Positions 1-64,000 of a stretch of 64,000 bases of DNA are shown here, in pieces. The position numbers and the translations under genes were made by a program. The notes under the pieces were generated by a model. It ran no database searches, was not told the origin of the DNA, and saw nothing but the letters and a program-made list of their open reading frames with translations. Each line of letters begins with the position of its first letter. Positions within the stretch are counted from its first letter, which is position 1. The stretch comes from Bryum argenteum (Eukaryota; Streptophyta; Bryopsida; Bryales; Bryaceae): assembly GCA_037043015.1 (NCBI GenBank), contig CM073322.1, positions 19,231,601 to 19,295,600 of the forward strand. The letters are read 5' to 3'.

Positions 1-791
1 TTGGATAATTATTAATTCATAGATTTATTGAAGCAACCTAGCTTCTTGGCCCAAGGGCCTTTATATATGTAGAAATTGATCCCAATTATACTCTTATTAT
101 GATGGGTAGTTGAGGCTGGCCTTCACCCCAATATGGGCTTAAATTCATGCAATCGGCCTCAAGGAAAATTGGCTCGGCTTCTATATGAAAAGCGTTCCTT
201 ACTTCGAGAAGGGTTGGTTTGCACTAGGGCTAGGCCCATTGGAGAATGGAGGCCAATTCATCTCATGTGGCATGCGAATAGACTCTTCCGGCCATAAATA
301 AAAAAGTGACCGAAGTGCATTTGTTGTTATTACATGGTCTCCAAGGAGATGAAACTAACCCACCATTTGTGAGCTTCATTTCCTTTACTTGGGGCCATAT
401 CACTAACATTTATTATGTTCTATAAAAAAACAAATCTAGTGTAAGACGACTATTTTTGAATATTATTGGTTCCAACTCCTATAGTACACTCCTTGAGGCT
501 AGCCATAACTCCTAGATCAATGAGGGAGCTCTATTTCAATGGCCACAACTTAATAACCAACCTCGACTTCTAGTGTAAAGTAGTCTTAGGTTGACTTGCC
601 ATGAGCTCGTTTTGCAAAAAAGTGAAGGACATCTCCAATAGTGCAACTCCTCGATCCCTGCGTGCGCTGGAGATACATAGAGATGACAAGACAAATGTTT
701 AGAGCACCGCCACCCATGCTTGTAATCCAGCCTCTAGTAATATCAAATTTTGTAACTTTCTCACGTCAAGAGTTTTGAATACAATTACAAC
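1..791. other. AT-rich intergenic DNA, no gene seen
   Basis: No frame shows a recognisable domain or a plausible exon chain with splice sites. The sequence is ordinary AT-rich plant intergenic DNA. I see no tRNA-like or promoter-like structure I would defend. Confidence 0.5.
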
Positions 792-947
792 CCTACCCAT
801 CCTCGCAATATATGTGTTTTCAACCTACCCATCCTCGCAATATATGTGTTTTCAACCTACCCATCCTCGCAATATATGTGTTTTCAACCTACCCATCCTC
901 GCAATATATGTGTTTTCAACCTACCCATCCTTGCAATATATGTGTTT
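792..947. repeat. 32-bp minisatellite, about five copies
   Basis: A 32-bp unit beginning CCTACCCATCCTCGCAATAT is repeated head to tail about five times. The first four units are almost identical. The last differs by a C-to-T change and a diverging end. The near-identity suggests recent expansion. Short open frames crossing it are by-products of the repeat. Confidence 0.9.
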
Positions 948-1588
948 CCGTTAAATATTTACGTGTTTTCTCCTCTTGATTGTTGCAGCTTCTTCCGAGA
1001 ACTTTTGTCGTTTTAGTAGCTTCTTTTGCCATTACCTTCCAACTCATTTTGTTGTTTCTTAGAGCTTCTTCCGCATCACTCTCATGACGATGTAAAAAGG
1101 AACAAAAGATGCTTGCAATGAAGTATTGTAAGCAAGTTAAGAGAGGGAGCATCAACCAATTCTGAGCGAGCTCGGGAGCTTAATAGCATGTCATCTTTGA
1201 GGTGGCTCTCCTTGAAGGCAACCTGCAATAGGTTGTATTTTTGTTATTTTCTTTTAGCCGGTGTCTATGCTCATAGGCCAAGCCAAGAGCACAACATTGA
1301 AGTGGTGTAGGAAGAGCTAGAATCACTATACAAATTTGATTGGAGAAGTAATATTGCATCTCACGCTCCAACAACATCTATAACAAATTTTTTGTCTCGA
1401 CGCTTCTAGTGTAATGCCAACTTGTTATACGTCAACAAGTAAGAAGGACTTGATGTAAGTTTTTTTGCGACACTAGCCTTGAGAGTTTTATTGACCTTCT
1501 TTCCATGCAGCTAGAGACCAAAATTGCTCCCTTTAGACTCGGTTCCAATAAAACGTTGTTGTCACGTATATTCATTATTTGAAAAGAT

Positions 1589-2285
1589 TTAACACCTATA
1601 GATCCTTGTGTTTTTTGAGAGCTTGAATCATCAAGCTGCGACTTTCTAACTCTATGGACTCCGGTGGGAGTGAACTAATTTTTCTCACTTTTTTTGAAAT
1701 TTTAACCATAAGATCTTCTACTTAAGCCTATTTTTATTCACTATTCCAAAAATAGAACCTTTGGATGTTTTTCATTTGCAAGACCGTAACACCCCAAAGT
1801 TTATGCAAAAATTTTGTGGGTATTCCTCATGAGACATTGTCTCTATGGTGCAAAGAGAAACATGAATATTGTTATCCCAAACAACTTGGTCATAGTTTAT
1901 TCCCATGTAGGTACTCGAGTTTGCTTTGCTCATGCAAAATTCTAGAGAATGATTTGGCTCTTTTGACCTTCTAGCAAATTGTTCTCTAGAAGAAGGTCTT
2001 AAAACAATGTTATCAAAAAAACATGCACCACGTTAGATATAAATATATATATTGAAAAATGTTGAATGATGAGTACGTGCCTTTACGAGTTTGCAAATTT
2101 TGACTCAAAACCTATAATTTCTAAATGAAGGTTTTAAAATTGAAATTTGGCGTGTGAATTTTACCACATACACTTTGTTGTATAGGGAGCACCCAATAAA
2201 AATCTTAAGCAAAAATAACCCCTTAAAATAGGCTGCCTCAAATCCCCAAGACCCATTTTGGATTTTAAGAACCTTCAAGGGTTAA
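1589..2285 (+). mobile_element. TTAA-flanked non-autonomous element, decayed copy (family E)
   Basis: It begins TTAACACCTATAGATCC and ends with AAGGGTTAA. The interior matches the better-preserved element at 54,412-54,997 in the same orientation: both carry 'accgtaagatctt'-type, 'ggatgttt' and 'ataacatccaaagtt'-type segments, then 'ttttaccacatacactttg' and 'tatagggagcaccca'. It has no coding capacity. TTAA at both ends with CC...GG termini resembles piggyBac-type non-autonomous elements, which is inference. Confidence 0.6.
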
Positions 2286-5230
2286 TATTGTTGGAAAATG
2301 AAAAAAGCATCACATCCATCAACTTACAAACTTAAAAGACTCTAGACACCAACACCTACTAGAAACTTATTTTGAGAAGTAGTATTTTTCATATCACACC
2401 AATTAAGAACCTCATAAAATTCTTTCATTTTCATCAGAATCTCAACGAAAAAAATAAAAAAATTGAAGGCTGGACGGCACATAAGCATCATGATTTTGAG
2501 TATTCGTTGTACGGACATCCATGCCCGGTTTTAAGGAGGCAACGAGACCTTTGTACGTGAAGTAGATAGAAATGTCCGATATGTTGGGGATTTTCCTCTA
2601 AATCTCCAATGAAGGCATAACAAGTACCCCTTGTGCAACAATAGATGGACTTGTACCCGAAAAAAATGATGGTATTTGCTCAAGTTGGATAACGAGTTCA
2701 TGTAGTTTGTACAAACTTTTTACATGGGGACATTCAATACAACCAAACCATCATAAAGTCCTATAGAATTTTTGCCCAATAAAAACTCAGAAGGCCCCAC
2801 CGCGCACATACAACATATTCTATCATTGAAACAGTACCTACTAACTTTTATCATGATGTTTCCCTACAGTCAGGCAGCCTTAATACACATCGTGTTAAAA
2901 TAAAATACTCCTCTCTTGACAAATGAAAAAGTGAGTAAATATTGATTAGTGTAGCTTTAAAATAGTGTAGCTGTAAATATTTTGCAAGTAGTGTGATAGA
3001 CACTCATGTCGAACAAGCAGTGTGGCATTACAGACAACCCCAGGCACTTCTGGTACTTTGACCCTTGACCAGGCCGAATGTCGAAAATCGACGTTATGGA
3101 GGACTGGAGCAACTTTGAAGAGCCATAACTTCTTCATTTGCAATCCGTTCTGTATGAAATCACCTGGGTTGCATTTCACATCAAGTCTAGTTTGTGTATT
3201 AAATTTTGCAAAGCGACAGAGTGAAGTATGAGTACATGGGACAGAGTGAAGTATGAGTACATGGTATGGATTTTAGTGCAGGCAACTCTTGTTTTTGTGT
3301 TTTCAAACATGGGGTATGCTTTGCTATTGGGAGGCAACTATGGAAAATCAATGAGATGCGTTTTTTGAATATCATGATCTTAAGATGAAGGTTAACAACT
3401 TTCTAGTCAGAAGATTTTTTATTCAGATAATTCTAATATTGGATTTGCAATGATCTTTCTATCTTGAAAAAAAGAGATATAATGTATGATTTTTGAGGAA
3501 CTATATCTGGTTCATCCATCATTAAACTTCGGCGTTATTTTTTGGTTGGGTTTCAATTAGAGCCTAGTTTTAGGTCATAGAAACCTTGACAAAATAGAAG
3601 ATATGTTGAAGATGAGGCATAGATTTGAGTGTGAAGGGTTAAATTTTGGACTATTTTTCCTTTGTAATTTTTTTGGCAATTTTCACTATTGCAAGGTTAT
3701 TATTTGCACAATAAATTTCTCCTATGGTTCTTTTCTGTTCAAGGATGTTAATGAGATGAAGATAAAAATATCTAGAGTTGGTAATTTTTTGATTGCAATA
3801 AGTAAATTGAGCATTTTCACTTCAAATTGAGAATCTTAAGAATTTGGAAATTTAGGATTACCTTTTTAAACTTCTTGGAAAAATCACTCTTCAAATAGGC
3901 AACATGCTACGGGAAATAATTTGACTTCTACGCACTAATCATCGATAGTTTCCATGTACAACATGTCCATTGAGGCAATCGCCTTGATATATTGAGAATA
4001 GAAATCTTATTGTAATTTTCATCGATTTTTTGCCACGACTATTTGGTCACTCGCCTTGGTTGAAATTGAACTAGCCTTGGTTGAAATTGAACTAGCCTTG
4101 GTTGAAATTGAACTAGCGGTCGGTTTTGATCCGTCATTAATGGGCAAGACATTGGTGCCCAAAAAAGTTGGAACTGCGAGAGAGCCATGGAATATATGTA
4201 ACATGATACATGTACTGTATATCATTCATGCTCAACAACAATGAAGGGCCTTTGGCCGATTCCTTGTCTCCATTGACTCTTAATCTGGTAAGGTACGTGC
4301 ACCTATAGTACATAAGGTCAGCCATTCTAAGCATATTCACTGTTACGCACATCAGCTGGTAGTTTGGGAAGGAAAAAAAAATTTTAAAATGGGGACTTGT
4401 GGTAACTACGTCCCTGACCGGGTCGAAAAATAATGCGGGGGACTTGATCCCTTTCTTTTTATTTGGAGAAGTGCCATATTTGGATATCATGCTAAATCGA
4501 GATGCTAGGATGTCAACCCATGTAAGTCAGAGCAATTATAACGCCTCCTTGCCATTTATACCTTCCTATGTTTGTTTCTGTGGAAGTCCCTCTTTTGAAT
4601 GGTTCAAGCTCCTTTCCACACTAGTTTCATGTATTTTCGCAATGAAGACAAACACACAACTTTTCAAGCTTCCACCCAAAAATATCCCTACCCATAAATA
4701 TATTTAACACTACCACTTCCCAAAATTAGAGCTTTGACCTTTCACATCGATTCCCCATTTATGGTAGCTCACGGATGGCTGGTTCTACACGAACTTCAAT
4801 GGGCACAACAACTTTCCTACTTTGAAGGTTGTTTTCTTGCTTGCAGATATGGATTATCGAATCTTATCTTGCTACTTTGAGAGTGAGTGTGTGCTTAGCC
4901 CTACCAGAAATGGCAGTCAAATAACTAATTACCCTTTCTACAACAATGCAAAAATATTTTTTTTTCAACTTTGAACATTAAGATCTCACAATCAGTAAGG
5001 GAGTTGGATGTAAGATTTGATATACATCTTTACACGCGAGTTAAGTACTCAATGTTATAATTACAGAACTAAAACTTTGTAAAAAATTTGAAATCTTTCA
5101 CCTTGCATCAAAAGTGGGTAGTTTTTGCCAGTTGTCAGACAGTTTGAGATCTGGTAGACTGTAGGGGTCTATTCATCATTCTCAGGCGGTGATCGAATGC
5201 TAGTTCATCGCTGGAACGAGGCTTGTAAGA
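2286..5230. other. Intergenic DNA with scattered element fragments
   Basis: No supportable gene. 3,540-3,700 resembles 20,640-20,760 (shared stretch around 'aggcatagatttgagtgt' followed by 'ttggactatttttcc'), so it is part of a dispersed repeat. The remainder is AT-rich with only short frames lacking domains. Confidence 0.5.
4053..4116. repeat. 21-bp minisatellite, three copies
   Basis: The unit CCTTGGTTGAAATTGAACTAG occurs three times in perfect tandem. Because 21 is a multiple of three, every frame reads through as a heptad repeat. This creates false coding signal on both strands. Confidence 0.9.
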
Positions 5231-7640
5231 AGAAGTTCAATAGAAAAATAATGGCAGTGAGCACAGTTTCCGAGTGATTTGATGACAACATGCAATTTCG
5301 GGACGGGTGGAAGAGTCAAAAGAGCAACAGTGGGGACTTCGCCGAAGTGGCCCTTCGTCATGGTAGTGAGCGAGAGCGAGGGACATGATACAATTTGGAA
5401 GAAGAGCAGATTTTATTTTACCATGATGGTTGTGAAAGACAATGGGAAAAGCAAAGCTTGATGGCAAGGCAAGCATAGACAGGTGTCGTGGTGAGCAACA
5501 TGTGGCGTGCAAAGGTATGAAAGGAATCGGATTGGACCATAAAGACAAGGAAGTTACGACAAAAGTAATTCCTATCCTGTAGCCTCAGTGCCGCAGTACC
5601 GATAGCCAAATGGGTCCCCCCACGAATCGAATGAGAGCTAGCTAGCTGATCAACTTCCTGACACCAGCCAAAATATTTAACAGCAACAAAACATTCCATC
5701 GCCCTCCCTAACTTAGTCTATCGTAACCCCTGCTATTCAGGACGCCTAATCATTTGCCGGATCTATCACTCGATAGCAGGGCTACTTCCACTCGGAACCA
5801 CCCCGGATCTTTCTGCGCAATCGCCAACTTCTCGTTCTTCATCATCAAGGCTCCCCAGCTCCCTCCGGCAACTTGTCCAGGTTCAACTGGCCTGCAGTAC
5901 CAGTTCGAGCATATTCAAGCATGGAGAATTAATCGCGCAAGCAAGAGTGTGATTATTGAAAGCCCTTTTCGGGGGGATTGAACAATGAAATATCAAATTA
6001 CATGGAAAGAGAGAGGGAGCTCTGAAAGGTTCCGAAAGCTGGTTGCGAAGTGAGATCGTCGGGAGGTCTTCGGAGACGTCCAGACCTCTATCCTCGGATG
6101 TCGTCGCTGTCTGGCCAATGAATGTGATTGCCTGCGAGTGAAGAGAATGTGATCGAATCGGAATTGGCGATTGGTTACAAGTAGTTCACGGGTAACCACA
6201 ATGCTCCAGCATGCATGAAGGCCATGCCTGGACGCTCACATTCGATCTCGAATGGAGACGATCACAGTCGGGGCGCGAAAGTCCAGACATAGACTCCATG
6301 CAAAGTCAGAGACTCATGGACACTCGTAAACGCATTGTAACATACTGAGTGGTGATCATCGAGTCCATTCAGACCACAGCCTCCATCGCCGAATGAGGTG
6401 ACTGTGGTGTATCGAATGGATAACCGATAAGGGTGTGGCATATGGAATCGATGACTGCAATACGATTGATAACTACGAATCAATATACTGATATCTATGC
6501 AATCAGACTGAGCGCTGGATCAAGAGAACCTACGCATCGATCGGAGATGCATAGATACTGATATCTATGGACTGGAACTGAAGTCTGATCGCTTAAGGCA
6601 CAGGCCTTCTAGGTAGTAAGACTGCTAAGGTGTGAGAGAATGAACTACCCCGGAGGAGTGCCAGCGAACAGTGATCGAAGCTAGCAAGGTAGCGAGGTGG
6701 TGGGAATCATGCAGGCAGGGGGTGCAGAGAAGGTGCAGATGGGGAGGCAGGGAGGGAGGGAGAGAATGAGTGAGTGAGTGAGTATTGGAGTTGGGAACTA
6801 TATACTCTGCAGGGGGGCTGCAGCGAGGCGGGCATGGAGAGGGAGGGGGGGGGGGGGCGCGGGGCAGAGAGTCGGGTCCTTGCTAGCTCGCAGGCGAGCT
6901 GGTGGCGGTTGGGGGCAGCAGCCAGGCGCGGCACGATGGCCGAAAGCAGTAATGTGGCTGTGCCGGCCCCTAGAAATGGAAACCGGCGGCTTCGGGCCTC
7001 CACCTGAGCCCACTCCGAACAGCAAGCGCGTGCAACGGACCCGTCTGTGGTTCCCCAATCATCCAATTATTTAATCCGCTGCACCCCTCCCGAGGGTTGG
7101 ATGGCTGGAGAATCCAATCGCTCGCACGACCAGCTTCCCGCTGGCCGGTATTCCGGTAATCGACGCTGCCATTTTCTATATTCCCGTTAGGTAATGCAGG
7201 CCTGGAGCCTGGAGCCTGAAGAGCTAGAGTTCGTTTGAATCTGTTCCGGAATGTACAGTATCCCTGTTCCTGTTGGGCACGCTCGCGCCCCTGCCGCTAG
7301 CTAAGGGCCTGGCCCCCCCGCGCCCGTACGTGCTGTTCCTTCCAGCAACTTCCTTGTCGCTTGGCCCCGCTTCCTTCCCACTGCGGCTTGTACCGTCATC
7401 CTCGATCGCAAAAGTCTACCCAGTCTACCCGGACAGGGATTACCAGAGCCCTCCTGCGAACCTTATACGAACCTGTCGTGCTTTCACTTCGTGGGTCCCT
7501 TCCTACAGCTTGCCTTGCCCCCTATTCAGTAGTCAATTTTGTCATCACCACACTTCTCTTACAACTGAACACCTTTCAACATTACATCATCATACAGGGT
7601 ATCCCTTCAATCGTTAGGGCACCCTTCACTGCACGAGAGT
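5231..7640. other. GC-richer island without recognisable gene
   Basis: Base composition rises sharply compared with the flanks. The stretch holds a run of 14 G with one short G-rich flank near 6,843-6,858, GAGT repeats near 6,766-6,783, and a TATA-like 'actatatactctgc' near 6,798. Open frames up to about 119 codons exist on both strands, but none has a domain, and no exon chain could be built. It looks like a promoter, 5' UTR or non-coding transcription unit rather than repeat DNA. I cannot decide which. Confidence 0.35.
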
Positions 7641-7925
7641 TTTTTGATTAGTGCTACAAACGTTAATTGTGAACCGGAACACTAAATGTCCCACGTCATC
7701 ATAGTGTTATAACAATAATCGTCAAACCATGACACTAAATGTGAGAGCATGCAAACTTTCTTGGAAGTGGAAGAATCTATTGGAAGTGAACATTGATTGC
7801 AATGGTGCCCCAAAGTGAACGCTAATCTTGAGAGGGTTGAGAACTAGTGATATTTACCAAAAGTTACCCGTTACACTACTATCCACGTAAGACTGATTAA
7901 CAACTCTTGTGTAATAGAAAAGTGT
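7640..7925 (+). repeat. Left arm of a long inverted repeat (partner 12,290-12,610)
   Basis: Segments such as 'acaaacgttaattgtgaacc', 'cgtcaaaccatgacactaaatgtgagag', 'gaacgctaatcttgagagggttgag' and 'gactgattaacaactcttgtg' (shown in pieces) reappear as reverse complement at 12,290-12,610. The arms are diverged by substitutions and small gaps. The 4.4 kb between them contains several other elements. Confidence 0.7.
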
Positions 7926-8031
7926 CCTCATTACACCGCACAAGTACACCCCAGAATGGCACGTGTAAAACACCAATTTTGGGTGTACTCCTTGGTGTAG
8001 TGCTCGGTGTACCAAGGACACTTTTTTACTA
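7916..8031. mobile_element. Short hairpin element (MITE-like)
   Basis: The sequence folds back on itself: GAAAAGTGTCCT...ACACCGC...GTACACCCC pairs with the right half GGGTGTACTCC...GGTGTAG...AAGGACACTTTT. Length is roughly 115 bp. There are no coding frames. It abuts the long inverted-repeat arm just to its left. Confidence 0.6.
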
Positions 8032-8504
8032 GTACTTGGCCATGTTTGTGCGATCGACGTTCACCAATCATATGGCTTATGTAGAATTTTTTTAACATTG
8101 TAACCCTAATGTGAATAAAGTATTTAGCTTAATATTGAAATGAATTTTGTTTTGGAGGATTTTTTTTTGGTCAATTGATAAAAACAATTTTCATGTACAG
8201 TCACTAGTATCAAATGGCAAGAAAATGTCGACTAAAATGATGACAAATTGTTAGAAGGTGCATAGAAAATTAGAAAGTGTTTCAAATGACAAAAGCGCTC
8301 TTGTCATTCATCTCAAGTTATTGCCAACATTCTTGTCAATTGTGTCAACCCATGATCCAAACGTAGGAGCCCATGTGTGAGAGGTGATCTTAGCAATTTG
8401 GACCTTTTCACCTCGTGTCATTTTGGACATGAAAGTGACATCATGTCATTTAAGACACTTCTCAATAGCCTTGTAATGATGAAGGCTACGAGAAAAATTT
8501 ACAA

Positions 8505-9720
8505 AAATAGTCCAAAACTAGACCCTTGCACTCAATTCCATGCCTTATCTTCAAGGAATCTTTGATCTTGTCAAGTTTTCTACCACAAAAACTAGACTCT
8601 AATTGGAATCTATTCTAAAAAATAAAGTTGAAATCCAACGGCACATGAAAGAGATATAGCCACTAAAAGATCATTTATTTTTTACTTTCTTATTTTATAA
8701 CATCATTGGAGATCCAATACCAAAAGTACTGGGATTTGAAATCTTTCAACTAGAAAGTCTTTAAGAACATCCTCTAAAAAAATCATTAAAAAACTATTTT
8801 TGATTTCACATAATTAACTTGCAATGTTAAAACATGTCTTATAATTGAAATTTTGGTACCAGAAGTTGTCTTCACTAAAATGCATGCCAATAATTCATCC
8901 TTTATTGTAGAGTGCTGCAATTTTTACGACATAATCTAAACGTGATTTGGAACCTAATCCAAGTGAATGCACATGTTAAAAACGGAGTTCAGATGAAGAA
9001 GTTATGATTCTTCAAAGTTGTTGCTCTTCATCCAAAATGTAGATTAACAACATTCAAAATGTAGATAGACAACATTCAAAATGTTTAGGGATTGAACTTC
9101 ATGATTATTTCAAAGGAAATCTTATCATATACCTTGTCCCTTTCTCATCCCCATTTTATACTCTCATGTTGTTTATCTATTCTTTTCATTTCATTTCTTT
9201 TTGAATATAAGTTTTTTGTTCTATAAGCATGTCTAATACATTTTATATGATTTTTGACCTCATACAACACATGAAATATAGAGAAGAGCTTGATTTTTCC
9301 AGATGGAGGTACGCTAAAATTCAAATACAAAAGCTTCTTTTTTATTGTTAAAAAGCCATGTGAAAAATTATTACACATAAAATCCAAATGGTGAGAATAC
9401 GCCTTGGCACCTTCTTTACACATACGAAAAAAGTAGATCTCAATTTTTAGTGATTTTTTCAAGTTACTGCAATATAATTGTTGTTGGGAACATATTGGGA
9501 TACACTGTAGTTCTGGCACATTTCTCCATACCCTAATATTGTTTTCAAACTTTGAGAGTGAAGATCTCCTAGGACAAGAGAGATTTTGAAGCATGAATGG
9601 TCTTGTTGGAGAGGCATGAGAATAATTTACAATCTCCAAACTTCACACGAACTAAATACAGTAAATAAGAGGGTGACCAAAGTTAAAACGACGAGATCTT
9701 GGCCTCCTCTAGCTTTAAAG
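8505..9720 (+). repeat. 1.2-kb dispersed repeat, copy 1
   Basis: This block is collinear with 41,655-42,905 in direct orientation. Shared landmarks are 'aaaactaga', 'gatcttgtcaag', 'aaataaagtt.aaatccaacgg', 'agatatagc', 'ggaggtacgct', 'gtgaaaaatt' and 'ccttggtacc/cacctctt'. A 164-codon frame on the minus strand (9,145-9,639) lies inside but is not kept open in copy 2. I see no transposase or reverse transcriptase. It is probably a decayed transposon of unknown type. Confidence 0.65.
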
Positions 9721-10475
9721 GTCAAATCAAAGGTAGTAAATCATATGGACACTAATACATATTGTACTGGAAATGGAGAGGAACGCTATAGATAGAAACT
9801 CCAGTCCCTTTCTAAGGGGCCGGCGTGAATGAAGTGTCCGTTCGTAATGCTAATATTCGGAGGGGAAATTATAACAATACTACTTCCCCCTCTCGAGGGT
9901 GGACACTATAACTACGCTAGTTTCTAGTCTAGTTACTAGTGCCTTGAAGATACTTGACACAGTATCTCCCCAAAGGACTTTGAGGTATCCATACAACAAG
10001 GTCCAAGGACCCCTCACAATAGTTGGGTGGACTATAGTGGTGAGCACCATGCCGGCATGAGGAACGCTATACATACATCATAAATCTTGTTACATTGAGA
10101 AGTTTTGGTGGTTACCTTCTCAATTTAGAGCTCTATGAGTACTCATACATTTTGGGACTAAAGATGTCGCTTCTTTGTCAAACATCCTACTCTAACAAAT
10201 TCTCCCATATCAAGATATAATATCAATTATCTCATACATCATGACAATAAGCCTTCTTTGATAAATGAGTAGAAAAGACAATAAGCCTTCTTTGATGAAT
10301 GAGTAGAAAAGGCTTTGAGTTTATGCTTATTTTTATGATAATTTCAGACTCAATAGTAAAAAAGTGGTTTGAGTAATCCAAACACTACACCAACCAACAG
10401 TGGTAACTTCCACACATCGTGGGTGCAAAGGATCTCAGTATAAAGAATTTCTGTCATCGAGGCATGGAGCCGTGA
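9721..10475. other. Intergenic DNA, no gene seen
   Basis: Contains a small tandem doublet at 10,246-10,314 ('acaataagccttctttgat.aatgagtagaaaag', twice). No frame has a domain and no splice-consistent exon is visible. Confidence 0.5.
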
Positions 10476-10914
10476 GTCCCAACATGGCTGGAGAGTGGAA
10501 GAAAGAGGCAACAACAGATCGACAAGCTAGAAGTTAGGGCTACTGTGAAAAGCATGAGGCATGGGCGGAGGTGAGAAACTTGATTACATCCTCTCACTTC
10601 CACTGGAACAAAAACAATTAAATAACAATTAGAACAAAACAAAAGTGAAAAATCAGCATCAAATTTTGTCATTTGGGTAGCTCGTAATATTATTCTCTTT
10701 ACAACACAATCAATTTATAACCATCTGGGGGTGGGGGGGGGGGGGGATCTGCATGCCATTAAGATCCTGAGCAGAGATTTTGATAGTCTGTGTGTGTGAT
10801 GGCAGCCACGAACCAGGCTCAACATGGCTGGAGAGTGGAAGAAAGAGGCAACAGACAAGCTAAGTTAGTAGGGCTACTGCCTGCCTGCCCGATCATGGGG
10901 CATGGGCGGAGTAA
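10476..10914 (+). repeat. Direct duplication of a ~98-bp GC-richer block
   Basis: About 98 bp at 10,476-10,573 ('caacatggctggagagtgga', 'agaaagaggcaaca', 'gggctactg', 'catgggcggag') recurs at 10,818-10,914 with small gaps. A 17-G run lies between the copies at 10,727-10,746, broken by one T. The second copy stops exactly where the MITE at 10,917 begins. Confidence 0.75.
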
Positions 10915-10916
10915 CC

Positions 10917-11365
10917 TAAGGTAGAATGCCCTTAAACCGCTCGAATAAGGGATTCAGCATGGTTGTGGACTTCGTGTGTATTATTTGAAATTTTTCTTTG
11001 ATGCGAAAACAGGAGGGAGAGTGAATGCAAAAATTTCCAGAATTAAATAGCAAAAACTGAATTTACTACAAATTTTTGAAGTCAAAAGTGTACATGACCT
11101 TAAAGTGATCAGTAGCCTCTCTTTTTTATGTGCATGACCTCTACTAGTTGTTGGTCATGGTTGAACCTTAAATCGTGAATCAATGAGTCAGGGAATCTAC
11201 CCAATTAATCCAATCAGCTCTCTTTAAATAGAATAAAAATAATATTCTGTAATTCCAAATATCAGACATGACAGGAGCAATTAAAGATTCAGAGCATGGG
11301 CGGTTGGAAGGGTGGTCTACTGATTGGTTTTGGGGGGGTGAGCGGTTTAAGGGCATTCTACCTTA
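10917..11365 (+). mobile_element. TA-flanked MITE, family M1, copy 1 (449 bp)
   Basis: The terminal inverted repeats are at least 26 bp. The left end starts TAAGGTAGAATGCCCTTAAA and continues CCGCTC; the right end is its exact reverse complement, ending CTACCTTA. The outer TA on each side fits a TA target duplication of the Tc1/mariner type. The interior ('attatttgaaatttttct', 'tttccagaattaaatagcaa', 'gtcaaaagtgtacatgacc') matches the shorter copy at 50,646-50,941. This copy has about 150 bp of extra interior sequence. No coding capacity. Confidence 0.85.
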
Positions 11366-11548
11366 ACGCCTCTCTTCTTCCACTGGTACAAAACAAAAGT
11401 GCAAAACCACCCATCAAATTTTGACTTTTTGGTACCTTGTGATATTCACTTTACAACACAATTCAGAACCAAGTGTAATGCTAATTCATTACACAAGAGC
11501 TGTAAATTAGTGTTACAAACGTTAATTGCAAATTGCGTCTCACAATAT

Positions 11549-11800
11549 GACACTCTCACATGGCACTCAACTCAATGTCAAGTCTCGATATGGCACTCTC
11601 ACGTGGCACTCAACTCAACGTCAAGTCTCGGTATGGCACTCTCACGTGGCACTCAACTCAACGTCAAGTCTTGGTATCTCAACGTCAAGTCTTGGTATCT
11701 CAACGTCAAGTCTTGGTATCTCAACGTCAAGTCTCGGTATGGCACTCTCACGTGGCACTCAACTCAACGTCAAGTCTCAGTATCTCAACGTCAATTCTCA
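11549..11800 (+). repeat. Compound minisatellite (44-bp and 21-bp units)
   Basis: About four copies of a ~44-bp unit (TATGGCACTCTCACGTGGCA then CTCAACTCAACGTCAAGTCT) enclose about four copies of a 21-bp unit (TATCTCAACGTCAAGTCTTG). The 21-bp unit is the second half of the longer unit. Three units carry CACGTGGC, a perfect G-box/ABRE core, and every unit carries AACGTCA. Short inverted matches to the unit appear at 12,085-12,150 ('gacttgacgttgagtgccac'). Open frames of 113-145 codons here are repeat artefacts. Confidence 0.85.
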
Positions 11801-12289
11801 AAAAATGCAATTTTTTTCAAAATTCTATATGGGTAGGCATAGCAGTGAATGTTGTCATGGCATGTGATATTGTCAATTGCAAAAGTGGGTACTTGGCCCT
11901 TGTAGGGCGGTTGGGTAGAACCCCGGTTCTATATTTGAGTCACGCACATGCGCCGTGCGCTCCACTTTGATGCCATGTGGCATGACTGTAGGGGAGAGGC
12001 CAATGTTAAGATTTTCTATCTTTGAAAGTGTTATGTCGATGCTTGCCCTGGTAGAATTTTGACTGCCCTTGTAGAATTTTGAAAATTTTCTAGACTTGAC
12101 TTTGAGTGCTACTTTGAAATTTTTTGAGACTTGACGTTGAGTGCCACATGACATGTTTGCGTTTTCCTTTATTTATGATGCCAGTGGTGATTTACATAGG
12201 GCCGTGTACTAGGTACAGCGTGGTATATTCACCACTTCGTATGTTGTTGGACTTGTACGACTTGGTCCCCTGGATCCCATGTTTCTCTT

Positions 12290-12610
12290 ACCACAAGAGT
12301 TGTTAGTTAGTCTTACGTGAAGATTAATGTAAGAGGTAACTTCTGATAAATATCACTATTTCTCAACTCTCTTGAGATTAGTGTTCACTATGGGTCGCCA
12401 ATGCAATCAACGTCCCTTGACTTTTCTTCAAGCCACCAATTGCACCAATTCTAATAACTTCTTCCACTTGCAAAAAATTTCGCCTACTCTCACATTTAGT
12501 GCTATGGTTTGACGATTAGTGTTGTAACACTATGGTGACATGTGACATTTAGCGTTAATATTTAATACTTAACACGGTTTACAATAAACAACTCTAACAC
12601 TAATTAACAA
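12290..12610 (-). repeat. Right arm of a long inverted repeat (partner 7,640-7,925)
   Basis: Reverse complement of the left arm: 'ccacaagagttgttagttagtc', 'ctctcaactctcttgagattagtgttc' and 'cactatggtgacatg' (shown in pieces) pair with the left arm in the same order. The arm is slightly longer here. It bounds a 5-kb region that could be one nested composite insertion. Confidence 0.65.
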
Positions 12611-14246
12611 CTCTTGTGTAGCACAACAACATTACAGTACACTGTATCACTATCCTAATGCATGAACTCTGGGTGAGCATTAAACACGACACCTTTCCAA
12701 CTTTTAAGGATCGATCCAATTGAGCTTGCTAATTGAAGCATAACGGCATCAGTCACTTTATAAATGCATGCACACATTTAACCTTTAAGAATTAATCCAA
12801 GTGTCCAAAATCCATGGATGAGATGTCAGTGCCTTTCAGTTTTATTTCGATATCATGTGCACATGCTCACGTCCACTACCCTCCCAGATTTAGAATGCCA
12901 TTAGATTCTGATGTCACTTTAAGATAATGTCAAAACATGTGACCTCACCACTATACATGCACCATGGACTTCATACACAAATTTGAATGAACCCTACTCT
13001 GAGTCAGCTCCAGCAATTTCAGCTGAGGTTTCAAATACTAGTTGCAGTGGCAATTTGTGATGAGGCATTGGCAACCGAGGGCAAGTTGAAACCTGAGTAA
13101 GTAATATTCAAGTCTCATGCCGATAATGATTTCCAACAGCCCGCCTATTGCAGAGCTCCTTGCAAGTGACAAAAGTCTCATTTCACCACCACCACGATGT
13201 TTCATAATTTAACGACACTTGCCAGAATCAGTCATCAATACAGGCACGTGCTGCCTTTTGAAGAATGTGATTCCTCAAATCGCTCTTCGAACAAGGAATG
13301 TGCGGCCACTCACTCATCAACCCAACCGAATTCCAGACTCTGAGAACAACAATTTCCCACTGGGCTTTCTGTCTTTTGAAACTCGCAAGAGCCCATAGCT
13401 AAGGCCCTGATCACTCCTCTATCAGTTGAGTGAAAGCAAGGTCTATGTAGTGTCGCAATTAATCAAATTACTAACAAATAGTGGATTTCGTGCTTGAGAG
13501 TGGGGGGCTGATTTGAGCGAGCCCTAAAAACGAATCTTGTTCCATGGGCACTCGGTGGCCCTGCTTGGGAGCATTGGGACATGCAGCTCTCATGATGATG
13601 TTCCGGGGCACAGAGGAATGTGCATGCTGAATGATATTATTCTCTTGTCAAGGTTTACATGAGGGCCATGTGTATGGAAGTGCTACTTGAATTGTCACTT
13701 ATGAGATTTTATTCCATATCTTGCAATTTACCAAGCTGGTCAGGACGGTGAATGCATGCTACTCTGTTATACAAAATCACATCGTGATGAGAAATATACG
13801 GTGCTCTTTCAGAGGAAGTTTTATTCTGCTCATGAGTGTTTCAAAAAGAAAGAGATGGGACCAGTGGACAGATTGAGTATGGCCCAAGCAGCATCTGGAT
13901 ATTGAAGAATCGGGTATCGCAGGGTATCAGTCAAACCAACGGGTATGTGGAATCCGAAATGCCTTGCAAGCGAGTTTTAGGGTTTCAGGATCCTGCAGTT
14001 AGTAGCGATCTAGCGGGATCGAAGTGGAGCCTCGCAGGTGAACGATCAATCTGGAGGTCAGTTCGGCTTCTGATCAAGAATCTGTATCCTAATTGTAACT
14101 GACCTTTAAGTCTCGATTTTTCCTCGAAGTTTAAGGATCCGCTAAGCTTTGTGAATTGACATTGTTATGCTAGAAGCGGGTTAATTGAAGGAAGCGGCGT
14201 GAAGTTGCTCTGAATTCAACGAGTTATAGTATTCATTCTTGTGAAA
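12611..14246. promoter_or_regulatory. GPN3 upstream region
   Basis: No supportable gene. An 88-codon frame at 13,836-14,102 has no domain and is more likely promoter or 5' UTR. A telo-box-like TTTTAGGGTTTC lies near 13,975, about 270 bp before the GPN3 start. Plant housekeeping and ribosome-related promoters often carry this motif. The transcription start is not visible. Confidence 0.4.
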
Positions 14247-16631
14247 ATGCGTTACGCTCAGCTCGTGATCGGGCCCGCAGGCAGCGGCAAGGTACAACTT
14301 ATTCCGAAGGCGCTCTTTCTTAAAACTCAATGTGCAGGAAGAATAGGCAGTGAGTTCATTGCTTGCCGGTGGAAATGGCCAAAATGCTGGTTGAATCTTG
14401 AAAACATCCGGTGAAAGTACAAGAATTTTTTTTTTTCCTAGAGGCAGTAATCGGACTAGGCATGTGAAAAAGACTGATTGAAAATGGGAGAATTGCCGGT
14501 GAAGCTTGAAAACCTACCCGAACGTTGGAGAGGAAATTAGTTTTTGTAATAGTTTGTGATTTTGTTGGGAAGCTGATGCGATTGCTTGTTGCAGTCGACC
14601 TACTGTAAGAATGTCTTCGAGCACTGCCAGAGTATCGGCAGGACTGTTCATGTGGTGAACTTGGACCCTGCTGCCGATCATTTCGAGTACCCTGTCGCTA
14701 TAGGTGAGTGCTCTGCAATTATGTTACAACTCTTTGAATAGGAAATGGAACGGAATCCTAATTATTGCGTTCAATACAGATATCCGGGAGCTTATATCTC
14801 TAGAAGATGTGATGGAGGAGCTAAAACTTGGACCTAACGGAGGCCTTATATACTGCATGGAGTATCTGGAGGATAATCTCGACGACTGGCTGGCAGAGCA
14901 GTTGGAAGACTATATCGACGATGATTATCTGATCTTTGATTGTCCTGGTATGTTTGTATTCGAAACTGCTCTTGGACGCTCTTGACTTTAACAAAGGAGA
15001 AGATAGTTTAGGTTTTGTGCTGGTGTGTGATTCTCGGATGGGATCATACAAACAAAAATATTCTACATGTCATTGAATTATTTCGAGTGGTCTCTGCTTG
15101 GATTTGCGGGACAAGTTTCTCGAGTATTCAGAGTTTGTTAGGCCAGCAAAGAGCATTGAAGATTCGTTTCGTTTCTTTGTAGTTGCAGTATTATAAATTT
15201 GTGCTTTGTTCGAAGTAGTGGCCTTATTGTGGTTGTGATGAAGTAGAACAATATAGGATTGCCATTGGAGGCATCTGAAGGTGTTGGATGCAACAGCAGT
15301 TTAAGACTGTCGAGCTTTATCCACTAAGCAAATTATGAGCTTTGAATGTGCGCTTATTCTTAAGTACAAAATACAACATTCTTGGAATCGATACTATTAA
15401 GTTGGTCAATATGAACTAGTCTGAATATGAATGATGTGGTACTGACGACTCTAATCTGGATGATTGAGTTTATAAAGAACAGTTCTGTGATTTTATGCTA
15501 TCTGTGGATGCAGGTCAAATAGAATTGTATTCACATATTTCCGTGATCCGTTCGTTCGTGGATCAGCTGAAAAGATGGGATTTCAATGTTTGCGCTGTTT
15601 ACATGACTGACTCACAGGTCAGCAGACAGTTCATATCGGTCTTTGTTGCATGAGTTTTGTATGAGGATAATCTCTAACATGCTTTAATCTTGTCAATGTG
15701 TGCACAGTTTGTGTCAGATGTCACCAAGTATATTAGTGGTTGTATGGCTTCACTTTCAGCTATGATACAGCTAGAACTTCCGCACATCAATGTGTTGACA
15801 AAGGTCGATCTTCTTCCTAACAAGCGTGACGTTGATAGGTGGGGACGTGGTCTTTTCGCAAATTAAACCTTTAGCTTCCATTTTATCGCAAATTAAACCT
15901 TCAGCTTCCATTTTATTGCATTTTGTGCTAGTTGAAGGGTTTTGCTTTTCTCTCTTCTTTTGTTCACGTGGATTTTCCTATAACCTGACTTCAGTTCTTT
16001 GGACTAATAATTATGTGGATGGCCAGGTTCTTGGATCCTGATGTACGGCTTCTTTTTGATGATCTAAATGCTAACATGGCACCACGCTTCCGGAAGTTGA
16101 ACCATGCACTTGCTGAACTGGTACGCATCAATCATTTTCTTCGTGGTAGTCTGTAATTCGTTCAAGGTCTTCAGCTATCTCGTTTAGCTACTCTAATAAC
16201 CAGGGATTTTTCTGGTCCTCAAATGGAGTTTCTTATAGATTTATTCCTAATAATTTTTGATCAGCACTTCGACCTGTAAAGTCAAGTATTGAGTATCATG
16301 TGTTCTTCGCAGGTGGATGATTACAGCATGGTGAACTTTGTGCCGCTCGACATACGAAAAGAAGACAGGTTTGCTTTCAACCCAATCAAGCTGAATGTTT
16401 ATTATCAGCTTCATGGCACTGAACTGCTCCAGATTTTTCCTGGAACTTCGAGCACTCAGCCCTTGTTATAAAGGTCAGGAGTTGTTGCAAACTACTGGTA
16501 GTGATGCTTGTTGTTGGCACTATTGCAGCATCCAGTACCTCTTGTCCTGCATTGACAACTGCATTCAGTATGGAGAAGATTTGGAACCCAAGTTGAAGGA
16601 ACGTGATCCTGAGGATGCTGATGATGAGTGA
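14247..16631 (+). CDS. GPN3: GPN-loop GTPase 3
   Basis: Eight exons join without a frame break to 269 codons: 14,247-14,291; 14,595-14,703; 14,780-14,947; 15,514-15,617; 15,708-15,838; 16,027-16,120; 16,313-16,368; 16,529-16,631. All introns are GT-AG. The protein shows the P-loop GPAGSGKST (9-17), the diagnostic Gly-Pro-Asn insertion (69-71), DCPGQIEL (105-112) and TKVD (173-176), followed by an acidic C-terminus. This is the order and length of eukaryotic GPN3. Members of this family dimerise through the GPN loop and, with GPN1, help assemble and import RNA polymerase II; they act in the cytosol. The start is the first ATG directly before the P-loop, as in other members. No key residue is missing. 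A poly-A tract and a repeat follow the 3' UTR at about 17,010. Confidence 0.96.
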
Positions 16632-17085
16632 GCAGCAGCTGAGTAAGAATGTCAGTCGCCAATGGTTCGGAAGTATGTACTTGTTACGTCGGTAGTGGCA
16701 GCATGTCAATGAACTGAATGAAATTCGTGCACAGCTTCCCTCGTCTAGACTAGGAAACTGACTACCATCAGTAATTCTGAAGGTTGTAAGCAACCTTGAA
16801 AGAAGGCCAACTCAAATCGCTTCACAAATTTGCCGGCAACAGTGTAACGTTTCTGAGCGATTTTTCGAAGTTGAAGCATAACGTATCGATTCCTGACACT
16901 ATGCTGTCCGTAAGCAGCACTGTGCCTTGCTCATTGAGAGGACTTAGTCCCACAATTCTGTATAGCTTGTTTTGAAGGTGCTTCTGGAGGTTTTTATTGT
17001 CGTTTTTCAAAAAAAAAAATTAAAATTGAACCAGACCTCCAGAAAAAAAAAAAAAAAAAAAAAGTGGCCCATATTAGGTCCCATA

Positions 17086-17500
17086 TTAACCCGTAAAGGC
17101 CCAAATGGTTTTATATGATTTTGCCCAGCCTAGACGAAGGGTTTAAAATTAATATCTTTGCCTAGGATTTTTACTGGGTGCTCTGTTACTACAAAGTATA
17201 TGCGATAAAATTTGCAAAGCCAAATTCCATTTTCAAAACCTTCATTTAGAAATTCTATGTTACAAGTCCAAATAGGGCAGTAAAAATATAGACTTTTTTT
17301 GAAATTTTTCTAAGAAATATTTTCATTACTAAATCATTATTTTGCATGAGCTTACTCAACTTGATTACTTACATGAAAAAAAATATGAGCAGATTTTTTG
17401 GAGTAACAATCATCAAGTCTCCCTTGGCACCATTTAGATTATGTCTTTTAGGCAAAGCCCAAAAAAACTTTTCAGTCAACTTTGAATGTAATGATCATGC
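17086..17500 (-). mobile_element. Family E element, partial copy
   Basis: Starts TTAACCCGTAAAGGCCC and runs collinear with the reverse complement of 54,412-54,997 ('atatctttgcctagg', 'gggtgctctgttactacaaa', 'tttgcaaagccaaattcc'). The far end is not recognisable, so the copy is truncated or diverged. A 21-bp A-tract (17,043-17,063) lies just before it. Confidence 0.5.
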
Positions 17501-18467
17501 GACCGGATCCAACCGGTGGTCTTCAAGATCATAATGTCACAAGAAAAATAAACTACCTCCATTAACTTAATTGGAAAAGCGTGCCAACTATGTCAAAGGG
17601 TTCTTGGACCTTCTTCTATAAATACCTTAAAGCCTTTTGGGGAGATACTATGTTGGGTATCTCTTAAGCAGTAATCGTTAGGTAGGAACTAGGACAATGT
17701 TCACTACTGGAGGGGTCAGTAGTCGGGCCATTGGTGTGATGACCATACATACATCCAAGGATAGGTCAAATGAACACTAAAATCACGCCGGCCTCTAAAT
17801 AGGTTGGAGTTTCTTTTCTCCTTTTTTATTTCTCAAGGCCATAAATACTTGGAAATTGAATACCTTGGGATTCCGTTCACCCAATTCGCACTCCAATTGT
17901 TGCATGCACCTCTATGTAAAAATCCGCTTTCAACGACACCTCATGTGCCATGATCCGACCAGCGGTGCCCGAGATCATAATGACATCACTCACTCACACA
18001 CAAACTAAAACCTACACTTTTAGTCATCGTAAACTCAAAAAAACTCAAACTTGCATTCAAAGTGGGCACATTTGATAGTTTTTTTTTTTTTTTTTTTTTC
18101 AGTTTTGAGGCCTTGTTCCTTTACGATACAAATTACACAACACCACCGACATCCATGTTTCCTTCTACCGGATCAAATAGACATAATTTCAATCTCAAAG
18201 TGTCTCTTAAAATTCACAGTTGATGACGTTTTGAAAAATTATTTTCTCAATTTTGCATGAGAGAAGCACGAGTTTACCAAGAAAAGCTCAAAAAGAGAAA
18301 GAACAAGGCCTTGTCGGAACCTCCCAGTGCGATCTCATTTACAGTTGACATTACAGTTGAGCTAGGGTTTAGGGCTTAGAGTTTGGTCGATCGAGATTCA
18401 GGAGCATTCAACGATGCGCATACCCGATTGCAAGTGCTTGGGCTGTTAACAGATTCGCAAGATCGAG
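17501..18467. promoter_or_regulatory. DPM2 upstream region
   Basis: Mostly AT-rich with a 20-bp T-run at about 18,080-18,099. TAGGGTTTA at 18,363-18,371 is a telo-box about 100 bp before the DPM2 ATG. No gene seen. Confidence 0.4.
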
Positions 18468-18804
18468 ATGGAGCTCGGGGACAGGGCGATCGGGTTTCTG
18501 CTATTGCTCTTGAGCACAAGTCTCTTTTCCTACTACACGTTCTGGGTCATCATCACGGTAACATACCTCTCTTTCTCTTTCAGTAAGTAAATGCTTCCAT
18601 CGCCATTTTCTCATGGTGGAGCTTTGAACCTCAACGCAGCCTTTCGTGGATTCGGATCACTTCGTCCACAATTACTTCCCCGCGCGTGAGTACGCAATTA
18701 TCATTCCCGGCATCGCTCTCGCGTCCCTCGTCTGCTTCGTGCTTATCTTTGTCGGCGTCGTTATGGTGCGATCCAGCGCCAAGTCAAAACCTAAGACGGC
18801 CTGA
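18468..18804 (+). CDS. DPM2: Dolichol-phosphate mannosyltransferase subunit 2
   Basis: Two exons (18,468-18,557 and 18,640-18,804) give 84 residues, the usual length of this small subunit. Residues about 8-30 form the first membrane segment, with the family signature SLFSYYTFWVIIT. Exon 2 opens with PFVDSDHFVHNYF, a luminal loop conserved across eukaryotes, then EYAIIIPGIAL and a second membrane segment. A lysine-rich tail (SAKSKPKTA) follows. DPM2 is known to anchor and stabilise the catalytic DPM1 in the ER membrane for synthesis of Dol-P-Man, used in N-glycosylation and GPI anchors. The intron splits exactly between the two halves. A possible 3' UTR intron donor follows the stop (acag|gtttgt), unproven. 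Confidence 0.96.
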
Positions 18805-20062
18805 AGAATTACATTAACAGGTTTGTCATTATCCCTCCCTTCCAAGCATGCAATTCTACAAGTCTGAGTGGAGAGCTCCAAACCCTAAATAGTAGTTACG
18901 CAACGAGTGATTTGCGATTTCTGAAGACTTCAACTGTCGTAAACAGAAAGAGTCCAATAGATTGAATAGCATGGAATGTGGTGTGCACGATGAATTGATA
19001 TTGAATGTGATTTTTGTAATAAGCTCAAAATCTACTACAGGAATGTAGGGTTGGATTCTCCAGCACAACGGGCCTCTCGGAGGGGAGGATGTGCTGTGTC
19101 AGTTATGGGCTGAAGGAGCTGCCATTTTTACGTCGATTTTGCAGGTGCCTGTGAAATCTTCCCAGCTATTGCAATCCAGATGCTCTTTGTGTAGATATTG
19201 AGGATTGTGTATAGTGCTGGTCTGATTGGAAGTTTGCTACAATGTATGCTGTTGCATACTCTTGCAATGAGGCTGATTTGTTTACGAAGCTTCGGGAGAT
19301 GTAGTTTGAAACTTGATTGGGAAAAGAAAGAGTGTACCAACGCATATTGAGCTATGCTTGAGTGAGTGATATCTAGCAGATTCGTAAATACAAACCCTTG
19401 TGGCACGGAATGAGAAGAACATAGCAGCTGGTTTTTGTCTTCCCTTGAAGTTATGCACTTGGTACTCACACATTTGTATTGTGAATGTATGCATGCGTCT
19501 TGGTTTCTTCTTGTTGAATCACTTCTTGTGTTCTACGCACAAATTTGCGGTTGGAATGTATCACAATCATTGCTCAGTTTTAGCAAATAGGGAATTTTCA
19601 TACAGGGGATTAGCAAATAGGGAACAATTGCAAATTGTTTAACCATGTGAAAAATATGTATGAGCTAAAAAAAAACTAAACTAACTACATTAGTCAAAAA
19701 GAATCACTGTTAGTCTAATTTACAGTGGGACTGGAGTTTGTATCTATCTATATCTATAGTGGTCATCTTGTGAAATGATAATCTTGTTCCCCTCTGTGTA
19801 AATATTTTGCAATTGTTCCCTTATTTGGACATTCTCTTTTTGACGTGTTCGCCTACATGAAAACTCTCCTGTATATCTCACGATGTAGGATTTTGCTGCG
19901 AAGAGGTTTGAGGAGAAGTTAATTTTTGTTGTTGAAGCGAGAATCTGCTTGCTCAATGTGGCGTTTGAGGTGCATTCATTGGTTGTTGTGTTACCAATAG
20001 GGACATTTGTTGATATGTTCAAGTGATTTGTATGCCAGAAACTATACATTGAATATCTACTG
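18805..20062. other. DPM2 3' region and intergenic DNA
   Basis: Contains the probable DPM2 3' UTR and then AT-rich DNA. A short doublet 'ttagcaaatagggaa' occurs near 19,580-19,623. Frames up to 113 codons on the minus strand lack domains. Confidence 0.4.
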
Positions 20063-20498
20063 AACCACCATAGCATGTTTGTTCATAAATTATTCTATTT
20101 TTTAAAAATGTAAAAAATTAGAAATTACAAGCCAAGAGGAATGAAAAGTTGGGAAATTATGAGTTGCTGCAACAGTCACTTGAATGAGTTATTGCAACAG
20201 TCAAAGCCTCCGATTCATCTCTCCTTTGCATAGGATTTTCCAAAAAACAAAAGAACGAATTTAAAAATAATAATTTTTAAAAAAATCAAAATTAAAAAAT
20301 CAAAAAATCAAAAAATTTAAAAAAAATAATTAAAAACATTTTTTAAAAAATATCAAAAAATTTAAAAAAATTTAAAAAGTTAAAAAAAATTTAAATTTTA
20401 AAAAATCTAAAAATAAAATCTATTTTTAATAGACGAATCTTATTTTTTCAAAAAAAATAAATATTTGTTCATTGAGGACCGAACCTGCCATGGTGGTA
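20063..20498 (+). mobile_element. TA-flanked MITE, family M2, copy 1
   Basis: Left end 'ccaccatagcatgtttgttc' and right end 'ggaccgaacctgccatggtgg' form imperfect terminal inverted repeats. The interior ('aaaaattagaaattacaagc', 'caagaggaa') matches copy 2 at 52,873-53,142. The middle is swollen by about 190 bp of A/T-only sequence (20,270-20,450). No coding frame. Confidence 0.75.
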
Positions 20499-21071
20499 TG
20501 GTATAATTGATACTCCAAGTGGGGTCTTAAACCAAGATACGCAAGTTTTTCTAAAGAGTTATAATTAAAACAAAAGGTGAGTTATCTACTTCATCCAATG
20601 ATGAATAACAACTTTGTTTTTTGGGATGACTTCCGATTTGATTCTAGTTCATGTGGTAGAAACCTTGAGAAAATCGAAGATAAGGCATAGATTTGAGTGT
20701 TGGGTTGGGTTTTGGACTATTTTTCCCTTCTATGACAGTTTTCACCATTGCAAGGCCATTATTTGTGCATAGAAATTTTTCTCATAGATTTTTCTTGTTC
20801 AAGGGTGTTATTGGGATGAAGGTAAACATCTTTCTAGTTGGTGATTTTTTCATTGTAATGAGTTTATTGGTGGCATTTTAACTTCAAAGTGAAAATGGTG
20901 AGATTTTGTGATGTTTTTTGAGTACTAATATGTTATGATCACGCAATCTATGAGGTCTCGTGACTCAAGATTTGAGCCACATGATGTACAATATGTCAAT
21001 ACAAGATTGTACGGTTGAGAATGTGTTCTTTTTTGTACAAATGAGTCAAAACATTTAGGGGTTAAGGGTTA

Positions 21072-21509
21072 TACCGTAGTAGGAAGGTAGGGTCGGCAAA
21101 AAATAATTCCCAAAAAAATTGTCGAAAAATAAAATAAATTAATGGAGTAATTTGTCGAAGTCAACAAAAATTAATTCAATGAAAAGCCGAAAAAGAAGAA
21201 AAAAAAGTCTACAAGTCGGAATCTTCAAAATTACAGCTGTAGAAGAAGCTCTTGAACAGGAAATGGTTGAAAATGGATGAAAATGAATGAAAATTAGCGA
21301 AAACAGCGAAAATGGATGAAAATTGAGCATTCAATGAATAGTATGAACGAAAATCAAACAAAACAGTTAGATAGCCGCCGGAAAAAATTAATGATGGCTA
21401 TAAGTAGCCGATTTTTTAATAATTGTTTTTGAGTTTGCCGACCCCTACTTTTTGAACTTCAATTAATTATTCGGCACAAAAGTGCCGACCCTGCCTTCCT
21501 ACTACGGTA
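21072..21509 (+). mobile_element. TA-flanked MITE, family M3 (438 bp)
   Basis: Terminal inverted repeats of 27 bp: left TACCGTAGTAGGAAGGTAGG then GTCGGCA; right TGCCGACCCTGCCTTCCTAC then TACGGTA, one mismatch. TA at both outer ends. The interior is AT-rich and carries repeated 'gaaaatgaatgaaaat'-type stretches. No coding frame. Confidence 0.85.
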
Positions 21510-21924
21510 CAAGATATCTAATAGTTATATACTGTGAGGCATACTTCGGAGGTTAGGAAGTCTAGTTGAAAAACCGAAATCAGTTATGAGTTTCTGAAGT
21601 AAGGTAATAATTTCCTTAGAAAATTTAAGATCATAGAACTTAGTAAGAAGAAGATTGTCCATCTCAATGGCAAGACCTTACACTTTACCACCTTAAATCT
21701 TTGGAAGATAATGGTTCTAGGACTTTGCTTTACAGAATTTTACATTAGCTCAATTAGAAATTTTGGTTTATATATTGCAAATATGAACTTAGCTAATCTG
21801 GAGCAATCAAGCAACCAAAAGAGTAAATATTTAGATGGAGTCCATTAAATTCTATCAACCAACATTTTTTGAAGGAAGCAATTGCAATTGATCTTTTTCG
21901 CACCATTTCTAGGAATTGGCCTTA

Positions 21925-21926
<2 letters not shown>

Positions 21927-22005
<79 letters not shown>
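21927..22005. repeat. TA dinucleotide microsatellite
   Basis: About 39 uninterrupted TA units. The Ile-Tyr frame across it is not a gene. Confidence 0.98.
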
Positions 22006-22007
<2 letters not shown>

Positions 22008-22019
22008 TTTTTAAATTTT

Positions 22020-22640
22020 GAGAAGATTATTCAAGGCTTTAAGGTTGCAATCTTAGTAGGAGAATGTCAAATCATATTACTCAAGGCTCTGGCTCTTGCA
22101 ATACAATTTGAATTATTATGACTTTATTTAAGACTTTGAGGCTGCAATCTTAGTAGGAGAATGTCAGATTATATTACTCAAGGCTCTGGCTCCTGCTCTA
22201 CAACTTCTGAATTTTTAAGACTTTATTTAAGGCTTTGATCTCAGTAGGAGAATGTCAGATCATATTACTCAAGGCTGGCTCCTGCAGTACAACTTTTGAA
22301 TTTTTAAGACTTTATTTAAGGCTTTGATCTTAGTAGGAGAATGTCAGATCATATTACTCAAGGCTGGCTCATGCAGTACAACTTTTGAATTTTTATGACT
22401 TTATTTAAGGCTCTGGGATTGCAATCTTAGTAGTAAGATGTCAAATCATATTACTCAAGGCTTTGCGGCTCCAATCTTAGAAGGAGGATGTCAAATCAAA
22501 TTTCGTGAAGCTCATACAATAATGTTGCTTCAAACTTTCAAGCTCATACAATAATGTTGCTTCAAACTTTCAAAAGTCCATCTAAGACTGCGAATTTAGG
22601 AGGATGTCAATCATATTTCATATGGCTCCTGTAAAATTAT
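22020..22640 (+). repeat. ~100-bp tandem repeat, about five copies
   Basis: The unit contains 'tcttagtaggagaatgtca', 'atcatattactcaaggct', 'ctggctcctgcagtacaa' and 'tttatgactttatttaaggc'. Successive units differ by substitutions and by loss of a short block. The last units decay after about 22,470, with a 32-bp doublet 'gctcatacaataatgttgct' at 22,511-22,571. Confidence 0.8.
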
Positions 22641-22934
22641 CATGGGAGAGAACAGGTCTTGCAAAAAACAATAATTTACTTCTAACTAGGCAATTCATTA
22701 ATCCCGTAATAATGACATATGTCATCATCCAATTAAGGAAAAATAACCATATCATTACTTACTTCCGTTAAGTTATACTGACAATATGCACCAACATCAG
22801 ACAATAGGGTTCTCAAATTTTGATTTGTGTAGAGATCTAAAACTAGTATAAACATTATATACTATGACAAGTGGAGCATACAGTGATTAAGCCGTGAACA
22901 ATTGTCTTCTTAAACAAACCTTAATAAGAGACTG

Positions 22935-23163
22935 TAAGGTAGGAGTGGCTAAACCGTCCAGCCCCAAAAACCGCACAGCAGGGTTCAAATATTCATAGGA
23001 AATTATAGGATTACTCAAAAAATGTCTTTTTCTTGGGGATGGATTTGCACTAGCTTTGCACATTATCGAAAAGTAATTAAAATTTTACACCACTATTCCA
23101 AGTATGCAAAGCTGAAATTCAGACGGTTTTTGGGGCTGGACGGTTTTAGCCACTCCTACCTTA
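22935..23163 (+). mobile_element. TA-flanked MITE, family M4 (229 bp)
   Basis: Near-perfect terminal inverted repeats of about 38 bp: left TAAGGTAGGAGTGGCTAAAC, right GTTTTAGCCACTCCTACCTT. Each continues into CCAGCCCCAAAAACCG or its complement. TA borders both ends. Its tip AGGTAG is shared with family M1, suggesting related transposases. Confidence 0.88.
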
Positions 23164-23986
23164 ATAGGAAGAAACAATTGCATTCTTCAGTGCATAACGT
23201 AGTAGGTGAAATGTCCATTCTTTAGTCTTCCAAAATTAAATGCTTGAAGAGAATATGCCCGTTCAATCGAAAATCTGACGCTGATTGACTAGTATGCGAC
23301 GGCCACCTTAGAATTCGAACACGGAAAATCTTTGAAGATTTAATGGTACGTTAATATTGTGTACATTCTCAGACTCAGTACGTACTTCGTTACCTGATCA
23401 TTAAAGTCCACACAAGGACCCTATCTGTTACTACTCAAATACCTTGGATGAATGTGAACCAAAACAAATTCGGCAAAAGAATCAACAAAAGAACCAAAAC
23501 TCTGCAAAAACCTGTCACTCATTATGAATGAACATGCTTCGTGGCCTACACGCCTCCACGTTCCTTCTTAAACATTTCTATACAGAAGCAAAGTCTGTCA
23601 CAAAAGGCACCTCCGTGAGCAGTACAGTAAAATCTGCAACAACAATGGCACCATGCATAGCAATAAACAGCCAACTGACCAACCAAGCTACCACGACCGA
23701 CGAAGTCTTGCAACAACACTCAAAACCTCCAAAGACTGCATCCGTATTCTTGCAACACCATTCGTATACTTGCAACATCGAAGCTAGCATTCGGGTTCTT
23801 GCAACATCGTCAAAACCTTCAAGGATTGCATTCGTCTGTATAAGACATTTCGTTGCAAATGCCGTGATAGTGAGGTCCTTGCAAAGCAAAGGAGCAGTAG
23901 GATGCCTCTGAAGGAGGAGGAGGGAGGCTCTGCTATGGGATGGTGAGCTTGGGGGAAAGAGCAAGAGCGAAGGGCAATACAGAGTT

Positions 23987-25581
23987 TTACGTGTGCATGT
24001 TGGAACAAAGGGCAGCACTGAGTTGCTTGAGGCCATCGCCAATGTTGACCAGGGCATCAATGTAACCACTTCCCAGTTTCATGGCGCCCCGGAACTTCTC
24101 CTTCTCCAACTCCAGCTTCACCCTCTCCATCTCGATGCCCTCGCGATGGCGCTTGTCTTTTCGATCCTCCGACTCTAACAATGCTTCCACCACGTTCTTG
24201 TTGTTGCGCACTAGAATCGTGGCTAGCCCTTCGTCCATCTTGTTCCACTTCCTCTTCTTCCCTGTCTGGTTTGGCCCACTGGTTTCCTCCCCGCTCTCGT
24301 CTTCTGAGTCCACCATCTCTGCTTTCACACCTGCACCTCAAAACCCTCAGCTCAGAATTCCCACAACAAAACTAAGCCTTGACAGCATTTACGGCCTTAA
24401 GCAAGTGAATTGAACACTACAGTATTCACAGGCTTAAGCAAGTGATTCTGGCACTGTAACATTCAGTCTTGATATAGTGACTTCAGCACTACAGCTTTCA
24501 GTCTTGAGCAAGAAAATTCAGCGCTTCAATGTTCAGTCTTCAGCGCTTCAATGTTAAGTCTTGGGCAAGTATATTCAAGGTTGTAATCTGATGAAATGAC
24601 GTATGTCCTTCTCGAGCTGTTGATTCTTAAACGCCCGACAAAGCCCTTCGGGCATGCTATTCAGTGCTCGGGCATGCTTTCCAGTGTACTTTGAAAAAAA
24701 TGGGCATTTTAAGGGTCGACTTAAGGTGAAGGCACGAACATATGAGCGAGATACGCTTTACAAGAAAAAGACCTACGTAAGGGGGAAATATAGAACGTGA
24801 ATGATCAGAAGAATGTGATATGAGACCATGAATGTGAAGCTGTTGTGGAAAGGGCATGAAAAAGTGAGACATGCAGTGAGGATTGAGCACCTGGTGAAGG
24901 GCCGAGGGGTCCCGAGGTATCAACAACGAGCTCTCCGGAGTCCGAATTCTTGCTCTTGGTATTACACCATTCGAGCAAAGCATTGAAAATCTCCTTCTGG
25001 AAATTGGGTGGCAGTTTATTGCGCTTCCGTTCTTCAGGCGTCATGGTCCAGTAAGACTTCTGGCCATTACAGACGTATTTCTCATTGTTGTACACTTTTT
25101 TGTACGCCGTAGAGATAACCTCCCACTTATCATGGCACTGTTGGGCGCTTCGGTGGGCGCCAGAGGCCCAGCAGTAGTCCTCGATCCAGCTCCATCGCTC
25201 CTGGGCGGGGTTCTGGGAGCCTTTGGCACCGCGAGCCTCGTGGCGGTGAAGATCCTCACGCTTGGCCGCCTGCAGGATGAGCATCTCCTCCACCACCCAA
25301 TTGCTCTTCTTGTAAATCCGCCCGCACCGGCTGCCCTGCGGGTGCCCGTAGACTACCTCGTCCTCGAGGGCGATTAAAGGGTGGTGGCTTCCTGCTCCCC
25401 CATGTTCTAGCAAGTGTGAGCTTCCACCGTTCCCGTGGCTTGCATTGCTGCCGTGCAGAATTTGATCCGCGTCTTGCAAATGCCCCCCCTGCTGCTCATC
25501 CCCTTCCGCTCCTCCTGGCGAGTGCCCGCTGGGATCCACCAGCCCTATGTCCGGCCTAAACTCACCACCATGCAGTTCCAT
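23987..25581 (-). CDS. Trihelix / Myb-SANT-like DNA-binding protein
   Basis: Two exons, 25,581-24,891 and 24,330-23,987, join in frame (CCAG|gt ... gcag|gt) to 344 residues. Residues about 88-205 form the DNA-binding region. It has tryptophans at 95, 130/132, 138 and 153, the AQQCHDKWEVISTAYKK helix typical of trihelix proteins (usually Cys-x-x-Lys/Asp-Trp-Asn/Glu), then FQKEIFNALLEWC. Exon 2 encodes an acidic patch, the basic stretch GKKRKWNK (nuclear signal candidate) and a charged coiled coil at about 280-315. The first 85 residues are His/Gly-rich and low in complexity. It is probably a nuclear transcription factor, but no target can be read from the sequence. Derivation from a transposon-encoded Myb-like protein is an alternative. 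The start is the first ATG after a CT-rich leader (minus strand GA-rich). Confidence 0.8.
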
Positions 25582-26170
25582 CTCCGATCATGCCAACACC
25601 CAAAACTATCTCTCTCTCTCGCTCACTCCGAGCCTCCTCCGCTCACATCGTACTCGCAATTGGCCACCTTCGGGACATTCCTCGACTTGCATGCAGGGGC
25701 CTGACACAAGCTTAGGGTTACAGTACGCGGGGACAGAAAAAGCGAGATACGTGAGTGCAATTGTGTGAGGCGAGGAATGGCGATGATGCTAGTGGAAAGG
25801 AAAAAGTGGGTTCGTCGGAGAAGGAGTGAAATGAAGGGTGCGAGAAGGGAAGGTGAGAGAGGGTCCCGGAAAAAGGATGCTTCTCAAGCTGCGAGTGAGT
25901 CAGCCTCTTGGACAGGTTTGTATGTTTTTAGGGTTGAGCTTGTACTCTACTGGCGGTGACATTTGTGCCCTGTCACCGCGGTGCCTATACCCGTGGATTT
26001 TGCCTTTTTGCTACCCCTCCATTATTGCTATTTCGGCACCTTCATACATTCGCATGTCGTTATGTGTATTTGAGGTATCTGCTCAAGGTCCCTTTTACAT
26101 TATGGACCAAGCGCCATGACCAAAAAAAATTTAAAATCATTTTCATGGTCATGGCTCTTGGCCTTGATTT
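25582..26170. promoter_or_regulatory. Upstream region of the trihelix-like gene
   Basis: A GA-rich (minus strand) leader lies directly before the start at 25,581. TTAGGGTTA at about 25,712-25,720 is a telo-box about 130 bp upstream. Open frames here have no domains. Confidence 0.4.
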
Positions 26171-26440
26171 TTAACCCCTAAACGACCATGGCCACGGATT
26201 CGGCTTTTATCGTCAAGGCCTAAAAAAAAATATAGTCAACTTCAAATGTTATGATCTCACATTCAGTGATGATCCAACGGTTGAAAATTTTCACACTCCT
26301 ACCGATGGTACTCTACTTCAAGATCCTACCGTTGAAATTATCAAAAATTTCCAAAAATATTGGACGTACCCCCCATTAGTACATAGTGGTCAGTGTTGGG
26401 ATTTCAAGCTCCCAAAACATTGTGGATCTTTAGGGGTTAA
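26171..26440 (+). mobile_element. TTAA-flanked element (270 bp)
   Basis: Left end TTAACCCCTAAACGACCA, right end TGGATCTTTAGGGGTTAA: imperfect inverted repeats bounded by TTAA. The interior has 'gtcaacttcaaatgttatga' and 'gatccaacggt', like sequence near 17,480-17,520. No coding frame. Confidence 0.7.
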
Positions 26441-26854
26441 ATTCAAAATTGATTTTTAAAATCAAAATTGATTTTTTAAATTAAAAAATTATTTTTAATT
26501 TTTTTTCCATGAAATTTTTTTTAAATGATTTTTTAAAATTATTGACCAAACCATCAAATCATGAAAATGAATTTTAAATGAATTTTTGATTGGCTTGGTT
26601 TCTCTTGTAGAGTAAAGTGGCTTTGGATCGGGAGAAGTTTCAGCTCAATTCTCTAATATATATCCTCATCATTCTCTTTTCTCTCTTTCTATCCTGATTT
26701 ATCGAGGTGGAACAAGCACAAAACCTTTTCATCTTTTGAAACTTGTTTTGATCCATATCGCGTAAAAGCTTCTTAACAAATATAATAATATAGATAAGGG
26801 CATTGCTCACAAAACACTATCACCTTGTGGAGCTTTATTTTGTCCATCAGGCAA

Positions 26855-27120
26855 TGTCTCTTCGTACTAAATATTATGATGTGTAGGGGCATACCACGCA
26901 TACGTTGTCACTTTGTAATAAATACCATGATGAGGAGGGCATAGCGCACGCCCGCATTGTCGCTTCGTAATAAATAGCATGATGCGTAGAGGCATAGCAC
27001 GCACGGGCACACATTGTCGCTTCGTAATAAATATCACAATGAGTACAGGCATGGCGCGCATGCACTGTCGCTTCGTAATAAATAGCATGATGAGTATAGG
27101 CATGGCACGCACGAATTGTT
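26855..27120 (-). repeat. ~48-bp minisatellite, about six copies
   Basis: Each unit has 'tgtcgcttcgtaataaata' followed by 'gcatgatga.tataggcatg' and a GC-rich 'gcacgcacg' tip. Units vary by a few bases. Three overlapping minus-strand frames reflect the repeat. A sequence near 27,190-27,280 ('ttttttgatgt', 'caaggagtaggc', 'attcaaaattatcaaaaac') recurs at 48,796-48,895. Confidence 0.8.
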
Positions 27121-28089
27121 GGAATCACCGTATTTAGTGCTACCAACATTTTTGGGGGCAGGGGAGGGGGATGGGTAAAGAGCCCCTAATTTTTTGATGT
27201 GCAGGTTTAAAATGCGAAGGAGTAGGCATCCTAGAGTATTCCTCAAATTTGGATTCAAAATTATCAAAAACAGCCGTTGGGGGGTCCTAGTTGAAAATTT
27301 CAGGGATTTTGAAGAAAAAATACCATTGATGAAGGCTTTTGAGAAACGCTAGTAGCACTCATTTACAAGCCCCCCGTTGTTAGGTAAACAGAGATGCTCT
27401 TAAGAAATTTAGACTGGGATATTCTAGCTTTTTGTAAAAGAACTAATTAAGTGCGTAAGTTGAGTCCCTCTTAAGTTGAATTATTGATTTCTTCTAATAC
27501 ATTCAACTTGTCATTAGCAATAAGTGATACTACATAAATTTCAATATACTTGAGCCATATTTGATCCACATACTGAAAAAGACTAACCAAAAATTGGAAG
27601 TACCTCCACTTATGCCATTCTACACACAAGAAGGGTAAATAAATAATTCGAAGTGCCCTTTGGAGGAGATTTTTCATAAAAAAGTGAAACTTACTTGTAT
27701 ACTCAGAAATTGCAATATGGGAAAGGTGTTGGAAGAGCATCGGAGTATTTTAAAGTATCATTGCAAAAATCACTTCTTTTTATAATATCGCGTAAAAAAC
27801 TATAAATATTACATGCACTATTTTACCATTGACCACTCTCACTTTTTGCTTCAATCACAATGTTCATTTTCACTTGCATATTGGACATGGGTGCCTAAAC
27901 TTGTTTTTTAGATACTTCAACCCATAGTTCAAGAATCAAAAGAACTTGCTTCCTTTCAAACGCTTGAGCTAAAGTGGTTTCTTGATGAGTTCTTAATCAA
28001 AACTGAAGGTGGTGGATTGAACTTTTGTTTAAACTTGGCAAGAATGCCAAAAGAATTTGATCTTGGCAATGGGCTCATGAAACCATCCC
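27121..28089. other. Intergenic DNA
   Basis: AT-rich with repeat fragments; no gene seen. Confidence 0.5.
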
Positions 28090-28600
28090 TTAACCCCTAT
28101 CTATCCTAAAAAGCCAAATCAGCTTTTTGGTGTTTTGGACAAACTAGATTAAGGTGTTAAAATCATTATTTTTGCTTGATATTTTTACTAGTGTTCTCCA
28201 TACTACAAGGTGTGTGTGCAACAAATCGCAATGTAAAATTCTAAATTAAGAGTACTTAATGCAAATTTTAGTTTTCACACCCTAGGCGAGCAGAAAAAAA
28301 GTTTATGTTTTTGAAATTTTTAAAAAATATATTTTTGGAAATATGTTCATAACCAAATCGGTATTTGAATTCTGAAGGACCTTAAGTCAAATGTCTACCA
28401 ATTCTACAAGTTAGGGCAACCCTCAAACTTCATAAGAGCATGCTTCAAAGTTTTTGAAAATTTCAGTAAAAACTTTTGCACAAACTTTGGGTGTTACAAT
28501 CTTGGAAATTACTAACATCCAACAGTCAATTTTTGGACAAGTGACTAAAATTAGGCTTATAAATAAGATCTTACAGTTGGAGATCTAAAATGAGCTAAAA
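28090..28600 (-). mobile_element. Family E element, diverged copy
   Basis: Begins TTAACCCCTATCTATCC and carries 'gtgttctccatactacaagg', 'gggtgttacaatctt', 'acatccaacagtc' and 'ataagatcttacagttgga', in the reverse of the order at 54,412-54,997. The distal TTAA end is not recognisable. Confidence 0.5.
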
Positions 28601-29729
28601 AAATCATTCACACTCTCAGGAGTACATAAAGGAAGAAAATCAGAGCTCAAAAAACACACAAGGAAAATTTGGGTTAAGTCCTTGTAGACTTGTTGTGATG
28701 TGAATGTTGTTGGCGAACATTTGGGAAAAGTTTCATGGTCAATATGACAATGTAAGGAATCCCTCCAAGCAAGAAAACAAACAAGAAACATAGCAATGAT
28801 TCAATAAGCATGGACTCAAGTATCTAAAGAACAACTTTGGACACTCATACCAAATTTGCAAGTAAAAACAAACATTGTAATTGTTGCAAGAACTGAGAGT
28901 AGTCAATGGTGGACAAGGTATGTAATATTTATAGTTTTTAGCGTGATATTACCAAAAAAAAAAAAAAGTGATTTTTTGCAAGGATAGTTTAGAACACTCC
29001 AATGCTCTTCCAATGCCTTTCTCCGGAGTACAATTTCGATCATTTTTTAGCGCACTCCCACTTAATGCTTGAGCCCATGCTTGTTGATTAAATAATATAT
29101 TTCTTGTTTTCTTTTTTCTCAGGGGAATTTCTTAAAAAACCTAGTGATTGCTAAACATTTCTTTCCTCCTACAATCAACCCACAAAAGCCCTTCACACCA
29201 CTATTGCGTTAAATGTGATAGGTATTGTAGTACACTTTGCGGTTCTCAAAACTGATCAATTTCGAGTATGTTTGCAATTTTCAAACATTCCACAAAAACA
29301 TGACCTGACTGACCAGACTGTACAGTACAGTACATCAAACTCGTCACACCTATGATATCCCTACGTATTCATAATATGACTTTGGTTTCAGTACACATGA
29401 CATCTCCAAATCAATGTACATAATATAGCTTGACATGATGCAATTAATTACGTTTCAAACCACCACACGAAACCTCGCAAAAGAACATCTTACACCAAAT
29501 TATTACAAAGATTCCATTGTGGTGAATGATACTTCACAAGCTCAACTTCAACCCACGTTTCAGTGGTACTGCAATAGAACCCACGAAAGGGAAAGGGGAA
29601 TTGTCGACATATTGCACTGAACGTGTCGACAGCTTAAATGTTAAATTGAATGACTCATAGCAATATAAAAATGTTCCACATTCTGAAATGAGAATGAGAA
29701 GGAAGAGAGCTCAGTAGTATGAGGAAAGC
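28601..29729. other. Intergenic DNA and 3' flank of the endonuclease gene
   Basis: AT-rich. A 13-bp A-run lies near 28,955. The final 100-200 bp before 29,730 probably hold the endonuclease 3' UTR. Nothing else supportable. Confidence 0.45.
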
Positions 29730-32524
29730 TTAGCTGATCATCTGGCCAGAATTCACGCTACCAGGTGAGGCAGCTCGGGTGAGGAGCCTCCACTGAAAGT
29801 CAGAGTAGCGATCACCAGATCCGGAAAGGCCAATGGAGCCACCAGGCGGAGTGCTGCTACTCTCTTGGACACCAACATCCTGCGAGACCGAGCCACTTGC
29901 TGGACCTTCAACAGCAGTAATAGTTCCCTGGAACGAGAGAAACTGCACAACCTTAGAATCGTCCACCACAAGAGCTATCCCATCTCCGGGTCCATTCTGT
30001 ATCGAGCCTCCTGGAAGATTTGCTGCGTAAATCTGAGCGCTGGATCCTGCCACCTTCGACACTCGGAACAAGTCTGCATCGGCCAGTTGCAGTTTGCGAT
30101 ACACCGTTCCTTTGTTATCGTACAGATACACCGTTAATTTGGAAATGTCAGTCTTCGGTTCCACTACCACCTCAACAAACTGCACATCCAAGTCCCACAA
30201 ATATCTTCCTTCGTCAGATGGCCGGACATGACCCATGCGGAACGTATAGTTCCTTCTAGTCTGAAGTTGGTTCCTATTCTCCAATTGAGTATGTCCTACC
30301 CCATTTCAGCTGTTGCATCCAATTAAATCTTGATATCACAAGAATCAAGCTTTCTAACGAATAAGAAGATGCGTTTCAGAAGTGATGTCCAGACTAGACT
30401 AGTCCATGTCTTTGAATTAAGGATAAAGCCTATACGAATATTTGTGCATGAGTATATATAGTCCACTTCTAACAACTTTCCTAGCACTTCGTACTCTTCC
30501 CATGCATCTCTACCATGTTAGTCTCACAATCTCTATATTGTCTCAAGAAAAAGTATTTGTAGTGGCTGCTTATACGGGTTCTAGCAATGAATATCTTTAG
30601 TGGGAAGTACTGCGGGGTAGAATCCTTATCTGGCTTAATGTAAACGGAGGGTATTGCAGTAAAAGCATGCTAGCTCATTTAGCGCTTTACCTCGCCTTGG
30701 TCTTGACCTTGATTTGTATAATGAATTTCATTGATCCATGCATTTGGTAGCTGATTAGAATTATTTGGAACTGAGCCACCGGGTGTGGATGGCGGCCTGT
30801 TAACGTCAGGAGCACCCCAGATGAGCGACGCATACTCAGGGTGATCAACAAACGGGTTGCGATTGCCTTGGTACAAAGAGCAAACCCTTCCGTTCCTGAG
30901 CACCTCTGTAGTCGAGGGTGGGTCCACGTTGTTCCATTCCAAAAGAGTCGAGAGCAGCCCCATGGTCGCCTTTGCTGCGAAACAAAGTAAGCATATATCT
31001 TAGCCAACGACGAGTGCTTAAGAATGAACCAAAAAGTAGCAAAATGGCCACGTACCGACACTCGGTGAATCCGAAAGCTGCAGGTTCAAGTTGCCAGAGG
31101 GTTGCTCGAGCCCATAACGCACTGCCATGTAAAAGACTGCCCGTGCTATGTCTCCTCTCACCTAAGAACATATCAAGTGCTGTTAGACTGTGAAACTCTC
31201 TTTAAGATGCCACAGCATACGGGCATAATATACTCTTTGATACTTTCCTGGTGATATGCAAGATACTGCACAAGTGGCAAAGCAAACCTGAGATGGAGGC
31301 CGCCAAGTGTTCACATCGGTTGCTGTATCTGGTCCTGCCTCTTTGTTTGCAGGAATTAGACAACGTGTTGTCATAAGAGCTTGGCAGTCTCCGAAGTACT
31401 TATTTCCTCGAGAAGAATTTACTGTAAAACAGGATGGCAATGTCTCATTACGTTTTTTTAAATTTTAAAAAAGGTCAAACTAATCATCCTGATGTGAGGA
31501 TTAGCATAAATACCGTTAACGTCAGCTGGGCGCAAGTTGTGAACATCGGTGAACTCCGGTCGACCCTCCGCTAGACCATATGATCGAGGCCACAAATGCT
31601 CCCCTGCAGCCTCCTACGAACAACCTTCAATAAATCAACTCAATCACTGTTTAACTCAATCAGCTCAATCGATGTTCAGCTGAATCAACTCCATCAATGT
31701 TTGGCTGGAGCAGCTGACAAGAATACAGAGCAACCTCACAGAAAGCTTACAATTGATACACGAGCATTTAATAAGTAAAGGTTCACAAGAGCGAACTTAC
31801 GGTTCCAGCCATCGCTGCTCCCTTGAGAGCTTTTAGGGAACGTTCTTGAGCTGTAAATGTCCACTCTGCAAATTTGCGAACGTGCGTAAATTTAAACTGA
31901 AAACACACCTTGAACAAGAGAGTAAAACATCTTCAAAAACTTACACATCAGCGGAGGTCTCCGGTGATTGGGTGTTCGCAGAATCAAGAATCTTAAGAGC
32001 ATTCCATACCTGTAACACCAGAAAGTAACTCTCTAAGCCATTTACATTAGGACACGAACATCCTTGCAATCAATCAGTGCACCAGATTCCACGATCTTGA
32101 TACATATCAATTCAAGCTGAAAACTGTTTGATACCCGAGACAATGAAAGCTTATTGAACAAGAAGCAGATAGTGTTCAAGCACAAACCTGCGCGTAAGTG
32201 AGTTGCTTATGGCCTGCAACGATCGCGTGCAGCTTTGCTTTCAGATTAGCCCCCTTGAGACCAGATGCTTGGCTGTAATACTGATCGACATCGTCACAAC
32301 CAGCGGCAGAGGCAATGCCGACGTTCCAATTCAAGCTGACGGCCATAGCTACTGCTAAGATGATCTTCCAACCGACGTTTGCTGCTTCGGTAAGAACCGC
32401 AGGCCTACACAGCCATTGATCAATGGGAAATGAGCATCACAGTCTACATCACATTGTGAAATGGCTATCGTTGTTCTCCCCACCTTAAAATCATTGACTT
32501 TCGATCCTCGAATGGCTTCACCAT
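29730..32524 (-). CDS. Secreted endonuclease I with C-terminal lamin-tail-like domain
   Basis: Nine exons join in frame to about 485 residues: 32,524-32,484; 32,404-32,188; 32,009-31,947; 31,863-31,801; 31,613-31,514; 31,421-31,288; 31,161-31,056; 30,974-30,691; 30,179-29,730. A hydrophobic segment (KIILAVAMAVSL) ending near AGCDD fits a signal peptide. The nuclease domain starts YYSQASGLKG and contains GEHLWPRSYG (Glu133-His134, expected metal ligand and general base), FTDVHNLRPADVN and SSRGNKYFGDC, GDIARAVFYMAVRYG and YQGNRNPFVDHPEY. These are the endonuclease I (EndA/Vvn) landmarks in order. Residues about 318-480 (AWINEIHYTNQGQDQGEFVEV ... LSGSG..YSDFQW) form a lamin-tail-like beta domain, known in bacterial secreted nucleases. 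Likely role: extracellular or cell-wall cleavage of DNA/RNA. The first exon and its 79-bp intron are the weakest calls; a shorter start at the ATG inside exon 2 (MAVSLNW) is possible. The fourth-exon acceptor (tgcagag|tgg) was chosen for frame. Confidence 0.88.
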
Positions 32525-32930
32525 TGCTTCCTGTGAAATTCTCCATAGCGAGCACCGTATCGCTCGCCTCTCTGGTGCAAAACGAGGTCGCTGTCTCCAG
32601 CTCGTCTTTGGAACGTCCCCGATCCGGCATGTCCTACGAGATGGACAGGGCCGCAAGGAAAACGAACTATACTGAGCGATCGCCATGGATGCGGAGCCCG
32701 CCATAGATAAGAAAAAAGGCAGGGGAGGTAAACTGAAGTGCGAGACGAAGTTGGGAACATGCGAACAAGGTTAAGTTCCCCAACCTTAAGGGAGCCGAAA
32801 CCCTTATCGTTCACTTCCATACACTTTGCGTGTTGGAGCGCAACGAGCATGTGCACGCGATTCGTTCAGCAAACACGATTGCTGTTGTGAAAAGATCATT
32901 GCAATTTTTTGTGAGTTACATGTTTTTTCC
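32525..32930. promoter_or_regulatory. Shared divergent promoter region, endonuclease and BolA
   Basis: The two genes are transcribed away from each other with about 400 bp between start codons. Frames on the minus strand run through this interval but have no domain, so it is best read as the two leaders plus promoter. No clear TATA box seen. Confidence 0.45.
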
Positions 32931-33314
32931 ATGCAGAGGTGGGTGCCGTCGTCACACGGCAATGCTTTAGTGAAGAGATTGCAGGTTGCTTGTTCGTTTG
33001 CCGCAATGTCGATGGTGGCCGGGATGATGACGAAGAAGCTGGTGATTGAGAAGAAGCTGACGCAGGGGTTGGCACCCGTGCTGCTAAATGTGGAGGACGT
33101 CTCCCACCAGCACGCGGGCCACGCAGGGGCTCCTAAAGGCTCCTCTGAGACGCATTTCAATGTGACGATTGTGTCAGACCAGTTTCAAAGGATGAGCTTG
33201 CTCAAACGTCATCGCCTCGTCTACGATATCCTGCAGGAGGAGCTTCAACACGGTGGTGTGCATGCCCTCTCCCTTAACACCAAAACACCAGCTGAGATTG
33301 CTCCCAAACCCTAG
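32931..33314 (+). CDS. BolA-like protein, probably organellar
   Basis: A single open exon of 127 residues. ATG 32,931 is the first in-frame ATG, although the frame is open upstream without one. Residues about 35-123 are a BolA domain: LVIEKKLTQGLAP, then LNVEDVSHQHAGHAG (long loop of the BolA1/BolA4 type), ETHFNVTIVSDQF, LLKRHRLVYDILQEEL, and GVHALSLNTKTPAE. His111 is the invariant ligand position, and the RHR motif is intact. The first ~33 residues are basic, hydroxylated and free of acidic residues (MQRWVPSSHGNALVKR), consistent with mitochondrial or plastid targeting. BolA proteins pair with monothiol glutaredoxins and help hand over iron-sulphur clusters. In plants BolA1 is fused to SufE; no SufE domain is seen here, so BolA4-like is more likely. 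A splice acceptor-like 'ccatgcag|agg' overlaps the ATG, so an upstream exon cannot be excluded. Confidence 0.9.
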   Translation: MQRWVPSSHGNALVKRLQVACSFAAMSMVAGMMTKKLVIEKKLTQGLAPVLLNVEDVSHQHAGHAGAPKGSSETHFNVTIVSDQFQRMSLLKRHRLVYDILQEELQHGGVHALSLNTKTPAEIAPKP

Positions 33315-34658
33315 AACCTGAAAAATCTCTCACTCCCGCCTATCAATTGGAGTCGCAATCAGGCTTGCACTATTCGCAGGATGTAGGTCATTTCCAGTTC
33401 TCGGATTATCTTTAGCATGCTGCAAGAGATCGATGTGTTTCGATTTTGCTTGCCAGCAATGTTGATCGCCATTGTAGCGCCAATCAGGTTGGCAGTGTAA
33501 ACTCTTGTGTATAACAATTTGAGTACCAATGCTTTCCTTCTTTCATTCTCAAGGTGTGAACATTGCAGTAGAAAGCCTGTCAAAACGCAATGCATTGAAT
33601 TCGTAGCTCTGCAAGATGCAACCCCATTCCCACTCCAATTTAGGGTTTGGGGCTCCTAACGCAGTTCGTGAAGATGTTCATGTTTGAGAGTTCTACAATC
33701 AGATTCTCTTCATCGTAAATATTGTATTGCAAACCATGAGGCTGTCGTTGCAGCCCCATATCAAGCAAATCAGCTCTAGAGCTCATCAAGTAAGAATGCA
33801 CATAATTTGACCTCAAGTTGATCATGAAATCCAAGTGCCGTTAAGTCTATCAGACTGATTATTGTGATCTTTGAAAAGCACATTCAACCAGGTGATGCTA
33901 TACAGTTATATGCAGTGTAGTGGTTTGAGCCATCCTTTCATAAAATGAAAACACAAATTAATCACGTCAACTTTAATTGCAAGAGCCTTCGAGACCAGAT
34001 AGGGTTTGATTGCCACAGAATTTGGTGCTCGCCACCGTGCCATTGTATTTACAGAGCGCAAAAATATAGTACAAGAGGAAAACCAATGGCCTCAGCGAGA
34101 AGAATGCCATGCCCAGCTCAGTCATCAGTGTAAATATGTACATCACACCTAATATGACCACTGTATGCGAAGGACCTTATTGTGACTTGCTTGACGGATC
34201 GTTGGAGCTCTCAATTCTGAGACATTTTCTCCATTACGATCACGACTTGACGAGATGACATGTACCCAATACATGCTGCCTGCCTCTACGGTAAGGATGG
34301 TACTTAACAAGCTTGAAACTCAACGACACACGCTCATTTCGATCACCAAATCATGGCCGCAAGAAGAACCATGAACTCGACCTTGGTCCAGATTAATGAA
34401 GGAAATAGCATCCACCCGCGAGGAACAGCCTTTCTCCGCCATCATGGTGTTGCATGTATGCTTCACAGGAAGCTGTTTAACAACCATGATGAACAGGACA
34501 TCATAGTGGAAGGAGCAGCCTGTGACTTCGATAGCATGAGCAGAGTCGACTCCATGGCTTCAACGCTTCCGAGGGTGAGGTTTTTGAAACCACCTATTGA
34601 GGGGGTGGTACATGCTTCACGTCTATTCCAACTTTGAGATGCTCCAGAAGAGAAATGG
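33315..34658. other. Convergent 3' region between BolA and the RING gene
   Basis: Holds the 3' UTRs of two convergent genes. A 94-codon plus-strand frame at 34,353-34,637 has an ATG but no domain and lies antisense to the RING gene's 3' UTR. I do not call it. Confidence 0.45.
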
Positions 34659-36873
34659 TCAAGGAGAAGGTTCCTCTAGAGAACTTGTAGAAAACCTAGG
34701 CTTGCCCATACTGACACTGTCATCCAACACTCCTATCCTGGACAATTTGTTTCTTGGGCTTGGCCTGCTCATGAAGCTACTTCCTCGGACAGTTCCAGCT
34801 TTGAGAGTCGGAGGAAGAGATACCAGTGGCTTCTTTGGTGCGACCTTCTCAGAGCTGCTGCAGCGTGGGCAAGCTGGGTCTTGGCGAGCGCTATCAGGAG
34901 TAATTTGCTCCAGGCACTCGGTATGATAGGTGTGGCCACATACCAACACTCCCACTACATTGCATTCATGGAAGCCCATGACCCGCGAAGAGGCCCATGG
35001 AGATCGTTGCGTGAGCGAACGCGAACATATACTACACGCCTGCACAAAAACCACAACGTGAGCAAATGCCACCAGAGTAAAAATACAGTTCAACCTACAA
35101 AGCTTTGCTTATCGATCTTCCGCAAAACTCAGTAGGCAAACTTCTGTATGAACGAATTGAGCTATTAACAATCACATTCGCGATAAAACTCCATAACTGG
35201 GTGTCAATGGTAACAAACCCCAAGATATCAATCTTACGAAACGAGGATTTTGAAAGACTACATCAGTTATGGACCAGATCAAGTTCAAACATTTTTATTG
35301 AAGTGCATTACTGAAGGGAATATTTAGGAACAGGTACGAGAGGCTACCTCAGGCCGAGGGCTGGGTGAGGATGACTGAGAACTGCCGGCGATTATCTTCT
35401 CCATGCACATCTGACCTGAACCTCTATCATACGCATCTCGATAATTGCCCCAGCTGTACTCAGACGAACTCGTGGCATTTGTCATTCTTAACCATTCTTG
35501 GCGTGCATCCGGACCCGCTTCCAAGAAGCCATGGTAAGATGACCAGTCAGAGCTTCCTCCTGCACTGGAACTTCGGCTAGAGTTTGATCGATGGAAAGAA
35601 AACCGCCCATCTAAAGATGCCAAACGACCCGGACCCGAGGGGGGGATACGTCCTTCATAATGATCTCTCCGAGAAGGATTACTGGGCACCAGAAATGAGG
35701 GTTTGGACACCATCGAATCGTCCACCTGAGAAGGCGACGGAAGAACAGATTCTGAGTGGGTTGGAGGTTTCATACTATTAACAAACGGCGACAGAGTGAT
35801 CTCGGATTTGTTTGGAACTGTAGGCGGACGAGGAAAAGAGTGTTCCTGCAGAATAATAACGCAGTCAATTCCGCATCCAAAGCTGAGGATCTACTAGACC
35901 ACTCCAATGACAATTCCTGTAACTTGCCCTAACCCAAATCGGAGCTTTGTTGTTCACATGTGAGGTAGACACCCCTGGGAAACACGACCCTTAAGACCAC
36001 CAAGCTCCATCAATGACAACAATGATCGAGAGTTTTAAGTAACTGGAGCATGGAAGCAGTTTCATTAGAGATAGTACTCACAGATATGGAAGAAGACATC
36101 ATATTCGATGGACTGTCTGCTAATTCTGCAGTACAAATAACCTCAATATCGTCAGACTGCAGATCGTCTTCAAGGAATGATGTGTATGTGCAGGACGTCC
36201 GCTGTTGCCCACAAATATGATTCCAATAAGCGAGATCCTCACTCAGATACCCTCAAGGATTGTGACAATTGTATATATTAACAAAGATGAGCTCACTACT
36301 CAAGCGCTAGATGTGAAGCATTTATGTACCTGATTCAGCTGTCATCGAGTCAGCGATACGATGGCTGGACGAAGCAAGAGGATTCCAAATAAAGTTGTTG
36401 GGACTCCCACCATAAATGCTCCCAGATGGAGTCCGATAATGATTGTAAAGTCTAGAGGCATCTACTCTCCTCCAGCTTCTACTGCCGCGACCACTGGAGG
36501 ATAAAGATCTTCTGTGAGTAGGAAAAGTTCGAGACGAAGTGCCGAGATATTCTTCCCCTTGAGACTGATCCAAGTGGGAGCTCGAAAACGTAGGCACATA
36601 TCCTTCATTCGAGTGCCAGCGAGGTTTGTCCCCGGGATGTGACCAATTGTGAGCGTTCTCAGCTGATCCATGTGGCCTTGCGGCCACACAGCAAAGGGAC
36701 CCCGTTTTGGCTGCCTGAGTGCACACCCTCTCTTTCTCTTTTTCAGTGAGATTGACCCCCTCGTCCCGAAGACCCGGGACAGGTACCGCCGCCGTGGTGC
36801 CTGAATTTACCCTTTCAGGTTGGAGTGTGATAGCTGGTTGTTGCACTCGTAACTCTTCAAGGTACAACAGGTT
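34659..36873 (-). CDS. Ser-rich RING-type zinc finger protein (N-terminus unresolved)
   Basis: Four exons join in frame: 36,873-36,330; 36,125-36,082; 35,845-35,348; 35,039-34,659, giving 488 residues. The first starts at a splice acceptor (ttgcag|AAC), so at least one more 5' exon is expected; GC-richer spliced-looking sequence with gcag/gt borders lies at 37,091-37,236. The long middle is Ser/Arg/Pro-rich and probably disordered (SSRTFPTHRRSLSSSGRGSR, then SFHRSNSSRSSSAGGSSDWS). The last exon encodes Cys-x2-Cys (ACSICSRSL), then VCGHTYHTEC and CPRC, spanning 35,036-34,860. This is a C3H2C3 RING with all eight ligand positions filled. Such proteins act as E3 ubiquitin ligases, binding an E2 through the RING. 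Substrate and location cannot be read. The Ser-rich region may be a phosphorylation platform, which is inference. The 110 residues after the RING are Ser/Pro/Lys-rich. Confidence 0.85.
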
Positions 36874-38450
36874 CTGCAAAGTACGACAATTACATCATTA
36901 CCATCTTCCTCTGCAATTTTATGAATAACTGACCCTCACTCATGACGATACCTACTTAATAACGCATCGCAATTCAGAACATAACGCTCCGTGAGACCAT
37001 CGCTGATGTCTAACCACGATCATGCAAAGCACCAGATAAGCTGAACCTCATCAATTATCAGACAGCCTGTTCCAATGGATCAAGGACTAACCTGCAAAGA
37101 CGGAGGAAGATACTACCCTGCATGATATCCAGTAGTAGGTCACACCCCTGCGCCAAGGCAATTGCAAGAACGTCGACGACCAATTGTCAAATCAAGACCG
37201 GCGGCGCGCTGGAGTCCAAACAAGTACTCAATAATCAATAGAACCTGCACGAGCACAAAAAATTCTTAAGTGACTGCGAGCATGGCTTCATCAAGTACAT
37301 GAAGTATTAAAAGGACCTCTACGTTTGTATGACAAAATATTCCTGGCTTCTAGCAGGACCTCTACGTACATAAAGTAGCAAAAGGACCTCTACGTTTGTA
37401 ATTAAAACGCCTCAATTAAAGCAGATTGAGACACATACCTCCAATACCCTGAACTTATGATGAAAACATCTCCAAAAGTAGCCTCTGGGCGAACGCGATT
37501 CCTGCTGTGTTATATCACTAATACGCACAACGCACTCGAAGGACTCAGACTGATTCAAGCAATCCCCGCCACCACCATCGCCTGTATAGCAACAAATCTG
37601 AACACGCTTCTGATGCTCAGGCTACAGAAGCTTTACTCAAACAGAACTTCGGCTCAACAACTGTACACTGCACAAAACAAGTAAAAGGATTCCCGGAATT
37701 AGCAACAATTACTGCAATTGGGCACAATTTCGCAATCGAACAGATTGACATGCCACACCAATAAGTCGCCCGAGACTAGGTCACATTAAGAGAAGCCAAA
37801 TCGGTTTTCTCCGGAATCGATCTGCAAGCCTAAAGAACGCAGACATGCTCGAACAGGAAAGGGTCGTCAAGCCCCTTCTCAATCTCGATTCTCCTCAAGA
37901 TCACAAACAAACAAGAAAAGAGACGAACGTAACGCGCGACTAGAACCTACCAGAGCGCCACTCCACCAATGACACAGCCACACTTACAGCTTCTCGTCGG
38001 AGAAAAAAAGTCAAAAAGATATAATAAAAACCTTAATTGTATCGCGAAACCACAACGTCCGCAATATACCGCGGCAAGAATCATCCTCACTCTATTCTCG
38101 AAGGAAAAGAATAGTCCATTCCAAGCATAATAAAAAAGAGAAAAAAAGGGAGCATCAAGGCGTGGCCTCACCGTCGTGCGGGCAAAACAAGGGGAACTCT
38201 CTGCGTGCGCAACCAAATTGTGAGCGGAAAAAAACGGCGATGGGAGCACGACACCGAGAATGGGATGGAGGCGGGGACAAATTGTGCAAGCGAGGATTAG
38301 AGGGCCGTCAGAAACACTCGACTGACCCTAGCTGTGAGGAGAGCGAGAAGGCGAGCTCCTCCAGAGACGACGCAGAGAAGAGACAGATCACACGGAAACG
38401 GAGCAACAGTAGAGAACTCGAGAAACTCACGACTTGTTGATTTAGTAACT
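36874..38450 (-). promoter_or_regulatory. 5' region of the RING gene
   Basis: Probably contains the missing 5' exon(s), leader introns and promoter. On the minus strand 37,236-37,091 is bordered by gcag and gt and reads partly as VLLIIEYLFGLQRAAGLDL before a stop. I could not connect it in frame to 36,873. Around 37,300-37,400 'aggacctctacgtttgta' is repeated. 38,330-38,440 is GA-rich. Confidence 0.35.
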
Positions 38451-38829
38451 TCATCCATGTCCCCCTCCTTCATCCCCTTCTGTTCGTCGTCTTGTGTGGC
38501 CCTTTGTTTGTCGTTTCCTCTGGTAGGGCGCTTTTACTGGGCTGATTCATTGCTTTCCATACTTCACCACCTGTTTTTGAGAATTTGTGTAAGGCACTCT
38601 CTTTTGTGATTCCATTTATCTCACTTTCCTTACCCATTTTACCAGAAACAAATATCTGGGTAGTGAAATTTTAGAAAGTTCCCACGGAGGTATGGGCAGG
38701 GGCTGAAATCAAGTATTGTGGAGGGATATTATACTTGTGATTTATCTTCATACAAAGTATTGTGAGGAAAGTATTTTTTTCTAAGGGCAATTTTGCATGA
38801 GAGGAAGCGGTAGCTCGTTTTTGAACTTT

Positions 38830-39780
38830 TAGTTGGGCACATCTCCATTCCCCTTTTGACAATGAAGGAGAAGCGATTGTTTGGGCTCCTTTTCACAATG
38901 GCGGTAGAAGTGACCTTGTTACGAAGTTGGCAGAAGTGAGGGTTTGACCCCTTTTGATGAAAGCGGCGAATGACTGTTGTCAAGGCGGTAGAAGTGCCCT
39001 TTGACAAATGCTAATTGTTTGGGCGCCTTGTCAGGTGGTTGAAGTGCCCCTTTCCACGAAGGCGGCAAGAAATGACTGTTTGGACGCCTTGACAAAGTGG
39101 TAGAAGTGCCCCATTGAACGAAGGCGGCAAGAAGTAAATGTTCAATCCCTTTTCAAAAAGATTGCAAAAGTGATTTTTGGGGCCTTTTTCACAATGGTCC
39201 TCGAAGTGACACTTTTCAGAAAGTGGTGGAAATAACTGTTTGACCCCTTTTTATAAAGATGGAAAAAAAGATGCTTTCGGCCCCTTTTCACAATGACGGT
39301 AGAAGTGACCTTTTCACTAAGGAGGCAGAAGTGAGCGTTTGACCCTTTTCACGAAAGCGGCAAGAAATGACCGTTTGGGCTTCTTGTCAACGTGGTAAAA
39401 GTGCCCCTTTCGACAAAGGCGGCAAGAAATGACTGTTCGGCGCCTTGTGAGAGTATTAGAAGTGTTCCTTTTCACGAAGGCGGCAAGAAGTAATTTGTTC
39501 AACCCCTTCTCACAAAGATTGCAAAAGTGATTCTTCTTGGTCATTTTCACAATGGTGCTTGAAGTGAGACTTTTCAAAAGGCGACTAAAATAACTGTTTG
39601 GACCCTAAGTCACGAAGGCGACAAAAAGTGATTGTTCTGGCCGTTGTCACGATGGTGTTGTGGTAGAAGTGACCCTTTTCACAAAGGCGGCACAAGTGAT
39701 TCTTCATACGTCCTTTCACAATGCTGACAAAGAGATTGGTCACATTTGGGCATGGCAGAGGTGATTGTTCGTGTTCGCCC
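38830..39780 (+). repeat. Degenerate minisatellite of about 30-60 bp units
   Basis: Variants of 'ttttcacgaaggcggcaaga', 'agtgactgtttggg', 'cacaatggcggtagaagtgac' recur at least twelve times with heavy divergence. Spacing is irregular and higher-order blocks can be seen (39,040-39,180 resembles 39,350-39,540). It has no coding capacity. Confidence 0.75.
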
Positions 39781-41552
39781 TTGACAGACTACTAGAGCGA
39801 CCCACTAAAATTTTTCGAATCATTTTTTAGGAGAATTTGAGAATATTCTTTGTCATTTAGTGTGAATGGCAATAATTTTTAAATAATACGTCAAAAAGCT
39901 TCTTCTCAACTTCTTTTTTTTTTTGACATACAAGGGGATCAAAAACCCTTCTCGCATACAAGATGTACCAAAAGTTTGTCTCCCACTTTTTTGTGAATTG
40001 AAGGCTACTACATTTGTTGAATATATCCTTCTATAAGCAATCTCAATACAATTGGGTGTCTAAATGTTTAAAATGTTCAATGTAGTCATCTTAAATGGCA
40101 AACCAAAACCTTAACGAGTCACCTATTCTTCATTTGGTGTTTTTTTTTTGACAAAGTTGTCCTAGGCGTTGAGTTCCAAATCAATTACATTTTATTTTCA
40201 AAATATTTTTATTTTATTTTATTCTAAGGTCTTATTTAAATCCAATATTGTATAGATTTTGATATGCATCTTGTGCCATTTTTGAAAAAATGAGGCACAT
40301 TTTGCTACGACAAGCCTCTAATCTAAATCAAGATTTTTTAAAGCGTTCACATAATTTGAAATTTTCTTATTTAGATCTTTTTTATCTTATATTTCCAATC
40401 AGCTTTTTATAATGGAAAACTAGAAAGGTATATGGTCTTTGAAGAATTGTACCTCTTTCATCCATTGTTGGATTTCAATGTTGTTATTGACTTGGATACT
40501 AATTCAAGTCTAGGCTTAATTCTAGTTAGCTCAATCGAAGATGTTTTGAAGACATGAAAGTAAATTTGAACAACTATCACCATTGCAAATCCAATATTTA
40601 TTTTCACCATAAGGATGTTCATGAGATAATTGTCAAGAGAGGAAAAGATCGTAGAGAAATTCTATTGTCCAACATTCTTTCTTAGTTTTCTTTCTGTAAT
40701 TCCTAATTACTTTTGACTTTGTCACTACTTATAATTTTACATGCTCTTGCTCTAACAATTCAATCGCAAAGTAATGAGTGGCATCAACAAAAGAGGGGTT
40801 TCACCTCTTAATGGGCTTTTGTTCAATTGTTCCTTCTAATGTCTATTCTCGACATCAAGCGAAGTGGTGATGAAATTTATCTAAATGAATAGGAAAAATT
40901 TATACTTCATACGGGAGAAGATCTTCCAACCATAAAGTTGTTGGAATTCAATATGAGGAAGCTATTATGTACCTATAGTGAAGATTACTAGAGCTCTATT
41001 ATGGGACCTGCTCCATTCTAGACCACTCTATGTAAAGACTTGGAAGGGTGAACAATCTTGTGGTATTTAGGGCCATGATATTTTATGCTATTAAATATAT
41101 GTAGAATGTTTGACACTTCAAAATTGACCTCCTATTAACCCTTCACCCCTAATGTTGTAAGGCCTCAAAAGTACCAAAAAACTTGCAAACAACGCTCACT
41201 GCAAGTTGTAAATTTTTGACTATTAAGATATTTTGAGTATGTAACCGTGGGATCTGGTACTTATTTTAGCCAAAACACACATTCTCAAAAAAGGTGTCAT
41301 AAATGAAAATGATGATAAGCATTTAAGATTTGAACCGTACAAAATTGTGACTGACTTGTTTGAGGTCATGTAAACCAGCATTTTAGTCATGAGGCCTCAT
41401 AGATTGGAAGGTCGTAGCATGTTAGTACTAAAAACAAACTGGAAAATTTCATTATTTTCACTTTAGATTGGAAATTATTTCCAACAAACCAATTGCAGTG
41501 AGATTAACACCGACTATAAAGTTGTTCACCTTCATTTCAATAGCACCTTTGT

Positions 41553-41588
<36 letters not shown>

Positions 41589-41654
41589 AAAAAATTTTCT
41601 TGGCTCAAATAATAGCCTCAAAATTATGAAAAGTGCCAAAAATTTACAAAAGAA
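39781..41654. other. AT-rich intergenic DNA
   Basis: No gene. 40,390-40,640 and 41,400-41,540 resemble the dispersed repeat at 3,350-3,830 and 20,530-20,900. A 32-bp A-run lies at 41,552-41,583. Confidence 0.5.
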
Positions 41655-42905
41655 AAATAGTTCAAAACTAGACCCTTTGCATTCAAACCTACACCTTATC
41701 TTTCAAAAATTTATTCGATCTTGTCAAGATTCCAACAACTAAAACTATACTCTAATTTGGAAGTTATCCCAAAAAATAAAGTTAAAATCCAACGGTGGAT
41801 GTAGGAGATATAGCTCCTCAAAAATTAATGCTTTTGTAACTTTTTTCAATGACAACACATCATTGCAAATCTGATAGCAGGTTATTTGGATCAAAAACTT
41901 CCAACTCGGAAGCTACCAGGAATTAACTCAAGATCATGATCTTGAGAAAAAATCATGAAAAACTAGTTTTGATTTCACAAAGTTGGCTTGCAATGATAAA
42001 CATGCCCCATGCTTGAAAACCCAAAAACAAGAGTTGTCTTCACTAAAATGCATGTCATTAATTCATACATTATTTTATGACTTTGAAATTTCTACAACAC
42101 AAACTAGAATCGATTTGGACCTAATCCAAGTAATTCATTCAAATGGACCTTAGATGAAGAAGTAATAGCTCTTCAAAGTTGCTACCTTCTATTCAAAATG
42201 TAGTTTTCTTCATTCCGCGTTTAGGGGTTTAAAAACAAGTTGTTTTTTTCTAGTTGTAAAATGGGTCCAATGTGTTTTGTGAGCCAAATAAACTAATTTC
42301 AAGAGTAAATTCAAAACTGAGGCTCTTCAAATCCTTGTTCCGAAGCAAGTTACAATTACCTCTATACAAATGTACCCTTATTGAACCTATGTCACCTATA
42401 GAAATGCTTGATTATTCATATGGAGGTACGCTATAATGCAAATACAAAGGCTAGTCTTTGACAATAAAAAACTAAGGCATGTGAAAAATTCTTTGATTGG
42501 AAATCCAAACCGTGACATCATGCCTTGGTACCTCTTCTACAAGTACAATAAACAGGCTTTAAAAGAAGTGAAATCTCAATTTTTGGTGAGTTTTTGAAGT
42601 TAGTGCAATCTAATTGATTTTGGGCATATTTTGAGAATAAATGAGCATAGAGAGCAATTTGGCCAATTTTGGGCAAATTTTTGTGAATAAATGAGCACAT
42701 ACTATAATTTGGCCAATTTTGGAGAGAATTCAAATATTGTCTTCAAACTTTGATGGTGAATATCTCCTAGAGTATGAGAGTTAGAGCATGAGTTGATGTT
42801 TTGGAAAGGTATACGACTTTCATTTATATTCATGCAATTTATAGTTAGAGTAACTAAGAGCCCAATAAAAGTCAAAATGGCCACATTATGTCCCTTTGAA
42901 CCACC
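41655..42905 (+). repeat. 1.2-kb dispersed repeat, copy 2
   Basis: Collinear with 8,505-9,720 in the same orientation, about 33 kb away. Landmarks are the same (see that entry), with numerous substitutions and short gaps. An internal doublet 'ttttgg.g.aaattttgtgaataaatgagca' occurs at 42,620-42,700. Confidence 0.65.
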
Positions 42906-43080
42906 AAAGCTCAAGATTAGTGAGGTAAAATTTATTAAAGAACAGGTGGGCATATTGATTAAACGGTCATAAAACAAGATCCTACACTTGGATTTTCCAA
43001 AATAAAATTCAATCAAATTTTATTTACGGATTACAAATACAATTGTCTTAGAGGTCATTGTAGAGCTTCTCGTTTCGGAG

Positions 43081-43449
43081 TTAACCCTTAAAGGTCCGTG
43101 GGGTCTGAAATGGGCACCCCAAAATTGGATCCCAACATTTTTTGGACTTGGGCATCATGAATAGTGCACTTTTAAAACTTGGGCATCATGAATGGACCAA
43201 TCAATGATGAGCTTGCAACCTTCTACAAGGTTATGTACAACCCAACCTACCTACCACAATCCTTTCAAAGCACAAAATCATTCATACAAATTGTAATTTG
43301 AATTGTAAAATTTTACTTCTTGAATGAATCATAAGAAGGTGACAACTTTGACATCAAAATATAAGTGAAAAGTTGAGCACAATGAGAGCTACAAGGCATA
43401 TTCTGTTGGAAAACAGCCCCTCGGGCTGACAAGGACCTTTAAGGGTTAA
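43081..43449 (+). mobile_element. TTAA-flanked MITE, family P, copy A (369 bp)
   Basis: Ends TTAACCCTTAAAGGTCC and GGACCTTTAAGGGTTAA form perfect terminal inverted repeats. The interior is shared with copies B and C ('ggtctgaaatgggcacccc', 'gggcatcatgaatagtgcac', 'atcaatgatgagcttgcaac', 'atcctttcaaagcacaaaatc', 'tttgacatcaaaatataag'). A 6-bp-stem hairpin CAGCCC-CTC-GGGCTG sits near the right end (43,414-43,428). TTAA borders with CCC/GGG tips match what piggyBac-type transposases leave. No coding frame. Confidence 0.85.
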
Positions 43450-43814
43450 CCCTTAAACGCCTGAGCGGCCCCGAGGGGGCCGTTTCCAACAGAATCTCCT
43501 CTATAGCTCTCAAACACAATAACTTTTCTCTAATATTTTGATGTCAAATTGGTCACCTTCCTATCATGCATTCAAAAAGTGAAATTTTAGAATTCAAATC
43601 ACAATTTGTATGAGTGATTTTGTGCTTTGAAAGGATTGTGGTAGGTAGTTTGGGGTTGTATAATACTTGTAGGAGGTTGCAAGCTCATCATTGATTGGAT
43701 CATTTATGATGCCCAAGTTCAAAAAGTGCACTATTCATGATGCCCAAATGCAAAAGATGCTGTGATCCAATACTGGGCTGCCCAAATCCGTATAGCTAGG
43801 CGTTTAAGGGTTAA
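43446..43814 (-). mobile_element. TTAA-flanked MITE, family P, copy B (369 bp), inverted
   Basis: Same family as copy A in opposite orientation. It shares a single TTAA (43,446-43,449) with A, so the two form one palindrome of about 734 bp. Ends read TTAACCCTTAAACGCC and GGCGTTTAAGGGTTAA. Its subterminal hairpin (43,466-43,482) has a different stem, CGGCCCC/GGGGCCG, around the same 3-base loop. Confidence 0.85.
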
Positions 43815-44317
43815 CTTGTAAAGAACCAAAGCCTCAACATTGTAGCACACAAAGGCTCTACAGGAGCCCTTGATCAAGGGCAAACGGATTGAATCAAGGG
43901 ACTTTTGGTTACATTGAAGCTACAAGGGTCATATTACAAGTGTAAGAGTCCCACAGGATGCAAAAAGGGGGCTTTGTACAAGAGTACAGTGTATTTACAA
44001 GCTATCATGTATCCAATCAGCTGATGAATGTTGAATTCTCTGCCTGACATGGGACTGGTAGGTGGGGTGGGGAAGCCCCTCTCTCTCTCTCTCTAGCTGG
44101 TGGTACACTTGAACTTAGCCTGCAGTAACTTGAACTTGGCTTTGCTTGGAAGGCAGCAGGGGTCAGCCAGCCAGCCATTGTATGATGGTCTCTGTGCATT
44201 ATGAGTGGGGGCTACGATAGTCTCACCTATGGATGGCTATGGCTATGGCAATTGTCACTTCACCCTCATGGCTCATGGCAGCTCAAATGGCTCTGTCCGA
44301 GTTCAGCATGTGACAAA
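43815..44317. other. Intergenic DNA with a GC-richer patch
   Basis: Around 44,040-44,200 there is a CT microsatellite and repeated 'ttgaacttggc'/'cagcagg' words. No supportable gene. Confidence 0.4.
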
Positions 44318-44539
44318 CTACACTAAATTTGATAATTAGTGTTAGATACACTAATTTACGTAAACATGTTATAAGTTTTTACTGTTGTTCAATAATTTTA
44401 CCCACTATATTGGTCAAGATGGGGATCCTGATATAGTATCAGAATCAATGCTCTTGGTAAATTTTTTTAAACAACAGTAAAAACCAGCATTTTCAAATCT
44501 TATAATAATCTAACACTAATTATCAAATTTAGTGTAGTA
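44318..44539. mobile_element. Long-hairpin MITE (about 222 bp)
   Basis: Left 'actacactaaatttgataat' plus 'tagtgtta' pairs with right 'taacactaattatcaaattt' plus 'agtgtagt'. Pairing continues inward ('ttactgttgttc' with 'aacaacagtaa'), so almost the whole element folds as one stem. Similar 'agtgtagt' tips occur near 54,345-54,365. Confidence 0.8.
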
Positions 44540-45655
44540 ATCTTAATTTTGGAAGTGGGTAATTTGTTTATTTTGTCAAGGTCGGATAGAACGTGATGAT
44601 TTTGCGTTAGGTGGTGAGGCGCATGTAATATCAAGTATCTTGAGTGGGTGGAGTGATTCTTTGGTATTGCAATCACTCTACTTTTGTTTTTCTGGAGGTT
44701 GGGAAGGACGAAGATAAGTAAGGGATGGAGAGTTCTCAGTATACATGGGGTTGAAGGAGGGCAAAAATCCTCTAAATGTGATTAGTCAAGTTTCTAGAAT
44801 TAGACAAAATGAACCAATCACGTTGAGAGGATTTTTGCCCTCCTTACACTTCTTGTACGGCTTGAATCCTTCTGTAGAGCGTCGCTGAGATGCCTAGTAA
44901 GAGTTTAACAAATAATTCCTCCATGGGCATCATGACTACAATTGATGTTAGCAATCCCTTTCGGGTAGTATTAAAAGTAAGAGAAATCAATACAAAGCCC
45001 AAGGCGACTAGGTTTCAAGAGAAAGATTTGCTAACACTTGAAAACCTTAGCTAAATAAATCTAGTTCATTGATATACTAGAGCACCTTGACGACGCCACA
45101 CCATCCTATTGGATCAGAACTGAAGTCGTTGATCTTCTCCTAAACCCAGAGTCCCTAGAGGTATGTATTAAGCCTCCACGATGCTTAGATTGATGTCAAT
45201 GACTTTTTCTACATCTAGCATACAGATTACATGTGCCTCAATAAGTCCATTTATAGGAATTGGAAGAGGAGCGGGAGACAAGCAAATGAGCCTATCAGAA
45301 CCATGATCTCGTTCATAAGCAGCGACAAGCCACTCACCTTTTACAGACTTCTCTACAAGGTAAAAAGTTTACAATGTTGGTATCGTTTCTAAAGAACTAA
45401 TCAAGTATTGTACTCAATCGATGTTACTATTGATAGATTCAGCTCAGAACATGTCTCTCTTACTTGTGTACTAAGCTCCTATATGCGGTGCGGTGAGAGC
45501 TTGTGATAGTGTATAGCTTTCTATCTGAAAGAGAATTACCACTATTTTTATCCAATATATTCTTGATAAAAAACAAACCCTTTTTTCCAATTATGAAAGC
45601 GTAATTTTCCACGTATCCCAAAATGTATACCATGAGGAGCAAAGATTCAAGAAGA
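44540..45655. other. Intergenic DNA, possibly LINE 3' flank
   Basis: No gene. Copies of 'aggatttttgccctcctt' and its complement at 44,755-44,845 form a short inverted repeat. The 3' end of the LINE cannot be fixed. Confidence 0.35.
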
Positions 45656-48200
45656 AAGATTGGCGTTGACATTTCGCTAAAGAGTGTAGGTGCAACCTTT
45701 GGAGCCGAACAAAGCCATAAGAGAGACCCTTTCTAGTCTCCATCCCGCTCCAAAGAAGATCCGAGAAACGACGAGGATCAAAATTTTCCATGACTTTTCC
45801 TTGGGTACCAAGGTTCTAGTAATAAAATTTGCAACCAATGCCCTCGTTTGAGCCAACGGATCAAACACCTTCAAACCACCTCTCTTGATAGATGGGATGA
45901 TCACTGTATCTCAAGTTACTTGCGCACATGTTTGTGATCAGCTTTACCAATCCAAATAAAATTCCTCTCAAGTAGGAACCAATAGAAGAACTCTCATGGA
46001 AATGTCACAACATGAGGCAAAGTACCAGATAATTGTTAAAATCACCTAATTGGAACCAAAATTATGGGTGCAAGGGATCAACACTTATTCGACCAATTAT
46101 TTAGCTTGCTACGGATGTGTAAAAGCTTCTTCACATCTTGTTCTTTTGAAAAAATTCACTCCTGAACAAAATCTCAGCCTAGACTATCGTGGATTTAGCA
46201 TTTGAGACCTTTTTTTTTCTCCCATCTCCAAGATTGTGTGCGATTAGAAGTCCAAAACGCATTGGACTTCTCCTTGTTAAGCTTTGCTTGAGAGGATGCG
46301 CAAAAACGTTTCACTACAGCAAAGGCTCTGGACAAATTATCCTCGTCCCCTTGAAAATAGAGCGTTGTATCGTCAACAAAACTTTGGACGATGAATGACA
46401 GAGAAATATGAGATAAAACAAGCCTTTGAAGGCCATAAATACGATTGTTCAACATGTCATTAAATACATCGGAAATAACTACGTAAAGGTAGGGTGATAG
46501 TCGACGGTGTGGTGAATGTCAAACTTCTGAAAACATTTACTATTCAGAAGCATTGAAGAGTGAGCATTCTTGTATACTGAGGAATACCATTTTGGTGAGA
46601 GTTTTAGCTTTTCTATTGTCGCCTCAAGGAAGAACCAATTTACTCGATTATAGGCTCTTTCATAATCAAGTTGGACTACAACCAAATCTTGATTGCTTTC
46701 TTGAGCCCAATAGGTAGAGTCGTAAGCAAGAAAAAGATTACCCAAAACGCAATGTTCCTTTACAAACCCTATTCGAGTGAGATATTAATAGCTCAAAGAA
46801 ACTCTTGAACTTGGATGGCAAGGGTTTTGGCAATGAGCTTGTAAATCTCTGTAACCATTGAAATGGGTCGATAATTGCATATGGATCCACCATGGATCCA
46901 CCTTTTGGTATCAATGGTGTAACTTTACGCTTAAAGGAGTCCTCCATACCTCCATTCTTAAAACTTCTTCTATTACCGTCGTAAGGTCCGCTCCCATGGA
47001 ATCCCACATTTCAAAAAGAAGTTCAGGTGGGATAGCATCATGCTCTTAGCATCATTCCCTCCTGCTCTATTTGGTGGTATATCTTCAAAAGCAGAGTTTT
47101 AAGTTCCGCTTCATCAAATGATTCGGTCAACTTCAAGTTTATTTCATCCGTCCATATGAGACACATTCGTCTTCTCAGTCTCATCCGTCTAAGAGACATT
47201 GAAAAGGCATTTTTCTCTAGTCTCTACATTTAGCTTTACTATCATATCATTTGAGTAAAGCTCTTTAGAAAATTGTTGACAAACTCTTCAATTTCATTTG
47301 ATTCACGAAGAGATTTTCTCCCTCGATGATATTTGACGTACAAGGAGCCTTGTGAAATTCAAAGAACTCCTTTGGGCAACGATTTCGAAATCGAACACCA
47401 CTTCGCTAATTTCGAGAAGATTCTGGCCTATATTAACAAATATTTTCTAATTAATCTTGAGCTCCATCCAAAGTGTTCCAAGCATCTAAATCATATGAGT
47501 CCTCTCCTAATGTTGTCTTTGCGAGTGAACGGGCAACAAACTCGTTACAATTCTTCCTTGTACTCACACTTGCAATCCTAGGTAATGTATTCACCATCAT
47601 GGCGGATATCCTCCAAACATGTTGTTACTCAAACTTCCTTCGAATAAGTTTCAGGCTCATGCATGGCAAAGTTACAAGCTTTCTCAAATATCTCTATGGC
47701 TGCTTCATCCTAGAGGAGTCTACAATTGAAGCCTATTTTACCTCTGAAGACTAACGGTCACTTGGTATTGCAAAAATATGTTAGCATGATCTGAAATATT
47801 GTAAATTGTAGGTCATCTACCTCCTTTGCTACTAATTTGTGAAGATGTATAAAACATGTCAATTTGCGACCATGTCGGAATAGGATGTTTACGTTGCCAT
47901 GTGTGACGTTTGATCGCAATACGTCGGTATTTATCCGAATAGAAAACATCTTGGAGTCCTAGTCTCCCCAAGAAGCTTCTTCTCTACTACCCATGTCTTG
48001 TGCATGGAAGTCCGAGGAACAATCCTCCCTGTCCTATTAAGATCTTAAGCTAAAATCCAATTGGCCTTTGGGAACAAATATTTGCTAATTTGTTCCAAAA
48101 TCTTGCTCTTGTCGACGTGTCATTAGAAGAATATGCCTTGGAGATACCAAACGATTGTTGATAATGCTCCTAGATAATATATTGCACGCGATCTTCAACA
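45656..48200 (-). pseudogene. Degenerate LINE (non-LTR retrotransposon) with endonuclease and reverse transcriptase remnants
   Basis: Read on the minus strand from high to low coordinates. The apurinic-type endonuclease region has FWNKLAN..., NWILA-x-DLN (the GDFN-like motif, interrupted by a stop) near 48,080-48,040, TWSQIDMFY near 47,870-47,850 and NISDHAN near 47,796-47,780. The reverse transcriptase region has PLIPKGGS near 46,920, VVVQLDYERAYNRVNWFFLEA near 46,690-46,620 and QSFVDDTTLYFQGD near 46,375-46,335. The tail has ERNFIWIGKADHK and GGLKVFDPLAQTRALV (45,960-45,830). Stops and frame changes separate every block, so the copy is dead. It resembles the plant L1-like clade with EN plus RT. 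No gag-like first frame was recognised, and target-site duplications were not found. Confidence 0.85.
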
Positions 48201-50645
48201 AGCACACCCAACAGTTACCATCTCGGCAATATTATGAGAGATGGAATTTATCTCCATCGGCTTAGTAGAAAGCCTTATTCCAAAAGCTCCTTTCTCTTTG
48301 GAAGAGTAGTAGTAGAGAAACAACCTCTAAGTGCATAACAATGATCTTGAAATAAGACAATTTCCGCTTGTGGTGTGGCATGGTGAAGGAAATCTCGGAT
48401 CTCCTCCCTCTTCCTACTCCCTTCTCTAAGCTACATACATTTAAGGAGTCAATAACAATATTGGTGAATGTCATTAAGGGTGGTGGAGGATTATTCCCTT
48501 TGAAAGAGCTTACACATCTTCTTCCACTTCCAAGGGGTAATCAATGCGATTTCTTCATAAAGTTCATTTTTCTTAAAACCTTCGAGGTGCAATGATTTTT
48601 CAAAACGCCCAATTCATCTATCTTATAAATTACAACATGCAAAGGTGGGCAAACTTTTTACATCAACTTTTGTTGAATGGGCACATCAATTTATCAAGTA
48701 TCGATCGAGGTCCCATCATTGTGATCGAGCATCAAAGAGCGGGTAAGCGTTCGTAGCAGCTACCAAGGAGGATGGAGGAGGGGTAATGAGCCCCCTAATT
48801 TTTTGATGTATAGACATTAAATGCCAAGGAGTAGGCTTCCAAGGGTAAGTTGGAGTCGCAGACCTCAAATTTGAATTCAAAATTATCAAAAACGACCTTG
48901 GGAGGTCGCCACGGATTCTAGGGTGCCTCCTTGGTAACTACCACGAACCATTGCCCATCAAGAGCCCGTATCGTCCATGATTCCTTTCCTTGCTTACGTT
49001 ATAAGGTGTTGTTCAATGTACAGCTTGACTTTGGTGATGCCTGAAAGCAAAACCTTGGCCTCTTTTGAAAGAGGTTGTGTGACAAACATTAAGACAGAAG
49101 TACACATTCTCAAATACATGCACCTAAGTACACATGATGATGGTAATTCGGTTGCTTGCTTTCCATAAAAAAAGTTCAAACAACAAATATACGGTATGTA
49201 CTGTACCTTCAAAATAGAAACCCTGTTGAAATCTGGTGTAAATCCAGAAGCTACTATACTTGAATTGGTAGAGACCAGACAATTGATATAATTTTTAGTG
49301 GGCTATGAAGGAAGCTACCTACAAGATTGGGTTGTGTGTAAATTTTAACAATTTACAATAAGGACTTTTCACACCTTGTACATTTATGCACCTGTTTTCT
49401 CTATGCTGACATGGATATCGTTGAGCACTCAAAGAGAATTAGGAGTTGTTTCTTATGAACCATTTCTATGATGGTAGACTTTTAGTTTCTTGGAGGGGTT
49501 GCACATACACCCAATTATATATTATTCAAGTTTCCGCTATTAAAATTTCATGGTGTTACGAGATAAAAACGTTCAACTCCCTATAGATCTAAGAACGCGG
49601 GAATTGCTCTTTAGAGTTCCCATAGAAACAAAACTAAGCCAACTTTGACCACTATAATCTCGTAAATGAAGAATAGTTAATAGGTCGAATTTAATAGGAG
49701 AGTAAAACCTTTTCAATTTTTACTGAAATCCTAAATCTCCAAGTGAGCATAATGAGAATGCTCCGAAAAGAAATATATTTGCGGGCTTCGCTTCTTAGAG
49801 AATCTTGCTCTCGTCGGGTTTATAGCTTGGCAGCCCGTAGCAAGGGAGCCCTACGAGAGTTTTCCAGTTTTGAGTGTATTGGATAGTTATAGCGGCCCTT
49901 AGGCGAAAGACCAACTTCGTTGTAACACCCTACAGTTAGATCCCACAAGCAATTCTTAGATTGAGTTTTTTTGAGCATGAAGTAAACAAAAGTCATTTTT
50001 TTGTAGATTGAACAATTTTACACAAGGAACCTTGAGGGGTTAACTATGTTGTATGGTTATTGCCAACTCCTCATGAAAAAATTTAGTAATAGTAATTTTA
50101 AGAATTTTATATACGTAGGTATTTTGATGGCCATGAAAAGGGCAAGGAATCAAGACATTCAAACCGGGAGGTAAAGCCAGGCAAGCAGCATGAATCTCAT
50201 TTGAGGGTTGGGTATATGCTCATGGAATAACTTACAGTTGCTGGCACCATAATTGCACTTTACTGTTATCACTTTCACCGGTTTCTGTTAATTAACCCCT
50301 GAAGATGCTCGCCCTCAATATGGTAGAGGCACCTATACCCGACCGGCAACCAATACCCGATCAAGCCCAATTCCTAGATTTTGAAAGAACATATGTACCT
50401 CATTTGTATATTTGAGCATGTGATCGACTTTAGGTTCCAAGCAACTTTTCACTTTAAACAATTATAACTATTTGAATAATGCAAATAAAACCACGAAACT
50501 TTTTGCATTCAACAAGAACCTTATGTTTGCACACATGGAAAATTCTTAAAAAAATATATACCTTAATATCATTTGCTAAAATCCTTAAATGGTCAGGTAT
50601 AGGTGCCTCTACCATATTGTGTTTTACCCTCAAAACTGCTCAAGG
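48201..50645. other. Intergenic repeats
   Basis: 48,796-48,895 repeats sequence found at 27,190-27,285. 49,565-50,060 resembles the TTAA-element interiors at 52.1-52.8 kb. No gene seen. Confidence 0.4.
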
Positions 50646-50941
50646 TAAGGTACACTGCCCTTAAACCGCTCGAATAAGCGATTCAGCATGGTTGTAACTT
50701 CATGTCTATTATTTGAAATTTTTCTTGGATGCGGAAACATGGGGTAGAGTGAGTGCGAAAATTTCCACAATTAAATAGCAAAAGCTGAATTTGCTAGAAA
50801 TTTCTGAAGTCAAAAGTGTACATGACCTTAAACCACTCACATACTCAAATGTACGAATGAGGTGCATCTGTTCTTTTACAATCTAGGAATGGGGCCTAAT
50901 CGGTTTTGGGGTGCCGAGCGGTTTAAGAGCATTGTACCTTA
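50646..50941 (+). mobile_element. TA-flanked MITE, family M1, copy 2 (296 bp)
   Basis: Left TAAGGTACACTGCCCTTAAA then CCGCTC; right GAGCGGTTTAAGAGCATTGT then ACCTTA. Interior is the same as 10,917-11,365 ('cgaataag.gattcagcatgg', 'attatttgaaatttttctt', 'agtcaaaagtgtacatgacc', in pieces). It lacks the ~150-bp block present in copy 1. Confidence 0.85.
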
Positions 50942-52119
50942 AACATATTTTTATTATGTTGGAATGTGAAGGTTGCATCTGCAGGAAATAAAACCTAATT
51001 TAGACATGTTTGTGTACACTAAATTTCAAATCCAAATTCCTCACTAAAAATTGACCCAATATGAGAATGTGTTTTTTCTTTTAAAATTACAATCAGTCAA
51101 ACCATTGATTCACTTACTTGATAAAATCTCTTACCACTTGATGCAAATCCTTGTTTTCTACTCTAAAAGGAAAAATCCACGAAGTGCTTCCTTAGTCAAT
51201 GGTGAGATGTTGCTCATGGACCCCCTTAAGGGGATGCCACATGGGCCCATGAACGCGCTTTATTTTGTAATTTTCTTTTTTGAGGGGAGCCCCCCCCAGC
51301 CCTTTTGTTCATTTTCAGGGGGAGGAAGTAGCTACAAATGATATGGGATAAATCCCTCCCCAAGACCCCCAAGACCCCCCCCTTAAGACCCCCCGAAGAC
51401 CCCCAGCTGGACCCCTCCCATACCCCTCCGCATTTTGAGGCGCACTTTGCGGCCCGCACCCACGGCGTTAACGAGATTTGGGGAGATAGTCACCCCAAGG
51501 TGAAATCATGTTGTTCTCTTTCCCACGATCACTCTCAATTTTGACAATGAGTCGCAATACTCACCTCCACATCCCAACATGCATGCTCCTTACCAAGCAT
51601 TACTGAGGATACATTCTTTCTTTTTTTAAAAATAAAAACCTCAAAACCAATTTATTCAACATCGTGGCGTAGCAAGGACTTTTGTTTACTCATTGTTGAA
51701 AAAAAGGCTGGCTGAAGTTGATGTTTTCCTTGTGACAACTCTTTTGCTGTCAGTAAAAGACTGACTGATAAATAAGGTCGGGGCTTCAGCGGTTAAATCA
51801 TACTACAATAATCCAAGGAGTCCATCTCTGTGACAGGCAGGAAAATTTCAACTGGGGCGTAGCACGTCTTTGACTCAATAATAAATTTTTTTGACCATTT
51901 TGACCAGATTGGATGTGTGCTGATTGATGTGATTGAATCCAAAGTGATAGAAATTTCTATGGAGCAATAAGTTGAATTGTTGTACACCTTATTGCACGAT
52001 CATTATGAAGCATGTGCTTGCCCATGAAATTCCGAAGGGGTCATATGCATCACAATTAAGTTTTTAGTTTCTTGGTTTCGTTTGACCGAATTAAACCATT
52101 TCCATTCTACTAATCAATG
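50942..52119. other. Intergenic DNA with a C/G-rich homopolymer patch
   Basis: 51,280-51,430 is rich in CCCC runs and repeats 'aagaccccc'. A 96-codon plus frame and a 77-codon minus frame cross it but are low complexity. No gene called. Confidence 0.4.
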
Positions 52120-52377
52120 TTAACCCCTAACTCTCCTCGTTGCAAAAGGGTCGAACTCACAAAATTTGACCTTCCTTTAGATTAAGCTCAAAAAATCTCG
52201 ATCCAAGCATTATTTAAAAGATTCAACGGTAAGATCTCAACATTCACTTGACATTCTTCTCACGTACCAGATTTGAACCGTTCATTCTTCCTCATTCGTG
52301 AGATTATAATGGTCAAAGTTGGCTGAGTTTTTCTCCTTCGAAACCCGTTTCGAGTTTTAAGGAGAGTTAGCAGTTAA
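52120..52377 (+). mobile_element. TTAA-flanked element, family T, copy L
   Basis: Starts TTAACCCCTAACTCTCCT and ends AGGAGAGTTAGCAGTTAA. Interior: 'ttagattaagctcaaaaaat', 'gattcaacggtaagatct', 'tgaaccgttcattcttcctc', 'gtgagattataatggtcaaa'. No coding frame. Confidence 0.75.
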
Positions 52378-52537
52378 TGTTTCCTAGTTGTACTTGTGAA
52401 TTTATTGATTCTAATACAACAATGGCTTACCACTTTAATTGGGTAACAATATTGCTAAACATATTTTAGAGTATTAGAAGTTTGTGCTAACCTACTACTA
52501 TGCCAAATGTTATTTCATTTCCTTATAACCTTGAGTG

Positions 52538-52798
52538 TTAACCCCTAACTCTCCTTGAAGCTCGAAAGAGTAAAACTCAACCAATTTTGACCATTATAAT
52601 CTCACAAATGAGGAAGAACGAACGGTTCAAATGTGGTACGTGAGAAGAGATATGTAAGAAGAATGTCAAGTGAACTTTGAGATCTTACGGTTGAATCTTT
52701 TAAAAGTAATGCTTAGATTGAGATTTTTTGAGCTTAATCTAAATGGGGGTCAGATTTTGTGACTTAGACCGTTTTGCAACAAGGGAATTTAGGGTCGA
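52538..52798 (-). mobile_element. TTAA-flanked element, family T, copy R (inverted relative to L)
   Basis: Starts TTAACCCCTAACTCTCCTTG. Its body is the reverse complement of copy L ('tttgaccattataatctcac', 'gaagaacgaacggttcaaat', 'gagatcttacggttgaatc'). The far end is eroded ('gggaatttagggtc') and lacks a clean TTAA. Confidence 0.7.
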
Positions 52799-52872
52799 TT
52801 GGGTAACAAATATTGCCTCCCGTTTTTAAGACATATTTTAGATTGTTAGAAGTTTGTGCTAACTTACTACCG

Positions 52873-53142
52873 TACCACCATAGCAGGTTCGTTCATAAAT
52901 AATTTCATTATAAAAGAACGTAAAAAATTAGAAATTACAAGCCAAGAGGAACAAAAAGTTAGGAAATTATATTTGTATGATTTGGGGGCAACAATTGGGC
53001 GACAAGTTGTCATCTCACTACAACTACCGTTCAAATAACAAAAGAACAAATTTCAAAAAAATCTATTTCTGGTAAACGAACCTTATTATTTTTAAAAAAA
53101 TTAAACATTCGTTTGTTGAGGACCGAACCTGCTATGGTGGTA
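52873..53142 (+). mobile_element. TA-flanked MITE, family M2, copy 2 (270 bp)
   Basis: Left TACCACCATAGCAGGTTCG, right CGAACCTGCTATGGTGGTA: perfect inverted ends of 19 bp, with further diverged pairing inward. TA lies at both outer ends. The interior matches 20,063-20,498. It sits inside a ~100-bp segment whose uninterrupted copy is at 52,436-52,537. Confidence 0.88.
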
Positions 53143-53406
53143 CAATACCGTGTCATATGTTATTTCATTTCCTTACTACCTTGAGTGTTAATTCCTTGCA
53201 TTGTTACTTCCTTGAAATATATGTTTTTATGAAACATTATACTACACGGTACTAGTAAGGTACATGTCGTCTCAACGGGGAATCTCTTTATATGGTACTT
53301 TCAAAAAAGTATCCCCTGTTTACCATTTCCTCAAAAAATATTATATTTATCATTTCTATATATGCCCATATTTTTTGTTTCATTCTCTTTTCTTCTTCTT
53401 CTTTTT

Positions 53407-53454
<48 letters not shown>

Positions 53455-54411
53455 CATGATCCAAAAAACGTAAAAAGGTTGGTAGGTAGGTTGGTAAGTT
53501 GGTAGGTTGGTGGGTAGGAAGGATTGCCGAACAATATTTTACTATAGAAGTAGATATAGATTTGTGTTTTTGTGGTTTTGTGTTTTTGTGATTTTATGTC
53601 CTGGTAAAGTTGTACCATGTGACGTGGGCCACCAACGAAGGACGAAAAGTTGTTTGAACTTGATTTTGTTCTTGGTGTATTGAATTGAACTTTAGCCTAT
53701 GTTTTGTCTTCTCTTCTTTTGTGTCCAAAGATTTTCTTCTTGCTTTGTATCCAGAGGACATAAATGGAAACTCAATTTTTTTCATACGACAATTTTAGAT
53801 TTTTTATTAATGAAGTTACTTTTCAAATCAAGTTTTTTTGTGTGTCCAAAGACACAGGTCCTACAATGTGTATGTAATGCCAAGCTGCCAATGAATCGCC
53901 ATGCGTTATGCATTAATGTGATTTTCGACATGTTCATGTGAAGTAGATAGGGATCGCCGAACATTATTATTATGTTATAGAAGTAGAAGTAGATATTCAT
54001 ATTCTTACACAATAAAGTTGTTCTTGCATATGTGGTATGGTGGTTGTTTTCCCATGTTGCACATTTTGCCAAAACATACAAGCTTTATGTAAATGAAAGA
54101 TAACTCCTCGTTTATACAAAAGTAACTTGGACATGTACTTGCAATTATAAATAAGCCAAAGGGTTTAGCACCAACATGCACTACATTAATTTTATATTTA
54201 GTGTTGTCTGCCCTAATTGGTATGTAACCGCTATTAATTTTTAAATTTTTGCCCCTTGAATTACTATGTATAGTAAATTGCTTGATTAAAAAGTTCATCA
54301 AAAGTAAAAGTGTTATAGCAAACTCTAATCATATAGTGTGGCTACACTAATTGTAATTTTTAGTGTAGTGGAAAGTGCCTAATTCCATTCAATTCTCCAC
54401 CAAATTTTTCA
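53143..54411. other. Intergenic DNA with T-rich low-complexity tract
   Basis: 53,393-53,450 is almost pure T. 'ttggtaggt' words repeat at 53,478-53,520. No gene. Lysine-rich minus frames are homopolymer artefacts. Confidence 0.5.
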
Positions 54412-54997
54412 TTAACCCCTAAAGATCCTTGGGTGTTTTTGGGAGCTTAAAACCTCAAAACTCCAATTCTCTACCTCTATGCACTTCAAGGGGTGCGAAA
54501 CAATTTTTTTATTCTTTTCTTAACTTCCAACCGTAAGATCTTGTACCTAAGCCAATTTTCAGTATCTGATATAAAAATTGACCGTTGGATGTTTACCATT
54601 TGAGAGATTATAACATCCAAAGTTTGTCTACGAAGTTTTTTTGGGCATTGTTGAGATTATTTTTGACACTTTTGGAGGCTGCCCTTGTAAAATTGGTACA
54701 CTTTTTGACTTGGGGCCCTTTGGAACTTAAGTAGTGATTTGGTCATGAACATATTTCCAAAAAAAAATCTCAAAAAAATACTAAATTTAAACTGCCCCAG
54801 TTCGGCTCGCAAACCAAGAATTGTTGTAGAAGACTCAAAAATTGGAATTTGGCTTTGTAAATTTTACCACATACACTTTGCAGTATAGGGAGCACCCATT
54901 AAAAAATTTAGGCAAAAATATTACTTTTAACCTATTCATCTAAGCTGCCCAAAATAGCAAAAGCCCAATTTGGTCCTCTTGGATCTTTAGGGGTTAA
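54412..54997 (+). mobile_element. TTAA-flanked element, family E, best copy (586 bp)
   Basis: Left TTAACCCCTAAAGATCC, right GGATCTTTAGGGGTTAA: 17-bp perfect terminal inverted repeats with TTAA borders. It is the reference for the diverged copies at 1,589, 17,086 and 28,090. No transposase frame. Confidence 0.85.
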
Positions 54998-55068
54998 GAA
55001 TGTCTCATTACACCAAGCTTGATGAAATTCTGGTGGAATGAGTTATTCACCCTCATACAATTTTAAAG

Positions 55069-55165
55069 CAAGTTCTTGATGGAACTTTTGATAGAAAGTG
55101 CAAGTTCTTGATGGAACTTTTGATAGAAAGTGCAAGTTCTTGATGGAACTTTTGATAGAAAGTGC
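55069..55165. repeat. 32-bp minisatellite, three copies
   Basis: The unit 'gcaagttcttgatggaactt' plus 'ttgatagaaagt' repeats three times almost perfectly. Confidence 0.9.
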
Positions 55166-56892
55166 CACAATTTGCCGTTGTGCTGATGAATGAAGAGAAG
55201 GCAATAATTAGACATAAAATTAAGAATGGGTCTTGTAATGTTGACGAACACTACACAAATTTGCTTCAAACAAATATACATATTGCATAGATAAACGTCT
55301 TTGTAAAGAGTAACAATTGGGATTGAGCGAAAAGACAAGCCGCTCAATTTTTCACATGTAGATCAATCAACTTCTAAAGGAGAGAAGAGCCCAAAACAGG
55401 ATGTCTTGACTTTGGTTACCCTCCTAGTTAAAAAACATAAATAGTATAAGGTATACCATGTGAGGCCCATAGAATTTTTCCATATTTTTCTAAAAAGATT
55501 ATTCATTCTTCAAAATTTCTCATACTGTGGCAGACACTCACTCTCGAAGTTTCAAAACACTATTGGGCATGTTGAAATGTGCCCAAAAGTGCAGTACATC
55601 CTCATTTATTCTAACATTTTACCAAGACAAATATAACACCTAATTTTTTAAATTTTATTTAAAGATTTTATTATTATTTTTATTATTATTTTTCTTTTTT
55701 TTGAGTTAATCATGTAGTAGAGATACCAAAGCATGATCTTACGTTGTGGATTCCCAATTAAATGATGTTTTACATGTCCTTTTTAATGACAAAGACTTCA
55801 TGAAAAAGCTTTTTCTTCATGTGGAAGCTCCCATTGATTAGTATTGTAACATTAATAAGGTCAAATAAAAAAACATCACATCATTCCAATATTGATAATC
55901 AAGCTTAGAAAGGATTTTTATTAAATACTAAAAATTTCAAATACAAAATGAAATATATGCAATAATGGCCAATACTGTTTCATGTGAGTCACTCGTGATG
56001 TCTACTAATATCCCATGCTATCAATTCTACAAAGGATTATCAAATGTCATTTACACAAAAAACATGTATTTTTCCACAGTTTGAGATTTATCTCAAGTGC
56101 ACAAAGGTTGATTTCCATTGATGAAAGGCATATACATGTTCAAGATGATGGTTAACATTACCATAAAGGCAACACCAAACAAGTTTGGCTTCATTCCAAA
56201 TTGTGTAAATTTTGAAAGATCTTTTACCAATCTTGAACAAAACTGAGTATAAGACATACTCTACTTTGACATTCAATATCTTCCAAACCACAATTCAACT
56301 CCACTTCAAACTTTTTATCATTCTGTAATACATTATGTACTACAACTTTGATTTGGACACTTTTGAGTTTTGCCCACTTACACTCATGGTATGATTTTTT
56401 GAATGGAAGTGAGTCAGAAATGTACTCGGTTTTGTTTGTCAGTGTATAACCATAATATTTTCTACCAAGTTTCGAATTTCATATCAATGTAAATGTGTGG
56501 CAAGCATGCCTTGCTGAGGACCACATTGCTCCTTAATCCCTACTCGTTGCCTAGCCCAGTGAGACTCATCACCTCCTGATGATCGTGTGTCGCTTCCACC
56601 TAAGAATCCATTGCGCCCTTTGATGTGGTCCCCGAAAGACACGAAATGCTAATTGTCTACGTGGGCGCCACGTGAGCACGAAGATCGCGCGAAATAGCGG
56701 TCGTCGACCGGGTCGTCGTCGTCGTCGGTGGGCTACTGTGGAGGGCGCCGTCCTCCTCTCACGTTCCTCTGCTCGAGCTCCATCGTCACTCAATGAAGTT
56801 CATTGTCGATCGCCATTGCCGATCGCCCTCCTGAAATCTCGCACCCCCTTTTCGCTGATCAAGGCGATAGATCACTTGCTCTTTTTGCAGCT
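55166..56892. promoter_or_regulatory. Intergenic DNA and lipase promoter/leader
   Basis: AT-rich to about 56,500, then GC content rises. 56,640-56,890 holds CGTCGT repeats and a GC-rich leader that ends at the lipase ATG (56,893). No second gene seen. Confidence 0.45.
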
Positions 56893-59800
56893 ATGGTGAT
56901 CCAGAGGCTTGCAGACACCGCAATAGGGAACGCCAAAGAGTACGTGATCATCAATAACACTTCTGCCTCATGATTCCTCCGTAATCACTTCTGTTAGCTC
57001 GTGACCCTCAAATTTTGATTGATTCTGCAAAAAAAGAATGTGGGTTTTGGACGAGGAGTGAATCTCTGAATTCCGTAGCTTGGTCGGTGGAATCTTGAAT
57101 CTTCTTCTCTTGTGGACAGTACTGTGCCAGTTAGGTCTAATGCCATCCCTTATGCCATGACGTTTTGCCTCTAGAGTCGGACCGTGTTACATATGAGAAT
57201 GAGCTTATTCTATTTGGGAGGCTGCATATTCTGATTAAATGGAAAAGCCTGACATTCAACATTCTTGAGTTTGAACTTGATTCGGATGTGAGAATGGCAG
57301 GTCGATCAAGACATTCACACAAGAGTCGTTTCAGAACACAGTGCGGTTGATCAATGGAGTGTCGGCGTTGGTACTCACGTTCTTGCCAGGCAAAGGCTCT
57401 GCATTGGATGGAATCGAATCACATACGACATTTCGTTCCCCTCGCATGCCGAGGTGGATGGAAGAGTAAGTATCAGTATGAACCCTGGTTAATCTCAACT
57501 TCTTCAAGGGGGCGACATTACATGTGTCATGAAGTATGTGTGGTGATTCTCAATCATGCAGCTACTCAATCTTTGCCATTTATTGTACATGATCTATAGT
57601 CGCTTACTCACTTTCTACTCCGGAAACTGCCATCCTTTCTAACTGCGTCGCTTTTCATGTAACAAAATGTGAGGTTACTTTCTCTTGTTTCTGCATCCAG
57701 TCTTGAGCTTCTCTCTCTCACATCGGGGATTTGTGTGCTGAGTAGGGGAGTGTCGTCATTCAATGACTTTTTGACCGACTATGACACCGACAGTTCGGAG
57801 ACTGAGACCGAGTTTGAAGACAATTATGATAGCACGGCTCCACCTTCACCCTCGTCCGAAGCATCCTACTTGTCAAGCTCAGGACGACGTCACCGACGAA
57901 ACAAGTCGCTGTTACACCGCTTACTACTATGGATGCTATGGCCACTACGCCTCTGGTATGCCTCGTAACGTTTGATCCTTTACATGAAACTCTGCTCTCA
58001 AAATCTCTGAGAATCCGACTTGACAGGCTATCATTGAGCACCGGATCAGGTCGACTGCAAAGCATCCCAGAGAATCGCAGGTTTAGAACAGTGGCCCGCA
58101 GTTTGAGTGGAAGCAGGGAATTCGCAGCAGTGCCGAAATCTGTAGCTGATCGGCGACGGGGCATCATCGAGGTAAGCCTCGGAGCGTTCATAAAGTTAGA
58201 GCTCAAAAACTCTCTACCATGTTGTCGATCCACTCGATCAATTGGCTCAATCATTCATGCTCGCAGGATTTGCAACTGGTGATAGAACTTCAAATCGAGT
58301 GCGTGTTTGAAGTGGTGCGTAACATTGTCCACCGTTTTCTCTCACCCTTCGAAACGCTGAGAGAGTTTCTCCACTGGGCTTTCTTTCGTGATACGAGCTA
58401 CCATGATGACACAGGCATGGCTCACATGGCCACTCTCGGTGACTCCGACCCGCATCCTCCGAAGCAGAAGGAGGTTCTGCAGCAGCCTCTGAATACTGAT
58501 AATCGCACTTGTCAAGATATTATCACAGGCTTGGGGTTAGTTCCTCGATCAGAACACGACTGATGAAATCCTCGCTACTCCAAATTGCATGTACATAAAT
58601 AGGTGCTCGTCTGTATTTTGAAGGTATCCTTACGAGGCGTATCGTGTCACTACAGAAGATGGTCACGTCCTCTTACTTGAGAGGATACCGAGGTTAGTTA
58701 TCAAAGCTGATTCTGGAGGTTTTCTGATTCGATTTCAATCATAATTGCATTGTAATTAGAGTACCGTTTGTTAGGTTGTTCTCAATCTAATTACTCCGTG
58801 CAGGCGAGACTCTCGAAAGGTCGTGTTTCTACAGCATGGAATGTTCGATTCTTCACTCGGGTGAGCTACATCTAGACGAAAGAATTTACGTAACTTTGGA
58901 TGATAGAATCATCTTTCTCACTACTATGCTCTGTTTTGTCGCAGCTGGGTTTCTAACGGAGTCGTTGGATCTCAAGCGTTTGCAGCTTTTGATCAAGGTT
59001 CACACTTGTCCAAGCTATCATATTTGGAAACGCGGAATCCGGTGAAAGACGAAGGATATCGTGTGAACTTGTGAAGGCGCAAGTCAACTCGAATATTTAG
59101 GACCTAACCTTATGTGTTCTCTGCACAGGTTACGATGTATATCTGGGCAATCTGCGAGGGTTGGCATCGCAGGAGCATGTGAAATCAAATATCTCACCTC
59201 AAGAGTAAGGCTTTGGCTACCTCGTATTATCTGCATTATCCTCTCTTTTCCAAACTAGTGATCCTTGAGCTTGCGTGTGTAGAATGATAAGAGTATGCAC
59301 AGATTTGAATGAGAGGAAAGAATGAGTGATCTTTATAATCCCCTACTCCAGTTGTTGCTTTTCTTTCTATTGCGCCAAATTAGCAGACTCAGCTCTATGA
59401 GTCCGTCTCCTTCACATTCTCTTCCAATGGAACATTTCTTTTTGACGTAGTACGATATTAGGTGTTCTGGAAAACTAAACTGAGCTGCACTTATCGCAAG
59501 AGCCAGTTCGTAAGGTAACCCTGCTAGGGTGAGATCTCCACCAGTATTTCCTCTTGAAAACGTTGAAGTGATGCAGGTACTGGGATTTCTCACTGAACGA
59601 GCATGGCACACAAGACATATCCGCCATGGTGAACAAAATACATGAGCTCAAAATGGTGGAGCTTCAAGCAGCGAGCGGTATCAATGGCGACAGTGGTGTG
59701 AAAGGCGAGATTTCAGAAGGGGCTGTGGACTACGATCCCAAGGAGCTTCCTTACAGACTATGCGGGGTGGCGCACAGCATGGGCGGTGCAGCAATGATAG

Positions 59801-60699
59801 TATATGTGGTGACTCGACGTCTAGCAAAGCAACCGCACTATCTCTCAAGATTGATCCTGCTGTCGCCGGCCGGGTTTCACGACGACTGCCCGTTCACCAT
59901 CAGGCTCGGCACTTACATAGTTCCTTTGATTGCATCGTACGTGTGCCTGGTGATGCCAGGGATCTACATTCCCACCCGCTTCTTCCGAGGGCTGTTCAAC
60001 AAGCTCTCCCGAGACTTTCAGAACTACCCTGCGTTGGGAGGGCTAGCGCAAGCGGTGGTGAGCTACCTCATCGGTGGAGATAGCTCCAATTGGATTGGCG
60101 CTATTGGAGTCTCGCACTACAATATGAACAATATGCCGGGGCTGGCGGTCAAAGTAGCAGTTCATTTCTGCCAGCTGATTCGAACCAAGCGGTTTCTCTT
60201 GTACGATTATGGCAGCCGGGAGTTGAATATGCGAGCTTATGGAACTACCTCTCCACTGGACATCGGTGCGAACTATGATGTGATTGATATTCCTGTGGAT
60301 GTCGTAGCTGGCCGGAAAGACAGGCTCATTCCCTCCTCCATGGTGAAACGGCACTTTGATACCATGGAAGCTGCAGGTTGCCAAGCTTCGTTCTCAGAGT
60401 TTGAGTTTGCTCACTTGGATTTCACGTTTGCTAACCGGGAAGAGCTCATGGCGTATGTCACTTCTCGCCTTTCTCTTGTGGCTACCACTTCCGGCAATAT
60501 TATTGAGCCTCTGGCTGAAACGCCGAGCTCTAGGCACCTTACTGGGTTGCTGTCTTCTCGCAATGGGGAGAGTGTGCAGAAGGGTGGACCATCTTCATCG
60601 TCTGGCTCGAGGGTGAAGCCTACCTCGAAGGTGATATCTACCATGAGGATTTTGGGTCGCTCTTTTTCTTTTTTAGTCTTCAAATGTCGAAATTCGTAG
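56893..60699 (+). CDS. Plant alpha/beta-hydrolase lipase (triacylglycerol lipase-like)
   Basis: Ten exons join in frame to 737 residues: 56,893-56,939; 57,301-57,465; 57,746-57,955; 58,027-58,171; 58,267-58,535; 58,624-58,692; 58,804-58,860; 58,945-58,997; 59,129-59,204; 59,577-60,699. All introns are GT-AG. The N-terminal third (KESIKTFTQESFQNTVRLIN, WMEEGVSSFNDF, an acidic Ser-rich linker, and a membrane-hugging LLLWMLWPLRLWL) matches a plant-specific family resembling Arabidopsis At1g73920/At1g18460. YPYEAYRVTTEDGHVLLLER (about 280-300) is the alpha/beta-hydrolase-associated lipase region, followed by VFLQHGMFDSS (oxyanion side). The catalytic triad is Ser431 in AHSMGG, Asp612 in GRKDRLIP and His643 in FAHLDF. 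It hydrolyses ester bonds of neutral lipids or phospholipids; substrate and organelle cannot be read. A C-terminal ~80 residues is Ser-rich. Nothing is broken. Confidence 0.95.
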
Positions 60700-62346
60700 C
60701 ACTGTGGAGCAACTGCTTTGAAGTCCTGTACATGTACAATTTTGTAGTCTATTTTAATTCCACGAAAGGATTCTATATAAAGTAACGTCTTGATATAGAA
60801 ATTATATTACAGTCGGGGCCTCGCCTCATTGTTGTTGTCCGGGCGCACTGCCGTTCAAACTTTACAGGTTTCGAGTAGAGTGTTTTCAGAAGATTTAGAT
60901 TAAGAGATGTAGTTATGCCCAATGATTTGAGAGTGGGCAACAACGTGGTAACATTCCATCTGCTGAATGTACTGTAAGGTGGAGTATACCTATCTGAGAG
61001 TCAGAATTTAAACAGGAAGTTGTCTGCATTCATGCCTACATGTGTCTTGTTGCCTTCAGAGATCCAACTACCTCGCGGTCCACGTTTGCATTTTTGTCCA
61101 ATGTCGAGATTTGCATATTTTGAATACCGTCCTCGCTTCACTTGCAACTATTCGATCAAGGCTTCATGGAAGAGCTTCATAACCGCGTCTTCATGTACTT
61201 ATACACCTAAACTGCTCCTCTGCAGCACGAAGAAATTGGTCGCTCCAGGTGCTATGTACGTTTCTGAAGGGCCTTGATTTGTCTCCTCGTTGTTTCCCTG
61301 CCAATACTGGCAATCAGTAGGTTTATGTATTCGAGATGGTTACTTCAGCATTGTGGGAACTTTATATAAGGATTTTCCGGGTGATTTGCTTAGTAGTAAT
61401 TCTGGGTACTGCGGGGTTCGAACGCCTCCTTCATGCGTGCTCAGTGCATACTCGCTTGATGGATGAGTTACCTTCGATTTGATGTCCTCAGCGACCATTA
61501 CTCTGCAAAATCACGATATGATTATGTTCAAGTATAACGTAGGTTAGGACATTATCACCGTGAAAGCCGCTTGCTAGGGCATGTATATCAGTTACCGAAT
61601 CATTACTTATACTGCTTTCTCGTACGTGCAAATATGTCCATCAGTGTAACTATGACATATAACCCATCATTTGGCAAGCTTCCTTGTAAACCAAGGTAGT
61701 TGCTCTGGAGTTTTGTCTTCATCATCTGGACCTCGTCAGACCTTAATAAGACTAAGCCAACCGAAAGACAGACTCGTATCTTGATCGACTGGTTTTAAGA
61801 ACGTTTTTGAGCACATAAGTCAAATTCCAAATCTTAGTACGTGGTAGATTGGGACCATCAGTGTAACTATGACATAAAACCCGTCATTTTACGAGCTCAC
61901 TTGTAAACCAAGTGAGTCATTCCGGAATTTTGTCTTCATCATCTGAGTCCATCTCCATGAATATCAAGCAAGAGTCTACAATCCGAGCCCTAATTGTCAA
62001 ACTTCGTTCGACATTATGAAGATCATATGTAGCTACGTGTTAGAAGTTAGTATAATTGCCGTAGGTTCCTATCGTCCACACACTCCGCTTCACAGAATAG
62101 GGCCACATCCTGCAAGCACAGTAAAGTCGTTGAGGGCAAAATGGAATTGAACACAATAGCAATCAAAACGGATCTTGACTTCTTGACAGTATGGTAGGCA
62201 CCAGAACCATGGACTAACCTCGTTCGGCAGCAGGATAAGTATCGATGCCAAGAAGTGCAACCCCGGACATCGTAACCCTAATTGATGGATCGTGACCCGC
62301 TCAGAATCTGCTTTCAGAACCGACCTTTGTATGATCGTCAGCACGC
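60700..62346. other. Lipase 3' region and intergenic DNA
   Basis: Probable 3' UTR to about 60,820. A doublet 'tcagtgtaactatgacata' with following 'aacc.tcatttt.c.agct' occurs at 61,632-61,680 and 61,858-61,900, about 230 bp apart. Small open frames lack domains. Confidence 0.4.
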
Positions 62347-62808
62347 TCACTCTTCTTCGTCAGAGGCAAAGCCGCCTTTGGCCAGAATTTTCGACTTCCG
62401 GTCTTCCTGGGTCTTTTTCATCTTGGCCGCGATGGCCAGCCGCAACGACCGCAAACTGTTCGCCACCTTCGGTCTCTTCTCCCGAGTGTCAATAACCTCA
62501 GGCTCCTTCTCGTCCATCACCATCACGATTCCTTCATCGCCCTTGTCTACTTCAAAACCCTCGTCCCCCTTGCCCACAGCGATTGGGTCGACTTTCAAAC
62601 TCTTGATGTAGTTATCGTCAGATAGCCCTTCGTCCTCCGAGTGTACGACCTCCTCCTGCTGCAATAACATATTGGCGATCTTCATCGACCTATCGACCTC
62701 ATCCTGCGAAGCGGCTTTCGCCTTCGACTTCGCACTCAGAGGCTTCTTGACCTTCGGCTTTTTCTCCTTCCCTTCTTTCTTCTTCTTCACCATCACGCTT
62801 GGGGCCAT
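62347..62808 (-). CDS. Small highly charged protein of unknown function
   Basis: A single exon of 153 residues. It starts MAPSVMVKKKKEG, followed by a Lys-rich block (residues 8-32, ending near KSKAKAASQDE) that would serve as a nuclear or nucleolar signal. There is an acidic middle (HSEDEGLSDDNYIK, then two GDEG repeats), then a basic helix-like C-terminus (SLRSLRLAIAAKMKKTQEDR) and a terminal acidic SDEEE. Coding bias is convincing: codons are GC-rich at third positions, and the frame is uninterrupted while the surrounding DNA is AT-rich. I do not recognise the family. The layout is reminiscent of small ribosome-biogenesis factors, which is only an impression. TTAGGGTTT (telo-box) lies about 220 bp upstream of the start at 63,026-63,034. 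The CT-rich plus strand just outside the ATG fits a leader. Confidence 0.75.
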   Translation of the reverse strand: MAPSVMVKKKKEGKEKKPKVKKPLSAKSKAKAASQDEVDRSMKIANMLLQQEEVVHSEDEGLSDDNYIKSLKVDPIAVGKGDEGFEVDKGDEGIVMVMDEKEPEVIDTREKRPKVANSLRSLRLAIAAKMKKTQEDRKSKILAKGGFASDEEE

Positions 62809-63311
62809 TGCAACTGGACTTCACCTTCTCCAAGAACGCACACGAAAAATTTGAAAAGACCGAAACGCGAAAATAACAGAAACTAGAAACCTCGGCTAAA
62901 GTATCACGCTCCTCGACCTATTAGAAAAAGACCGCGATAGGCAAAGTCCGTGAGAAGTGACGACAACAAAACTCAAAGTTTCATGCAGATACGGGAGAAT
63001 GACGATCATATAAAGATGAGGAGGATTAGGGTTTCAGTTTGTAAGGCCGTCATTGGAACCCTAATATATTGGAACCCGACGAATGAACGATATTCATCCG
63101 TTCGGCTCGATAAAGTAAACTGTGGGGGGCTGTTAGGATGATAAAAGTTTTTTGTTTGTTGTCAAATATTAGAGTCTTTCTAGATGTATCTCCAAGGCCC
63201 CAACATAGGGTGTGGAATTTGTTCCATCAAAAGAAGGCATGGGAAATAAAAAGAGGGGATCAATGTTTCAAACCATTTGTTATACGAATGAGGAAGCTAT
63301 AAGTTACTTGT
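62809..63311. promoter_or_regulatory. Upstream region of the small charged protein gene
   Basis: Contains the telo-box noted in the neighbouring entry and little else recognisable. The last 150 bp are AT-rich. Confidence 0.35.
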
Positions 63312-63680
63312 TTAACCCTTAAACGCCCTTGGGGTCTGAAATGGGCAGCCCAAAATTGGATCACAGCATCTTTTGGACTTGGGCATCATGAATAGTGCAC
63401 TTTTTGAACTTGGGCATTGTGAATGAACCAATCAATGATGAGCTTGCAACCTCCTACAAGGTTATGTACCACCCCAACCTACCTACCATAATCCTTTCAA
63501 AGCACAAAATCACTCATACAAATTGTGATTGAATTGTCAAATCTCACTTTTTCAATGCATAAAAAGAAGGTGACGAGTTTGACATCAAAATATAAGTAAA
63601 AAGTTGAGTACAGTGAGAGCTACAGGAAAGATTCTGTTGGAATCAAGCCCCTCGGGCTTGCTTGGGCGTTTAAGGGTTAA
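63312..63680 (+). mobile_element. TTAA-flanked MITE, family P, copy C (369 bp)
   Basis: Ends TTAACCCTTAAACGCCC and GGGCGTTTAAGGGTTAA, perfect inverted repeats. The interior is collinear with copy A. The subterminal hairpin is CAAGCCC-CTC-GGGCTTG (63,644-63,660). No coding frame. Confidence 0.88.
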
Positions 63681-64000
63681 TTTTAATGTATTAGTAGATT
63701 GAGCGACCAACTTTGTCCATTTCAAGAACATCTTTTTTCTAGTGTTTTCGTATGTGTTTTTTAGGAAGGGAAGCCTAGAAGGAATTCGGCGTTCCGTGGA
63801 AATTTGTGCGGCCACATGTCGCATTTCCGATCATGTTTTGACTCCAAACCCTAGCTTTTCACTTGTTTCATTTCTTTTCGCATCCGGCTTCTGGGTGCGG
63901 TTCTGATATGGGTACCCCCTCCTAAATAGTGTAATTTTTTTGAAACTACTTTTTTGATAAACAAAAAATATTGAAAAATTATTCTAACCAGATGGTATTA
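63681..64000. other. Window edge, no gene seen
   Basis: AAACCCTAG at about 63,847-63,855 is a telo-box-like word and could belong to a gene outside the window. Otherwise nothing supportable. Confidence 0.4.

What the first reader, a model, noticed from the sequence alone, without database searches (positions are those of the whole stretch)
29730..32524. Bacterial-type endonuclease I fused to a lamin-tail-like domain in a nine-exon plant gene
The exon chain reads as signal peptide, endonuclease I core with the Glu-His (GEHLWP) and DVHNLRP motifs, then a complete lamin-tail-like beta domain. Endonuclease I is best known from secreted or periplasmic bacterial nucleases, and lamin-tail domains are often attached to bacterial extracellular nucleases. 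The bacterial architecture with eight plant introns suggests an old horizontal acquisition now fully domesticated, perhaps for cell-wall anchoring, phosphate scavenging or defence against extracellular DNA.
Basis: partly seen in the sequence, partly recalled or inferred. Interest (0 to 1): 0.75.

Follow-up and report, generated by a model that had tools for sequence, protein, structure and literature searches.

The report
Plant gene for bacterial-type secreted nuclease
A plant chromosome carries a single, intron-split gene for a bacterial-type DNA-cutting enzyme joined to a second domain otherwise seen in bacterial secreted nucleases; both parts look most like proteins of one bacterial phylum, so it is probably an old gene acquisition from bacteria.

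Summary
The gene is real. On the minus strand, nine exons (32524 to 29730, all GT-AG) give an uninterrupted 483-aa protein. Residues 65-286 match Pfam Endonuclease_1 at E 4e-39. The active-site motif, assembled across the exon 4/5 junction, is NREHLWPRSYG, not GEHLWP. PF00932 does not hit the plant C-terminal domain, but that domain is up to 47% identical to bacterial domains, one of which passes the PF00932 cut-off. One exon encodes the nuclease end, the linker and the start of the C-terminal domain, so the fusion is visible in the DNA. No second copy was found in the 259-Mb plant genome. Bacteria have the same fusion: many Planctomycetota, a few Gammaproteobacteria and Bacteroidota. In the larger trees both halves group with Verrucomicrobiota rather than with those fused proteins, but the AU test excludes the fused family only for the C-terminal half. 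I judge it a domesticated bacterial gene for a secreted, metal-dependent, non-specific endonuclease. No eukaryotic homologues, RNA data or structure were available, so transfer is likely but unproven.

The parts
32484..32524 (-). exon 1 (ATG at 32524; residues 1-14)
   Evidence: ORF and GT donor; alternative in-frame ATGs at 32704, 32686, 32494
32188..32404 (-). exon 2: hydrophobic segment of the putative signal peptide (to about 32302), start of the mature protein (CDDVDQYY...) and start of the Endonuclease_1 match
   Evidence: hydropathy; cleavage site inferred
31945..32009 (-). exon 3, Endonuclease_1 domain
31801..31865 (-). exon 4, Endonuclease_1 domain, ends inside the Arg codon of NREH
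31514..31603 (-). exon 5, active-site E131-H132 and DVHNLRPADVN
31288..31421 (-). exon 6, Endonuclease_1 domain (NSSRGNKYF..., with Asn161, the proposed metal-side Asn)
31056..31161 (-). exon 7, Endonuclease_1 domain (RGDIARAVFYMAVRYG)
30691..30974 (-). exon 8: end of Endonuclease_1 (QGNRNPFVDHPEYASLIWG), linker (about 30813-30745) and first part of the LTD-type domain (AWINEIHYTNQGQDQGE)
   Evidence: a single uninterrupted frame that links both halves
29730..30179 (-). exon 9: rest of the LTD-type domain and stop codon
30180..30690 (-). intron 8 (511 bases, longest), lies inside the LTD-type domain, not between the domains; if retained, translation stops after ...GEVKR
32931..33314 (+). neighbouring head-to-head BolA-like gene (single frame; start codon chosen by me), about 0.4 kb from the nuclease start codon
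   Evidence: PF01722 E 3.9e-31

Best explanation
An intact, apparently single-copy plant nuclear gene for a secreted, Mg-type, sequence-non-specific endonuclease of the Endonuclease I (EndA/Vvn) family, with a bacterial lamin-tail-type beta domain at its C-terminus. It was probably acquired long ago from a Verrucomicrobiota-like bacterium and has since gained eight introns. Proposed working: signal peptide to the apoplast; catalysis by the His-Me finger (His132 as general base, Glu131 and Asn161 at the metal); the LTD-type domain helps to hold the enzyme at a surface or on substrate; the outcome is cleavage of extracellular nucleic acid, for defence or nutrient recovery. Shown: gene structure, nuclease family membership, conserved catalytic motif, domain homology, no second copy found, bacterial fused relatives. 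Inferred: secretion, activity, role of the second domain, transfer and donor, physiological use.
For: Nine-exon frame, all GT-AG. PF04231 full length, E 4.1e-39. Weak direct matches to solved Endonuclease I structures (four at E 1.5e-4 to 2.3e-4, a fifth at 0.028) that align the D-x-H-N-L and N-x-x-R-x-N stretch. E131, H132 and N161 invariant in two alignments with bacterial relatives. Roles of Glu79, His80 and Asn127 in Vvn as described in PMC5758888 (passages); the residue correspondence is my inference. LTD half 46.8% identical, E 3e-22, to the N-terminal domain of a 900-aa bacterial ORF. Exon 8 spans both halves. Only match to PF04231 and to the protein in its genome, which has 90 Chloroa_b-bind matches. 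Both halves fall with Verrucomicrobiota rows: nuclease half inside starred sets, 97/93 and 98/90, 99/90 and 95/87; LTD half with 11 Verrucomicrobiota LTDs, 94/84, just under the star threshold.
Against: AU tests do not reject trees with the Verrucomicrobiota nuclease rows as a clade without the plant (p 0.302; p 0.422) or the plant with the fused bacterial family (p 0.242, 0.183, 0.271, 0.364). Two rows of the Verrucomicrobiota search (L116, L119) stood apart and were left out. In the LTD tree 13 of 24 Verrucomicrobiota LTD rows lie in the other large set, with the fused LTDs, and plant + that 44-row set is not rejected (p 0.373). Highest pairwise nuclease identity is to a Streptomyces protein (48%). 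No eukaryotic homologues searched. PF00932 itself does not hit the plant domain. No structure obtained. Signal peptide not tested by a predictor; a longer N-terminus is possible.
Confidence: 0.62

Rival explanations
1. The plant received the gene ready-fused from the planctomycete/gammaproteobacterial Endonuclease I-LTD family.
For: Same domain order and nearly the same length (L011: 472-aa open frame); nuclease-half AU tests do not reject plant + fused (p 0.18-0.36).
Against: LTD half: plant + 26 fused LTDs as one clade rejected, p-AU 0.0149. Nuclease half: fused rows form their own 100/100 clade without the plant. The plant lacks the (Y)NREHSWPKSYGFP-like form and the glycine-rich insertion of the six fused rows aligned.
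Confidence: 0.17
2. A Verrucomicrobiota-like donor that already had the two domains fused, not yet sampled.
For: Both halves point to the same phylum; genome G1054, which holds the nearest nuclease row by path (L181), also holds the best LTD row, in a different ORF.
Against: By my reading of the tables, no row covers most of both halves among 288, 288 and 260 partly overlapping genomes. The one row that ran from residue 238 to 481 (G1458) was opened and has the LTD but no nuclease domain.
Confidence: 0.3
3. Old vertical inheritance: the gene was in early eukaryotes or algae and was lost in most lineages.
For: LTD-like domains without lamin features are reported in 'several eukaryotes' (PMC5630835, passages); no eukaryotic collection could be searched here.
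Against: The plant rows sit among or beside bacterial rows of one phylum for both halves.
Confidence: 0.15
4. Bacterial contamination of the assembly, or a non-functional relic.
For: Strong bacterial similarity.
Against: Eight GT-AG introns, a contig over 34 Mb long, a BolA-like neighbour 0.4 kb away, no stop or frameshift in the joined frame, catalytic residues kept.
Confidence: 0.03

Closest known systems
Endonuclease I family, PF04231 (E. coli EndA, Vibrio Vvn, Bacillus/Streptomyces endonucleases)
   Same: Full-length domain, E-H catalytic pair, N-x-x-R-x-N motif, N-terminal hydrophobic export-like segment
   Different: Plant nuclear gene with eight introns; extra C-terminal domain; 25-45% identity to the bacterial nuclease rows aligned over 180 residues or more (up to 48% in tree alignments)
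Fused Endonuclease I-LTD proteins of Planctomycetota and some Gammaproteobacteria (e.g. L011, L137)
   Same: Same two domains in the same order in one frame; L011 has a single LTD and ends at the same place
   Different: Separate clades in the trees; some have two LTDs or longer tails; different active-site neighbourhood
ExeM/NucH extracellular nucleases (e.g. Paracoccus L006, annotated so; Indioceanicola L001 resembles them by eye, not scanned)
   Same: The LTD domain, 43-47% identical
   Different: In ExeM the LTD is followed by an EEP-type nuclease domain (PMC6085458, passages); the plant protein has Endonuclease I before the LTD and no other Pfam domain
Verrucomicrobiota Endonuclease I proteins (L181, L217, L052, L029) and Verrucomicrobiota LTD proteins (L195, L196)
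   Same: Nearest neighbours of each plant half in the larger trees
   Different: In the rows seen, the two domains are in separate ORFs
Nuclear lamins
   Same: Distant relatives through the LTD family
   Different: No lamin rod found (Pfam gives only Endonuclease_1) and no CaaX end (protein ends ...SGQMIS)

Membership tests
Endonuclease I (PF04231) | Match above the curated cut-off over the whole domain | tested here: met
   135.2 bits, cut-off 25, profile 2-235 of 235
Endonuclease I (PF04231) | Glu-His catalytic pair and metal-side Asn | tested here: met
   E131, H132, N161 invariant in alignments A1 and A5; roles in Vvn from PMC5758888 (passages); correspondence inferred
Endonuclease I (PF04231) | Export signal | tested here: inconclusive
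   Hydrophobic segment and A-x-A site; start codon uncertain; no predictor
Endonuclease I (PF04231) | Metal-dependent nuclease activity | not testable with these tools
   Needs protein
NCBIfam NF011716 (deoxyribonuclease I equivalog) | Score above the curated cut-off | tested here: not met
   32.3 bits against 372
Lamin tail domain (PF00932) | Match above the curated cut-off | tested here: not met
   No hit at E up to 10; no PF00932 match anywhere in the own genome
Lamin tail domain (PF00932) | Homology to domains that do pass the cut-off | tested here: met
   41% identity to the L137 domain, which scores 38.7 against 34.3
Lamin tail domain (PF00932) | Ig-like beta fold | not tested
   Structure job still not finished at the last poll
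ExeM/NucH extracellular nuclease | EEP nuclease domain after the LTD | tested here: not met
   Only Endonuclease_1 is found by Pfam, and the protein ends with the LTD-type domain
Horizontally acquired bacterial gene | Plant sequence nested among bacterial sequences | tested here: inconclusive
   Nested with starred support, AU test does not exclude the alternatives
Horizontally acquired bacterial gene | Patchy presence among eukaryotes | not testable with these tools
   No eukaryotic genome other than the window's own was available

The most novel reading that the evidence does not exclude
Two separate Verrucomicrobiota-derived genes, a secreted Endonuclease I and an LTD protein, were joined to each other independently of the planctomycete fusion, either in the donor lineage or after arrival in the plant, giving a plant extracellular nuclease whose bacterial architecture is convergent rather than inherited.
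Probability: 0.3. Interest if true: 0.62.

Novelty: new member of a known kind. Interest (0 to 1): 0.47.

Why it matters
Plants handle extracellular DNA and RNA with S1/P1-type and T2-type enzymes (recalled, no call). A bacterial His-Me finger endonuclease with a bacterial surface-type domain would be a different tool for the same space, with one gene to knock out. It also adds a two-domain case, with a candidate donor phylum, to the bacterial genes thought to be acquired by plants, and shows that the Endonuclease I-LTD pairing recurs, which suggests that the LTD does something useful for secreted nucleases.

Tried and rejected
PF00932 on the plant protein: no hit. Search for paralogues in the plant genome: none (the tool calls its counts lower bounds). 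Viral contigs: no relative with the single protein; with the alignment, 16 loci, none covering both halves. Phage records: 2 of 50,697, both 'UNVERIFIED' faecal scaffolds. First nuclease trees put the plant next to a single long Akkermansiaceae branch; I did not trust this, and sampled more. Two rows that might have been further fusions were opened: G1458 (LTD, no nuclease domain) and G432/L129 (nuclease, no LTD). Literature in the held open-access library: searches for the gene itself found 0 papers; wider searches were seen as listings, and term passages of seven papers were looked at (an eighth had no passage with the terms); none of these passages describes a plant Endonuclease I-LTD gene. 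Yue et al. 2012 is not held; its 'bifunctional nuclease' in P. patens is known to me only through a passage of PMC5350094, and I think it is another family (recalled). The upstream in-frame ATGs could give a longer, transit-peptide-like N-terminus; codon use does not support it, but the test is short and its codon table was made from this same gene.

Rows dropped before counts, chosen by hand: one search used 51 of 89 rows; one search built 82 rows after leaving out near copies, short matches and duplicates; one search used 56 of 82; one search left out 25 of those 82 and two duplicate loci (L173, L190) of the new set, giving 81 rows; one search used 66 of 81 (15 dropped, among them the long L194 and L126 and the Verrucomicrobiota-search rows L116, L119, L170, L172, L175, L182, L185); one search dropped 6 more and added 7; one search left out loci L098, L100, L101, L103, L104, L124 and L138, and the duplicates L121 and L136, from the LTD set.

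Full report
WHAT IS THERE. The finding's coordinates are exact and the gene is on the minus strand. Joining nine exons (32524-32484, 32404-32188, 32009-31945, 31865-31801, 31603-31514, 31421-31288, 31161-31056, 30974-30691, 30179-29730) gives one frame of 483 residues plus a stop; all eight introns are GT...AG and the phases agree. Pfam finds Endonuclease_1 at residues 65-286, E 4.1e-39. E131, H132 and N161 are invariant with the bacterial relatives aligned. phmmer aligns the DVHNLRP...N stretch with solved Endonuclease I sequences, four at E 1.5e-4 to 2.3e-4 and a fifth at 0.028. In Vvn, Glu79 contacts the cation, His80 is the general base and Asn127 is the equivalent of the metal-chelating Asn117 of NucB (PMC5758888, passages). 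The correspondence of the plant residues is my inference.

THE SECOND DOMAIN. PF00932 gives no hit on the plant C-terminal stretch with a limit of E 10. Sequence comparison still identifies it: it is 46.8% identical, E 3e-22, to the N-terminal domain of a 900-aa ORF on an Indioceanicola plasmid, and 44%, 45% and 43% identical to three bacterial LTDs by alignment. The Indioceanicola domain hits PF00932 below the cut-off; a planctomycete domain 41% identical to the plant's passes it. Over the 54 LTD matches identity runs from 29 to 47%. Exon 8 holds about the last fifth of the nuclease domain, the linker and AWINEIHYTNQGQDQGE, the start of the second domain, in one uninterrupted frame. Intron 8 lies inside the second domain, not at the border. 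The fusion is therefore a property of the DNA and does not depend on joining two gene models.

SURROUNDINGS. The window lies on contig C2 of a 258.8-Mb assembly with 25 contigs. That genome has 90 Chloroa_b-bind matches, so I take it for a photosynthetic plant; its name is not given. The nuclease is the only match to PF04231, and the protein finds only its own exons (8 of 8 matches). A BolA-like gene (PF01722, E 3.9e-31) starts about 0.4 kb away on the other strand. The start codon is open: in-frame ATGs lie at 32704, 32686, 32524 and 32494. The stretch 32704-32525 scores as non-coding in frame (-0.15, against +0.19 and +0.18 for exons 2 and 8, which were part of the codon table), so I keep 32524. 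Residues 28-46 are hydrophobic and followed by A/AGC, consistent with a cleaved secretion signal. Two N-glycosylation sequons and four cysteines are present.

BACTERIAL RELATIVES. Of 294 genomes in the phylum of G003 (Planctomycetota by L013's record title), 66 match; 8 rows in 7 genomes, the seed included, span both halves, and, by my count from the table, 12 further ORFs carry nuclease and LTD rows in one frame. In the class of G002 (Gammaproteobacteria by title) 41 of 274 genomes match and only the seed spans both halves; one other row that ran into the LTD region (G432, L129) has no LTD by tblastn. In the Verrucomicrobiota draws 34 of 288, 87 of 288 and 83 of 260 genomes match (the draws overlap), with the two domains in separate ORFs in the rows I read; the one suspicious row (G1458) has only the LTD. 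The fused architecture is therefore recurrent in bacteria and not unique to this plant.

TREES. Nuclease half: with 66 rows the plant lies inside starred Verrucomicrobiota sets (19 + plant, 97/93; 13 + plant, 98/90), and the fused planctomycete/gamma rows form a 100/100 clade elsewhere; with 67 partly different rows the sets are 23 + plant, 99/90, and 19 + plant, 95/87. In the quick tree of 81 rows the smallest starred set that holds the plant is wider: 24 Verrucomicrobiota rows, 15 fused rows and the plant. AU tests do not reject a Verrucomicrobiota clade without the plant (p 0.302; p 0.422) or plant + fused (p 0.242; 0.183; 0.271; 0.364). Two rows of the Verrucomicrobiota search (L116, L119) stood apart and were left out later. 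LTD half: an early tree of 13 rows was unresolved, and one of 50 rows put the plant by the Paracoccus LTDs, SH-aLRT 86. With more Verrucomicrobiota LTDs, 64 rows, the plant joins 11 of them at 94/84 (not starred), and a 100/98 branch separates it from a 44-row set that holds all 26 fused LTDs but also 13 of the 24 Verrucomicrobiota LTD rows; the bootstrap had not settled and the plant row has an unusual composition. Plant + fused LTDs is rejected, p-AU 0.0149, but plant + the 44-row set is not, p 0.373. Two halves pointing to the same phylum is the strongest argument for one donor lineage; each alone is moderate. Taxon labels of G handles are inferred from the record titles of the seed loci.

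MECHANISM. Best reading: a secreted, divalent-metal-dependent, non-specific endonuclease. For the LTD the only functional data seen are for Shewanella ExeM: deleting its LTD lowered activity in vitro but left clearing zones in vivo nearly normal, and the authors call their results 'not inconsistent' with a role in membrane association (PMC6085458, passages). For the plant protein I expect the same kind of auxiliary role; this is inference. Defence and phosphate recovery are both open.

NOVELTY. Both domain families and their pairing exist in bacteria. LTD-like domains in non-lamin eukaryotic proteins have been noted (PMC5630835, passages). Searches of the held library for the gene itself found no paper, and the wider ones showed none in what I saw of them, but much of the plant transfer literature is not held. 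I rate it a new member of a known kind, with a bolder reading (independent fusion) that the data allow.

LIMITS. No eukaryotic comparison, no expression data, no structure (job not finished), no trained signal-peptide predictor.

Noticed in passing
window 32931-33314 (+): BolA-like gene in one frame (PF01722 E 3.9e-31), head to head with the nuclease gene with about 0.4 kb between start codons; a shared promoter region is possible.
   Followed up: partly
window 32704-32525 (-): In-frame ATGs at 32704 and 32686 in ATGGC context would add 60 or 54 residues rich in Ser and Arg, like a transit peptide; codon use does not support it.
   Followed up: partly
window 30180-30690 (-): If intron 8 is retained, translation stops after GEVKR, giving a nuclease without most of the second domain; a possible splice form.
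   Followed up: no
window 46198-46784 (-): Two overlapping frames match reverse transcriptase (RVT_1, E 2e-9 and 5e-4), a retroelement remnant.
   Followed up: no
window 14704-14982 (+); 24808-25584 (-); 34662-35108 (-): Pieces of other genes: ATP_bind_1 (PF03029, E 5e-21), Myb/SANT-like (PF13837, E 6e-10), RING-like zinc finger (below cut-off).
   Followed up: no
G000 C5:8161886-8412977, C5:14730833-14760859, C2:25064562-25094660: Clusters of short Chloroa_b-bind matches (about residues 31-161 of the family) in the plant genome; they look like expanded ELIP-type genes (label recalled, not tested), as in desiccation-tolerant plants.
   Followed up: no
L002 (MT835825.1): A record named 'Bacteriophage sp.' carries a nuclease that groups with Nocardioides sequences; the scaffold is probably bacterial.
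   Followed up: no
L014 3006-4865 and 4869-6734: Two fused Endonuclease I-LTD genes in tandem in a planctomycete MAG; Phycisphaerae copies (L012, L013) carry two LTDs each.
   Followed up: no
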